NCBI GenBank assembly: GCA_000151295.1
Contig: GG745337.1
Location: 829,001 to 893,000, forward strand
DNA from: Allomyces macrogynus ATCC 38327
Taxonomy: Eukaryota; Blastocladiomycota; Blastocladiomycetes; Blastocladiales; Blastocladiaceae
Direction of reading: 5' to 3'
Length of the DNA: 64,000 nucleotides
This document shows positions 1 through 64,000 of this stretch, one piece after another; position 1 is the stretch's first letter, and the number at the start of each line of letters is the position of its first letter. Both the position numbers and the translations under genes were made by a program. A model generated the notes under the pieces. That model saw only the letters and a list, made by a program, of their open reading frames with translations, had not been told where the DNA came from and did not search any database.

Positions 1-3000
1 CGTTCTCAACGGCGTTCACGTTCTACGCGACGACCTTGATCCTCTACGTGACCAAGATTGACCAGATCACGGCCAACACGGCGACGCTGCTCATGCCTTA
101 CCTGACGAACGGTCTGGCGAGCACCAACAAAGTTTGTGGTTTTGACTGCTTGCCTTCCACAACTGATCCGGAGTTGTTTCTCACTTCCTCGCGTTCACAT
201 TCCAGGAATGGCGCCTCAGCAACTACTTGATCCTGTGCCAGCTTGGCGCGCGCACCAGTCTCTCGGAACCGGCCATGGAGACGATCCTGTCAACGCTCGT
301 CAAGCACGCCGGGTCGGAAGTGCAGCAGGCCATGCTGACACTCGTGTGCCTGTCACAGTCGCAGCCGCATTTCCCGACCAAGAGCGCCGCGCTCGTCGAC
401 CTTGTGGCGCTGCCCAATGCGCTCGCTTACATGGCCGCCGTCACCAAGACCTACAAGTCGGTTGCGTTCTTCCGTGCCCTGTTTGCGTCGCTCCTCGCGC
501 ACGGCAAGACCGAGCAGATTCTTGCGCTCCTGTCGCGCCCGGACCTCATCATTCCACACGAGACCGTGCAGATGGTCGCGACAGAGCTGCTGAACGCGGC
601 CATGGACGTGTTGCAGACTGACGCGGCCATGGTGGCGGGCGTGTTCCAGCGGCTCCAGGGCCGGTACAGCCGCGTGCTCGATGCGGCCGTGGCCGACTTT
701 GTCGCGGCGCGCGCCGGCGACAATGCGCCCGAACAGGACCGCAAACGCGTGTTCCATGTCGTCCAACAATGCCTTGGCGGCACGTCGCACGCGCTCCTGG
801 AGAACCTGGGCACGACGCTGTTCCTGGCCCTGCGGCACCCGGAGGACGCTTACAGCCTCTCGGCCGTGTGCCACCTCCGGCAGAACCCGACTATTCTCGC
901 CAACTTGGTGCCCGAGGACGTGGAGCCGCTCGCTGAATCGCTTGTCGCTGCACTCGACCGCGAAGACGACGAAATTGCCGCGGTCGTGCTCGAGACGGCA
1001 CCGATGGTCGAGTTCTTGGGCAAGAGCGTTGGTAACGAGCTCGTGCACGCTGTGATCAAGCGCGCGCTCAAGAAGCCCTCGCGTTCGGCAATTGCGGCCG
1101 TGGCTCGTGTCAATGCTACGTGGGCCGCTGGGTTGACGGACGCGTCGCGCCAGGCCGCGGCGCTGTTCCTGATTCATGCCGGCGCCTCGCATGCCGCGTG
1201 GCTCAAGGAGCTGTCGCTGAAGGCGCCGACGCCGACAAGCGACCATATCGCCGCGCTGCTCGCGACGCCCGAGTACGCCATAACGGGTCTCGGCCTCGTC
1301 ACGAAGGCCAACCAGACGGCGCTCTTCCCGGCCATTGTCGCACTGATCCACGACGACCGCGAAGCGGTTGCGACCGCGGCCGTGCGCAAGGCGTCTGCTG
1401 CCAAGGGGACCGACATGAACCAGCGCGTTCTGTGCGAACTGTTTGCGCTGCCGGCCAACCTGCTCGCCAAGTACACGAGCCAGGTGCAGACGCTCTTGCA
1501 GGGCAAGAACGCCTACGAGTTGCTCGTGGGCGGGCTCGCGCACGAGACGCCGGCTGTCGTCGAACAGTGCCTCAAGCACCTGGCGCGACTCGTGTCGAAC
1601 CCCTCGACGCCGACCGATTTCCAGGCGCTGATCCCGTATGTGTTCCCGTGCTTTATGCACGCGGCGCTGTCGGTCCGGCAGCATGCACGTCACGTGCTCG
1701 TTGCGGTGCTCAAGCATTACAAGACGGCGGCGAGTGCGGCGTCGGCCAAAGACGAGGCCGGCAGCAAGAAGAAGAAGGTCAAGTATCAGCTGACCGTCTT
1801 CCCGCCCGTTGGGTACGCGGCCAACGCGGTGCTGTTTGTCGAGCCCAAGGCCATGCACGACTGGCTCGTGGAAGTAACCGAAACCACGGACCTGACCACG
1901 TCGCACGAGGCCGTCTTGCACCAGACCTACCGCAAGAAGAAGCGGCAGGTCCTGACGGCGTTCTTGTCGCACATGCCGCACTTGCGCGTCGCGCTGTTGT
2001 CGCAGTGGCTCAAATTGTTGTCACTCGTCGACTCGCCCGACGTGTTCCTCGCGCTGCACATGCACTTCCGCAAGCGGCATGCAATGCTCGGCCCGAACAG
2101 CACGCAAGAGGACGTGGCCGTGATCATTCAGTTCATTCACTGCATCACGCCGGGCGTCGCGTCGCAGATTTTGCAGTCGGATTCGCTCCGATACGTTCAA
2201 GCAGTTCCTGAACGGATACTTGACCCCGGACCTCGAGCGCGTGCAACAGGCGACGCTCACGCGTATCACACCGGACTTGTTTCTGTCGCTCTCGGGCGAG
2301 CAGCAGTACGAGTTGCTCTACATTCTGCTCAACATCGTGTCCAAGTCGCAGGTCTCGGACGTGGTCCTCGAGGCCAAGTCGGTGCTCAAGCGCATTCCGA
2401 TCGCCGTGCACTCACTCGTGCAGCTGTTCCACAAGTTCCACAAGAACAAGGACGGACAGCAGGGTGGGCACAATGCCGCAGGCGCCGGCAGCAACAAGCG
2501 CGCGGCCAATGCTGCGGGCGGCAGCGGCGGCAGTATGCCCATGCGTCAGCGCATGAGCAAACTCACGTCGCTGCTCGAGTTGATTTCGTACAAGGACGTG
2601 CCCGACAACGACAAGCTGGTCCAGCCGCTGTTCAGCACGCTGCAATACATTCTCAACCACCCAGACTACACGCAGTACGACTACATTATCCAGCTCGTGC
2701 TCGCCGATCTGCTGCTCGTCAACAAGGCCGCGCTCGACGAGTCGGTCTTCCGCGTCGACTTGCTCGTCACGTGCATTCGGTCGACGGACAACCCGCAGAC
2801 GCACAACTCAGTCCTGCTCGTGCTCTCGTCGCTCGCCGCGCTGTGCCCCGAAAAGGTGCTGCTGCACGTTATGCCCATTTTCACGTTCATGGGCGCGCAC
2901 GTCCTGCGGCAAGACGACGAGTACACGTTCAACGTCATCGAGTCGACGATCGAGAAGATTATTCCGTCGCTGCTGCTCAACGTCACGCATATCAAGCATG

Positions 3001-5138
3001 TGATCCAAGTGTTTGTCGATGCGATCCAGCACATTCCTATCCACCGTCGCCTGCGCCTGTTCACGACGCTCATCAAGACGCTCGGCGACCAGTACCTGCA
3101 CGCGATCATTGCCCTGCTGCTCGAAAAGGAACACGTCAAGCTGCTCGAGTTCTGCCTGCTGATTTCGAGCGAGTTCCCGGTCGAGGCGCAGCTCAAGGCC
3201 ATGATCGAGCTCGTGCGCATGTGCTGCGAGGAGACGCCCGACATGGACAGTGTTGCGATCGAAGCCAAGGCGCCGGTCGAGCCGGTCAAGAAGCGTGCGG
3301 GCAAGCGCAGTGCCAACAACAAGAAGACGACGGCGACCAATGACGACGACCGGCTTATTTCGCTCGAGTCGCTCGCCAAGATCAAGCCGCCAGTGCTCAT
3401 GTTCATTGATGAGAACCTGATGATGCGGTCGTTCATCTCGTCGCTCAGCAAGGCCAAGGTTGAGACTGAGGTCAAGCTGTTTGTGCAGGAACTGCTCACG
3501 TTTGTGCAGCGGCACGCGACCAACAAGCCCGTGCTGCGGCTCGCCTACGGGATTCTCGACAAGGTGCATCACCTCCTCAGTCTGTCGACGTTCATCTCGG
3601 TCATTTCGGACCTGTGGCGCCACCCGTCGCCGCTCATCCAGAAGCGCGCCGTGACCATGTTCAACGACCGCGTCAGCCACCTGAGCACGGCCACCGTGCA
3701 AAAGTACCGCATGCCGCTCATGGCCACGCTCCCGGCCGTGCAGTGGATCTTTACCGAGCGGTCGGCGGACCCGGAAATGGTGCAGCTCGGGCTCATGGCC
3801 CTGCAGCAGCTGTGCACGCATTTCGCGGCGCACGCGCAGCACACGGCCACGTTCATGGACGCTGTGCCGACGATTCTCGGGTACCTGTCGTCGGGCACGG
3901 CTGCGGCCGTGACGGCGTCGGCATTTGTGTGCCTGTCGCACTTCATTGCGCAGCTCACGCAGCGCATGGTCAAGTACCTCAACAAGTGGATGGCGCCGCT
4001 ACTCGCGTTCATGGAGGCCAACAAGCACCACCCGCTAAACGAAATCAGTGCGCTGACCTGCGTCGAGCAGTGCGTGCTGCATTTGCACGCATTCTTGCCG
4101 CCGTTCTTGCCCAAGGTGTTTGCGTGCCTGTTTGCCGACCGCGACCTCGAAGCGACCATGGCCAACCCGCAGCTCGACATGCTCTATACGAAAATGGACG
4201 CGGTCGCCGCGCAGGTCGCGTCGCACTTGCAGATGCGCCACCTGCTCCCGGCGCTCTTCAACTTCACGGCCAAGCTCGTCCCAGGCACCAACTCGGTCGA
4301 GCACGTCGTGCGGTTCGGCAAACACGTTGTCGCTGCGCTCAAGAAGGACGATGTCAAGCAGTACCACGGCAACCTGTTTGCCAAGTACTTCCTGGTCCTG
4401 CTCGACCAGACGCCGTACACGCCCACGGCGATCGCCGCGCTCGTCGACCTGGTCATGAAGCTCAACGAGAACCTGTTCAAGCCCATGTTCGGCCACATGC
4501 TCCGCTGGTTGCGCGAACAGCCGCACCGCCGCGCCGCCGTCTTTTTCCACGCACAGGCATACATGTTCGACCACCTCAAGAACCTGCTCGTCGGGTACAT
4601 GGCGCTGGCCCTCGACGACGCGCTCGCTGTCCTCAAGGCTGCGCCCGCGCCGGGCACCGATACGACCGCTGCCGCGCACGTGCTTGATGCCCTCTACAAG
4701 TGCGCGCTCTACGATACGGCCAAGGTCGTCGAGGCTCACCTCGAGTCCGTCACGGCTGGTATCGCGGCGACGCTCGTCGTCCCGGCCCTCGCGCCTGCCG
4801 CCGCCAAGGCGCTTGTGCAGATTGCCGTCACGGTCAACTCGGACACGCACTGGAAGACGGTCAACACGACGTTGCTTGAGGTCGCGCGTGGTGATATGTT
4901 CGACGACGACGAGACCGTGTCGAGCGACATGGCGCTCGATGCGCGCCGTGCTGCCGTTGGCACGCTCGGGACGCTGTTCGAGACGATTGGCGAAGGGTAC
5001 CTTGTGCTGCTGCCGGAAACGATCCCGACGATTGCCGAGTGCCTCGAGGACGAGGAGTTGGAGACGGCGACGACCGCAGCCGTGCGCCAGATCGAAGGGG
5101 TGCTGGGTGAGCCGCTGCAGAAGTACTTGCAAAAGTAA
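1..5138 (+). CDS. UTP10: UTP10/HEATR1, U3 snoRNP (SSU processome) HEAT-repeat protein, 5' partial
   Basis: UTP10 is the very large HEAT-repeat scaffold of the t-UTP subcomplex of the small-subunit processome, which acts in 18S pre-rRNA transcription and processing in the nucleolus. About 1,680 residues are visible; the N-terminus lies left of the window. The first exon is read from base 3 to 131, a 74-nt phase-0 intron runs 132-205 (GTTTGT...TTCCAG), and the rest is one exon. The whole protein is helical HEAT repeats. The C-terminal third carries the BP28CT-like region, with LYTKMDAVAAQVASHLQ near 4185 and KLNENLFKPMFGHMLRW near 4460, ending in a terminal KYLQK. Around 2183-2190 the frame jumps by one base (codons TCG CTC, extra C, then GAT ACG TTC). 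Both sides are clearly the same protein, so this is an indel or sequencing error unless shown otherwise. Family assignment is strong; the frame break is seen directly. Confidence 0.9.
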
Positions 5139-5279
5139 GCGGGCCCGCCTTGTGGTTTTTTGTGTTTTTTGGAGTGTTTGGTTTTGTGCGGCTTGTCATT
5201 TGTTTTCAACAAAGAAGCCAGTTCTTTGTGCATTTCGTTCAAACGATGTATCTTCAAAACGACGCTCGATTCTATTCGA

Positions 5280-7790
5280 CTACAAGCACAACAGCGTCTG
5301 CACCTCGCCCTCTGGCCGCGGTACCAGATCCTTGTAGAGCTCGCCGTTGCGGTCGTCGGCAATTGCCTTCAGGAGCCGGACATAATCGTCCATGAACTGG
5401 CCAAGCGCGCGGTCGTTGATGAGCGTCACATATTCTTTGTTAGTTAAGCTCGACAGACTTGCAGCCACGCCTGGATGGCCGGAAATGAGCATCGCGTCAA
5501 ACTGTGCAATCGCATCGGCCAAGGATACGGGCGAGCACCCGAGTTGCGCCAGCGACTCGTGGTTGGGGTTGTGGTCGAGGAGGTCGATGATCGAGGCGAT
5601 GCCGGACTCGCTGAGCAGGGCGCGGTGCTGAAAATTGGGAGGCAAAAGAAGTTATCAGCGTCTAACAAATCGCAACGGTCGGCGAAGAACGGAATCGAGA
5701 CGAACGTGCTCAGCAACCAACGAGTCGAGGTAAATCTGTACTTGGCTCTGCAACGCGCTCCCTTTAGAGTCGCAGATGGTTTGAAGTGCGTCCTATTCCG
5801 AACGCGGTACCGCGAAGTTAGCGGTGGTCCTCTCTCCTTTTCTGCTTTGACTCAGAGCTCGTACCTTGAGCCGCTCCAAGCAGTTCAACAGGAACACGTT
5901 GCCGTCCGTGAGCGGCAGTTTTTGGGCCGCAATGACGCACGCTTGCAGGCACGGGTCGACGATCAAGTCCAGGAACGGCTTGACGTCGGTGACCGCCGTC
6001 GGGTCGACCGACGGGTACGTCGAGTGCGTGCGCGCCATGCTCCAAATCAAATCGACGGCGCGCTGGACGTTGGCCGTTGGCAGGAGCTCGCCCGAGTCGG
6101 GGATTTGCAGGTCCTGCGTCGTGAACTGGGCCAGTTCCTCGAGCGCCGACTTGAACAGCTTGAGCGAGGTCGCTTGAAGGCTGAAGACGCAAACGGGGGC
6201 GAGTCAATCCCGATCCGCGATAAAATGAAAAGTGAAGGGCCCAACTTACTCTCGCGTCATGGCGACCAGGTTGGCCTGGGCCGGGAACGTGCGCGTGAGC
6301 AGGTCAGCGTTGACGTGCAGCAAGTGCTCGACGCGGAACGGCAGAACAATGTCCTCAAACAACGACCCGGTGTCGTCAGACATGGCATCTTCGAGCGCCT
6401 GCTCCACGCGCAGCTGCACAGGACGGCAAATGCCCAGCGTGCTCTTGTCAACAAGCTCAACCGCCACGGGCCGCGGCAAGCCCGCACGCGTGGTCCACAG
6501 GTCCATTTCAGCGGTCGTAACATTGTGCAGCCACGAGTAGAGATCGCCGACGAACCGCAGCGGGTCGTAGGACGTGAGCTCGAGCGGCGCGCCGCTGGTC
6601 GTTGACGTGGTCGACCCGCGACGCGTGGTCACGTCGCGCGGGGTCGCCACAGGCCCAATCAGCGAGAGACCGCTTCCGCGAGTGAGCGCGTCGTTGAACC
6701 ACCGCTGAAGCGCGATGCGGCGCTGGCCAGCGAGTTCCTCGGCAATAACGGCGAGCAAAACGGGTCGGGACTGGAATGCCAACAGGACGCGCGGCAGGAA
6801 AGCTGGGAGCTCGGGCGTGAGCACGACAAACACGGAAAGATGAGACTGGACCCACGAGTACATGCGGTCAAACGCCGTTTCCAGGTGCATACGGCACGCG
6901 TCGAGGATCTCGGCACTGTTGAAGATGGAGAAGTGGAGCAATGAGTTTGGATGTCGGCTCATCGCGATGATGGTCAAAACAGCACGTACTTGAGCGACCC
7001 TCGGTCAGGCTCGCTGGCAAAGCGCGCTTCCAAAGAGCGCGCCTTGTCGAGTGCCGCAAAGAAGCCTTCAGACAGATCCGGCGACGGCGACGAGAGCAAG
7101 GCCATTTCATCGTCGCTCAAGACGTTCTCGTCAATGAATTTGCGAAGTTGATCTTCTTCAGTGCGCAGCTTGTCGCTAATTGGATTACCGCAATCAGTTG
7201 GAGGGGTTCGACATCCGAATAAACCCACAACGATCGTACATTTCCGCAGTCTTGGCGTCAATGTCGCGAATGAAATTGGTCGCGCCTGTCTTCGCTGTCG
7301 CAAACACAGACTTGGTCGTGACGCAGGTTTCAATCATGGCCACAATGTCGCGCTCGTAGCAGCCGATCCTCTAAATCACGGCGTTCCGTCTTGAGCAATC
7401 TTGTCCACCGGTCCTATGCGGCTCCGCCGTTGTGGTTGCAGTCGGTTGCAGCAATCCCACCTTTTCGACGACATTGGCTAGTTGGATCAGCTCGTCATAC
7501 AGGTTCAGCTGCGAGTCTTCAATGTCGTCGTGCAGCGTGGTGCCATCGGGGAGCTCTTCCTCGTCGCCACACCACTCGTCGAGCGCGACAAGCGCGTCAG
7601 TCGTAGCTCGAGCGCCATCCGGATCATTGAAGGCCGGTCGAAATACGGGACACGCGATGGCCTCTTGCAGCCGCCGCCGCACAGGGATCATGATAACTGC
7701 CGTGACTTGCTGCAAGTTGGAGACGTGCTTGGAGGTGAGCTGTGCGTGCAGGCCGTTGTCGACAATGGTTACGAAACAGCGAGGAGCTAG
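5280..7790 (-). CDS. COG6: Conserved oligomeric Golgi complex subunit 6 (COG6)
   Basis: COG6 is a lobe-B subunit of the COG tethering complex, which handles retrograde vesicles at the Golgi. Minus-strand exons I can place: 7461 upward to the uncertain start, 7370-7232, 7175-6989, 6915-6250, 6180-5865, 5792-5706 and 5627-5280, separated by short GT-AG introns. Recognisable COG6 landmarks in order: LHDDIEDSQLNLYDELI (N-terminal coiled coil), LSDDEMALLSSPSPDLSEGFF, the highly characteristic YDPLRFVGDLYSWLHN, ICRPVQLRVEQALED, a helical stretch ending NVFLLNCLERLK, and the C-terminus with the typical PEGEVQTLL. The start codon is not resolved: an ATG at 7691 is in frame, but an LTSKHVSNL stretch upstream resembles the family N-terminus, so I extend to about 7790. 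Its stop lies 141 bp from the stop of UTP10 (tail to tail). A decayed partial copy sits at 13.06-13.85 kb. Confidence 0.88.
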
Positions 7791-7913
7791 TACAGGAGGT
7801 CTCGTCACGAGCTGACTCAAAATCACATTACGCCACGTCAGTCTTACATGTCTGTTCGATGTTCGATAAGTCAGCCAAGCAACCCCAGGACTTGCCAAGA
7901 AAACATCTGACAA

Positions 7914-8499
7914 GCTAGACCCAATTTACTGGGCCACAAGTATCCATCCCCTGCGTCCAACTGATGGTTATCGTGTCGTGCATGGTACTCGCCAAGTTGG
8001 CACATGACCAAGACCTGCAACATCAAGCCAGTGGCACAATGCAAATGTGTTTTTCCCATTTGAATGCAAATAACTGGCTTGAACTTGTTGGGAGCAACGC
8101 CGCCCATTGGTCGTGTGGACAGCTCCAGCTGGTTGATACTTCAGTTGGCAGTGGACATCCCATTCTTATCCAAAGACTACAATGCTCCTGCTCCTTGAAT
8201 TGTGCTCAAGAGGATCATAGGTGGTTGAGGTAAGTTGTTGGACATGCATGAAAATGGCCAAGACATATTTGCAGAAGAGTGACGTGAGTCTTCAAAAGAT
8301 GATCTTGCTGATCCTTTCATTCTGAGTCATGTTGTAGTTGTTCCAATGAATGCAGCAAATTTGTGCCCATCATCATTGGGGCAAGGCAACTGGGGTGTGT
8401 GCAGTTGCTGCATGTGTGATGCATGAAAGTGGACATAAAGATGCCTTCACCAAGGATCAGTCAGATTTGCTCCATTCAACACACTGGATTTGTGCATAC
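7914..8499. other. CpG-poor spacer, no gene seen
   Basis: The stretch upstream of COG6 has lower GC than its neighbours and few CpG dinucleotides (TG and CA are common). I see no convincing coding exon, tRNA or tandem repeat in it. It is probably the left shoulder of the transposon-bearing island that continues to about 12.2 kb. Confidence 0.5.
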
Positions 8500-8517
8500 T
8501 CCTTTTCAGACTTAAAG

Positions 8518-8832
8518 TAGGAAATGCATCAGCCATGTGGGAATTCATGGGTCCAAACTGGGACAGGGCAAGCACAAAGTGGGACGATTTAACCATTCTG
8601 GGATTTTGCAGCACCAGGTGTGTGGGATAATGCAAAATCATTTGGGATATCTGGAAAACATGTGGGACAACTGACAACAGCTTGGGATTACTGACACAAT
8701 GTGGGACAAGCATCAACAAAAGTGGGAATTCCATCAACAAATTGGGAGAAGTATGAACCAAAAGTGGGATAATCAGGCCTTGAATTTGGGAATTGAGTGG
8801 TCCAAAGTGGGACTGGTGTGGACCATTTGGGA
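8518..8832 (+). repeat. Left array of 16 TGGGA motifs at about 20.7-bp period
   Basis: TGGGA (first copy TAGGA) starts at 8518, 8538, 8559, 8580, 8599, 8623, 8643, 8663, 8683, 8702, 8723, 8743, 8765, 8787, 8808 and 8828. Spacings are 19-24 bp with mean 20.7, about two turns of B-DNA, so every motif would face the same side of the helix. The preceding base alternates (GTGGGA versus TTGGGA or CTGGGA) for most of the array, giving a dimeric period of about 41 bp. Bases between the motifs are not conserved. The layout suggests subterminal transposase-binding sites; binding itself is inferred. Confidence 0.85.
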
Positions 8833-8930
8833 ATGTGACTGCATTGGACTCCCTCAGCCAAGTCAAGCTGTTGTTGATGATGATCAACCAGCTGCCATTG
8901 TCCCGAACTCTCAGCCACCTCTGAAACTGC

Positions 8931-10521
8931 ATGCGGGCGCAAAACATCATGGCTCAATGTGCTGCCCACATGGCACAAGCCGCCACTGCACATGGGCAAG
9001 ACGCCCCTGTGCTGCCTGCTCACAACCCAGCCCCACCCATCAACAGTGACCCACACGACCCAGTTGTGGCTGTGATTGCCAACCAGCTTGCCACTGTGCT
9101 CACTGGCACTGCTGAGGGCCCACCCATACACGACCATGACATGCATGACAATGGGGATGAGGATGAGGGTGTGCATGATGACCAGATGGAGGGTGGTGAC
9201 AACAAGAACAATGGTGTGCCATGGTTTGACCCACACACCCCTCACCCAAACTGTTGTGGCTGCCACCAGCACAAGTGGACTGCCAAGGAGCACCAAGAGA
9301 TCATCCGCATGTATTTTGAGCAGAACCTGTCAGTCAAGCAGATTGTGCAGCTCCTCCCAGCTGGGAACAAGTCAACAGTCTTGTGTCATCAATGACTTTG
9401 AGTCTGGCAAGCTTGCACCAAAGCCATGTGGTGGAGAGTGCAGCTGCAAGGTGCAGGAAGAGCACATCAAGTTTTTGATGGGTGAGGTCCATGTCTTTCT
9501 CCACTTTTTTGTGCAGTTTTGTGGCCTACTGACTTGGCAACCTGTTCCTCAACCAGGTCATGGAAAATGTGGTGCTCACACTTGAGCAGCTGTGCCAGCA
9601 ACTCTACAACCAGTTTGACGTCGACATGACAAAGGAAACAATTGTGTGGTGCCTGTGTGAGGAGAATTTTGTGCTCAAGTGGCTTATGCACAAGGTCATG
9701 ACCATGAACAACCCTGAGCGCATTGCCAAGTGCTGCATTTGGTGCAAGCAGTTCCTCAAGCACCACAACTTCCATGATGTGCTGTGCCTCAACAAGTCAG
9801 GCTTCAACCTGCACCTGTACCATGGATTTGGGCATGTGCCATGTGGCCAGCATGCTGTCCAGGTTGTGCTGATGCAATGTGGCCACAACATGTCACTTTG
9901 CCTGTGCATGGGCAAGCACAGTGTGGTTCACGTCAAGGTGGTGCTTGGTGCGTTCAATGGGGAGCTGGTGTGCAGTTTCATGTCCTTGTTCCTGGATCAC
10001 ATGGTTGGCTCACATTTTTGCACGTGACCTACATGTAGTTGATGCAGTTCAACCACAACCTCATGCACATGCTTGCTCAGCAGTGCCTGGGCCAGCACAA
10101 GACAATTCTCCTTGACAATGTTCACTTCCACCACAACTATGAAGCTGTGGCAGTGCTTGAGCAGGCTGGGCATCACCTCTCCTTTCTCCCACTGTACTCG
10201 CTGCACCTCAATGCCTGTGAGCTCGCATTCTTGTTGATCAAGTTGAAATTCAAGCGCAAAAACCCAGTGGACTGGGGCCCAATCACGGAGTGGATCAAAG
10301 CAGCTGCCTGGTGGATCACATGCCAGCAGGCAGTGGGCTGGATTCATGAGGTGAACCACTGGGCGCAGGCCACCATGCATGGGGAGCCAATGGGTCGTGC
10401 GCACGACGCTCCTGTCCCTGCGGCTGGTGCTGCAGTTGCTGCAGGTGCAGGTGCGGGTGTGGCATGTATGGGGGAGGCTGTGGGTGCTGCTGAAGGTGGT
10501 GCAGGTGCAGGTGCTGTTTGA
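8931..10521 (+). pseudogene. Decayed DD34E transposase (Tc1/mariner/IS630-like)
   Basis: Three frame-shifted blocks read as one transposase. 8931-9395 has an acidic N-terminus and a helix-turn-helix (KWTAKEHQEIIRMYFEQNLS). About 9386-9490 is linked by a one-base frame break. After a possible intron (GTCCATG at about 9487 to CAACCAG at about 9557) come 9560-10027 and 10039-10521, the DDE/DDN core. The second Asp is at 10114-10116 (LLDNVHFHH) and the Glu at 10219-10221, 34 residues apart, which is the DD34E spacing. The first catalytic Asp position reads Asn (LNKSGF, codon AAC at 9791), where the family has DE(S/A)GF. The usual PPYSP motif reads PLYSL. The protein is unusually rich in Cys, His, Trp and Met. 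The Ala/Gly-rich C-terminus (10410-10521) is low complexity. The copy cannot be catalytically active as it stands. Confidence 0.8.
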
Positions 10522-10707
10522 TTGCTGGCGTGTTTTGGATGTTGGCACGGATTTTGACCATTTTGAATGTGCGGCGCGTTTTTTCTTGGACATGCGCTGT
10601 GCGGAGTGCCCTGGGCGTGAAGACATTTCGAATCCATGACCTATTTGTCTTGCTGTTGGTTCGGTTGTTGCTTGTCAGGAGAGGAAATGTTGGGGACTGT
10701 GGCATGT

Positions 10708-11018
10708 TCCCATGTTGAAGTGAACAGTCCCACTTTGGACCACTTGTTTCCCAATTTCATCCCTGGGCCATCCCACATTGGTCCACACTATTCCCAAATG
10801 CTTGATGCTTTTCCCACTTTGGAGCACAGGTTTCCCAAATTCTTTTGCCCTTCCCAAATGTTTTTCCTTTGGTCCCAAATTATGCCCACTGGTCCCAGTT
10901 TGCAATTGAAATGTCCCACCTGTTGTTGCAACATTCCAGAATGGTTGAAACGTCCCACTTTGCTCTTGCCTCGTCCCATTTGGTCCTGCAATTTCCCACA
11001 TGCTTGATGCTTTTCCCA
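10708..11018 (-). repeat. Right array of TCCCA motifs, inverted partner of the left array
   Basis: TCCCA starts at 10708, 10728, 10749, 10771, 10792, 10812, 10833, 10852, 10873, 10893, 10914, a decayed TCCAG at 10935, then 10953, 10974, 10994 and 11014. Spacings are 18-22 bp, mean 20.4. Copy number and period match the left array in mirror orientation. The last units belong to the part that aligns with the left outer end, so the array is a structural part of the element's long inverted repeat. Confidence 0.85.
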
Positions 11019-11037
11019 CTTTGAATCTGAAAAAGGG

Positions 11038-12645
11038 CGACATGTCTAGATGTTGCTTTTCATCACCAGGAAGTGTGCAGGCATCTGTTCACAACATATA
11101 TTTACCCCAAATGTACTGTAAGGCTCTTTGGTGTGCTTCTGAGAATAATCAACAAATGGAATTTAGATCCAGGAGACAAAGAAGTGTCCATTTAGGGAAG
11201 CAAACTGGCCAACATTGATCTATGACACATTCATCCCAGACAATATGGGTGCTGCTGAATAGGAAATGCAAAACAACAAGAAGATAAATACATCCGCGTG
11301 TTTGGGAGGGTGAGGTATCCAATTCATGCATCATGAATCAAGTAAACATCAAGTAAAGTCACACAATCTGTCAGATAAGTTGTATCAAGACACAACCAGC
11401 AACAACATTTGACAACAGGCATGTGCTCAGTTGAAACTGTTCATGCAGAAAGAAAGGCAAAATTGAAACTTGAGAACTCCACTTTGGAAGGGGGGTACAT
11501 TTTCAAAAATTTGGATTAGTGTGGGCCAGTTTTTTTTGGGGTGGGTGGGATTTTCCCAGCTGGCTGCAGTGGCAGCTGCAGTTGATGATGATTTGTGTGG
11601 GTGGATGTGAGTGTGTGTGTGTGGGGGGGGGGGGGGGGGGGGATTGGTGGGTACAACTATGCATGGTGTGCAGTGCAGGTCTCTGACATCAGGGATGGGG
11701 GTTCGTTTTGGCTGAGCAGCCAGGCAAAAGATGGCAGCATGATTGATTGATTGATTGAGGTTGATGTGTTTTGGGTGAGGGCAGTCATTGAAATTGTATT
11801 GAATGTAAGAACAAATGAAAGCGTCATTGTTGTCTGCATTGTCAAGCACTGAGTGTTGTTGTCAGAAGAAAAAGTAAAGGAAACCGTTGTTTTTTCCAAA
11901 GCAAAATTGTAGTTTCAAAACTTGGGATCCGGGATTGGCAGGGGCAGCCTGGCGGATTCTGATCAAAAGCTGCAGCCACATGGCACATTGTATTTGAATG
12001 CTGCCGTGGGTTTTGTGTTTGGGGTTTTGAGGGGATCCCCAAAAGGGTCATGAGCATTTGCCCCTGAAACCCCAAATGGAGGAAAAAGGGGGGCAAGCAA
12101 AAACCAGGCTGGGGAAGGTGGAGGTGGGAGGTGGGAAAAAAAAGGTGAACAGGACAAAAAAAACTTGCAAAAAAGAGCGCATCGATACTCATGGCAGGCG
12201 CGCCACTCCATCATCATCATCATCATCATCCAAGTCCAGAGTGAGTCGGAAGTGAATAAAAAGGCACATGAGGTCAGGCAGTCAAGCAAAGAGGTGCCAC
12301 TGGGTTCTACAACTGAGGATGCCATGGCAAAGGGATGCACGACCAAGGATACCGTGGTGTGGATGGCAGGTGCGGCCGCAGCAAGGAAGAGGACGGGGAT
12401 GCGGGCGCATGGCGCAGAAGGGGTTGGTTGGGGATGTGCAATGGGGGGTGCGCAATGGGGACGTGAATGAGCAAATTGCATCACATGGTCTGGTGGTGCT
12501 GACCTGAGCCAGATTGGTGGGGAGGGCAGCAGGGCGAAAGCGCGTGGGGATGCGGCGCGACAGGAATGCAAACCGCGCCATTGGTGGTGCGCAGGCAGGC
12601 AGGCAGGCACAGTGTAGAGAGGTGGGTGGGTGGATAGGAAAGCAA
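11038..12645. other. Non-genic right part of the CpG-poor island, with simple repeats
   Basis: No supported gene. CpG stays low until about 12.18 kb and then rises. Visible are a GTGTGT run into a G20 homopolymer (11623-11642), a short GATT repeat near 11738-11756, an ATC microsatellite (about 12210-12230) and a GGCA repeat (about 12590-12608). A long minus-strand open frame at 11963-12850 is mostly low-complexity Pro/Ala/Met and changes register with the microsatellites, so I do not treat it as a gene. Confidence 0.55.
11623..11642 (+). repeat. G20 homopolymer
   Basis: An uninterrupted run of 20 G follows a (GT)n tract. It is a potential quadruplex former, and its length is likely to be unreliable in the assembly. 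Confidence 0.9.
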
Positions 12646-12649
12646 GAGT

Positions 12650-12957
12650 TGGGGGGTGTTGGCGTTGTTGGAGATCTTGCCGTCGTTGAAGAGCAGCATG
12701 CCAACATAAGAGGAGAAGTTGAAGTCGACCAGGATGAACTGGTCGAGCGGGTGCGTGCACAGTCGGTCGATGATGAACGTCATGTACCCGTATGCAAGCA
12801 GTGGTGGCAGGAGGGGGTTGTCGTTGTTCGTGGGATCGTTGGGGTTGCACTGGTCGTTGTGGGCGGTGAGCTGGTAAAGGAAGGGGTGGTCAATCATAGT
12901 CAACACGATCACGAGCAACATGGGCGCGTGCGCACGATGGGGGGCCGGCATTGTGTT
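12650..12957 (-). other. Unidentified coding-looking exon (minus strand)
   Basis: On the minus strand from about 12957 to 12655 one open frame has the codon choice typical of host genes (third positions nearly all C or G) and balanced amino-acid content. It contains hydrophobic segments such as LLPPLLAYGYMTFIIDRLC and DQFILVDFNFSSYVGMLLF. I do not recognise the family, and it does not match the COG6 pieces next to it. It may be one exon of a small gene, or a gene fragment captured with the neighbouring pseudogene. No clear start, and no splice partners were found. Confidence 0.4.
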
Positions 12958-13059
12958 GTTACATTATAGCTGAATGGATCGCAATAGTCGGTTGTTGGTA
13001 GGCAGTGCGCCACACATGCGCGCGTGCGAAAGGAGAAACCAGGATGGACCGACATTTCG

Positions 13060-13850
13060 CATCGTGCTCTGTGGGCAGTGCGAAATGAGGTAAATCTGAG
13101 CTTGAGTGAGCGAGCGCGCCTTCCACGCGCGGTCGATGGTTTGAAGCGAAGCGCAGCCCCACCCTGATCCAATCCGCGTCGCAGCATCGACGTGAGCGTC
13201 AGCACCATCCATCACAGCCTGCCTGCATCTCAAATCAGCTGGTAAAGCGGTCGGTACCTTGAGTTGCACTCCAACAAGCACTTGAACAAAGAAAACGTCA
13301 TGTTGGCGTCGGTCTGGTCCGTGAGCAGCAGCTTTTGCGCTGCTACCGCCGCCACCAATATCGCGCGCGCGCCTGCAGGCACGACCAATCTGGTCGAGAT
13401 ATGGCTTGCTTGACGTCAACGACTGCTGCCGCCATTGCGGCGCTTCAACAGACGTGGAAGACCGCGACTGCAACGGCCGCGTGCCGGACGCGCGCTTGAC
13501 GTTGGCAGTCAGCAGGCGATTTGATCGCCTGAGTTGGGGGGGCTGTGCACGCGGTCTTGTTTCATGAACTGGATGGTGACGGGAGCGGCGCAGCAGCAGC
13601 AGCAGCAGCACCGCAGGTCCTCGAGCGCCGATAATTTGGGCCAGCAGCTTGAGCGAGCGAGGCTGCTTGCTTGGAGAATGCAAACAAACAACTGTCGGGG
13701 CAGGATTGGTGTGTGGGCGGTGGTGGTGTTGCGGCCGTATTGTGGATGCGGCCATCAAGTTGGCATGCATTTCCACGAGTCCATTTCCATTGTGATCAAT
13801 CGTCGACTGCAGATGCAGCAGTTCGATGGCTCAGCCTGACTGAATCGTGC
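13060..13850 (-). pseudogene. COG6: Degenerate partial copy of COG6
   Basis: Minus-strand pieces resemble consecutive parts of the intact COG6 at 5.28-7.8 kb, in the same order. They are an ELLHLQ then HANLMAAS segment (like EHLLHVN and QANLVAM), ILQASSL (LQATSL), LLTANVKRA (LLPTANVQRA), AAVAAQKLLLTD then FSLFKCLLE (CVIAAQKLPLTD then FLLNCLE), and SLQTID then SLTQAQIYL (ALQTIC then LQSQVQIYL). Stops, frame changes and a CTG/CAG expansion (about 13592-13612) break the reading. Only the region corresponding to the middle and 3' part of COG6 is present; the C-terminal exon is missing. This is a decayed partial duplication in the same orientation as the parent. Confidence 0.72.
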
Positions 13851-14157
13851 AGGGACACAACGACCTGGACGTGCTGATCCTTCGCTGCCGAAAAGATACG
13901 ATCTCTTGTCGCGCGATCTATCATTTGAAACGGTGAACCAGGCTTGTCCAGATAAGATCTATCTAGTCATCCTTGACGCACAAGCCGCGCGCGCACCCGG
14001 TTGAACTGAAGCGTGTCAACATCGACTGTTTGTCCCTTCGGATGAGGCTTGTGGTGTGGATCGACCGTTTTAAAAGCATTCCTCATCCCCGCTCGTTGGA
14101 CGAGTTCAGCTCTGCCACTGGTCCCACATTGTCCATCCCGCTCTTCTCTCCAAGACG

Positions 14158-15249
14158 ATGCCCGCCATGACTGCCCCAACCGACCAGTTTCGCCTCCGCC
14201 CTGATCACGCCGCCAACCCATACGAGACGCGGGCAGGCCGCAACCGCACCCTCCACCTCCCCCCGACCGACGGCGTCCATGTCGTCCCGACGCTCGTCAA
14301 GCTCTCGCATGCCACAACTCGCGCCGAAGCCTACCGTGTCCTGCACCGCCATACGACCTCGTCCCGGCTCGTCTACGGCACACACCGAATTGACCACGCC
14401 AAGGTGTTTGCTCTCCATCTCGAACCCGCTCGGTGGTGCCCGCTCCGTGGCGCTCCTACCGACCCGCTCGCCGTCTTTCTCCCAACGACATCATCCGTGA
14501 TTGTGCCGCTGCTCCAGCTCCTGTCGCCACCGAACCGATACGTCGCCGCGCGATCCCGTGAATTACAAAGCGCGGCACGCAGTGCTGTCCAGTTGCCGGT
14601 GCCTGACAACACTTGTCCGGCCGTGCCAAGCATTCCATCGGATGATGCTTGGTCCGCCGCCGCTCGACCGCCGCCGAATTATGACGAGGTCTCTGGGTTA
14701 GGCCATGAAAATGAATGCCTTCCGTTGTATATCGAGTCGGTCTCGCATGTCCCGCCGAGCATCCAATCTAGCGCCCATTCCAGCGATGCCACATCGATTC
14801 GCTCCCTTGATTCTTCCACCGCGTCCTTGACCAGCACTCTCTCCTCTGCAAGTGGGTGCATCGGCGAAGAAGCAGTGCAGCATGCCTTCAACACGGTCGG
14901 GTACATGTCGGTCGTGACGCAGCACCTTCGCGACGATCGCGATATGTCCCTCCCTTATCGCCATGTCGTGCAAATGGTAATCACACTGGCCGACCTGCCG
15001 ATCGAGATTTTCGAAGCGGCCGTGTGGTCGGTCGCGCGGCGACTGCTCGACAAGTATGGTGTGAGCGCTGCCCAGCAGCACCAACTCGTGGTGCAGGTGT
15101 CTGTTGCTGACCTGGAGCATCGGCTCGCACTGAAAAAACTGGGGTTCCAACGCGTCGAGGACGGGCGGGATCAGGAGCTCATGCTGGACGACGTGGTGTT
15201 GTATGCGATGCGCGCTGGAGAAATGCCGATAGGGAGGACGCCCGTGTAA
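14158..15249 (+). CDS. Hypothetical protein with a PPxY motif and a GNAT-like tail
   Basis: A single uninterrupted exon of 363 residues with host-like codon use. I do not recognise the family. Visible features: a basic, His/Arg-rich N-terminal third with a conserved-looking patch (YETRAGRNRTLHL), a PPPNYDEV motif at about residues 171-178 (a PPxY type, which can recruit WW-domain ubiquitin ligases), a Ser-rich linker, and an ordered C-terminal half. The C-terminal half ends in a segment resembling the last strand and helix of a GNAT acetyltransferase (RLALKKLGFQRVED then DDVVLYAMR). The first ATG (14158) is used; a second lies three codons on. It converges on the sterol transporter gene, with about 440 bp between. 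Confidence 0.6.
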   Translation: MPAMTAPTDQFRLRPDHAANPYETRAGRNRTLHLPPTDGVHVVPTLVKLSHATTRAEAYRVLHRHTTSSRLVYGTHRIDHAKVFALHLEPARWCPLRGAPTDPLAVFLPTTSSVIVPLLQLLSPPNRYVAARSRELQSAARSAVQLPVPDNTCPAVPSIPSDDAWSAAARPPPNYDEVSGLGHENECLPLYIESVSHVPPSIQSSAHSSDATSIRSLDSSTASLTSTLSSASGCIGEEAVQHAFNTVGYMSVVTQHLRDDRDMSLPYRHVVQMVITLADLPIEIFEAAVWSVARRLLDKYGVSAAQQHQLVVQVSVADLEHRLALKKLGFQRVEDGRDQELMLDDVVLYAMRAGEMPIGRTPV

Positions 15250-15692
15250 TATATCCATGATGGGCAACCAGATTTGATCTCATCATTCGTGAAGTTGGGC
15301 CTCGCCGGCCGTGTGATCTTGGGTGCCGTGTTTCGATTCTGCGCGCTTCTTTGGTGTTGACACCGCTCATTGAAGAGAACGAAAAAGATCGTGAGCAAAA
15401 GGGATCGAACCCACAGAAACTCAAGCAATCAATCAAGGCATGGTCAGTCATGCCAGCCTCTGACGGCTTGAGGACGACACTGAGCTTTGGAGAAACCATC
15501 ATGGACCTCCAAAGTTGTTCGCAGGCACATGCACCTCGCTGCAAAAACTTCAATCCGCTGTATGCTTGGCCCGAACAAAGTGGAATGAGAGTCGACAGCA
15601 GCCATTTCAGCAACGTTTTCATCCCGTGACGAGTTTAGCGCCCCCTTTTGCATCGTTTCAATCCCGCCCCCAAACCGCTGAGCGTCCTCCAT
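15250..15692. other. Intergenic between convergent genes, nothing supported
   Basis: No coding exon. A sequence near 15399-15413 (minus strand) resembles a Pol III B-box, but no tRNA fold surrounds it (see rejected items). Confidence 0.5.
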
Positions 15693-18600
15693 TTACAAAT
15701 CCGCACGTCGCGGTGCCGCCTGTGCTCTTCCATCGCTCGGCCATGCTTGGTAGTCGTCCTTGCTTCGCTGCACGTCCTCATGAGCGGTCACGGCCGGGTC
15801 AGCCTTGGCCGCCTCGAACCGTGCTTGCTGTGGGTCCACGACCGTTGGCGGTGGCGACGGCGCGTCGTCGCCGCGCGCACGATCGGCCGGTGCCACCGCG
15901 CCTTTGTCGTCGACCGACCGCACGCCAACGGGCCGGAACGCCGATCGCAAATGCGTCATTTCGTCTTGCATTTCCTGCATGCGCGAAATCATCACGTGCA
16001 TCATGGCCTCGACGTTGGCCGGCAAGGGCGTCGTGGATCCACCCGGCGGGGCAGTTGCGGCCGGTGACGGCGGTGGCGACGGCGCGACAATTTCCGCGGT
16101 CGGTGCCGACGCGGGCGACGAGGACGGACCGAGCGGGAGCCAGGCCCAGTCACCGCTGCTAGAGCTGCTGTTGGCAGCAGCCGGCACAGATGCGTGCGAC
16201 CGGTGAATCATGGGTGCGAGGTACGCGAGAATGAGCGTCAGGTAGACGGCGTTGGTCACGGTCAGGGCAAACACGAGCAGCAGCAGCGTCTTCTTGACCG
16301 TACTGAGCCGCCACGTTGCGGGCGAGAGACTCGATGCCGTGTTCACGATAAAGCCCACCACCCCTTGGACGGGCGCCATGACGCGGTCGAGCAGCGTCAG
16401 TTGGTCCGGTACCGGTCCCGACTGGATCGAGTCCGCCGGCTCGACCGCGCCAGGCGCGACTGTGGGCTCAACCGCGTCCAGCACGGGTCCTTCGGAGACG
16501 ACGTCGCCGACGGGTTCCTCGACAGCCGCAGCGGTAGCCGCTTGCTCGACCCCTTCCTCCACATCAACTTCCGTCGGCACCGGTTCCGGGTCGATCGTTG
16601 CCAACTGGGTCGCGGACCTCCTTTCCACCACTTTGGCGCCACCCGTCAACTCCCGAAGCTCTCAATCTTCCCNNNNNNNNNNNNNNNNNNNNNNNNNNNN
16701 NNNNNNNNNNNNNNNNNNNNNNNNNNNNNNNNNNNNNNNNNNNNNNNNNNNNNNNNNNNNNNNNNNNNNNNNNNNNNNNNNNNNNNNNNNNNNNNNNNNN
16801 NNNNNNNNNNNNNNNNNNNNNNNNNNNNNNNNNNNNNNNNNNNNNNNNNNNNNNNNNNNNNNNNNNNNNNNNNNNNNNNNNNNNNNNNNNNNNNNNNNNN
16901 NNNNNNNNNNNNNNNNNNNNNNNNNNNNNNNNNNNNNNNNNNNNNNNNNNNNNNNNNNNNNNNNNNNNNNNNNNNNNNNNNNNNNNNNNNNNNNNNNNNN
17001 NNNNNNNNNNNNNNNNNNNNNNNNNNNNNNNNNNNNNNNNNNNNNNNNNNNNNNNNNNNNNNNNNNNNNNNNNNNNNNNNNNNNNNNNNNNNNNNNNNNN
17101 NNNNNNNNNNNNNNNNNNNNNNNNNNNNNNNNNNNNNNNNNNNNNNNNNNNNNNNNNNNNNNNNNNNNNNNNNNNNNNNNNNNNNNNNNNNNNNNNNNNN
17201 NNNNNNNNNNNNNNNNNNNNNNNNNNNNNNNNNNNNNNNNNNNNNNNNNNNNNNNNNNNNNNNNNNNNNNNNNNNNNNNNNNNNNNNNNNNNNNNNNNNN
17301 NNNNNNNNNNNNNNNNNNNNNNNNNNNNNNNNNNNNNNNNNNNNNNNNNNNNNNNNNNNNNNNNNNNNNNNNNNNNNNNNNNNNNNNNNNNNNNNNNNNN
17401 NNNNNNNNNNNNNNNNNNNNNNNNNNNNNNNNNNNNNNNNNNNNNNNNNNNNNNNNNNNNNNNNNNNNNNNNNNNNNNNNNNNNNNNNNNNNNNNNNNNN
17501 NNNNNNNNNNNNNNNNNNNNNNNNNNNNNNNNNNNNNNNNNNNNNNNNNNNNNNNNNNNNNNNNNNNNNNNNNNNNNNNNNNNNNNNNNNNNNNNNNNNN
17601 NNNNACAGGACCGCAAACGTGACCTGGACCTTGGTCTTCCCCGGGGCCAGTTGCGTAACACACACCCTTACTTTCGTCGAAAATGCGTCCCCGTACGGCG
17701 CCGACGGCGTCTGTTGCGCCAAATCCAGAACAAACCGCAACTTCGGCCTCCCGGGTGCATCCACGCGCACCAACGTTTGCGTCTCGGTCGACTCGGCGGT
17801 CCCCTTCCCCTTGAGCGGGACCCAGAACGCGACCTTGTAACTGACCACGCGCTTCGCGCCGGCCACCGGCGGTTGACACGGCCAGTCGGAGACGACGCGC
17901 ACGTCCTCGGACTCGCGCACGGTATGCGCCTTGACAAAGACCGGCATGGGGGACTCGTACAGCGCGCGCCAGACTTGCGCGGCCGACGCGCGTACGGTCG
18001 TGTCGAGAATCGGGTGCTTCAGGTGGTCACTTGCGCGGCATGCGCACCCGGTGGGGAATACCACGGGCACGCGTTTCTTGCGAGGGGCAGGTGGAGTCAT
18101 GCCGCCCGCGTAAGTCGGGGTCGAGGTCGCGGTCAAGTCGAGCGCGGAGGTGGTCGCCGACCCGGACGCGCGCGATGGTGGGCCCGGCGCAGCGAGCGGT
18201 GCGGCGGCCGTGGCCGCGGGCGCAGCGGGGGCCGGTGTCGGTTCAGCCGGCCCGGTCGTCGTCTCGGCCGTCGACTTCCCTCCCTCGCCCTCCATCTCCG
18301 ACGCCCCTTCCGCCTTCCCATTCACCGCCGCCTCCCCGCTGGCGGTACTCGACTTTTTCACGATCCGCGAGAAGAAATCATTCACCGACCGCAACGTCGC
18401 CGACGCGGCCTGGTTCGCTAACGATGCGGCGCCACCCGCGGGCCCGATGATCACGGCCGACGGCGGAATCGTTGGTGCCGACGTCGCAGCCACCGCTGTG
18501 GGCTCGGGCTCCGACGATTCGCCTTCGGTTCCGGACGCGGCCAAGTTGCTGACACTCCCCAGAGCCTTCTTGGGCGGTACGGGCGTTGTCGGCAATGCGG

Positions 18601-20939
18601 GTAACGGGTGCGTGATCACCGCGACCCCAGACAAATTCGTCGTTGGCTGCACGCGTTCGGGGGCAATGAATATGGGTGGGCCCGTCGCCGGCGCGGGTGC
18701 GCGGGCGCGGGTGCCGCCGTTTGGGGTGCTGGTGCAGCAGGTAACGGTCGTGCGCGCGGTGCGGGTTAAATCCCCGGGAGGCGGTGCCGATTTTCCCGGG
18801 TCCGACCGGCCGAAAATGATCCCCCACCCATCCACTGAGTGCGCCGGTATCATTGTCGGTTTTGTGCTCGAGCCTCCTGCCCCCCGGGGGGACGTTTTTA
18901 GGGGGCAGGATCAAGTCAAGGCCCGAAACGGTCGCGCCTTCCGGGCGGGGGGAGGTCGTGAGGAGGTGGGAGCCGGTAGAGGGGACGTCGGTCGGGACGC
19001 GTTTTCGTTGCTGCGGGTCAGGACGGAGGTGAGTGGGCTGGGGGGGGGGGGGGGGATGGGTGGGAGTCGAGGGAGGAGGGGCGTACCGAGGCCTCGATTT
19101 CGGCTTGCCAAATGCGACGGATTTCAGCGTACGGGCCGTCGACGGAATGGTGATGGAAGTTGGTGAATGTGTACTGGTGCGCACGAATTGAGTGCGAAAA
19201 GAGGTGAATGCACGTCGGCCAAGAGCGTCACGACGAGCGAGGGAGACGAACCTTGGACGTCAACGACATGATGCGAATCCCCGCCTCCACCTTCTGCTCC
19301 GCATCGCCTCTGCGCTGCTGGACACGAATCACGTCGCACCAATGAATCAGGACCTTGGCCGTCTTGCGGTCCAGTTTCCCGTGGAAACACAGGTGCTTGT
19401 CGGTCAAGAACAGCCGGCCCGACCAGTTCTCGTCCTTTTCCATGGCGCACGTGTAAGCTACAGCGAGTCAGTGGCGGTGAGGAAGCAACCCTCGTCATCA
19501 CCGCCCCCATCACCATCACACGTACCAAACATGACTTGTTCGGTCGCCAGCGTCGGAAAGTACTTGTCGAACCGGCGCTGCACTTTGGACGGCGTCTCCT
19601 CGCCAAAGATGGCTTCGCCGGCCAGCGACGAGTCGAGCCGTGGAAAGTCTTCGCGCACCGATGCCTTGGACGTGTTGACCGTGTCGTTAGACGCGACAAT
19701 GCCTGCGGCCGAAGAGGTCGCGGACGGGGCGCGACCGGTACGCGACGGTTTGCGGGATGAGGACCGCGACTCGCTAGTCTTGGTGGGGCGCGCCCGGTCG
19801 GGCGTGCCAGATGACGAGACGGGTAGCGCAACTTGGCTTGGGAGCGGCGAGGGGGCGGGTCTCGGCGACGGTTCGGTGACGACGGGGATTGGTGGGGTCG
19901 GTGGGGAAGTTGCAGGCGCATCGTGGGCGGCCTCCTCGGGCCGCGGTTCGGCCAGCGCGTGGATGATCGGCGTGGGCGTCTGTTGCGACATGCAATCAGC
20001 AAATGAGCGTTGCGGAATCTGGCAACGAGGGCACAACGTGCGTACCGGCATATCCTCAGCGGGATGGTCCAAGAGCACCCCGACGAGTCGGTCCAGCGAT
20101 GCCGAGTTGGACTTGATCGACGCGCGATCCATAAACGATTCCGAATCGGCGTGCGACGTGGCCATGGATACGGCCAGCGACACTGTATCAGTGTCGCGCC
20201 CTGACCGACCCGCCACTGCTGTGGAAGGCATCAATCCGAGCGCCGCCACCGGTGGAGAACCCTGGATGGGCATCGACTTGACAGACGGCGTGGGTGCAGG
20301 CGACCGTGGACGTGCTGTGATGGTCGACGCGGTTGGGGAGACGGGCGATGCCGACCCGGACCCAGACCCAGACCCGGACGTGTGCTCGAGCACGCCGTTC
20401 AGGTTCGATGTGGTCGTGCTCGAGGGCGCCGTTGTTGTGGTCCCGACGAGATGGATGACATTGGGCGGCGAGCTGGAAAGCGTGGCCGACGCCGTCCCAT
20501 TCCCGCGCGGCAGCGAGCTGATCGAGGACCGCGGCGAGGACGTGGGCGAGGTGGGTTTGGTGGGCATCGTCGTCGAGCGGTGGGGAGCGGGTACCGCGCG
20601 CGCCGTCGATGGACTCGTCGTGGAGCGAGGTGAGGACGGGCGCGGTGGCGGACGGGGTGCTGCCAGCAGCGGTGCGCTTGCATCATCAGTTTCCGGCGGG
20701 GATGCCGCAGCGGTTGTGGTAGAGGAACTTGAACCAGCGCCCACCGCTGCTGTGGGAACAACAGGGCTCGCAACCACCGGTGACTCGCTGGATGGCGCGA
20801 TACAGGCATCGGAGCGTCCGTCGGCGTTGTTGGTCGACGCGCTGGCAATAAGGGGTGAGGCCGATGGCGATGTCGTGGTCGGAGCGCTCGGGTCGGGAGC
20901 GGGAGACGCGGGTCGCGCAGTCGGTTGCGGCGACGCCAT
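15693..20939 (-). CDS. GRAM-VASt-TM sterol transporter (Lam/Ltc/Aster family), interrupted by an assembly gap
   Basis: Lam/Aster proteins move sterol at ER membrane contact sites. In order on the minus strand: a long Ser/Thr/Pro-rich N-terminus (20939-19560) and a GRAM domain. The GRAM domain has FDKYFPTLATEQVMFG, then after an intron MEKDENWSGRLFLTDKHLCFHGKL at 19443-19370, then YTFTNFHHHSVDGPYAEIRRIW near 19170-19110. Next come another Ser/Pro/Ala linker and a VASt lipid-binding domain (ILDTTVRASAAQVWRALYE near 18000 through KVRVCVTQLAPGKTKVQVTF near 17620). The VASt domain continues into 932 N. Beyond the gap are a hydrophobic helix (TLLLLVFALTVTNAVYLTLIL near 16230-16300) and a C-terminal coiled coil (MMHVMISRMQEMQDEMTHL). 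Domain order fits one gene; the gap leaves a small chance of two. Start ATG 20939 is chosen; 21119 is an in-frame alternative that would crowd the LSM3 promoter. Confidence 0.8.
16673..17604. other. Assembly gap (932 N)
   Basis: A run of N replaces the sequence between the VASt half-domain and the transmembrane helix of the sterol transporter. The true length may differ. Confidence 0.99.
18876..18909. repeat. Short GC inverted repeat
   Basis: CCTGCCCCC and GGGGGCAGG face each other with about 16 bases between them, containing CGGGGGGACG. It lies in the linker between the GRAM and VASt coding parts and could form a stable hairpin in the transcript. No function is evident. Confidence 0.5.
19040..19055 (+). 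repeat. G16 homopolymer within the sterol transporter intron
   Basis: On the coding (minus) strand this is a C16 tract just upstream of the CCGCAG acceptor near 19020, so it lies in the polypyrimidine tract of the intron after the GRAM domain. Its length is probably unreliable in the assembly. Confidence 0.7.
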
Positions 20940-21316
20940 GGCGGGGCGTCCGGTTGCGAGTAATTGCGAGCGTGTTCGACGGGTTGCAGGGCGTCCTCGT
21001 TGTCGTCGTGCCGGTCGTGCGCGGCAAGCTGGTGGTGATGAAGTGGATGGTGGGCGGGGTGGAGTGGGCCTCTGGCAGAGCGAGACGCGCTTGCTGTGCC
21101 GTTTGGCAGCCGCCGGCATCCAAGGGTGTGCGTGCAGGCCTGCGAATCTTGCTCGCGACTCACGTGTATGATCCCTGCCCTTTGCTTCTCTCGCGACAGA
21201 TCACGACAAATGTCGCGCTGATCAGTCGGCCAACCGAGCAGCTCGCGATCAGTCGTACCACGCGCCTGGCCACTCGCCGCATTCGATTCTTGGACTGGCA
21301 ACGCAAATATATCACC

Positions 21317-21763
21317 ATGGCGGAAAGCTCGGTCGCGCGACCCTTCGATCTGATCAAGCTCAACCTCGACGAAATGGTCCAGGTCAAGCTGCGTGGCAAC
21401 CGCGAACTCGTCGGCAAGCTGCACGCCTACGACCAACACATGAACATGGTGCTCGGCAACGTCACCGAGTCGGCCACCGTCTTCGACGTCGACTTGCCCA
21501 GCCACGAGGCCACAGGCGCTAAAGTCCGTCGTCGATTTCTTGCCTGGTCCCGACCGTATGCGTCGGACCCTGCCTGACCACGGTTCCATTATTGCAGGTT
21601 GTGAAGCGCAACATTGAGATGCTGTTTGTTCGCGGCGACGGCGTCATTTTGGTACGGTTTGGTCAAGTTTGCACGCAAAATCATAAAGCAAACGTCGCTC
21701 ACCCTTGACTCGTTTCCTCTTGGCCACCAGGTGTCCCCGCGCGCACACCCGCACGACGGCTGA
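21317..21763 (+). CDS. LSM3: U6 snRNA-associated Sm-like protein LSm3
   Basis: LSm3 is one subunit of the heptameric LSm2-8 ring (U6 snRNA, nuclear) and the LSm1-7 ring (mRNA decapping, cytoplasm). Three exons: 21317-21523, 21598-21651 and 21731-21763, with introns 21524-21597 and 21652-21730. They splice in frame to 97 residues (family about 90-105). The Sm1 motif holds DLIKLNLDEMVQVKLRGNRELVGKLHAYDQHMNMVLG. The Sm2 motif holds MLFVRGDGVILVSP, split by the second intron between L and V. The protein is recognisable from its first helix (RPFDLIKL) to the end. It is transcribed divergently from the sterol transporter with a short shared upstream region, and the ATG at 21317 is the first that gives the family N-terminus. 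Confidence 0.93.
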
Positions 21764-22289
21764 GCGCATTTCTCGAGCGCAATGTCGGGCTAGAGCTTGT
21801 AAATATTCTCTTTTGTCGAGGACCATGATCTTGAATCGCAGCCGTCGCTCGCTGCCGCACTTGCTGTCCACTCAGAGCCCGTGCGGATTGCACCTTGTTT
21901 CATGTCCTTTCCCACCTGAAGAGCAACAAGATCACGAGCTGCAAAGCATGGTGCGCCAGACGTTGCGATTGGTGATTCTGGTCAGGTTTTGGTCCGGCTT
22001 GCTCGGGCTCCGCTTCTGCCCGTCAAATCGACAGTCACGTGATTTGATCACTTCCTGAACGACCTCGAGCAGGACGACGGCGTTACTCTGCCGTGCTCGT
22101 CGATTTCCTGATATCTGGGCATTCTGCCGCTCCTGGCACTGCTCGCAATCGTAAGCTAGTCGCGCTCTCGGCCAGTAGGTCGCGTTTCTCGACCGGCATC
22201 ACTATCACAGCCCCGCCCGCACCAGAACCCGCCGACGTTTGATCAACCTCCAACTGTGGCCCATCATCAACCACGAGCAACCATCCACC
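21764..22289. other. Intergenic, LSM3 3' flank and NUP160 5' flank
   Basis: No coding exon or RNA gene is supported. The last 50 bases before 22290 are CA/CC-rich without a clear TATA box. Confidence 0.5.
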
Positions 22290-23026
22290 ATGCCGCTGCG
22301 GGAAACGCCGGTTTTCTTCGACTGGACGAGCCACCGCACGTTCGGCCCCGTCCCGGTCAACACCTTTGCCGCGCTTGCGCGCCACGTCGCGCCGGCCACG
22401 CCGGGCCGCAACAACTTGCAAGCATCTCCCCGGACCGCTGCCTCGCCCGAACCGCACGCTACCAATACGCGGTCGCTCGACTGCGGTATCGAAGTCGTCG
22501 ACCGTCTGCCCGTGCACTGGTACTTGACGCGGGCCACCAGCGCCGCCTCTGCGGGCCAACGGGCTGAGATCAAGCTCGTTTTCCCAGCGCTCGAGATTGC
22601 CGAGCCGCGCACGGCGAGTCCTGAGTCGGGCAATGCGCTCGTGCACACGTCTACAGCTGCGCGCCGTCTGTGTGCGGTTCGAGCTGACGGGCCACACCGA
22701 CGCGCACTTTGTGCGGCTTACGCAACTGCGTCGCGGGATCGCCGGCACATATGAGCTGGTCGTCTTGACGCAAAGATTGCAAGCTCGTCGCCGTGCGGTT
22801 CACAATCCCGCACTCGAATGACTTGTCGGCGTTCAAGTACCACATCTCGTGGACGACGATTCACGAATTTTTGGACACGGAACAGTTCCCGCTCGCGGTC
22901 GCCTATTTCCGCGGGACCGTCTTTGTGCACACGGAAAAGGCTGCCATCAACCCCGTCAAGTTGTCCGTGCAGTGGGAGCCGACCCCGTCGGGCAAGCCCA
23001 TTAGAGGCAAGGGTACGGCGTCGCCT

Positions 23027-23070
<44 letters not shown>

Positions 23071-23856
23071 GCTCGCTCGCGTCGCGCTGGAGTTGTTTCT
23101 CACCTTGGCGCTGTTTTGCGTTCCTCTCCTGTTCACTACAGTTCAGTACAAGGTCGAGAAGTTCAAGCTCTCCGTCACGTCGGCCGTGCAACACCTGTTC
23201 AGCGGCTACGTGGTGCTGTCGATGCAAATGCTCTGGCTGCACGGCCGCGTCCCGTACCTGGCCATGCTCACCACGAAAGAACTCATTTTCTGGGATCCCA
23301 TCACCTACAACGAACTCACATTGCTCGCCGTCCCGCCGCGCACCGTGCAAATGCGCCTCGACGGCACGTTTGCGCGTCTCTTACTGCGCACCGAAGGCGA
23401 CGTCCGGCCCGAATACCACCTCTACGAGCTCGGCGACATTGCCGAGTCGCTGGCACTCGCCGTGACCCCCGTCGGCGTCCAGTCGAGCGACGGTCTTCCC
23501 GTCCCAGCGCCCGTGCCCGGTGCCAATAACTTGCGCGTCGCCCAGTTTGTCGATGTCGCGTGGCTCGACCCGGAGACGCTTGTCGCCGTGCACGGTAGTC
23601 TCACCAAGACCTACCTGCACGTGTGCCGCACGGGCCACGGCACGAACTCGGCGTGGATGGAAATGGACCAGGAGCCGTCTTCCGAGCCCAACGCGCTGCT
23701 GCAGACGACGTTGCGCAAGTTCTGCAGCGAGTTTGGCGTGCCCGTCGACCAGACGCGCGAATTGACGGTCGACGGCGTCGCTGACGACTATGTCCGGTCG
23801 GTCACGTCGTTGTACCCGCCGCTCACAGCATCGATCAGATCATCGGCACGCACCCC

Positions 23857-23889
<33 letters not shown>

Positions 23890-26144
23890 CCGGAACCGCA
23901 CCCATGTGGAGCTCTACGTGTCCAAGGCGCTCGGGTCGTACAAGAAGGCGCTGGCGCTGAAGCGCATCGAAGTGCCCGACGGCGACGTGGTCGGGCATAC
24001 CCAGGATATGGTGCAGGGCCCGCTGTTGCTCATCAAGGCCGGCGGGTACAGTCTGCTGCGGTCGACGTTGCCGATCGAGAACGTGGTCATGGCATCGCTT
24101 TCGACGCCGTTCCAGACCCTCGCGAATGTCGCAGTCGTGGCCGCGAGAGATTTGCCACTCGCCGATTGGCTGCTCGATGGGACCATGGACGAAGCGGCAT
24201 TGGCAGTCGCGCGCGGCAAGGCCACAACTGCATCCGAATCGAAGCGCATTCAGCGCGCAATCGACGACGTGCGCAAGGACTCGCGGTTGTTGATGCGAGA
24301 CGTCGAGCATGTGATTGATATGCTCCGGTTCCATGTGGTTGCTGACAATGATGCGAGCATGGGCGACCTGACGCTGCACATGCCGGACCTCGTCTGCCCG
24401 CTGCTGCAACAGGTGCTCGCGGGCACGCAGCAAGTCGTTCAGCCGGTCCTCGCCCTCGTCATGCTCTTCTCGGACATGTTCCCGAACCAAGTGCCGGGCA
24501 TTCTCGCGCACCTGCGGCACCTGTACGTCCTCCCGCACCTGCTCTCGCCCAAGGTCCTCGCGCTGCTGCCCGTGCAAGTCGACATGCCCCTGGCGCGCGA
24601 CCAGGACGTGTGGGTCATGCACCAGCTCGCCAACCTCGCCGCCAACTTCGAGTCATGGTCATGGGAAGTGTGCGCCAAATTCGCCGGGCTCGCGCCGGCC
24701 GACGCCGTGCGCGCGATCGTTGGCCGCCCGTCTGGCCGGTCCGAGGCCATGGCCAAGCGGTGGTTCCTGCACGGCATGGCGCAGCTGATTCACGCGCAGA
24801 CGCGCGGCGCGCGTGCCACCGATGGACTCCAGGCATTGCACGAGGCCGTGAATATCATGCGCGCCCTGGCGCTCGAGTTGTCGGCGCCTACGGCACTAGA
24901 CGCGGTCGATATTGATATGGTCCATCGCACCGCGCGCATTCTCGAATCTTCGAGCCTGCACCACGCGGCGATCGCCATGTACATGACGGAACTGCACTTG
25001 CTGGAGTCCAAGTTCGCAGTCGTCGCGCACGCATACGTCGATGACGCGACGGTCGCGCGCGAACCCGTGCACCAGCGGATCGATCTGGTGCTCGATACGC
25101 TCGTCGCGTGCCAGTTGCATGTCGGGGATAAGGCCGCGGCCATGGTGATGATTGAACTGGTCGCGAAACGCACGGGCGCGGATCACGCGCGCACGCACGC
25201 GCTGATGCGGCTGTGGGTGCAGAATATGGCCGATGACGATGTGGGGCTCGTCAAGAACGCGTTGAGTGATGTTGTCGAGGACGTTTTGCTCGCACAGGCG
25301 GATGCGGCGGTCGCGGCACTGCAGCGGGATGCGGCCGCGGCAGTCGCCGTCGTGGACTCGAGTGTGGGCGGATCGCCCGCACACTCGATGCGCCGGATTG
25401 GCCGTAGCGCTGGCGCACCGCGCGTGGCGGCGGCAGCGGCGGCGCCCGTGTCGGTCGGGCGGCAGCTGGACCAGGTCGTGCGCGTGCACCAGTTGCTCGG
25501 CACGTTTTACTTGCACCAGCGGCGCGAGTATACAGATGCGGCCACGTATTTCTACTTGGTCGCGCTCTACGCGCGCGTGTTTGCCGCAGGGGACGATGCC
25601 GAAGTCGTGAACCTGCGGCTCGCGAGTTTGCTCAAGGCGTTGCATTCGCTGCACATGATCGAGACCAAGAACGAGCGGTTCGTTTTGGTGCCAGGGGAGA
25701 AGGTGCCAGGTCAGGTTCGTTGGTTTCTATCTCATCCTTGCCTCATGTGAGGCATTCATTTCACCACCATCTTTTGTGCCCCACCAGCAGGACCTCTACC
25801 AGATGCTCGTCGTCACCGACGCCGCCCTGCAGCGCGAATACGACGAAGTCATGCTCGAGCAGCAGTTGACCGACAAGGCCGCGCCGTACCTGCCAGCGAG
25901 CATCGCGAACGGTAATTCGCCCGCCGCGCGCGCGGAACGGTTTGCGCGCGCCAAGTCGCATGGCGTTGGGCGCGTGATGCCCGAGGACCCGCTCCGGCTG
26001 CCGACGCTAATTCAGAGTATGGCGCGTGCCGGAAGCAAGGAACTGGCCCGCGAAGTGCTTGAACGGCACAAGGAGTACATTTATCGCGCGACACAGCGCG
26101 ATGTGGAGTGGCTCGAGGGGACGGTGTTTGCGGAGGCGAGTTGA
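22290..26144 (+). CDS. NUP160: Nucleoporin Nup120/Nup160, Y-complex subunit
   Basis: Nup160 (Nup120 in yeast) is a scaffold nucleoporin of the Y (Nup84/107) complex, with an N-terminal beta-propeller and a C-terminal helical stack. The propeller is seen from LPVHWYL to TYELVVLT, with blade-like segments such as WLHGRVPYLAMLTTKELIFWD and LLLRTEGDVRPEYHLYEL. The helical part includes TFYLHQRREYTDAATYFYLVALYARVF followed by LLKALHSLHMIE, the family's signature alpha-solenoid block. The last exon starts at about 25788 after an intron (25715-25787) and ends WLEGTVFAEAS. A polyQ tract is encoded near 23857-23888. A probable intron lies at about 23015-23147. Two one-base frame jumps (about 22640-22660 and at 22771) break the first propeller blades. 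Identity rests on pattern recognition of a poorly conserved family, so I am less than certain. Confidence 0.75.
23028..23068 (+). repeat. (CT)20 microsatellite inside a NUP160 intron
   Basis: The pyrimidine tract sits between a GTACGG donor (about 23013) and the TACAG/TTCAG acceptors (23140-23147). The intron happens to be open in the coding frame. Confidence 0.85.
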
Positions 26145-26285
26145 ATGAGAAGGAGATGGATGGGATGAGGAAAGGGGTAGAGTGGTTTTGTTGTGGTGTT
26201 CAAACACAATTGGTTTTGGTCAATGTCGCAATTATCATCATGCTATTAGCATTTTTGTATTGCACATCTGCCATGGCTGCACCGT

Positions 26286-28925
26286 CTACCTGAACGGATC
26301 AAACTCGCGCAACACCTCCACGCTCGACGATTGCGTCCGTCCCCCTCCACCTCCGCCTCCGCTCCCCGTCGACGACGCCAGACTGGACGTCGATAAACTG
26401 CGGAACGCGGCCGCAAGCGCATCCGCATTACCGGCCGCACCCAGTCGCATAGCCATTGGCGCCGCCGCCCCATTTCGCGGCGCACTCGCAAGTGACGTGC
26501 GCGACCCGTTCGGCGACGACAAACGCCGAGAACGATGCTGACGGCGCGGTACTCATTTGCCCAATCGTACGTGCCGCCATCGCCTGCGCGGCTGCCGCGG
26601 CCGCAGCCGACGCCGCAGCGCCCACGGGCGTTGGTCGCAACACCGGCGCGGTGATTGGCGACTGTGGACTCGCGGCGTGCATGGCCCGCGGTGACGACGC
26701 AGCGATCGAATCGAGCGGTGGCAGTTCCGGCTCTCCCTGCGCATTCCTCCTCACCGACGCGGCTGTCACGACCGAGCTCGACGCGCGGCTCATCGCCTCC
26801 CCCTGCGCCAGCACCGCGGCATGTGCGGCCTCGACCGCACGATCCACGGCCCGCACACGCGTCAAAATCTCCCTGAACTCGGCGACACTCGCGACCGCAG
26901 GCCCGTAAGCGACGCGGTACAGCGTCGGGATCACTTGCGCGACGACCACGTCTACCGGTAAGGCCAGAGACCTCGGCGCATTCCCCACCTGCGACGCCGG
27001 CGCTGGGTTCGGTCCGAACACCAGATCGTGGTACACCCCAACGAGCGCGGACGCGACGCATGCTCCACCTGACGCAGGAGGTGGGACCGCGGCAGCGGCG
27101 ACGCGCAGGGTCGGGAGTAACGTGTCGGCAACGAACCCGCGGTCGAGGAGCGGCGTGGCCGCGCGAATTGCGAGTAACGCCGAGGCTTGCATTTCGGCCA
27201 CCGTCGGTGATACACGCGCGGTCGGGTCGGGCGCGAGAAACCGCGCGATCCGTGGGAGGATCACCGTTTTCAGATGCGCGTATTCGATCCAGGCGAGAAC
27301 GGGCGCCGCAGTCCCAGATGGCGCGCTCGGTGGTGCGCGTGGGGCCGGGGACTTGAGCACGGTGAGCGCGTTGGCTTGGACCGCCTGGTGCGCAGCCATA
27401 TCAAGTGCGGTGGAGAAGAGCGGGACGAGGACTTGTGACACGTCCGCCGGATTTGGGAGGCGGTCGATCAGGACGGGTACATTGGCGAGGAGCGTTTGCA
27501 CGACGTGGGGCGGGTCCGTGCATAACAGGAGCGGGGCCAAGGCCGGGACGACGGTCGTTTGCACGTCGCGCGGCGTCAGATGCGTCAAGCACGCGGCCAT
27601 GAGCGGAGGTAAGACGAACACGGCCATACTGGGCGTGCGCAGTTCAGGTACGAGCGCGGGCACGAGTTTCAGCTTGACGAGTTTCGTGGGCATTTTGGGT
27701 ACGAGTGTCGCGAGCGACTTGAAGAACTGGGCGCGGTCGAGCGTCGATTGGGAAGGCAGGGTGTCGAGGAACCGGACGGCCACGAGGAGTGGGCTTTGGA
27801 ACGCAGCGTGCTGGGGGAGGTCACGCAGTGCGATCCGGTCGTCGGGGCTACGCTTGACGAGGTCGGCGACGAGTTGCTGGATGCCGGGTGGCAGGTCGGT
27901 CACTGAGAGACGTTCGATCTGCGTCTTGAATGCGAGAATGTTGGATTGCGCTTGAATCAGGGACCGACCCTGGTGGTGCAGAGCGTGGATCAGGCATCCG
28001 AGCGCAAACGCGTCCGACGCGGGTACCGGTCTTTGGTCAATGACGGCTTCGGGCGCGCCAAAGTCGAGGTTCGGCAACCATGACGAGCCGAGCGGGGCGT
28101 TGTACTCGGGAAAGTCGACTTTTTGGTCGGTGCCGTACTGGTTCCACTGGCTGAAAAAGAATCTGTCGGCATCAAGAGACGGATTACATGCGACATACTC
28201 AGTGCATTCATTCTCGAGGATGAACCCGGCCAACTACACGGTGGATAAGTACCCGCCAAGTTTCCAGTCCCCCTTGCTGTTAATCCAAACGGCCTCCGGG
28301 ACCAAGTTGCTGTGCACGAGCTTGGCGTCGTGGTGGCAAAACTCGAGTGCTCGCGCGAGCTGCAAGACGCCTTTTTGAATCTGCAAACTCGTCAGTTCCT
28401 TCACCCAAATGCGGCCTGCAAAACAACCCCAATCCATACCTCGAGTTCGTCGAGCTCGTACGTCTCCACCGTGCGGTCGATCCCCGTCGTAAAGTTTGAG
28501 TAATTGCCCAACACATTGGCCAGGTTGCCCATGATTGGCTCGGTCGCAAATGCGAGCGTCGTCGGCGACTCGGCGAGCGGTTCGGCAATTTCCAGCAGGC
28601 ACGGGTGCCGTAGCCGCGACAGGACGGCAATATCGCGCTTGAGCAGCGCGACGAGGTGATCGACATGGCCGCGGCGTCGTGGCGCCTGGTCGGCAAATAG
28701 TTTCTTTTCGAAAATAAAGACGGCGACACGACGGCCTGTCGTCTAGTTGCGAATTATGTCGGGGTAGCTGGTCAACGAAGGGCTGATTCATCCAGTTGGG
28801 AGCGCAGATCGCCATGTTCACACCTTGTTGGTCGCGTTGTAGACGCGCCAGCAGAACCCGGGCCCACCCGTCGCGACGACGCGTTTCGTGTCGACGTCGT
28901 ACTCGCGTGTGATTTGGTTACCCAT
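26286..28925 (-). CDS. SCYL2: SCY1-like protein 2 (SCYL2/CVAK104) pseudokinase
   Basis: SCYL2 is a clathrin-coat-associated pseudokinase acting in TGN-endosome traffic. The first minus-strand exon begins at ATG 28925 (MGNQITREYDV, then GGPGFCWRVYNATNK). Next come a kinase N-lobe exon (RRVAVFIFEKKLFA, IAVLSRLRHPCLLE, FATEPIMGNLANVLG), an exon with IQKGVLQLARALEFCHH and KLVHSNLVPEAVWINSKGDWKLGG, and a long exon (28233-26520) with APEAVIDQ, ASDAFALGCLIHAL and HEAT-like repeats. The catalytic loop reads HSN instead of HRD, and no DFG is visible, as in the family. The N-terminal MGNQ suggests myristoylation. The C-terminus ends FDPFR, a DPF motif of the kind that binds adaptor appendages. A one-base frame jump near 26519-26521 separates the main exon from the C-terminal 75 residues. 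Confidence 0.87.
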
Positions 28926-29006
28926 TGCGCCGAGTTGGTGCGCGTCAACGACGCTATCGCTAGTTGTTTCTCGTTGGCGGGGCTCGCGCCTCCGTTTCTT
29001 CTATCC
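28926..29006. other. SCYL2 upstream flank
   Basis: A short region between the SCYL2 start and the tRNA-headed repeat. No promoter motif is obvious. Confidence 0.4.
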
Positions 29007-29390
29007 GTCAGCCGTCAACGTGGTTGGGTCGCCGAGTCCCCAGTTCAAATCTGGGCGCAGACAACATTTCTCTCGGCTAATCCTTGTTGCGACGAGGATT
29101 GGAATCACCGCGTGTGGGCGGCGACATGTGCCACGTTTCCAAAAACGCCTTCCCATGGCCGCTCATTTCCAGCATCAATCAAGGGAGACAACATCCTGAG
29201 AGCGTCTAATAACAGAAGCGGCAAGTAAACGGGCCGTTAGGACCAGCGGGGCGGGGTCACAGCAACGGCGCGTTCACGTGCATCAACGTCGGAAATAGAA
29301 AATGTGAATGAGTAGAGAACATGCGAGCCCGCATGTTCTGAGTTAAGACGGGCATGCAAATAAGAGAAAACCGGCGACCAAAAGTCGATC
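29007..29390 (+). repeat. tRNA-headed repeat, copy 1 (SINE-like)
   Basis: The head (29007-29063) begins GTCAGC and ends GCAGACA. It contains a perfect T-arm: CCCAG, TTCAAAT loop, CTGGG, including a GTTCAAATC B-box. The following 320 bases (to about 29390) align patchily with 29900-30190, for example GCTCATTTCC, CCTGAG, AGCGGCAAG, CAACGGCGCG/CAACAGCGCG, GAGAACATGC and GCAAA.AAGAG. There is no coding content. Interpreted as an old tRNA-derived repeat; the relationship to a particular tRNA is not resolved. Confidence 0.5.
29316..29339. repeat. 24-bp palindrome (10-bp arms, 4-base loop)
   Basis: AGAACATGCG, AGCC, CGCATGTTCT. The arms are perfect. The paralogous position in copy 2 (about 30132-30150) has only one recognisable arm (GAGAACATGC), so the palindrome is specific to copy 1. 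Confidence 0.8.
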
Positions 29391-29527
29391 GAGGCACGGT
29401 TGCCCATAATCCCATTTGTCGCGGTCTTCGCGAATCAATGGCAGCGCTCTTGCATGCGGTGTCTCGTTGTCGTGTCCACAATGAATGTCCTGGCAGAAGT
29501 CCTCGTTCATTTCCGTTGTTCATTTCT

Positions 29528-30190
29528 GTCAGCTGCCAGCATGGTGGAGGCGCTCTGTCACCAAACGTCTCCAGTTCAAACTGGGCGCTGACATTAATTC
29601 CTCTCGATCGCGAGCACGCGACGCAACGTGTGCTCCACTTGCGCGGGCACTCACCTGGGACACGCACGCGACATGCCTGCTTCTTTTTGTTGCGACTCTC
29701 AGAAATCCTGGCTGGCCTGAAGGATGCTCGTCAATATTTCGACAGTATCACCTTGTAAATGCGTTAATAGTCTGCTTTGAAGTGGCACAGCAACTGCAAG
29801 TCGACAACCCGCTTCTCTCTTCCGAGCAGGATCCACCATCTCAGCGTGTTCCTGACGAGAAAAGCCGCGACGCTTTCGACTCCGTGATCAGGAGTGCCAA
29901 CCCAAACCGAGACAACCAAACTTCGTTTCTAAAAAAGGCCCGTCCTTGGCAGCTCATTTCCGGCCAACAGACGCGGCATCAGCAGTAAACAATGGAAAGG
30001 GGACGAACAACCTGAGTGTGTGGCAGCAGCGGCAAGCAAAGGAGGCCGCAAAGACCAATGGGGGGAATAACGGCAACAGCGCGTACAAGCGCAACGATGA
30101 AAAACTACGGAACCAAAAATGAAAATGGGTGGAGAACATGCAAGCCATGATGGGAATGCAAACGAGAGCGGCGAGGTGAACGGGGCGCGG
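29528..30190 (+). repeat. tRNA-headed repeat, copy 2 (SINE-like, longer)
   Basis: The head (29528-29593, 66 nt) has complementary tips GTCAGC/GCTGAC (six pairs, then discriminator A), an A-box-like TGGTGGAGGCG at about 29542, and a T-arm CCAG, TTCAAA, CTGGG. It aligns with the head of copy 1. About 270 bases absent from copy 1 follow, and then the shared tail from about 29900 to 30190. The tail forms the 3' flank of the Kelch-b561 gene (minus strand). Confidence 0.5.
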
Positions 30191-30198
30191 CGGTGGGT

Positions 30199-33100
30199 TT
30201 ACGTGTTGACGATGCGCAGCTTGGGCTAGACGAGTGAACGAGGGCACAGTGAGCATTCCGACCCCAACCACGTGCATGCAGTTGCCAACCGCAAACCGTA
30301 CCTTGGGCAACGTAATAATCACGACATCGCGATCATTAATATCGCCATCATCATCATCCTGCACCTCCGCTCCCCTCCCATGCGCCCCGGCCCCACCCCC
30401 CGGCGCGCCCGACGAATACCGCGAGCCATTATGCCCCGCCGAAGACGACGCAACAAGCCCAATCGGCGCCGAGGACGACCCACTGCCCAAATGCGTGCGC
30501 GCCAAGGACCCGCTATTGGGCGACGGCAAATCCGACTCGTCATCGAGCATATCCGGGTCGTACTCGTCGTAATCCTCGACAATATCCCCGCGCAATGCCG
30601 ACTGCGACCCGGAACCGTTGATGTTCCCACCCGACGCGGACCCGGCGCCGGCAGCGTTGGTCCGCCCAAGAGCGCCGCCGGTGCTCGCGCGCCGTGCGGC
30701 GTCCTTTTTACCCAACAATTTCCGCGCGATCCGGACGGACAGCGACCGGCGGTTGGGCCATCCGAGCATCGTGAGCACGAGATAGACGAGCAGGAGCACG
30801 CCAACGTAGACGGCGAGCGCAATGTACAGCGCGATCGGTGCCTCGGCGAGGACCAGCCCGAGCAATACATTCGCGAACCCGCCATAAATCACGAGCAATC
30901 CGGTCCACTGGTGCGCATTATTCCAGAACCGCTCGTAGGTAAACCCGCCAATCCCCGTCTCGGAATTCGATTTCCGCGCGCGCACGGGACTCGCGGGCCC
31001 ACCACCGAACATGGCATTCAGGTCACGGAGAGCCTGGTTGAGCGCGTGCCGCGTGTTCGCCGGGTGGCCCGCGGCTCCGGCACGCCCGCCAACGCCCATC
31101 CCGAGCGGGTCGTTCCGTGCGGCTCCCTGCACGTTGCGGGTCGCGGACCGCGGACTCGATCGTGACCGCGCAGGCGTGAGCCAGGGGACGTTGGAGGGTT
31201 GGACGATGCCGAAAATGGCTTGAAGCGCGACGAGGCACAGGAGCGTGAACCCGAGCACACCGTGCGGCGTAGTGAAGTGACCCGAGGATTTGGCCGTGTA
31301 GGCAAAGTAGAACCCGACGCCCGCGGCGGCCATGCCGGCGACGTTGAGACCCACGTGGATCCATAACCATACGCGGCGCGCATTCGCCGGGCGCGTCACG
31401 TTCTGCGGCCCAGCGGACGCGGCAGCAGCGGACGCGCGGGGCCGGCCCGTGGCGGCGGCGGTGGCAACGGCCGTGGCGGCGGCGGTTGCCGTCAACGGCT
31501 TTTTCCGCGTACTCGAATGCCGACGGGGTTTCCCGTACCGCGCGACCAATGCGGCGGCCGTGAAAAAGAAGGTGAACGACGAGGCCATGAGAATGCCGTG
31601 CACGAGCGGTGACCCTTCGAACGTGGACCCACCGCCGCCGTTGATCCCGCCGTTGTTGGACGGCCCGCCGGGCGGATTGTAGCAGGTCATGGACATGTTC
31701 TTGTTGGCGCCGACATTGGCCGGTTGGAACTTGAGCAGCCACACTTCGTTGGTCACGGACCCGGAACTGGTTTCACCGCCAAACATGACGACGGCGCCGG
31801 CGCCCACGTGCGAGGTGACGGCGGCACCGGCGCGGTTGTCCGGGTAGACGCCAGCCCTGGCGGCGTCGGGCAGGACGAGCGTCCAAGACCCGCCGTTGGC
31901 ACTATTTGGGATCAAACAACAGTGAGCGCAGGGGACGAATAGCAGCTCACACACCGAGAACAACAAAGAAACGCACTCAAAGTAGCCCACTTGCCCAGGC
32001 GGACCCATCCCATCCCCCGTCCCACCGAGCAACACCGCATGCGCATAAAACGTATTCGCGTCCTGCATATCCGGCCGGAACGCAACACTGCCCGCGACCC
32101 GTGGCGGCGGACAGTTATTCACCTGGCGCCAGGTGCCGGACCCACTCAACTTCTGCCCGCTCGGCGACCCCATCCACGCGTCATACGTTGGGCACTTGGT
32201 CGGCGTGCACCCACCAAACGCTAGCAATCGCTCTCCGGGCAACATGGCGCCACCGGCGAGCGTGCGCCCGGCGGGTCTTGACGTGGACATGGAGACGGTC
32301 GACCAGGTCGCATCGACCGTCGAGTAATTGAACGAGGTCATGCCGTCCTTGAGCGTGAGCGCGTACAGGTCGTTGCTGCCGTTCGATCCGTCGGGCGAGG
32401 TCGTGCCGCGCGCGGCAAGACCGAGGTAGAGCGTGGTCAGCATCGGCGGGATCGTGCGCTCGTCAGGCGCGACACCGCCGACGGCGCCCGACATGGGTGG
32501 CGGTGGGGTGCCCTTGGCAATGATCGGTGACCAGGCTTTGATGTTGGTTTGGAACCCCCAGGCGTCGTTGAGGAGCGCGTTATTGGCGCCGCGGCCTGTG
32601 GCCATGATGATGCCTTGTCGTAAAAAGGACGAGGGCACGTCGGCGCCGGCGACGGCCCCGTACCGTGCCGGTGGGCGGGCTGGCCACGCGATCGGCTGCT
32701 GGATTAGTTCCCAGGTGGTCGTATCAATGTCGAGCAGCCACGTGTCGTCGAGCGGGACATTGTCCTTAGTTCTAGTTCAGAGCGAGGCGAGGGCGAGAGA
32801 GCGACCACACCGAATCGAAAGCACGGATCACGGAGCGCGAACAGAGCGGAAATTAGTCCGCGGAACTCACGATCCGTCGCGCAATCCAATCCAATCCATG
32901 ACGTACCGCCCGCCAAACATCAAGATCTTCTTGGTCGACGGCTCATAGACAAAGACGGAATCACGGCGCGGCGACGGGCTCGCGGCGCCACTGGGAATGG
33001 ACAGCTGCGACCACTGCATGACAGGCACGGCCTGCGCCTGCGCCGCCTGGGCCGCGGACGCTGGTGCGGTTGCGGACAGGATCGTGAGCAGCGTGGCCGC

Positions 33101-33217
33101 AGCCATGCCGACGAGGCTGGCGAGGGCGTGTGAGCTCCTGCTGCAGCGCCGGCGCGGCGGGCGCGTTGAGGACGGATCGTGGGATCGTGGTGGCGGCGGT
33201 CGTGTTGCCGGCTTCAT
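30199..33217 (-). CDS. Secreted-side Kelch-repeat protein fused to a cytochrome b561-like membrane domain
   Basis: The N-terminus carries a signal/anchor helix (SLVGMAAATLLTILSATAPASA). Kelch/galactose-oxidase-type repeats follow: PRRDSVFVYEPSTKKILMFGG, DDTWLLDIDTTTWELI, RTLAGGAMLPGERLLAFGG and HVGAGAVVMFGGETSSGSV then NEVWLLKF. The C-terminal part has about five hydrophobic helices with spaced histidines: LVHGILMASSFTFFFTAAAL, WLWIHVGLNVAGMAAAGVGF, HFTTPHGVLGFTLLCLVAL, AHQWTGLLVIYGGFANVLLG and ALYIALAVYVGVLLLVYLVL. This matches the His pattern of cytochrome b561/ferric-reductase-like domains. An acidic cytosolic tail ends in ITLPK, and after an intron with GTACGG donor, PKLRIVNT (stop 30199-30201). 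Other introns lie near 32770-32890 and 31900-31990. It is likely a plasma-membrane transmembrane electron carrier with an extracellular Kelch propeller; substrate unknown. Confidence 0.7.
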
Positions 33218-33862
33218 GGTGGTCAAGGTCGACGAGCGAGTTGTCAAGGCAGAGTGCAAGTGGGTGGCGCCCGCAGCGGTGTGACAGAAATCTGGAGGGT
33301 AGTCGCGCAACCGATTAGGGAGCGGGCGGTCGCGCCGGTGACGGGCGATTGCAGCGGGTCGGTCCAGTGGAATGCAGCGAGTGCCGCGCGTGGTGGCCGC
33401 TGGTAGCGTCGTGGTCGTTGGCCTCGAAATTACAATTGTGCGGAGGTGGTGGTCGCGGCCGCTGGCGCGGTGGAGAGCCGGCCAGTGTGGAGAAACGGAA
33501 AGTTGCAGCTAGCGGAGCAAGCCAAAACGAGAGCTGACGGTGCCGCTGCCAGCGGCCCAGCACTCCCTGCACGTGTGCGGTGGGAGTCTCCTTTGTTCAG
33601 GGAGCCTCCCCACGCGTCTCGCGCACGTGTTCGTTCCCTTGATCGATCCTTCTCTTTTGTGGTCGTCTCGCGCTCAGATTTGTTCGTTCTCTCTCTCTCT
33701 CTGTCACCTCATCTGCTCATCCTCGACGACTCGACGACGAGGGCGCGCGACCGACCCCCATTTCCGTGCCTGACACGCGAGCACGCTCAACGACGCCTCT
33801 CCGCGCGCCCCTTCCGTTCCCCGCACGCGCATCCGTCTCCGAATTCGACCACTCCGTCCACC
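33218..33862. promoter_or_regulatory. Divergent upstream region of Kelch-b561 and NASP
   Basis: 645 bp between two divergent start codons. A CT-rich tract (33690-33705, TCTCTCTCTCT) precedes the NASP start and may mark its promoter side. The ORF of NASP is open upstream of the chosen ATG, but that part is Arg/Ser-rich and unlike the family. Confidence 0.35.
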
Positions 33863-35341
33863 ATGTCGGCTCCTGGCTCCTCATCGTCCTCTCCGGCCGG
33901 CCCATCCTCCTCCGCCTCGGCCTCTGCCTCTGCCTCCGCATCCGCGCCGGCCCCCGCCGCCGTCATGCACGCCGCGTCCGACACGCTGGCCACCGCCGCC
34001 GTGATCATGGACGAGGCCAACCTGGCCTTCCTGCAGCGCAAGCACGAGCTGGCCACCACTCTGTTCTCGCAAGTCGCCGAGGCCTATGCGGCACACTACG
34101 GGTCGGACCATCCGCGGTGCGCCGACGTATTGTTCCGGTACGGCCGCGCGCTGTTGAACCACGCGATTGATCGGTCGGGCCTTTTGGGTGACGCCGAGCA
34201 GTTGCGCCATGCCACGGGGAAACGCGAAAAGGACTTGCTGTCGGCGGTCGACGAGGCGGCGAGTGCGGTTGCGGGAGGTGCACCAGCGGAGACGGGTGGC
34301 AAGGCCGGCAGGTTTTTCCATTTTGGCGACGAGGGGCAGGACGAGGAGGAAGACGAAGAAGACGAGGAAGACGACGACGGACCCGCGGCCGCCGAGGAAG
34401 AAGAGGACATTGAGACGGACGATTTCGAAATCGCCTTCGAGTCGCTCGACGTCGCGCGCGTGCTCTACGAGAAAATGCTCACGGGCGAGTTGTCCATGGA
34501 CATTGACGTGCCCGCCGAGTTTGTCACTCCCGCTCCCGCCCCCGCGGTCTCGGGCAAGGGCAAGGGGAAAGCCAAGGCCACCTCGGCACCGACCGAGACC
34601 GAGACTGACCCGAAACGCCGGTTCGTGCGGCACCGGCACGCCGAAGTCGTGGCCACGCTCGGCGACGTCTCGCTCGAATCCGAGTCATTTGGACAGGCCG
34701 TCGACGACTACACGACCGCGCTCGCATTGCACACGGCCCTCTTGGCCCCGACTGATCGGCGACTGGCCGAGCTGCACTACAAGCTCGCGCTGGCGCTCGA
34801 GTATGGCGGCGAAGCGCCGCTCGAACAGGCACTCGACCATCTCGTCCAGGCGCGCAACGTCATGCAAGGGTGTCACGACTTGCTCGCCGACCAGTTGCGC
34901 GACCAGGAGAAGCAAGGATTGCCGTCAACGGAGATTGCCAAGGAGTTGGCGGAATTGCAGGGCCTATTGCCAGAATTGGACTTGAAGGTGCAGGACGTCA
35001 AGCACCAGATTCATATTCGCGATCATCCCGAGGCGGACGAGGCTGCGATCGCTGCTGCGGTAGCCGAGGGCAAGGCGACGTTGGATCCGGCGGCGGTGCC
35101 GGTGAACGACTTGTCGGCGCTCGTCAAGAAGAAGAGTAAGCCGGTGGAGACGCAGACGGCGGGGGCGCCGAGTTCAGCGGCTGGGTCCAGTTCGTGTGCG
35201 GCAGCCGCGTCGTCGAGTAGTGCAGGCGCACCAGCGGCCGAGTCCAAGAAGCGCAAGCTCGACGCGGGCGACGAGCCGGTTGCGAACGAGGGCAAGCGCG
35301 GCGGCGAAGGGTCGCCCAAGAAGCCCAAGCTGTCACATTGA
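33863..35341 (+). CDS. NASP: NASP/Sim3/Hif1-type histone H3 chaperone (SHNi-TPR)
   Basis: NASP-family proteins bind H3 and H3-H4 and deliver them for nuclear import and chromatin assembly. The predicted 492-residue protein comes from one exon. After a Ser/Ala-rich start comes TPR1 (IMDEANLAFLQRKHELATTLFSQVAEAYAAHYGSDHPRCADVLFRYGRALL). Next is the acidic interruption typical of the family (EDEEDEEDDDGPAAAEEEEDIE, about residues 160-185) and the interrupted TPR2 (FEIAFESLDVARVLYEK). TPR3 and TPR4 follow (HAEVVATLGDVSLESESFGQAVDDYTTALALHTALL; RLAELHYKLALALEYGGEAPLEQALDHL), then a coiled coil and a Lys-rich nuclear signal (KKRKLD, KKPKLSH) at the C-terminus. ATG 33863 sits in a CCACC context and is the first that fits. 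Confidence 0.88.
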   Translation: MSAPGSSSSSPAGPSSSASASASASASAPAPAAVMHAASDTLATAAVIMDEANLAFLQRKHELATTLFSQVAEAYAAHYGSDHPRCADVLFRYGRALLNHAIDRSGLLGDAEQLRHATGKREKDLLSAVDEAASAVAGGAPAETGGKAGRFFHFGDEGQDEEEDEEDEEDDDGPAAAEEEEDIETDDFEIAFESLDVARVLYEKMLTGELSMDIDVPAEFVTPAPAPAVSGKGKGKAKATSAPTETETDPKRRFVRHRHAEVVATLGDVSLESESFGQAVDDYTTALALHTALLAPTDRRLAELHYKLALALEYGGEAPLEQALDHLVQARNVMQGCHDLLADQLRDQEKQGLPSTEIAKELAELQGLLPELDLKVQDVKHQIHIRDHPEADEAAIAAAVAEGKATLDPAAVPVNDLSALVKKKSKPVETQTAGAPSSAAGSSSCAAAASSSSAGAPAAESKKRKLDAGDEPVANEGKRGGEGSPKKPKLSH

Positions 35342-35997
35342 CGGGGACGCCGGAGGATTGTGGAGGTAGCAGGGGTCGGTAGTTGTTGGGAGTCGTGCTT
35401 TGGAATATTTCGAGTGTGCGGGTGTGCCAACCAGTGTGAGAGCGGAGATGGACGATGAGACGCGTGCGCACCGTCTCCGCCACTTGGGTGCGGCAACGGA
35501 TGCATCTACGGCGCCTGAGTTTCGGCCCGGCGGCCCGTCTTGATTTGTGACCTGGGGTGACAGCCATCGCGTGCCGGTCCGGGCAGTGGCCACTTGGCCG
35601 ACCAGCAAACAGCAGTTTTCTTGCTTCGGTCATGGGCGGGTGAGGTCGATGGTTCGAAGGCATGTCATGTCACAGTCACATTGAGGTGACCAGTCTTGTT
35701 CCATTTGTGTTCTAGAACAAAGCAGGGTGCGCCGCAGCGTTGTTGCCAACGTTTTGTTATTTGCCACCATCACTTCTCTCTCCACCGTCGCCAGCATCGA
35801 CACCGTCGACATCCCGCGTGCCGCGGACGCACACACGTCTTGGACCAGCACGCGCGCGCAACTGCCCGCATCCAGGCGCGCTGCCCTGTCGCTGCACCGT
35901 CCCGCCGCGCTGGCGCGCCTCCGATCATTCATCGTCGCTACCACCACGGACCGCCGCAGCTCCACCGTCCTACATACTTGCCGACGCCTAATCGACC
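35342..35997. other. Intergenic, NASP 3' flank and flippase upstream region
   Basis: No gene is supported. Open frames over the last 270 bases read through into the flippase start but are low in information. Confidence 0.5.
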
Positions 35998-38900
35998 ATG
36001 ACCCGCGCATCCTCGCCCACGCACGGCACGCACGACGTTGCGCACGATGCGCCTGCTGCCGCTCCACCGCTGCCGCTCCCGCCACCAGCACCCGCACCCA
36101 TACCCGCACCCGCACCACCGTCCTCATCAGCGCACAAGCCCGCATCCGGCTTCTCCTTCCAGCGGTTCCTGCGCCGGTTCGCCGCGCCGGCGCGCGCCGT
36201 CAAGGTCTCTCTGCGGCGGAACGGCCATGGACCCGGTACGCGGCACCCGTACCACCACGATGCCGCATCTGCGCGTAAACAGCAGGCCGACCCGGCATCG
36301 GCCACCATGGGCGGCAAGCATCCCGACGACGAAAAAACGCCCTTGACCCCGACACCCGCCACGGGCTCGACCTACCCGCACGACTCGCCGCTCGCGGTCC
36401 TAGCCGGGTCGGCCGAGACCGACTCGGACGTGCGCCGTGTCTGGATCAACCATGCGCCGCCGCCGCTCGCGTCCGGCGTAATGCCAACGGCTGACTCTGC
36501 GTCTGCACCGGCCGCACCTGCCGGCGCACCGGCGGCGGCACCACCAGCGGGATCCAGCGCTGTGCGGTTCCCGAGCAACGGCATCAGCACGACCAAGTAC
36601 TCACCGCTCTCGTTTTTACCGAAAAACCTATACGAGCAGTTCCGGCGTGTCGCCAACTCGTACTTTTTGCTCATGGTCGTTTTGCAATTCATTCCGACGC
36701 TTGAAGTCGCCGACCCGTCGTTTGCCGCGCTGCCGATTATCCTGATTGTCGCTGCGACGGCCATGAAGGACGCGGTCGAGGATTTCCGCCGCCGGTTGCA
36801 AGATAACCGGCTCAACGAGGCCACGACCGCGACGTTGCAAGGGTGGACGAACGTGAATGTGGCTCCGCCGAGTTGGCAAACGCGCGTCGTGCGTGCGATT
36901 ACCGCACCGGTGCGCCGGCTCGTGTCCGGTGCTGCTGCTGCTGTGCCAATTGTCGCTGCGAACAGTACGACCACGCCGGAGTGGGCCACGACCAAGTGGA
37001 AACACGTGCAGGTCGGCGACCTCGTCCGGCTGCACAACAACGAATCGGTCCCCGCCGACATTGCCATCCTGTCGACGTCGGAACTCGACGGCATGGCCTA
37101 TATCGAAACCAAAAGCCTCGACGGTGAAACCAACCTGAAAATCCGCCGCGGACCCACCGAGACCGCCTGGATCCGCACGCCCGCAGACTGCGCGCGGCTC
37201 GAAGGCGTCGTGCAGTCGGAATTGCCGAACCCGGCGATTTACAAGTTTCACGGGACCATGGTCGTGCGGCGGAAACGTGCTGGTCCGACGCCGCAACGCG
37301 CGCAGCCGGTGACACCGGCTGCAACGAAGAAGCCGAGTCTGGCGACGGCGGGGCGGATGGGGTCCAAGGAAGAACTGCTTGCGCAGGACGCGGCGGCCGC
37401 GTTGGACTCGTCCGGGATGGACCCATCGCCCGAGTACCAGGCGGTGATCGCACACGACCGCGCGGCGGCACGCTCGCCGGTCCCGCATGAGCACGCGCAC
37501 CATCGGCACGGGCAGTCGGTCGATATCCGCTCGGCGCCCGCGGCGCTGTCCGGCCCCACGAGCTCCACCGACAGCTCGAGCGACACCGACGACGACGCTG
37601 ACGACGACGCGTACTGGCGCATCCCGCTATCCCCGAGCTCCGTCTTGCTGCGCGGATGCACGTTGCGCAACACCGAGTGGATGATTGGCGTGGTTCTGTA
37701 CACGGGGTCCGACACCAAGATCCAGCTGAATGCGGGCGGGACGCCGTCGAAGCGCACGCGCATCGAAAAGCAAATGAACCCGCAGGTCATCTTGAATTTC
37801 GTGATTTTGGCAGCCATGTGCCTGGTGTGCGGGATCACGCACGTGCTCTACTTTTCGGCGTTCAATTTCGAGGGGGCCCCATTTGCGCTCGAGCCGTATG
37901 AGATGGATGGAACGGGCGAGTTGACGATTGCGGTGACGACGTTCTTGTACGTTTCTTTGGGTGTCTAGTTTGGCTTACCCCCGGGTCTGGATGGCTCACG
38001 GCGACATTCTCGCGTTGTAGCACCTGCGTGATCATTTTCCAAAACCTGATCCCGATCTCGCTTTACGTCACGGTCGAAATCGTCAAGACGATGCAGGTGC
38101 GCTCCCCGCCGTCTTATCGCTGCTCTGGCGGTTGGAACTGACCTGGATTCTTACTCCAATGAGGCATACTTCATCTACTGCGACGAGCTCATCTACGACG
38201 AGGCGCTCGACAAGCCATGCGCCGTCCGGACGTGGAACTTGTCGGTGCGTGTTCTCTCTCATGCATGTCGTGTCATTTCGTGCGCACGCCTCGCGCTCAC
38301 CCACGACCCTTCTCGTTTCTAGGACGACCTCGGCCAAATCGAGTACATTTTCAGCGACAAGACGGGCACGCTCACGCAAAACGTGATGCAGCTGCGCAAA
38401 TGCTCGATCGCCGGCCGCGTCTACGGCGACGCTTACATGAAAGCCGACGCGCGCGATCAGGCCACCATGTGCGCGCAAATGCTCGCGTCCGTCGGCCAAC
38501 TCAACCAGTCGGGACCCGCGATCCGGCTCGAAAAACCGGCCACGTTTGTCGACACCGAGGTCGTGCCGCACCTCGCCGACCCAACTTCGGCCGTGACCGA
38601 TTTTTTCCGGCTCTTGGCCGTGTGTAACACTGTCCTGCCCGAGAAAGTGGGCGACGCGGATGCGGGGGAAGTGACGGTGACTTACAAGGCGCAGTCGCCC
38701 GACGAGGAGGCGCTCGTCGCGTCAGCGCAGGCCGTGGGGGTCGCGCTGCTGAACCGGTCGCAGAACGCGGTGGTCGTGGCCGAACATGGGGTCCTGCGCG
38801 TCTACGACGTGCTGGAAATCATCGAGTTCAATTCGACGCGGAAGCGGATGAGTGTGGTCGTGCGTGACCCGGACGGCCATGTGCGGCTGCTGACCAAGGG

Positions 38901-41312
38901 CGCGGATTCGGTCATTTTCGAACGCCTTGCGCCGGGCCAGGCCGGGCTGATGCAGACGACGCTCGGACACTTGCAGTGGTTTGCGAACGATGGGTTGCGG
39001 ACATTGTGTGTCGCCGCGCGCGATATTGACGAACAGGCGTTCCGCGACTGGCATGCGCGATACCAGGCGGCCGGGATGCTCGCGGTCGGGAGGGACGAGG
39101 CCATGGATGCGATTGCCGAGGAACTCGAGCGCGATTTGGTGCTCATGGGCGCGACTGCGATTGAAGATAAGTTGCAGGACCAGGTGCCGGAAACGATTGC
39201 GAAACTGTTGGCCGCGGGCATTCGGATTTGGGTGCTGACAGGGGACAAGGTCGAGACGGCCATCACCGTGGGTTTCTCGTGCAACCTCTTGGAACGATCG
39301 CAGAACCTGATTGTGATTCAGGGCGACGATTACTGGTCGACGCGGCGGCAATTGCAAGAGTCGTTGGTCACGCTGCTCGATGCGAATGTGCCGGCCGATA
39401 CGCTCGCCGCGGACGAGCAGTGTGATAGCGCTGGACCAGGGTCGGCATCGCCGACAGGTGGGACAGGCACGCGGTCGCGGTCCGCGTCGGGGTCGTCGAG
39501 TACCGGGCTCGATTCGGCGTCAACGAATTCGATGCCGCCAAAGTACGCTCTCGTGATTGACGGCAGCTCGCTCAAGTACGCGCTGCAAAAGGAGAACCGG
39601 CTGCTGTTTCTCGAAGTCGGGTGCCGATGCGTCTCCGTGGTCGTGGCCCGCGCAAGTCCGCTGCAAAAGGCGCAGGTCGTTCAGCTCGTGCGCCAGGAAC
39701 TCGACTCGTTGACGCTGGCTGTGGGCGACGGAGCCAACGACGTGTCGATGATTCAGGCGGCGAATGTCGGCGTTGGGATTGCCGGACTCGAGGGAGCCGC
39801 CGCGTCGCTGTCGTCGGATTACGCGATTGGCCAGTTCCGGTTCTTGCAGCGGCTGTTGCTCGTGCACGGTCGTTGGTCGTACCGGCGGATCTCGGTCATG
39901 AACTTGACGTTCTTTTACAAGAACATTATCTGGACGTTTGTGCTGTTCTGGTACCAGTGCTATTGCGGGTTCTCTGGGTCGATTATTTTCGAGTATTCGT
40001 ACGTTGCTTTCTTTGGCTGATCGCGGTGCGATGCGATGGGACTGACGCTCTCTGCCCATTTTTGTAGCTACGTCAACTACTACAACCTGGCGTGTACGTA
40101 TTTCTCATTTCATGGATCTGAATCCGAATCCGTTTCGCTGCCTCAGACTCACCGAAGTTTCGGAATGTAGTCACGGTCATCCCGAGCATGCTCATCGGCA
40201 TTCTCGACCAAGACGTGCCCGACTACCAGGCGCTCGCGTTCCCGAAGCTCTTCATCGGCGGATTACGGCAAGAGCAGTACAACACGGTGCGGTTCTGGCT
40301 GTATATTCTCGACGCCATCTACCAGTCGCTCGTCGCCTTCTTTTTCGGGTACCTGCTCTACACGGATGCGATCGTCTCGCCGCTCGGGTACTCGTCGGAC
40401 CTCTACGAGGCCGGCACCGCCATGGCCGCATATGCGATCATCACCGCCAACGTCTACATGGTGCTCAACATCAAGTCGTGGTCGTGGCTCACGTTTGTCG
40501 GGTTCCCACTGAACGTGGCATTGTTCCCGCTTTACGTGTGGGTCTATGCAATCTACTCGTCGGACTCGCCGATTGCCGGGCTCGAGCGGGTCCTGCTTGC
40601 GAACCCGACCTTCTGGCTGTCGGTGCCGCTCGCCGTTCTGGTCGCTGTCGCGCCGCGGCTCTTGCTCGAGTACTGGCGCAGCAATTACCTCCCGACCGAC
40701 GTCGACATCGTGCGCGAAATGTCGCCTGCGCAATTTGCCGCGGCCGTAGGCGACGGGATCGACGCGACGACCGCGCAGGCTGCGCGCGCGGCCGGTGCGC
40801 AGCTCACTACCGCCACGCTGCCGACGATCACCTCGAGCAGTTCCGTCGTCTCGCAGTCCACCGGCAGCGGCACGACCACGACCGCGCCCACCCCGTCCGC
40901 CTTACCCGCGCGGATTCTTGGCACGCTCACGCAAGCCGTCGATACGGCGTTTGGCACGGTGCGTGAATTCGGGCGGCAACAGCGGTCGCGGTTCCGGCAC
41001 CACGTGCGCCCATCGGTCCTGCTGTACATGGGTCAGCCCGAGGGGGATGGCCGGCGGCAGCCGAATACGGGGTTTGCGTTCTCGGCCGATGAAGGTGGGG
41101 CCGCGCGAATGACGATTGCAGGCAGTGGGAGTATGGGGCGCAGGAATGCGTCAGCGGCGACGGCCGATTTTATCTCGGATTCGAATGTCGAGATTGGGTC
41201 TGCGGCGAGGAGGGCGCGCGCCGAGTCGGATGCCGTGGCGGCAGTGGAGGGGGCGGCGGCAGGGGGGAGGAGTCTGGGAGTCCGTGGGCATGGGAGGATG
41301 TTTAGTTTGTAG
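35998..41312 (+). CDS. P4-type ATPase (phospholipid flippase, Dnf1/2-like)
   Basis: It moves phospholipids to the cytosolic leaflet, usually with a Cdc50 partner. Exons: 35998-37946, 38021-38096, 38164-38244, 38323-39998, a 26-nt microexon 40068-40093, and 40147-41312. These join in frame to about 1,640 residues. Landmarks: a Pro-rich N-terminus of about 145 residues, ISTTKYSPLSFLPKNLYEQFRRVANSYF (P4 hallmark), actuator DGET (near 37120), the phosphorylation site DKTGTLT at 38356, KGADSV in the nucleotide domain, TGDKVETA, and the hinge GDGANDVSMIQAANVGVGI. The C-terminal six-helix block includes NVVTVIPSMLIGILDQDVPDY. The segment Y(C)DELIYDE...[26 protein letters not shown] places it with the Dnf1/Dnf2 group. 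A large Ser/Asp-rich insertion sits in the actuator-P region (37260-37620). Confidence 0.93.
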
Positions 41313-41406
41313 GATTTGATTTTTCGGTCGGTTTTCTTTTTTCCGAGTCGTGGGCTGTGGGCTGCGAAATACATCCGTTCATCAAGGGCTTGACATCGAG
41401 ATGTGA

Positions 41407-41453
41407 GGGTGGTGGTGGTGGTGTGGTGGTGGTGGTGGTGGTGGTGGTGGTCG
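41407..41453 (+). repeat. (GGT)n microsatellite, quadruplex-prone
   Basis: About 15 GGT units with a single interruption, 95 bp after the flippase stop codon. Confidence 0.9.
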
Positions 41454-41529
41454 GCATTGTGGATCATTAATTGTGAGAGATGGAAGGATTGTTGGCGGCG
41501 TCCAACTCACCGAATTAACGATCATCGCC

Positions 41530-43465
41530 ATGAACACCACCACGACTCACTGCAATGACGCGGCCAACCTCGATCAAGACACTCAACAACAAGATGAGGC
41601 GGGCGTGGCAGGCGCCGACCCGGTGCAGGGGCCACCAAAGGGCTTGCCGCTCAAAAACTCCAATTTACACGATGCAACACGAGCAGTGCACCTGTTCCTG
41701 ACGCAGACCGACCTTGCATCCGTCTACACGCACTTGCAACGCGTCGGCCGTATTCTCGGCACGCTCCCGGTGGACGGGGATGCCATTGGTCCTGCGGGCA
41801 TGCTTGCTGGCCGAGATCCGCCACCAGATTCCAGTATGACTGCCCAGGACGCATACTGGCCCAACGTGGGCGGACTCTACGTGCCACACGCCGCCGCGAT
41901 TCAGGGCGTGACGCCGCGCACGTCGCACGCACCGACACCTGTGATCCAAACAACGCCCGCCAAGAGCCCATGGACCGAGGTTAATGACCTGGTGGACGAG
42001 AATGAGTGGACGCTGCTGAAGTACGCAGTGCTCGCAGACTGCATCGAAGCGCGCGACTGGTTGGTGGGGGAAGGGGGCGAACGAGGTGCGAATCTCCTTG
42101 CCACTGGTTCATGTGTCCAGCAAGCATTGGTGTGCTCACCATGGATATATCCATAGCCCCGCTCCAGTTCACCAGCTTCTTTTACGAGTCGCAACCTGCG
42201 CAATTTCGAGCACAGGCCGCATGCACGGCCCCACAGACCCCACTCTGGGTCGCCGTGGCGCTCGACAGGCATCCCTGTACTTGCTGCGATCGCAGCAAAC
42301 CCGATCCTGCCATCGGTCCTTGCCTTGCTACCGCGCAACACCGCGCGCTGTGATCTTCTCGTACGGCACCTGTTCCGGACCGCGCGATCTCTCACCACGC
42401 TCCGTCCCTTATCCAAGTCGCTCTTCCCGGACCTACGGACGCGGTGCACTGATCTTTTTGAGGCAGATACCCTCGGCCCGCTGCCATGGCTCAGTTTCTT
42501 GACGGCCAACGCCGATGCGATGCCCGATATGTGGACCTAGTGGCTCGATTGAGTGGCTCGATCGAGTGGTCGGCCGGAATGGGATCACGCTGCGCGACCG
42601 ATTGTGCGCGACGTTTGCGGACCCGGTGTGTGCGGCTATCGTGCGGGAAGTGCGTGCAATGGTGGATGCTGACGCACACGTGAATCCGCGGCACGCGTCC
42701 GAGGTGATGGTCGACTTGCTCAACGAGTGCTGTGAGGTGTTGGCCGAGGAGGATGTGGTGGAGGACGACGCAATGGACGTGGATTTGCAGGACGATGGGC
42801 CGAAGTTGATGGACGTCGACCTTGACGCGAACAATGCCGCCTACCGCGTCATGGACGACGATGACGATTTCGCAACTCGTGGTGGGACTCGTTTGCACGT
42901 TCGCACGGTTCGCGCGACGTGGTTGGCTCACCATTTCTTTGTCCACCAATGTTTCGCCCCTCACGCGGTTCCCAGCGTCATCCCGCCAACCACGTCCACC
43001 GCTCCTACGTCCGCCCCCACCACCACCACTGCGCCCGCCCCTGCTCCTCCTCCTCGTCATCATTATCCACCAGCAACGGCCCCTGCTCCATCTTCTCATC
43101 ATCATCCACCTGCTGCGGTCCCACCTCCCGCCGCGGTCCCACCTCCCTCCGCGTCCCCACTACCCGCCGCTGTGGACCAAGCCTCATGCGCGTTCCCCGG
43201 GTGCTCATTCACCGCGTCGCACGACCTCGCTAACGAGCACTTCAAGCTGCACGGCGATGCGGAGGCGCGACCCAATGCTGACTGCCGATTCCCGTGCCCG
43301 TTCCCAGGCTGCCTGCGCGTCTTCCCCGCGCGCCGCGCCTATCTGTCGCACTTTGCCTACCATTTCCCGCGCACGTTCCAGTGCCCAGTGTGCCATATGT
43401 GGAGCCGGACGCCGCAGTCACTCGCGACGCATGTCCGGGGTAAGCATGAGACGATGACAGAGTGA
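41530..43465 (+). CDS. C2H2 zinc-finger protein, structure uncertain
   Basis: The C-terminus carries three closely packed C2H2-type fingers: CAFPGCSFTASHDLANEHFKLH, CPFPGCLRVFPARRAYLSHFAYH and CPVCHMWSRTPQSLATHVRGKH (43188-43450). Upstream is a Pro/Ala/His-rich linker and an acidic stretch (EEDVVEDDAMDVDLQDD). The N-terminal block (from ATG 41530, MNTTTTHCNDAANLDQD) has ordered segments (ATRAVHLFLTQTDLASVYTHLQRV; NEWTLLKYAVLADCIEARDWL). A middle block (42265-42530) reads NPILPSVLALLPRNTARCDLLVRHLF. These three blocks are in different frames, so either introns (a likely one runs from about 42090 to 42154) or frame breaks separate them. A 13-bp tandem duplication sits exactly at the last frame change (42540-42569). 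It may be one gene or two; a transcription-factor role is inferred from the fingers only. Confidence 0.5.
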
Positions 43466-43917
43466 GTGAGCGTGGTTGGAAGATAGGTGAGCGTGAGGAA
43501 GAGGACCGGGTTGGCTGTTGGCTTCGCAGAATGGTCATGAGCTTGGGACGAGCTGGGATAGCAATGGTTGGGGATCGTGCCTGTAAACAGTCGGTGGAGC
43601 ACGTTAACCTGTAAACCTCTGTCTGTATCGTTGGCATGAGTTGTTTCTGTTTCCTACCCGACAACCAGCACGCTCAGCGGTCCACTCCAACGTCAAGCTT
43701 GAGCATGTGTGAGTCCTCAACCACCGCGACTCGGCATTCGTCGACAGGTGTGGCCTCTCAACATCAAGCGAAGTGGAGAGGGATTATTCCGGCTTGATTA
43801 TATTTTTTTGTTTTTGTTTGAGTTTACAATCGTAAAAGACCCGTGTGTTGAGTGGTGGCGGACCGATGGTGTTCAAATATCCAATTCCGAGTCAGCACTT
43901 TCGACCTGATCTACACC
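43466..43917. other. Intergenic, nothing supported
   Basis: AT content rises near 43795-43830 (T-rich tract) just upstream of MED21. No other feature is recognised. Confidence 0.5.
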
Positions 43918-44869
43918 ATGTCCCAACCATCACCAACGACCGCAGGCCACCTTGCTGCGCTCCGACACCCGCTGCAAAATGTGGCCATAAATTCAAGCAC
44001 GACCTCGTCCAACGGTCCGGCCAGCGCCGAGACGGGCCCTGTACCATCGCCGTCCACGGCAATGGCGCAGCAGTATGCAGCGCTCGTCGAGCACATTTCC
44101 AACCGCGACCGGATCACGGTGCTGCAGGACCAGATTGAAGGCGTCCGTACCAAGAGAACCGTCCATGATCGCGCGACAAGGTTCCAGGAACTCATGGTGA
44201 TGAACCGCGGCTAGTTTGCGACCAAGTTGCACGACGCGACGGCGTACATGAACGTGCGCGCGGCCATGGCCGTTGTGAATCCGCAGTTCCCGGTGACGCG
44301 CGTGAATGGTACAGTGTGCTCCTCACGTCGTCGTGCGTGCGATGGGGATTGATTTGGGACTGACAATGACTTCGCGTCGCTAGTCAACTCAGAAGAGGAA
44401 GAAACGTTCAAGCGCAACCTCGACGACTTTGCGCGCGATATCACACAGCGTACCAAGGATATTTGCGCGTTGATCGATACTCTGCCGCCGGTTCTCGCGA
44501 CGCCCGAAACATTTGTACGTGACTTTGCTTGATCATCGCCGGATGGCGGGACAGGGTGGAGAAGGTTGTTGATGACGGCAAGACAGCAACCCGCGTTTGA
44601 CCGGCTCGATGCGGAGCACGGTGTCGCTCTCGACGAGCTCAAGCAGTCGATTACAGTCGGTGGTGCGTGTTCTTGAGGCTCTCATCGGTCGTGATGCATG
44701 CTGACAGATCGGGGCTGGATTAGAGCGCATGCTGGATGCAATTCGCCGGACAGAGCAGACGATTCTCGACGCGGAGCCACAGTTTGCGCAGGGCCATGAC
44801 GCGGCCGTTGGTGTGGCCGGCTCGCTGAGCGAGCAGGGCGCGGCGACGGGCAGTGGGAACGTGCACTAA
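43918..44869 (+). CDS. MED21: Mediator subunit 21 (Srb7)
   Basis: MED21 pairs with MED7 in the Mediator middle module and is essential for Pol II transcription. Five exons are inferred, with introns 44143-44214, 44309-44383, one starting at about 44515 (GTACGTGACT) and ending at CAAGACAG near 44586, and one from about 44662 to 44706. The spliced product reads DRITVLQDQIEG, FATKLHDATAYM, EEETFKRNLDDFARDITQRTKDICALIDTLPP, then AFDRLDAEHGVALDEL and LERMLDAIRRTEQTIL. This matches the MED21 pattern of two long helices with the LIDSLP motif between. The N-terminus from ATG 43918 has about 60 extra low-complexity residues; an internal Met (MAQQYAALVEH, 44059) is closer to the family start. Confidence 0.83.
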
Positions 44870-45598
44870 TGGGTGCACGAATTTAACGTCTTTCGTTACG
44901 TTTTTGCGCAAGCACATCGGCGTTGGTGGCAAAATGAGCACAGCGAACGTTGCCGTTCGAAACGATGAAAATTTGAGCGCAGCACGTGCCGCTCGTCGCG
45001 TCTCCCAGTTTGCGTCTCCACGCCAAATCACAATCTCACCGTTTACGCCCACCATCAAACGCAAAATGGCACTCTCAACTCACTTCGCCGTGGCCCTTGC
45101 CTCGTTACTGCCCGCACTCGGCGTGCTGCGACCACACTGCCTCGTCGGCCCGCTGAATGCCTGGCAGTTGGAAGCTGATTGGCCGGCTCCGACTACGACT
45201 CTTGGTCCAGGTCACAACAACTCTTCTCCGACTCTCGTGCCTACCCGACCAACTTGACGTCAATCACCAGTCCCGGCCAGCCTTCGACTGCAAAACTCCA
45301 GAGGCCCTAATTTCCGCGATTCAATTGTGTCGAGCGTGTCTCCATCAAGTGGCCAATTCATCGACAACACGCCGGGTGACCGTGTCGCGCGCCATCCCGT
45401 TGCACGATACGGGCCGTCCCACCGTCCATTTGTCCGCAACGCCAACACCCCGTGTAACGACGCACCAAGGCCCCTACTTCTCACCCTCGGCGCTCGACGT
45501 GTCACCGTGGAGCGCTCGTCTCCCGCGACCTTGATCGCCGCTCCACTCACCAAAAACTGCCATCTTTGCTCGATTCTCGATTACGCTTCACGCTCGCC
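44870..45598. other. Intergenic, nothing supported
   Basis: Several short open frames overlap here, but none has family resemblance or consistent codon choice. The last 100 bases form the NIPA upstream region. Confidence 0.5.
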
Positions 45599-48098
45599 AT
45601 GCCGCCACTACCGCTCGTCACGACCCCGGCCCTCGCTGCGCCCTCGCCATCGCAGCCGCTGACCGAATTCAGCATTGGCGGGTCAGCCAGTCCCGTCGAG
45701 TTACCGGCCTCGTTCCACATCATCGGCCTGCTCCTCGCCCTCTCCTCATCGGCGTTCATTGGCGGGTCCTTTATCCTGCAAAAGAAGGGTATGATCTCGG
45801 CCGCTGCCAAGGCCGCTGCCGCGCGGTCCACGTCGGGCAAACACGAGTCGCCCGCGCCCGCACCGACACCCGCCAACATGGCCATCGCGTCGAGCTTTCC
45901 CGTGACTCCGGCCGTCCTGCGTACGCGCACGGGATCGGCCCCCGCCGAGTCCACCATCTCGGTCCTTGCGCCAGAGCCGTTGACCTTGACGGACGAAGGG
46001 TACGCGCCCGTCTCGGACGCGCTGACACCCGCGAGCCCGACGGTACCGGAAACGCCGCGCGTGGATCCCGGTCGCAGGCGATCGAAACATGCGGGGGCTG
46101 CAGGGGAGAAGTCGCGTGGGGGGAAGAAGCGCCGGCGTGGGCCGCTGTACTTGTACTCGAAGTTGTGGTGGCTTGGGACGGCGAGTCTGCTCGTGGGCGA
46201 GGCGGCCAATTTGGGGGCCTACGCGTTCACGACAGCCATGGTCGTGACGCCGCTCGGCGCGCTCAGTGTTTTCGTAAGGTACGTGTGAGATTTCAAGGCT
46301 GGTGCCGAATTGAGAACACGTCGCGTTGGATTCTGACGAGTGCGCGGATTGGTAGCGCGATTCTCTCGTCGATGCTCTTGAAAGAGCAAATGAATCTGCA
46401 GGGAAAGCTCGGTTGCGGGCTCATTCTGATTGGGGCAACTATTCTTGTCTTAAATGGTGCGCTCCTTCGACTCTCGAATCATCATCACGCCGACAAGTGA
46501 CTGACAACCGCCATTGACCAGCACCAACCCAGGCATCGCGAGCTACCATGTCCGACTTCGCCTTGGCCTACCTTTCCGCGCGTTTCATCGCCTGGCAAGT
46601 CCTCGTTCTCGTCGCTGCTTCCACGCTGCTCTTCTGGGTCGCTCGCCGGCGTGGTGGCGAACTCGCGCGCCGTAACCCGCTCGTCTACCTCGGCATCTGC
46701 TCGCTCCTCGGATCGCTCTCGGTCGTCGAGATCCAAGCCGTAGGCACGTCGCTCGTCAGTTCCGCGGCCGGCGCGGGCACGAACGACGCTGCGCAACCCT
46801 GGGCGTGGGCGCTGTTCTGGATTGCTCTCGTCAAGGCAATTGTCGAGTTGCTCGCGCAGCTACACTACCTGAACTCGGCCCTGTCTCGTTTCTCCACCGT
46901 GCTCGTCACGCCCATCTACTATGCGCTCTTCACGTCAGCGACATTGCTCGCCAACTGGATCCTGTCCCCGCCATGGGCGCAACTGTCGGGCCAGACGATT
47001 GCCACGTGTATTCTGTCGTTTGCCGTGATTTGCACGGGGATGGTCCTGCTTCAGACCAGCAAGATCTCAACCGCCGCCACGAATGCCGGCGCGCAGGCCA
47101 CATCCGCAGACCGGAACGCCGCCGCTGTCGCTGTCGCTGTCGCCAGCGGCGGTGGAGGTGCCTTGACCCCCTGTGTGCTAAGTCGCGAAACTCTCGCCAG
47201 TTCCGCGCCATCTCTCCACGGCATCTCCACCGCGCACGGACCAGACAAGTCCCTCGCCGCCCTCACGCGCGAATGGCCATCGGCATGGCTCGACGGCGAA
47301 CCCGCCGATCTCCCCTCCCTGCCCCCACCGTTTCTCATGGCCGAGGACCCGGCCGCGTGGTACCTGGCCGTCGTGCAAGCACTGACCCGACCGGACCCGG
47401 ACGCCGACGCGCCCATTGCACCAGCGTCGTCGCGGGACGAAATGGCGGCGAGTAGCTGTAGTTGCGCAAGTTCCATGACACCGGACCCGCAAGGGAAAGT
47501 GCCCGTGCCGTTCCCGACCCTCGCTAAAACCGACCGCGTCGGCATGGCAGCGGTCGCGGCCGAGGCCGGGTCCGCGCCGCCGCGGTTTCTCGGGATCGCC
47601 ACGTGCGACCCGCGCGCGCGCGCGTCGTCAATGCCCGCGCGGATCGCGACGGCTGTGACGGCGCCGTTTGCCGCATGGACCGGGCCCACCGGATCGTCCG
47701 GGTCGCGGCCTGGGACGCGGCTCGCGCCGATTCCCGGGGATTCCAGCAGCGGTTGCAGTTCCGACGACCAACTTGCACCGATCCCCGCGCTGGCCGCCGC
47801 GTCATCTGCGGTGCCCGTCCTCGTCACGTCCGCGGAACTGCGCGCGCGGGCTGCGGCCACGGCGCTCGCGCAATTTGTCGAGACGTTGGTGGCGGTGCGC
47901 GGTGGAGTCGCGGGTGTGGAACCGCCCGAAACGGCGCCGGCGCCCGGGATGATGCGGGCCGCACGGGATCGCGCGGCAGCCGCGGCCGCGGGGGCGGTGG
48001 TCGCGGCGGTTGCGGTTGCGGCGAGAGCGAGGTCCCCACCCCCGCCGCCGGCGCGTGCGGAAGGGGGTGGGGAGGATGGGAAGGGGAAGGATCGGTGA
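45599..48098 (+). CDS. NIPA-family magnesium transporter
   Basis: NIPA proteins are membrane Mg2+ transporters with about nine helices. Exons are 45599-46273, 46356-46456 and 46522-48098. The first has FHIIGLLLALSSSAFIGGSFILQKKGM, a disordered insertion of about 130 residues inside the first loop, then YSKLWWLGTASLLVGEAANLGAYAFTTAMVVTPLGALSV. The second holds AILSSMLLKEQMNLQGKLGCGLILIGATILVL. The third holds NPLVYLGICSLLGSLSVVEIQAVGTSL, the hallmark QLHYLNSALSRFSTVLVTPIYYALFT, and a final helix. A disordered Ala/Pro/Asp tail of about 330 residues follows, beyond the normal family length. The first-loop insertion and the long tail are unusual. Confidence 0.9.
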
Positions 48099-49645
48099 TG
48101 GGGAGGTGGAGGTGGATAGACTGGGGATTGGTGTTGAAGGGGATGGGATCGCAGTGGGGGGTAGCGAACTCAGACAAGCAAGTATTTATCTCCATGAGCA
48201 ACACAATGGCCTTGCAATAACATTGATCACATCATGTTTTTCTTGGGACGGACGAAGTTCATCACCTCCTCCATCACAGGCAACACTATGGAGCAAAGCG
48301 CTCACGGTCGCGCAAACCCACGGTCGTCACGAGTCAACGACACCCCGTCGTGCATGCGTCAGCCGGTGGAGAAGAGAGAGGGTACGAAAACAAAGACCAA
48401 TTACAGCTTAGTGATGAGACTGTGACGAACCACTCATGTTGAGCGTGTTGGCGAACCAGCTCAGTTGAAGTCAAGGCGAACACGTCCACTCAGACGTCGC
48501 GCCGCGATTGTCTTTCATTTTTCGCGTTTTGTTCTTGCTCTGGGCTTCGCATTCTCCCATGTCTGGGTTCAGATCTTTGTCTTCACGTGGGCGTGAGGGT
48601 CGTGGATGTCGCGCAACAGGTTGCAGCGCGGCGTCGATGGTATGTAGTGGTGCTGAAACGAGATGCTGGAAGACGACCAGAATGGAACAGCGATGGGAAT
48701 TTATCCAAGGCTACGCTGACAAAGAGAATCAACCGCCACGACGAGGAAGCCAATATAAAGGGGATGCGGTGGTGGGGAAGGAGCTTGGGGTGGGTGCTGG
48801 TTTGAGTTCGGCCTTCATCGCCAATTGATGGGCGAGCAACGGACACATTGATGTTCCACACCTCGCGACAAGCACCTCGACGCGATACAGGGGGGTATCT
48901 ACCAGGGTCCACCCTCCCTTTCTCAAGGCCGTGGCCATCTGCAGTTCCTTGCGCGCGTCCACTGGACACGGCGGTGTAAGCATAAGTATCGAGTCGTCAC
49001 ATGCCGCTGTCACCCGTGGAGCGCGTGGCAACCGGTGGAGAAGGATTGTGCGACGATGACAAATGAGTACGTCAACTGCTGATGTGAGCGTGGGTGCGGG
49101 GAAAAGCCGATTGGAGAGCAACCCGTAGGCGCCGATTTTGAGCACAATTATGAGCGCGACTTGGGTGGAGCTCCTGGCGCACTGCCGACTTGCCCCATCC
49201 GGAGCGTCTTGACCTTTTTTGGTTCGAGTCTTCCTGCACCTGGGCTGCGTGGCCTGTCGCCGGGTGGTGGTGCAGTCGCAGGTCAAGACAGGTTGCCTGA
49301 TCCATCTGCGCGCGCCAGCGGATGAGGCGCGGCGGTGATAAATTACGTCAATATCAGCATGGCAGTGATGTGGAGTGAGAACATCGACGAACGTTGTCGG
49401 CACCGCACCGACACGGCCAGCACCGCCTCGCTGGACGTTTTGACACCGACGCGTTGAGCGCGACCGAACCCCTATTTGAGTCAGCTTTGCGACCGGGAAG
49501 GATCGCCCGACGCCTCGCGCGCGTTGTGCATCGCCTTGCAGCTGAGCCTGACATAAATATCGGAGAGCCCCGCGCGCGTCCCTGCCGGCTCTTCTCTCCT
49601 CTCCATTAACCAACCGCCTGCAACTTGCAGCAACAACACCCCACC
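48099..49645. other. Long intergenic stretch, nothing supported
   Basis: 1.5 kb without a recognisable gene. A 416-codon minus-strand open frame (48729-49979) crosses it, but its composition (Arg/Ala/Gly-rich, no family resemblance, and running through the next gene in antisense) suggests chance. No RNA gene or element ends were seen. Confidence 0.5.
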
Positions 49646-50476
49646 ATGATGCCCGCTGCCCTGCCCCTGCCACCAATCCACGCTCGCGACGACACGCACG
49701 GCGACGACGCCGACCCACTCTGCGCCCTGCCACGATCTCCTGCTGCCGCCGCGCATTCGCGCCCATCGTCGCCGGTCCCTGCTGCTGCCTCGAGCCGCGC
49801 CCACAAGTCTTCTCGCCGTTTGCCGCCCGCCGATGCATGGTCCTCGCCTTCGTGCAGCTACTTGGACCTGCGCTGCGACGATTCCAACCATGTCGCGCAC
49901 AGCAGCGCCGCCGAATCCGCGGCTGTTGCTCCGCCACCACCGCCAGCGCGCGCTCCTCCAGCACCGGCACCATCGGCACTCGTCACGTTCCTCGCTGAGC
50001 TCGCCGACTTGGCCGCCGACTTGGACCCACCTGCGCTCACGTTCGCGTCGCCGTTTGCCTCGCTCGCGTCGCTCATCGCCTACCTGATGGTCGCGATCTT
50101 GGGCCAATTTGCGACTTTGGCACTCGTGCTTGTGACGTGGAGCCATCGGCGGCGGTACTGCTCGCGACGCCGACCCAACGGCAAGAGGCTGCGATACCGC
50201 CGGCACCGCGTCGACGTTGCCGACGTGACCGCCATGGGCGCGCCAGATACGCTGTGGATGGCCGAACGGGACCCACCAGCCACAGCGGAAGGGATCGATG
50301 CCGGTGCCGCACGACCCGACGCGCCGGCACCAGCAGCAGCGCTACCATCGCCTTTGGCCGTGCCTTCGCCGATAGCGGTGGACGAGCTCAAGATTGTGCG
50401 CGGCTGCGAGTGCGGCCGATGCCACGCGCGCATGTGCGTTCTTCTCTCTCATTCTTGGGATTGCACACAAGGATAG
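49646..50476 (+). CDS. Hypothetical single-pass membrane protein
   Basis: A 276-residue reading frame starting at ATG 49646 in a CCACC context. I do not recognise it. The first 100 residues are Pro/Ala/Ser-rich. The sequence ALVTFLAELADLAADLD is followed by a hydrophobic helix (SLIAYLMVAILGQFATLALVLVTW, about residues 134-157) and an Arg-rich stop-transfer (RRRYCSRRRPNGKRLRYRRHR), so the C-terminus is probably cytosolic. Near the end lies CECGRCHARMC, a possible zinc-binding cluster. The last codons read through a GTGCGTT that could be a donor, so the true C-terminus may continue in a later exon. Confidence 0.5.
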   Translation: MMPAALPLPPIHARDDTHGDDADPLCALPRSPAAAAHSRPSSPVPAAASSRAHKSSRRLPPADAWSSPSCSYLDLRCDDSNHVAHSSAAESAAVAPPPPPARAPPAPAPSALVTFLAELADLAADLDPPALTFASPFASLASLIAYLMVAILGQFATLALVLVTWSHRRRYCSRRRPNGKRLRYRRHRVDVADVTAMGAPDTLWMAERDPPATAEGIDAGAARPDAPAPAAALPSPLAVPSPIAVDELKIVRGCECGRCHARMCVLLSHSWDCTQG

Positions 50477-51424
50477 ATTGCACTGACGCGAGGACACTCT
50501 TGTCGTCGCCGGCCCCATTGTTTTGGCTCATGGTGGCCTCCTTTCACTGGGAACTGGACAGTGCCTAATTCTTTTGGCCTGCGGGTGGTGTCGTGTCGCA
50601 CTCTTGGTGCCCGTTGGAGGGCCCGTACTTGTGCTTTTGATTCGTCTATCCATGTCGTTTCGGTCCGTTCGAACGCGCGCGGACGGCGGGTGCTCTATGT
50701 ACATAATCGTCGGTGAAGTGTGGGCGTTCCCTTTCCGTTCGTGCTCTTTACCTATCCGTCTTTCGTCGTGTCTCGCTTATCCTTTTTTTTTCCTCTCTCT
50801 GTTCTCTCATCGTCTCCAAACCATTCTTCCACGTTGTGATCGTCTCCCCCCATCTTCGACTCCAGACCCGCCGCCATTCTCTTCCCTGCGCGTCCTTTCA
50901 GTGCACTTGGTTCCTCCGTGACGTCATAGCGTTGAACATTACCCATTCCCGTCTTTTTCGAACGTGCGATCGAACGAGATGAGGACAGCGAGCCCAGACT
51001 GCAAAGTGCAAATTGACCTGTTTTGGGCACGAGACACCGTTGTGCGCGTCATGCGTTTCTCACGTTTTTCTGACGTGGCCTCATTTTCCATCATTTGCAC
51101 CGATTTGCACCACCACCAACCACCATCAACGAACGCATTTTCTCAATATCAACCTCGTTCCTGCAAGACTGGAAGCAGCTCCCGTGCCTTCGCTGCTCCA
51201 CCAGTCAGCGGCAATAAAACGCGTCGCCGAGGTCGAGCCGCCAGTCTATGCTTCGACTCGTCGAGCTGCAACTGCAATCTCGCCAGTCCCTCCTATTTGG
51301 TCGGCTCGCGGCAGAACATTCAAGCACCGCGACAGTCGCCACCGTCTCCTCCCGTTTCCGAGCGCGTCGCGCTCGTCCCGTTGCTCCTCTCCATTCGCAC
51401 TTCCAAGTCGTCCCTGTTCGAACA
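50477..51424. other. Intergenic, pyrimidine-rich, nothing supported
   Basis: T- and CT-rich tracts (50760-50830) mark it as non-coding on the plus strand. No gene, RNA or repeat family is recognised. Confidence 0.5.
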
Positions 51425-52630
51425 ATGAGTTACCCGCCGCGCAAGGGCCCGCTCTACGATAACCTCACGGTGCTCGGCCCGGACGGCGCCGTGCTCTTTC
51501 GCTGTGGAAGGTAGATACTTGCGCGTGCGCGAACTACGTCAGCACCAGAACGCTCGCTTGACCCACCATTATCTCTGTTCCGTTGTCCAGGAAAAAATTC
51601 GACTGGTACCTGACGCACGGTCTGGCCACCCAAGTCGACGAATCAACCATTGCACTCAATTTCGCACCAAAGGGACCGGGGCGCGCTGGTACGGTCGCAA
51701 CCAGCCGTTTCTGCCAAGAGGGACGCGACCAAATGCTGACCAACGCATGAACGAACAGGCCAGGAATGGTACCTCGAGGACCGTCAGGACCAGTGCGTCG
51801 TGTGCGGTACCAAGCAGCACCTCGTGCTCGTGCATATTGTCCCGTCGCAGTACCGACGCTTTATGCCGCTCCGCGTCAAGTCTCGCAGGTGCGGGAGCAG
51901 TTCCCTCTGTTCCGCTCTGCCATGACTGACCGACTTCTCGCATTTCTACCACAGCAACATTGACCTTCAACCATTTTGCACGACCTGCCACGCCGAATAC
52001 GACACGGCGTGCGGCCTTGCCAAGAAAACCGTCGCCGCGCACTACGGGATCCCCGTCGAGGGCGGGCCTTGGTTGAAGCGGCCGGACTGGACGCGCGCAC
52101 GGAAAGCCGCGAGCGCTTTGCTCAGTGCCAAGATCCGCAGCAAGCTACCTACCGTGCGCATGGCCGAACTCGTCGACCACGTCTCTACCGTGATCAACGA
52201 CCCGGTCCTCATGGTCGACGACGCCGACGATCACGCCCCGGTGGACAACCTACCCTTCACGCACGCGCAACTGATGGCCGTGGCCAACTTACCCGACGCG
52301 GAGCGCGGCGACGGATTCGTCGAGCACGGCGAAGGTGTGATCGCGGCGATCATGGCCGAACGTGAACGGCGCGCGCGGATGATGCCGTCTCCCGCGCCGT
52401 CGCCGTTGCCGCCCGTGGCGGAAGACGAGATGGACGTGGATTTCGAGGACGATGGTGGGCAGGAGGAGGACTACATGCGCGACCGCCGCGCGATGCTGCC
52501 GTCGGTCCCACCCGAACACGACCCGCTGGTCGCGTTTGTGCGCATGTGGCGCATGCATTTCCTGGCCAAGGCGCGGCCGCAGTTCTTGTCCCCGGCGTAC
52601 GACGTGAACGCGGATATCATGAACCCTTGA
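51425..52630 (+). CDS. EXD2 C-terminal-domain-like protein (HNH/zinc-ribbon type), without exonuclease domain
   Basis: Exons 51425-51510, 51591-51688, 51759-51898 and 51955-52630 splice in frame. The product aligns by eye with the C-terminal domain of EXD2 (3'-5' exonuclease domain-containing protein 2). The matches are PLYDNLTVLGPDGAVLFRCGRKKFDWYLTHGLA, then IALNFAPKGPG, WYLEDRQDQCVVCGTKQHLVLVHIVPSQYRRFMPL, FCTTCHAEYDTACGLAKK, and a final RMWRMHFLAKARPQFLSPAYDVN. Two CxxC/CxxCH pairs (CVVCG and CTTCH) with the intervening His look like an HNH-type zinc site. The DEDDy exonuclease domain that precedes this region in EXD2 is absent, and ATG 51425 directly precedes the domain. An acidic insertion (EDEMDVDFEDDGGQEED) lies near the C-terminus. 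Confidence 0.75.
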
Positions 52631-53315
52631 GCGCGTGGGTCGGCGGTTGGCCGAATTGGGACCGCAACCGGGGTGGCTCGCTTGCTGCGCACGGCCGTTC
52701 GTGTTGCAAGCTTGTGTTCAGTTTCTCGTTTTCGTTCGTGTGCTGTTCCTCTCGTTTTTGCTGTACCTACCGATGATTTCCTTGCACAATCCATTGCGTT
52801 ACCCTGCCCACCTTGTCCGCGACCAGCTCTCCGCGATCCCGGTTGGGAATGTGCCGCTACCACCGTCTCCACCAAAATGGTCGTCGTTTGGTGCCACCAA
52901 TGACAACGACGGACAGTTGGCAGGCCCTATTTTCTATTCACATGCGCAACTTTTCATAAAGATAAGCATTGGCAGTTTGCGAGTGTGGCGTTCCGGTGTG
53001 GGCGAAGAACAGGGACTACATCGCCTGCCCCGAGTCTCTTTTTTGACTGTCAACCACCACCCCGCAACGACGATTACTCGCAAGTAATTTCGCGCCAATT
53101 TCTATTGATCCCTCGGCTATTGCAGCTATTGCAACTTGCACCGCGCCGCACTGACTGCAGTCGGCTACTGCCATCCCGGCGCCACTCGCGTCGCAGTGCT
53201 TCGGCAATCCCGTCAAGTCAACCGCGGCGGCACCCGAAGGCACTAAGGATCAACCACGACTGCACCGGTCACTGTTCCAGCTCGTCTAGACGAATTGCCC
53301 CCCGTCGCGACCAAG
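52631..53315. other. Intergenic, nothing supported
   Basis: Lower GC than the flanking genes. No exon or RNA gene is recognised. It is presumably the promoter region of the downstream membrane protein. Confidence 0.5.
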
Positions 53316-56300
53316 ATGTCGGCCACGTCGGCGGGCAGCAGCACCACGGTCAGCGCGACCGTGCCCAATTTCGCGCTCACGCTCGTCTACGCCTTTCTCG
53401 ACGAGTCGCCATGCAGGTCGGGATCTGCGGCGGCGCGCCTTATTCTCGGCGGCAACCTGACGTGCACGTCGACCGACAAGTCGGTCCTCGCCGACCCGTG
53501 GCACTTCCAATGGAGCTTCACGACGAGTTCTGCGCAACTCGCGGGTTACTGGGCGCGCGACGGCGCCAAGGTCACGACATTCGCGAACCAGCCGCGGCCA
53601 ACGATCACTGGCGGTGGGTCGAGTTCCGCGGTCGATATCTTTGATGTGGCTGTGGTCGCGCCAAGTAATAATGTCGGCACGGCGCGGTCGGACTCGGTCG
53701 TGTTCAATGTGACTTTGCCGTGCCCGACGAAACTCGACGACGCGAGCCGTGGCGATCTCGCGACGGCCATCCAGCCGGCGACCTGGGCGATGCAGTTTGC
53801 GAGCAGCCAAGTGTCGTACTATGTGATTGGCCAGGCGGGGACCAACCAGTCGCAGGCGCTGCGCGACCAAGTCGTGCGCAAATCGTTGCCAGCGTCAGTC
53901 TCGCCCTCCACGCCGCTCACGTACGTGGCCACGGCCTCGGCCAGTACCAGTGGCGGTACTTCGAGTAGTTCCAGCAGCAACTCGAACTCGTCCTCGGCCA
54001 CCGCCTCGCTTGTCGCGATCGTGCTCCTCTCCGTCGGTGTCGCCCTGCTCGTCGTCGTCATTCTCCTGTGCTTGAGACGCAGGCGTGGCGGGAGCAAGTC
54101 GAGCAGTTCCGGTAAGTCCGGTCATGAGTCGACCACGACCACGACCGCGCGTGGTGGACACGGGCCGGGCGGACACGAAGTGTGGCGGTCGGTACCCGCA
54201 ACCAGCAGTATTCCGTCGTCCCCTGCACCGGTTGCTCGGACCATGGCGCCTAACATGGACGTGGCGCTATCGCCACGACCGCGGCCGGGATCGTGGATCG
54301 AGCAGCGCGCATGGCCCGGACAGCAGGAACCGACGTCGCCACAGGCGCTGCCGGGTGGTAGTGCGGGGTACTGGGACCAGCAGCAGCAACCGAACATGGG
54401 GCCGCAGTTCCCACGAATCGACCCGCTCGCACCGCGGCCGCCAGGGGCGCGACAAATGCCAATGGTGCCGCAGTACGACGACCGTGACGAGCAGCTGTCG
54501 CCGCGCTCGAATTGGTCACCCGCTCCACTGCCCCCACCGCCGCAGACGCAGCCGCAACAGCAGCAGCGGCGGCAGCAGCAGCAGCACACGTGGTCCCCGC
54601 GCGCCCAGCCGTCACGATTCGAGCCTGTTTCGAGCCCACCGCAAGAGACGCTCCCGCCGTCGCCATTCCAGAATTCGCGCGGCGCACCGGCACCGCGCGC
54701 AGATTCGGCGACTCAGACGCAGACGCCGCCGCCGCGACGTGATGCGTCAACGTCGCCGATTGTTCTGAATCGTATGGCGGCGCCATCGACCGCCACGCCA
54801 GTGATGCAAGGGTCGCAACTGGGCAGTGGTGGAGCAAGAACGAAGATGATGATGGCGCAAGGGCCGCCACCGCCGCCGCGGGCGCTTGGGAACGAGACTC
54901 GTCCGGCGCCAGTGTTAAGATCGGTGAACTCGTCAACAGCGGCGCCATCGTCCGGGCCAAGAGCACCTCCCCCCGAACCTGATCTCGCGATGCCGACCCT
55001 GGCCGCTGCGAAGCCCGAACCACCGGCCCAGGACTCGGCGCGGACCCGTGAGCAAGAACTGTTTGAGACGCTCACACGCTTGCTGCAAGAGCACCAGGAC
55101 AGTGCACCAGGGACCAGGGGCGGGCAAAAAACCCGAATTTTGCGGGGGGGCGCGCTCCAGCGCCCGCATCGCCCACCACGCCCGCACCAGCCATTGATCA
55201 AAAAGGCGCTGGCGGTGACCTGGATCCACGCTCGCCATCGCAGCGTGATTCCGGGCAGGACTCGACCCAATCGCATGACTTGGCCCCGCTCGACGAGGAT
55301 AAACCGCCATCGCGGCGGCCTACCCCCACCCCCATTCTCCTCTACAGCCCGCGCATGTCGCCCACCGGGTTCATCGACTCGGACGACGAGGACGGCGGCA
55401 TCCGACCCATCCCGCCGCCGCCGATCGATGCGCCCGTGCCCAACGTCCCCGACGTGCAGCAGCGGCTGTTCCGTCACCCGTTGCCGCAATTGACGATCAC
55501 GATCCCGGACATTTACGTGACGCCGCCGTCGAACACGACGCCGTCGGTCGACTACCCGCCGTACTTTGACGACGACGAGGACGAGGAGGGCGATATCGAC
55601 GACCGCGTGTCCGAGGATAGTCGGTTGCCCGGTGGCGACTTTGAGCGGCACGACTACGACTATGACGACTATGAGCACGACGGGCACGGGTGGGGCTACG
55701 ACGACGAGTACGGCGACGAGAACGACGTGCACACCACTTCCCCCGCAGTGGATCCGTGGGGCCCGCAGACGGCGACCGCGCAGTACTACGCCTCTTCCCC
55801 CGCAGTACGGCCGTCGTCGCCGTACCGGACGACGCCCGAGTCGGACCTGGTCGATTCGGAACCATCTGATCCGAGCATCGCCTCGGAACCGTCGCCGTTT
55901 GCCGACGAAGCCGCTGCGCACGTCGAGCCATTCCCGTCCCTCCCGCGTTCGGCGCCCGTCCCGACAGCCATGGCTCACGCCGAAGCGCCCGCGAGTCCCG
56001 TCTCCCCGACGTCGCCAGCAAGCTTTGGATCCGGTGGTAATGGCGGCGCGTGGGGCACGTTGCGGTCCACGGGCTCGCACGATTCGCCCCCACCGCCGGT
56101 GACGCGGCGGTTCAACACGATGGACTCGGTCACGTCGGCCGGGTCGAATGGGACACACCATGGCCATGGGCATGCGCATGGGCATAGGAAACGCGATTCG
56201 GTTACGGTGCCATCGCCGATCCCGCCGCCGTCGAGTGATCCGGCGACGATCGAGAAGCCGGGGTCTCCGCCGCCGCGGAGGTCCACGTCCGCGAGGGGGC

Positions 56301-57031
56301 ACGGGAGACGGTCGCTGGTGGGAGCGTCGGCGGTAATGCCGCTCTCGTCGTTGTCTTCAACGTCGCCGTCGTCGCCGTCGTCCCCACGTGCACCAGTTGC
56401 TGCCCCTGCGAGCGACCCATCGGTCCCGGAACTCTACGCGCGCGCTGAGCACGCGGCGAATACCGTGCGCGGCCTGCTCCTCTCGCAGCTCGAAAGGCAG
56501 CAGCGTGTCCAGCAGCAGCGTATGGAATTGCACGGCCGGTTCTCGCAGCCGACCTCGCCCACGTCCGAGTATCCGCCAAGTCTGGTTGGTGACGGATCGG
56601 GCGCGCAGCGGACCCCGCCGTCTCCGCGGCAAGCGCGCGAGGCAGATCTCTTGCGCCAGCTCGACGAACTGCAGCGCGAACTCGAAGCGATGAGCGAAGT
56701 CGGGTCGCCGCCCCCGCCACCGCCAGAGCCGGAGCGCGTGAAGCCCGCGGCAATGCCCGCGCGCACGGCAACCGCGCCGGTGGCGCCGCATAACGTGTAT
56801 TCGCCACCGCCTGTCGCGGTGCGCGGCCCGCTGCCGCAACAGCAGCCGTTGACGCAACATGCGCAGCAGCAACTGTCGTCAACCGACGATTCGACCACGA
56901 GCTCCAGCTACGTCCCGCCGCCGCAATTCGTGAACCCCAACCGTGTTGTGCGCTCGCCGATTCTCGGCCGGTTCGAACCGTCGTCGGGGTTGACCGGATG
57001 GGGGCAAAACGATGTTCCGGCGCGTCGGTAG
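53316..57031 (+). CDS. Mucin-like single-pass membrane protein with long Pro-rich cytosolic tail
   Basis: The N-terminal ectodomain (about 200 residues: FALTLVYAFLDESPCRSGSAA, NLTCTSTDKSVLADPWHFQW, DSVVFNVTLPCP, VSYYVIGQAGTN) looks beta-rich with paired Cys and N-glycosylation sites. A Ser/Thr-rich stalk leads to a helix (ASLVAIVLLSVGVALLVVVILLCL) followed by RRRRGG. The cytosolic tail of roughly 950 residues is disordered: polyQ, polyP, a Glu/Asp/Tyr-rich block (HDYDYDDYEHD), HGHGHAHGH, and a short coiled coil near the end (LYARAEHAANTVRGLLLSQLERQQR; DLLRQLDELQRELEAM). The architecture resembles fungal wall-stress sensors (Wsc/Mid2 type), but no WSC domain is seen. Reading shifts by one base within 55120-55146 (homopolymers A6 and G7), so a frame error or intron is needed to join both halves. 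No convincing signal peptide. Confidence 0.6.
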
Positions 57032-57060
57032 CGCTGGCGCGTCGGTAGCGCTGGCGCGTC
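57019..57060 (+). repeat. 17-bp tandem repeat (2.5 copies) spanning a stop codon
   Basis: GGCGCGTCGGTAGCGCT occurs at 57019-57035 and 57036-57052, and in part at 57053-57060. The first copy contains the TAG stop of the membrane protein. Confidence 0.9.
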
Positions 57061-57318
57061 CCGACCCTTTCTAATTTTCTTGTCGTATCTTCTTTTTGGC
57101 TTGTATTACTTTCATTCTTGGCCCGACCTCGATTTTGGGTGTAGTCGCTGGCAGGGGTCGACTCGAGCATCCCCCTCGATTCCCAACGATAGACTTGTTT
57201 TGGCAACCAATTGTCGTGCGTGACGTGCCCAGAAACAATGCCCAACTTTTTATGGAATCCCCCTTAACACCCGAGCCCAAAATTGAATTGTTAATGGCCC
57301 TCCAGCGACATTCTTTCA

Positions 57319-60019
57319 TCATCCGCGCCGCTTCCCGCCCACCATGCGGCCCTTACCCTTTCCTCGACCGCCTTTACTACTCGACCCGCTAGCCGCCGCG
57401 GGCGCCTCCTGCACGACCAGCTGCCCACCGGCCAACTCCTCCTGCGTCTCGACACTCGCCTTCTCAATCTTCTCGCGACACTCGATAAAGAACGTCAAAT
57501 CGCGAATCTGCTCCTCCAAAATCGGCCACTTTTGCGTCCCTCGCCTGCACTTCTCCACGCAACTCATGCGCGGTCGCTTGCAGCGCTGACGACAGCGCGC
57601 GCTCGTCATCCAAATCGCGCTGAATCCGGTCCATGGCTTTGCGCATCCGCCCCGCCACATGCCGCGCGGCGGTCGCTCGATCCTGCAGTCGCTGCGCACA
57701 CGTCGCGAGTCGCGCGGCACGGACTGCCAATACTTGCCGCTGCGCATCAAGCTGGGACTGCAGGAGCCACGTGTACTCCTTGTTGATTCGGTGAATGTCG
57801 GCCTCCGACAAAAGCACGTACCCAGGTGGCGGCATCACCGCAGAACTGCTCCCGCTCGCGCTACCAGCCGACGCGGCAGCCGACGACGCGGCCGCGAGGG
57901 CCGCCAGCGCTGGCGGTGGCGGCGGCGCGACCTCGACCAGTTTCCCATCGGCCGTGTTCTGAATCAATCGGTGCACGTAGGTATCGCGCACGTAGTCCCA
58001 GACGCGTTGGGTCGCGAGATCGATCGCGTACAGGTGCGCCGTGCGCGCATAGTGTTGCCGCGCGTGGCCACCGGCGTACCGCCCGCACCCGATGTGGCCG
58101 CAGATCAGGCACGCCCAGAGGTGGTCCTGCGACCCGCATTGGCGGCACGCGGCGGCGGGAGCCGCGAGGTGGTCGTCTTCGGCTGGAGGTGCCTCGTGCG
58201 CGGGCTGGTCGTCGGTTGCGGACACGTCGGAGAAGGCGTCGTCGTCGTTGTCGTTGTGGCCGTGGGCGGGGTGCTCGTCGTCGTGATCGTGGTCACTGCT
58301 GCCAGTGTGCCAGTGCTCGTCGCGCGCTGCCGATCGGCTCGCCGAGGGTGGGGTTGGGGGCACGCCCATGTCGGCCGCCGAGACGAGGTCGGCGTTCTCG
58401 TCCCAGTACCCGGTGGTCTCGCCCGCAAGCTCGAGCTGCAGCTGCGCGAGTTCCTGCTCGAGGTCTTCGAGCGCACTCTCGTCGAGATTGCGCAGTAGCC
58501 GCGACTCGCCGGTGGCCGCGGGGGTTGAGCGCGCGACTTCCTCCCCCTTGGCCTGCTCCGAGGCCACCGAGCCAGCCGCGGCTCGCGCACGTGGTGGGGC
58601 AGTAGCGTCAGGCTGTGGCGCGGCGAGAGTCGGTCGCACACTCCGCTCACCCTGCCGTGGTGGCGGCGACCGGATCGCTGGCCCCGAACTTGGCGAGACC
58701 CCTGCTGCTACCGCCGTGGGCAACGGTGGCGACCGACTGGACGCGTGCAGCTGGACCGCCGCCGATGGCTGCATGTACCTACACACCGGGCACGACGCGC
58801 CCTCCCACCTGCGTAAGCACCCGCAATGGAACGTATGCTGGCACAAGATCGTCAAAATGCCCGTCGTCGCCGCGTCCATGCGCTCGAGGCACACCGGGCA
58901 CGACGGCAACTCGTGCAAATCCACGACCGCCCCGTTTGACCCCACATGCGCGGTGCCCACCCCCATCGTCGCCGTCGTCGCGTTCGCTGCCGCGGCCGCC
59001 GGATCCAGCAACAGCACGTCGTGTGGGAACGCGACGGGCGGTGCGGCGGTCGCCGCAAACTCGACCGCGGCCACTTTCACAATCGAGCACAGTTGCGGCT
59101 CAAACGCATGAAACGCGCGGCCGTTGCGTTCGGTAAAACACGCGCGCGCGCCCGCCGCGTCACGGAACCGAGCGAGGACCATGTATCGGTGCGGTAAATG
59201 GTCGCGGATCATGCGCAGGTGCGAAATATGCGCTGCGTGGATTGGGCCGAGCCAGGTGAGGAAGTCGGCCGGGGTCATGTACATGGGCACGGCGAGGATG
59301 CAGAGCAGGTTGGTTGACGCTGTGTGGATGACCGTGTGTGCGGGACGCGGGGAGGACGGGGAGGTAGGTGGGGATTCACGGTACAGGTGCAGGATCCCGC
59401 ACGCGATTTGCGCGGTTCCTTGGTGCGTCGGCTCGAAGCGGGCCCGTGGGGTCGGGGATTCGCTGCGTGGGCGGGTCGTTGTGGGGTTGCGGTGCGGAGT
59501 GGCGTGGTCGTTTACTGCATCGTGGTCGTCGACTTGCACGGTAATCTCGGGACGATCCGACGACGACGGCGGGATGGGGACCTCCTCCATGGTGTAGTGG
59601 TCAATGACCAAGGTCGTGAGGCGCGGGTCGTCGGTCAGGTCGGCAAACGCGTCGTCCTCGGTAGATCCGTTTGCGTCGGTCGCTGCGTCACCGCACTCGT
59701 CCACGGCGTTGGTGCGGTCGACCGACGACGGCGAGTCCGAGTAAAGCGGGAAATAGCCGACGGGTGGGTTGGGTCCAAATAGATCCTTGCCAAACGGGCC
59801 GTGCGCGGACCGATTCGGCAGGAGCTGGTTGGTCACGACTTGGAGCACGATACGAAAGCTCGACGCGAGGTCAAACGCAGCCGGGTCGTTGGCGGGGATC
59901 GAGTCGCCGGCGTTCGTGTAGATGATCGCAGCGGTGGCAGGGCCCGTCGGTGTGGCTGTGCGCACGGTCGTCGCGGTGGTCGGGGTCGGGGTGGTCGTTG
60001 CACGGGTTGGGTCGGACAT
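57319..60019 (-). CDS. BRAP: BRAP2/Etp1-type RING E3 ubiquitin ligase
   Basis: BRCA1-associated protein homologue (Etp1 in yeast). In order: a disordered N-terminus, then the BRAP2 RRM-like domain (LLCILAVPMYMTPADFLTWLGPI; HRYMVLARFRDAAGARACF). Next is a RING-H2 with all ligands (CPVCLERM, CQHTFHCGCL, CPVCRY, near 58920-58780). Then come about 200 residues of disordered acidic/His-rich insertion with one helical segment (ALEDLEQELAQLQLELAGE), a UBP-type zinc finger (CRQCGSQDHLWACLICGHIGCGRY, then HARQHYARTAHLYAID) and VWDYVRDTYVHRL. A long coiled coil and a basic tail (GGRGKGKGRMVGGKRRG) end the protein. A one-base jump in AAAA (57530-57533) must be crossed to join the last 70 residues, which match the family C-terminus (DLTFFIECREKIEK). 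Start 60019 is chosen; 60160 is an in-frame alternative. It is divergent from GCP4. Confidence 0.9.
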
Positions 60020-60386
60020 GGGGGCCGGCGCGACGCGGTAGGCACGCCGCGTCGGCACGGTGCAGGTTACGGCTCGGCGTGTCAATTGCAGCAAGTGCAC
60101 TGTCGTGATCGCTGGTGAGGAGGGCGTTGTGATGGTGCGCGCCACGCCGTGCAAGTCCATGACGACGACGACGGGGATGATGACGCGTCGTGGAGCGATT
60201 CGGATCGGCGCCGAAACGACGAGCCATCCAGCACGACCACGTGGGCGGCCCACCGATCCGCCTCGCGGCCCCACCTATTCGACGGCCCGTGGTCCATCCA
60301 CTCAAGCGCCGCGGCGAACACCTCGGTGCCCAATCCGCTCCACCATCGCAGCATCGCCACGCACGCGAAGCGACTTGCCGCACAAG

Positions 60387-63103
60387 ATGCTGCACGAACT
60401 ACTCGTCGCCATGGCCGGCGTGCCTGGCGACATCTTCGTCCCGTTCCCGCGCACGCCCGCGACCCCGACCACGTTTGCCGTGCGGCAAGACTTCCCGTTC
60501 CTGCACCGCGCCGAGCGCGCGACACTCGACAAGCTCGCACAGCTCGGTTTTTGGTGCCGCAAAATCTCGGCCTTTGTCGACCGCGAAGCCCGGCTCGGGC
60601 TCCTGCTCGCGGCCCCCGCCGCCGCCACGACCAGTTCCTCTGGGGTCCCGCTCGCGGCGCGTCGCGCCGAACCCGGAGAATTTGGGTCGGGCGCGTACAG
60701 CGCCGGCCTAGCCGCGGGCCTGCGCACGGTGCTCGACCAATACCTCGCGCTCGTCGACGACACCGAAACGGAGTTATTGAATATGCACGATCTTGCGGCG
60801 GAAACGCGCACGCCCGTGGCGGCCTTGCTCGTCACGTTTTGCGAGTCGCGCGTGATTCTCGAGTGCATGTACAGTCTTGTCGCCGAATATACGGCCAACC
60901 GCGAGCGGTACTACGGATGCCGAGTCCTCGATCTGGTCTTGCCGCGCACGCTCGATGGCCGGCCGCATGTGGCCGCGGCAATGCGCCGTGTCGCGCACCA
61001 GTGCCTGACGGTTTTCTTCAACCACTTGTCGTCGTACCTGTTGTGTGCGCGTGCGCACGACCCACGACGCGAGTTTTTTGTGGCGGTAACGAGTCTCACT
61101 GGCAATACACGTGGGCATTGTCGTGATCGCTCACGATCCAAGTTGCTCCATAGCACGATCAAGTCGACAAGGCGACCACCGCCACCGACGCGCCCGACCA
61201 CGACGATCTGCGCGACTACTTGCGATTCCGCATCGAGTCCACTGTACTCCCGCGCCTCATCCCAGCGCAGTTGGCCGACTCGATCTTGTTTACGGTCACG
61301 TCTTCCTCCATTGTGCAACAGTCGCCGCGCGCCTCCCGTACGATATCATCAATGCATTCTTGTTGTTTGCCCAATTCTGATGTTCAAACTGACCACACCA
61401 GCCGATCCAAAGAGCTGATCCCACCCCAAATGAAGCAAAACCAACTGCACCTCCTCGCACGGCTCCTCGACACGTCGACCGACCTGCGCACACTCGACGT
61501 GGAACTCGCCATCGATCTGATTCGCAAGGACTACACGGCCGCGCTCTGGACAATTTTTGTTCTCGACGAAAAACTCGTCGACTACCTCTCGGTCCGCCCC
61601 CCTCCCCCTGCCTTCCCCCACCCACCCATTTCACTCACCGCCCTACCCACTCCGCTAGATCATCCACAGCATCTACCTCGGCGGGAAAGGCGACTTCCTG
61701 ACCCACCTGATGCAAAACTACGCGCGACTCGAAGCCAAGGTGCACGCGAACCTGACGCTCTTGAACGACCGCGAACTCAACTTCCTCCTGCAATCGAGCT
61801 ACCTGCAACTCTACGACTCCCCGGGCTCGGTCGAAGCGCAACTGATCAAGCAGTTCCGGTTCTCGCGGTGGCAAACACCCATGTCCACCACCGGCCCAAC
61901 CTCGGGCACCGCCGACCGCGACGACCCAACCTTCCCGTTCTGTCCGTTCCGCGGCCTCTCCGCCTCTGGACTCACCGATCCGGGGGATGCCGCCAACCCC
62001 AGCGGCCCAAGGGCTCCCGCGGGCTCCGGCGCCGGCGCGCGGGTCCAGCTCTCCCTTTCCGTCCCATGGCCGCTATCCCTCGTGATCACGCGCGACCATA
62101 TCGCGCATTACTCGCAGATTTTCATGACGCTCGCGCACTTACGGTGCACCCTTCGCGCGCGGTCGACGCACTGCACGTCCTGGTCCGTGCGCGCGCGGTC
62201 CCCGGCGGCGCGTTACCGCCGCGCGAAGGACGCGTCCGTGTGCCGCACGCGCATGGCGATGCGCGCGGTCCTGGCGGCGGTCACGGAAGCGACCGCGGCG
62301 GAAGTGGATGCGCAGTTTCGGCGGTTGGTGGGGGATGTCGGGAGCGCGGCGGCGGCGGCTGCTGCCGGCGCCGGGACCACGAGTTCCGACGACGAGGCCG
62401 ACCCCGACCGCGACGGCACCACCGGTGCTGCGCCGGTAGTCCTTGACTTGCACGACTTGACGGCACGACACGCCGAATTTGTCGAGTCCGTGTCGCGCAC
62501 GCTGTTCCTGGTCCCACCTGCGCGCACGTTACGTGACGCGTTGGCGAGGATCTTGGATGTGGTGGACCGGTTCTGTGCGGCGGTCGAGGCGGGGGTCGGC
62601 GCGCAGGCAAGGACGCGCGCGTGGGATGCGGCGGCGGGCGGGGAGCCCGATCGGGTGCGGCCTCCGGCGGCGGCAGTGGGGAGGGATATGGGGAAAGAGA
62701 TTGAGCGGATTGCGGATGTACGTGTTATGTTGGTGAACGTGTGGGTGGGGTGGGGGTAACGGGGAGCTAACGATCGGGGATTTAGGAGTTTACCAAGGAG
62801 ACGCGTTTCTTTTTTGATTTGATGGACCACATGCGCAAGCACGGTCGGTCCGAGTGGCAGAATTTGCTGATGCGGGTACAATGTCGCTGATGCGCCGTGG
62901 TGGATCAATCGAGACACTAATTACTCGTCTTGCCCGACCAACAGATGGACTTCAACCGGTACTGGGCGTCGCGCGGTCTCGGCATTCTCCGCGACGACAC
63001 CGACGACGAAGACGACTGGGGCCGGCAGCAGGACCGTGCCGCGGCACGCGCGCCCGGGTGGGACGGCGAATTGCTGCGCTCGGAGCGCGCCGCGTTGTAT
63101 TGA
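60387..63103 (+). CDS. Gamma-tubulin complex component 4 (Spc97/98 family)
   Basis: GCP4 is part of the gamma-tubulin ring complex that nucleates microtubules at the spindle pole or centrosome. The start MLHELLVAMAGVPGDIF at 60387 is the family hallmark. Then come FPFLHRAERATLDKLAQLGFWCRKISAF, AGLAAGLRTVLDQYLALVDDTE, CHQ..FFNHLSSYLLCARAHDPRREFFV, VLPRLIPAQLADSILF, IYLGGKGDFLTHLMQNYARLEAK, PWPLSLVITRDHIAHYSQIF, DLTARHAEFVESVSRTLFLVP, and after a last intron (about 62861-62931) DFNRYWASRGL. Introns also lie near 61100-61190, 61290-61398 and 61572-61660. The C-terminal GRIP2 domain carries low-complexity insertions. The stop at 63101-63103 lies 86 bp from the stop of the opposite gene. Confidence 0.87.
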
Positions 63104-63189
63104 CCACCACCAACCTCATCATTTTTAACCAGTGTCAACGCATGGACGCACAGCGAAACGGGTATCTTCAATATATTCCACCACTTCAT

Positions 63190-64000
63190 CTATCCCATCC
63201 GCAACAACGGATGCGCCAACAACTGTGCCGCCGTCCCTCTCGTTCTCGGATCCCACGCGAGACACTTGGCCATAAAATCCAACGCGACCGGATCGACCGC
63301 CCCCGCCTGACACAACTGCGACAGCAACGGATGATGGTTCTTGACCATCGGGAACAGCGGCTCCAGGAACTTGTACTTGACGTACCCCTGCGCGTCGTTA
63401 CCGACAATCGCGCCTGCAGGCGGCGTATCCTCCTCCACCGCCTCTGATCCCCCCTCATCCTGGGACCGTTGCCGGCTCAAGGTCGTCAGTTCGGCTGGAA
63501 TCTCGACCTTCGCCAAGGGGTCCTCATCCTCGTCACATGGAGTCACGACCAGCGCCTGTTCGTGCGCCGAATCGAGCCCGACGGCGTCGCGCGCTGTGTA
63601 CCGGTACTGTTGCCGCCGCAAAGTGGCCGCGCCGCCGAGGAGCGCGGGAATACCCTCGGATTGGACGGTGTCGAGCGGTGATGGGGAACCGTCATCGTCG
63701 GAATCGGGGTCAGGGTCGGCAGTGAGCGGTGCGGATGGCGCGGTGGGTTTGGCCGGGACGAGCGGTGCGGCCGGGGTCGTGAAGTTGATGGGCGGGGTCG
63801 ACGGGGTTGAGGTCGGTGTGGTCGCGGTGGTGCCGTTGAGCGGGCGCAGGCCAAAGATGGCGCGAAGGCGGGATGATGGGCGGGGTGGGGGGATGTTAAT
63901 CGATGCGTAGCTGCCCTGGTGGTGGAAAGCGAAGGTGAGCGCGATGCCAGGGGCGAGAGCGGGGGAGTGTGTGGGTACGGACGAGTACAAAGTAGAGCGA
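63190..64000 (-). CDS. C-terminal part of a probable protein kinase (runs off the window)
   Basis: The minus-strand frame is open to the window edge and ends at 63190. The last 45 residues read PVALDFMAKCLAWDPRTRGTAAQLLAHPLLRMG, the standard final helices of a Ser/Thr protein kinase domain (DF..KCL..DP..R..A..LL.HP). Ahead of it lies YVKYKFLEPLFPMV and a Pro/Ser/Asp-rich disordered stretch of about 190 residues, which would be an insertion inside the kinase C-lobe or a linker. The catalytic motifs would lie beyond 64000, so kinase identity rests on the C-terminal helices only. Confidence 0.5.
   Translation of the reverse strand, partial: RSTLYSSVPTHSPALAPGIALTFAFHHQGSYASINIPPPRPSSRLRAIFGLRPLNGTTATTPTSTPSTPPINFTTPAAPLVPAKPTAPSAPLTADPDPDSDDDGSPSPLDTVQSEGIPALLGGAATLRRQQYRYTARDAVGLDSAHEQALVVTPCDEDEDPLAKVEIPAELTTLSRQRSQDEGGSEAVEEDTPPAGAIVGNDAQGYVKYKFLEPLFPMVKNHHPLLSQLCQAGAVDPVALDFMAKCLAWDPRTRGTAAQLLAHPLLRMG

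Follow-up and report, generated by a model that had tools for sequence, protein, structure and literature searches.

Judged from its sequence, a Tc1/mariner-like transposon of Allomyces macrogynus has a real, conserved and unusual end architecture. Its two inverted ends, each of about 335 bp, hold 16 conserved sites apiece at steps of about two helical turns, and each site is likely to be bound by one molecule of the element's transposase, the molecules lying side by side; we put the probability of this reading at roughly 0.6. One copy extends over positions 8499-11037 of the window, that is, the whole 64,000-bp stretch of DNA that was analysed (C66:829001-893000 of a searched genome of 54 Mb in 75 contigs). 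The host assignment comes from an ORF at 46548-48095, which matches AMAG_06886 of A. macrogynus ATCC 38327, a blastocladiomycete, at 100% identity. The features of the window copy are as follows.

8497..8498, no strand: TA target dinucleotide at the left end, assigned from TA beside 14 of 21 outer ends and from the empty site of another copy.
8499..8848, plus strand: left terminal inverted repeat; its 16 TGGGA-type sites, which point inward, are at 8518 (now TAGGA through decay) and at 8538-8828.
8931..9481, plus strand: decayed exon 1 of the transposase, with a low-complexity N-terminus followed by a helix-turn-helix (HTH)-like stretch, the HTH being weakly supported.
9482..9556, plus strand: predicted intron 1 (GTGAGG...CCAG), from GT-AG and the frames.
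9557..10003, plus strand: predicted exon 2, with a second HTH-like stretch and the first half of the DDE domain; the first catalytic Asp is Asn.
10004..10047, plus strand: predicted intron 2 (GTTGGC...GCAG), from GT-AG and the frames; L039 and L040 have the same frame change.
10048..10521, plus strand: predicted exon 3, matching Pfam DDE_3, with the second Asp (LLDN) and the Glu (NACE) 34 residues apart.
10690..11037, minus strand: right terminal inverted repeat; its 16 TCCCA-type sites (TGGGA when read inward) occupy 10708-11014, and the site at 10934 has become TTCCA by decay.

The initial annotation had described mirror-image arrays of 16 motifs per arm, and these were seen, with 15 exact sites and one single-mismatch site in each. 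The left arm carries 15 exact TGGGA words at 8538-8828, with a mean spacing of 20.7 bp (s.d. 1.3), and the right arm 15 exact TCCCA words at 10708-11014; the sixteenth sites are the TAGGA at 8518 and the TTCCA at 10934. Steps between sites are 19-24 bp within each arm, and the two arms are inverted repeats with 70% identity across about 310 bp. When significance was checked with 2000 dinucleotide-preserving shuffles per arm, the arrays stood far above chance. The shuffled arms had mean counts of 2.0 (left) and 1.5 (right) and a maximum of 6, and 13 pairs at a lag of 19-22 bp were present in each arm, where shuffling gave at most 2. The rest of the 64-kb window contained 105 TGGGA/TCCCA words (1.7 per kb), and neither strand had any pair at lag 19-22. 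The CpG observed/expected ratio was 0.23 in the element and 0.08 in the arms, compared with 1.24-1.28 in the rest of the window.

CpG was also depleted in both flanks of the element (observed/expected, 0.25 and 0.10; region 7900-11700) relative to the ratio of 1.2-1.3 elsewhere, which suggests that the element was inserted into a repeat region already methylated or mutated.

A DNA search of the genome with positions 8500-11037 gave 54 matches, which corresponded to 17 loci including the window. Lack of the arrays in other copies had been named at the outset as a result that would refute the proposal; instead, arrays were found in all 16 further stretches, from copies with both full arms to a stub with three exact sites (L054). 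Three TGGGA words at 18-22-bp steps occurred at 152 places in the genome, compared with 10 for the reversed control, and among the 100 of these 152 places that were listed, 92 were inside the transposon family and 8 elsewhere. Both arms were recognisable in seven copies (the window, L039, L040, L041, L045, L046, and L049), with the outer part of one arm lost in L039 and L041.

Arm sequence and structure were used to sort the copies into two subfamilies. Subfamily A (the window, L039, L040, and L041) is 2.3-2.8 kb long and includes the gene. Subfamily B is shortened, and a single structure is shared by L045 (1.41 kb), L046 (1.37 kb) and three copies with one arm each, L047, L052, and L053; L049 (1.27 kb) was placed with B by its arms. 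Both arrays are retained in L045, L046, and L049 (1.27-1.41 kb), with 7-14 exact sites per arm. The recurrence of the B structure at five loci looks like what would be expected of copies mobilised in trans. Since the shortened copies also keep both arrays, the arrays appear to belong to the requirements of the machinery.

Conservation was examined in 22 arms, which represent 16 of the 17 loci, the L054 stub and 41_R, whose outer end is replaced, being excluded from the alignment. Exact TGGGA was present at 7-15 of the 16 positions per arm, a count that is one too low for right arms because their site 7 is shifted by 1 bp. In the majority sequences of the four arm classes (left or right, A or B), TGGGA occupied 59 of 64 aligned positions; among the remaining five, two were intact but shifted by 1 bp and three had one mismatch. 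Left and right arms were identical at 83% of motif comparisons (7074/8529) and at 56% of spacer comparisons (13446/24184). Masking matters here because the element is CpG-depleted, and with CpG-type dinucleotides left out the values were 85.5% and 62%, respectively. Anchoring of the alignment can favour the motif, and the offset profile is the sole control for it. In this profile, identity was highest at offset 0, falling at offsets of 5-12 bp from 0.83 to 0.46-0.53 between left and right arms, from 0.90 to 0.62-0.69 between the left arms of A and B, and from 0.85 to 0.58-0.71 between their right arms.

Two claims of the initial annotation needed revision in this light. The bases between motifs had been called unconserved, which is true from unit to unit within an arm, but they can be aligned between copies and between arms (56%, left versus right). 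Similarly, spacing had been said to be kept rather than repeat identity; the spacing is indeed kept, but so is an extended motif, approximately [AC]A[AT][GT]TGGGA[ACT]. In addition, units 1 and 11, ten steps apart, have a common 21-bp word (AAAGTGGGAAAAGCATCAAGC) in several arms, so that some units arose by duplication, as a trace of array growth.

Spacings between recognised neighbours in the 22 arms were 19-22 bp in 234 of 248 cases and followed a shared order, from outside to inside, of 20-21-21-19-20-20-20-20-19-21-20-21-22-21-20. Arm classes departed from this order by single bases at steps 2 and 8 (right A), 10 (left B), and 6 (right arms, where site 7 is shifted, as read from the raw spacings), and the class arrays were 310-311 bp throughout. 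Between the left and right class majorities there were 94 (A) or 92 (B) substitutions in 309 positions, together with three 1-bp indels in each subfamily. Measured against their class, single copies showed 354 substitutions and 25 decay indels, which were 1-19 bp long. This decay count rests on 16 of the 22 arms because 42_R, 44_R, and 48_R were assigned to no class, and 39_R, 50_R, and 51_R, which contributed to the class majorities, were kept out of it. At the decay rate, 6.6 (A) and 6.5 (B) left-right indels were predicted, compared with the three seen. Between A and B, the left arms had one indel versus 4.5 predicted and the right arms three versus 3.2. The shortfall in indels thus appears modest in number, and it is absent between the right arms of A and B. 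A stronger sign of constraint is that no indel between classes is longer than 1 bp, whereas most decay indels are.

The ancestral spacing vector has a mean of 20.33 bp and a Rayleigh R of 0.77 at 10.17 bp per turn, compared with 0.36 at 10.5. Its maximum coherence over 9.8-10.9 was reached by 8 of 20000 random spacing vectors (16-25 bp). If the pitch is that of free DNA, 10.5 bp per turn, successive sites would drift round the helix, completing about one turn over an arm; slight overwinding would bring them to a common side. The suggestion that all contacts lie on one face of the DNA is therefore only approximately right, with the sites in phase at the first of these pitches but not at the second.

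The gene between the arms matches Pfam DDE_3, with an E value of 2.7e-8 in the last exon of the window copy and 3.7e-11 in exons 2+3 of L039. Its catalytic layout is DD34E (motifs LDESG, LLDN, and NACE), and the element has terminal inverted repeats; both are characters of the Tc1/mariner (IS630-Tc1) group. The first catalytic residue is Asp in L039 (LDESG) and Asn in the window copy (LNKSG), where the frame of exon 1 is also broken near 9393, with a stop at 9393-9395. With the Asp replaced by Asn and exon 1 running into a stop, the window copy is evidently dead. As for the bipartite (two-HTH) N-terminal DNA-binding domain typical of Tc1/mariner, the HTH matches to Pfam were weak in the window copy (Clr5, E 0.036; HTH_33, E 0.27), the N-terminal counterpart in L039 had no Pfam match at E <= 0.1, and AlphaFold gave a low-confidence three-helix model of the N-terminal region (mean pLDDT, 44).

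Four matches to DDE_3 were listed when the host genome was searched, each of them in a copy of the transposon family. The Allomyces transposase had no significant match in PDB sequences or in the protein database. The protein search with the predicted exons 2+3 of L039 yielded no relative at E <= 1e-3 (137 candidates), and the search of PDB sequences returned two chance-level matches only (E 0.83). A scan of IMG/VR viral contigs with alignment A2 gave 44 pattern matches, none of which was confirmed; the stop-containing protein pieces of L040 and L041 were left out of alignments A1 and A2.

The identification as a transposon, made in the initial annotation, was upheld by the DDE_3 transposase remnant, the inverted ends, and TA at most ends. 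The ends of copies read TA followed by CTCCTTTTCAG, and this terminal block is similar in most ends. TA adjoins 14 of the 21 matched outer ends; the other seven have CG (the right end of the window copy, with no recognisable TA), TG (L040, left), TT (L041, L042, and L049), or CA (L046 and L049). Both outer ends were matched in five copies, with TA on both sides in L045 only, on one side in three, and on neither in L049. An empty counterpart of L040 was found in a duplicated region, in which C34:151700-151929 (L062) is without the transposon and C40:217270-219953 carries it, the two showing 69% identity over the stretch that includes the insertion point. Where the flanks of L040 are joined, they are 2 bp longer than the empty site, which reads GATA there. 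This one paralogous site supports, without proving, a 2-bp target duplication, because identity in the alignment is 69%, further gaps lie close by, and the left dinucleotide of L040 is TG. The search for an empty site of L045 gave only a partial match, to 82 bp of one flank. From the 14 of 21 ends and the C34 site, the 2-bp TA target site duplication typical of Tc1/mariner was rated as present.

By eye, CTCCTTTTCAG (window 8499-8512 and the ends of other copies) has the look of an inward-facing 3' splice acceptor at either end of the element, which might be partly spliced from transcripts.

The Allomyces element is like the Tc1/mariner elements Sleeping Beauty and Bari in its TA ends, its inverted ends, its DDE_3-type DD34E transposase and the presence of more than one site per arm. 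It differs from them in site number, with 16 evenly stepped sites per end compared with 2 in Sleeping Beauty and 3 in Bari. The IR/DR arrangement of Tc1/mariner involves two or three sites per end, described as two or three direct repeats in PMC4120734. According to PMC7827188, Sleeping Beauty requires all four sites and a tetramer, and Mos1 and Tc3 have one site per end. That the number of sites per end is far above the classical one, as had been proposed, was thus borne out against the one to three reported for Tc1/mariner. In the titles and opening parts of abstracts returned by searches of open-licence literature, no Tc1/mariner element exceeded three sites per end and this Allomyces family was not described; print beyond these may differ. 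Allomyces elements in print include Fanzor families (PMC3627910) and DIRS-like elements (PMC3266345).

Many short repeats near each end are also found in CACTA (En/Spm) and Ac/Ds elements, which belong to different superfamilies. The subterminal repeats of CACTA and Ac/Ds are irregular in spacing and mixed in orientation. CACTA elements require them in cis, where TnpA, a separate protein, binds them (PMC2613891). Foldback types (FB, TU, Tetris, and Galileo) are alike in having long inverted ends with internal repeats. As described in PMC4079207, Galileo arms contain extra transposase sites and Tetris repeats vary in number, whereas in Allomyces only a short core is kept and number and spacing are fixed; the near-identical tandem repeats of variable number that define foldback elements were not seen in the Allomyces arms. 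The ends bound by TnsB in Tn7 and CRISPR-associated elements, where the transposase forms multimers on repeated sites, resemble the arms in having several sites per end; at these ends the spacing of sites matters. In VchCAST, TnsB sites number three per end, 1-bp changes matter, and activity has a 10-bp period (PMC10201428). VchCAST is bacterial and uses other machinery, and the Allomyces array is longer and regular, so this is a likeness and not membership. Each arm is best read as a multi-site end that would be bound cooperatively by transposase, in the manner of TnsB at Tn7.

In the mechanism we favour, the transposase, rather than a host protein, would bind the TGGGA-type sites, and each step of about 20.4 bp would correspond to the stretch covered by a single bipartite (two-HTH) DNA-binding domain. 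Adjacent molecules on the same side of the DNA would bind cooperatively and pair the two ends, and cutting would occur only at the outermost site, beside TA. The site, its regular step, its inward orientation at both ends, and the lack of longer indels agree with a stack of DNA-binding domains running along the helix, one to each step. A further proposal is that about 16 transposases polymerise on each arm, all on the same side of the helix, and that only completed filaments on both arms pair the ends and cut, so that the array would be a counting device gating transposition; this we regard as tentative, with the odds against it.

An alternative that we consider unlikely is that the array is a platform on which a host DNA-binding protein (a transcription factor, a silencer, or an architectural protein), recruited by the element to its two ends, acts in expression, silencing, or end pairing, with the transposase using the terminal 20-30 bp only. 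Tc1/mariner relatives need one to three transposase sites per end (PMC4120734 and PMC7827188), a number so greatly exceeded here that most sites could serve another protein. CACTA subterminal repeats, too, are recognised by a protein of their own, TnpA (PMC2613891), and most ends of the Allomyces copies resemble one another in the terminal CTCCTTTTCAG block itself. A point against the favoured reading is that, with no transposase relative in the protein search and only chance matches in PDB, nothing ties the binding domain to TGGGA. However, mirror-image 16-site arrays in shortened copies suggest mobilisation in trans and not expression of the element's gene, and the motif word outside the element, at 1.7 per kb, is never at lag 19-22, so the window gives no sign of host arrays. 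Chromatin offers a different role for the spacing, which is near 2 × 10.17 bp and could position nucleosomes on the ends and so control access to them. The phase coherence (R 0.77 at 10.17 bp versus 0.36 at 10.5) is in keeping with this, and 10.17 bp per turn is close to the value for nucleosomal DNA. Nucleosome positioning sequences, however, are diffuse dinucleotide patterns, unlike a strict 5-9-bp word, and each arm covers about two nucleosomes while the array runs through it without a gap; we hold a nucleosomal role to be very improbable.

The arms could also be a decayed foldback-type tandem repeat of 20-21 bp, grown by slippage, with the periodic TGGGA as a functionless leftover. Foldback elements do carry long inverted repeats with tandem subrepeats (PMC4079207), and the AAAGTGGGAAAAGCATCAAGC word shared by units 1 and 11 in several arms is of the kind that such growth would leave. 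Slippage, however, would alter arrays by whole units, and every class array measures 310-311 bp. Arms that disagree at 44% of the spacer bases compared have the same number of units and, apart from single-base changes, the same order of spacings. Conservation of the motif greatly exceeds that of its surroundings, and TRF recovered only fragments of 1.9-3.3 copies from the arms. A foldback satellite is thus disfavoured by the constant unit number and spacing order, with spacers that differ between units, and this origin seems distinctly improbable to us. The same spacing raised a coding explanation, in which TGG GAN would specify Trp-Asp/Glu every 7 codons, 21 bp being 7 codons and parts of the arms lying in open frames. 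However, the arrays have opposite orientations at the two ends, no more than 5 of the 15 spacings are multiples of 3, and sites occur in all three frames; barring undetected splicing, the frame count refutes a coding repeat, and we give it almost no credence.

If transposase occupancy of the arms is correct, the number of sites per end in Tc1/mariner-type elements would extend from 1-3 to 16, and their spacing would have been kept nearly base for base across deep divergence. The family would also allow a test of whether helical phasing and cooperativity, as at bacterial Tn7-like ends, govern a eukaryotic DDE transposase. For other genomes, it provides a search pattern: a TGGGA-like word that recurs at 19-22-bp steps and has an inverted counterpart 1-3 kb away.

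Two minor observations were made at other loci. In the L049 copy, on C71, the left flank beside the array looked by eye like the antisense 3' half of a tRNA; ARAGORN found no tRNA in this locus. At L059:1339-1790 (C65:532338-532789), there are 36 TCC words with 27 of 35 steps at 10-12 bp, and TCCCA is often 21-22 bp apart. This array was a single copy in the DNA search, and three minus-strand frames beside it had no Pfam match. It showed no inverted homology with the GGA-rich minisatellite, an unrelated sequence that lies about 2.3 kb from it, at approximately L066:2340-3060, and was rejected as a mirrored-end element or second family.
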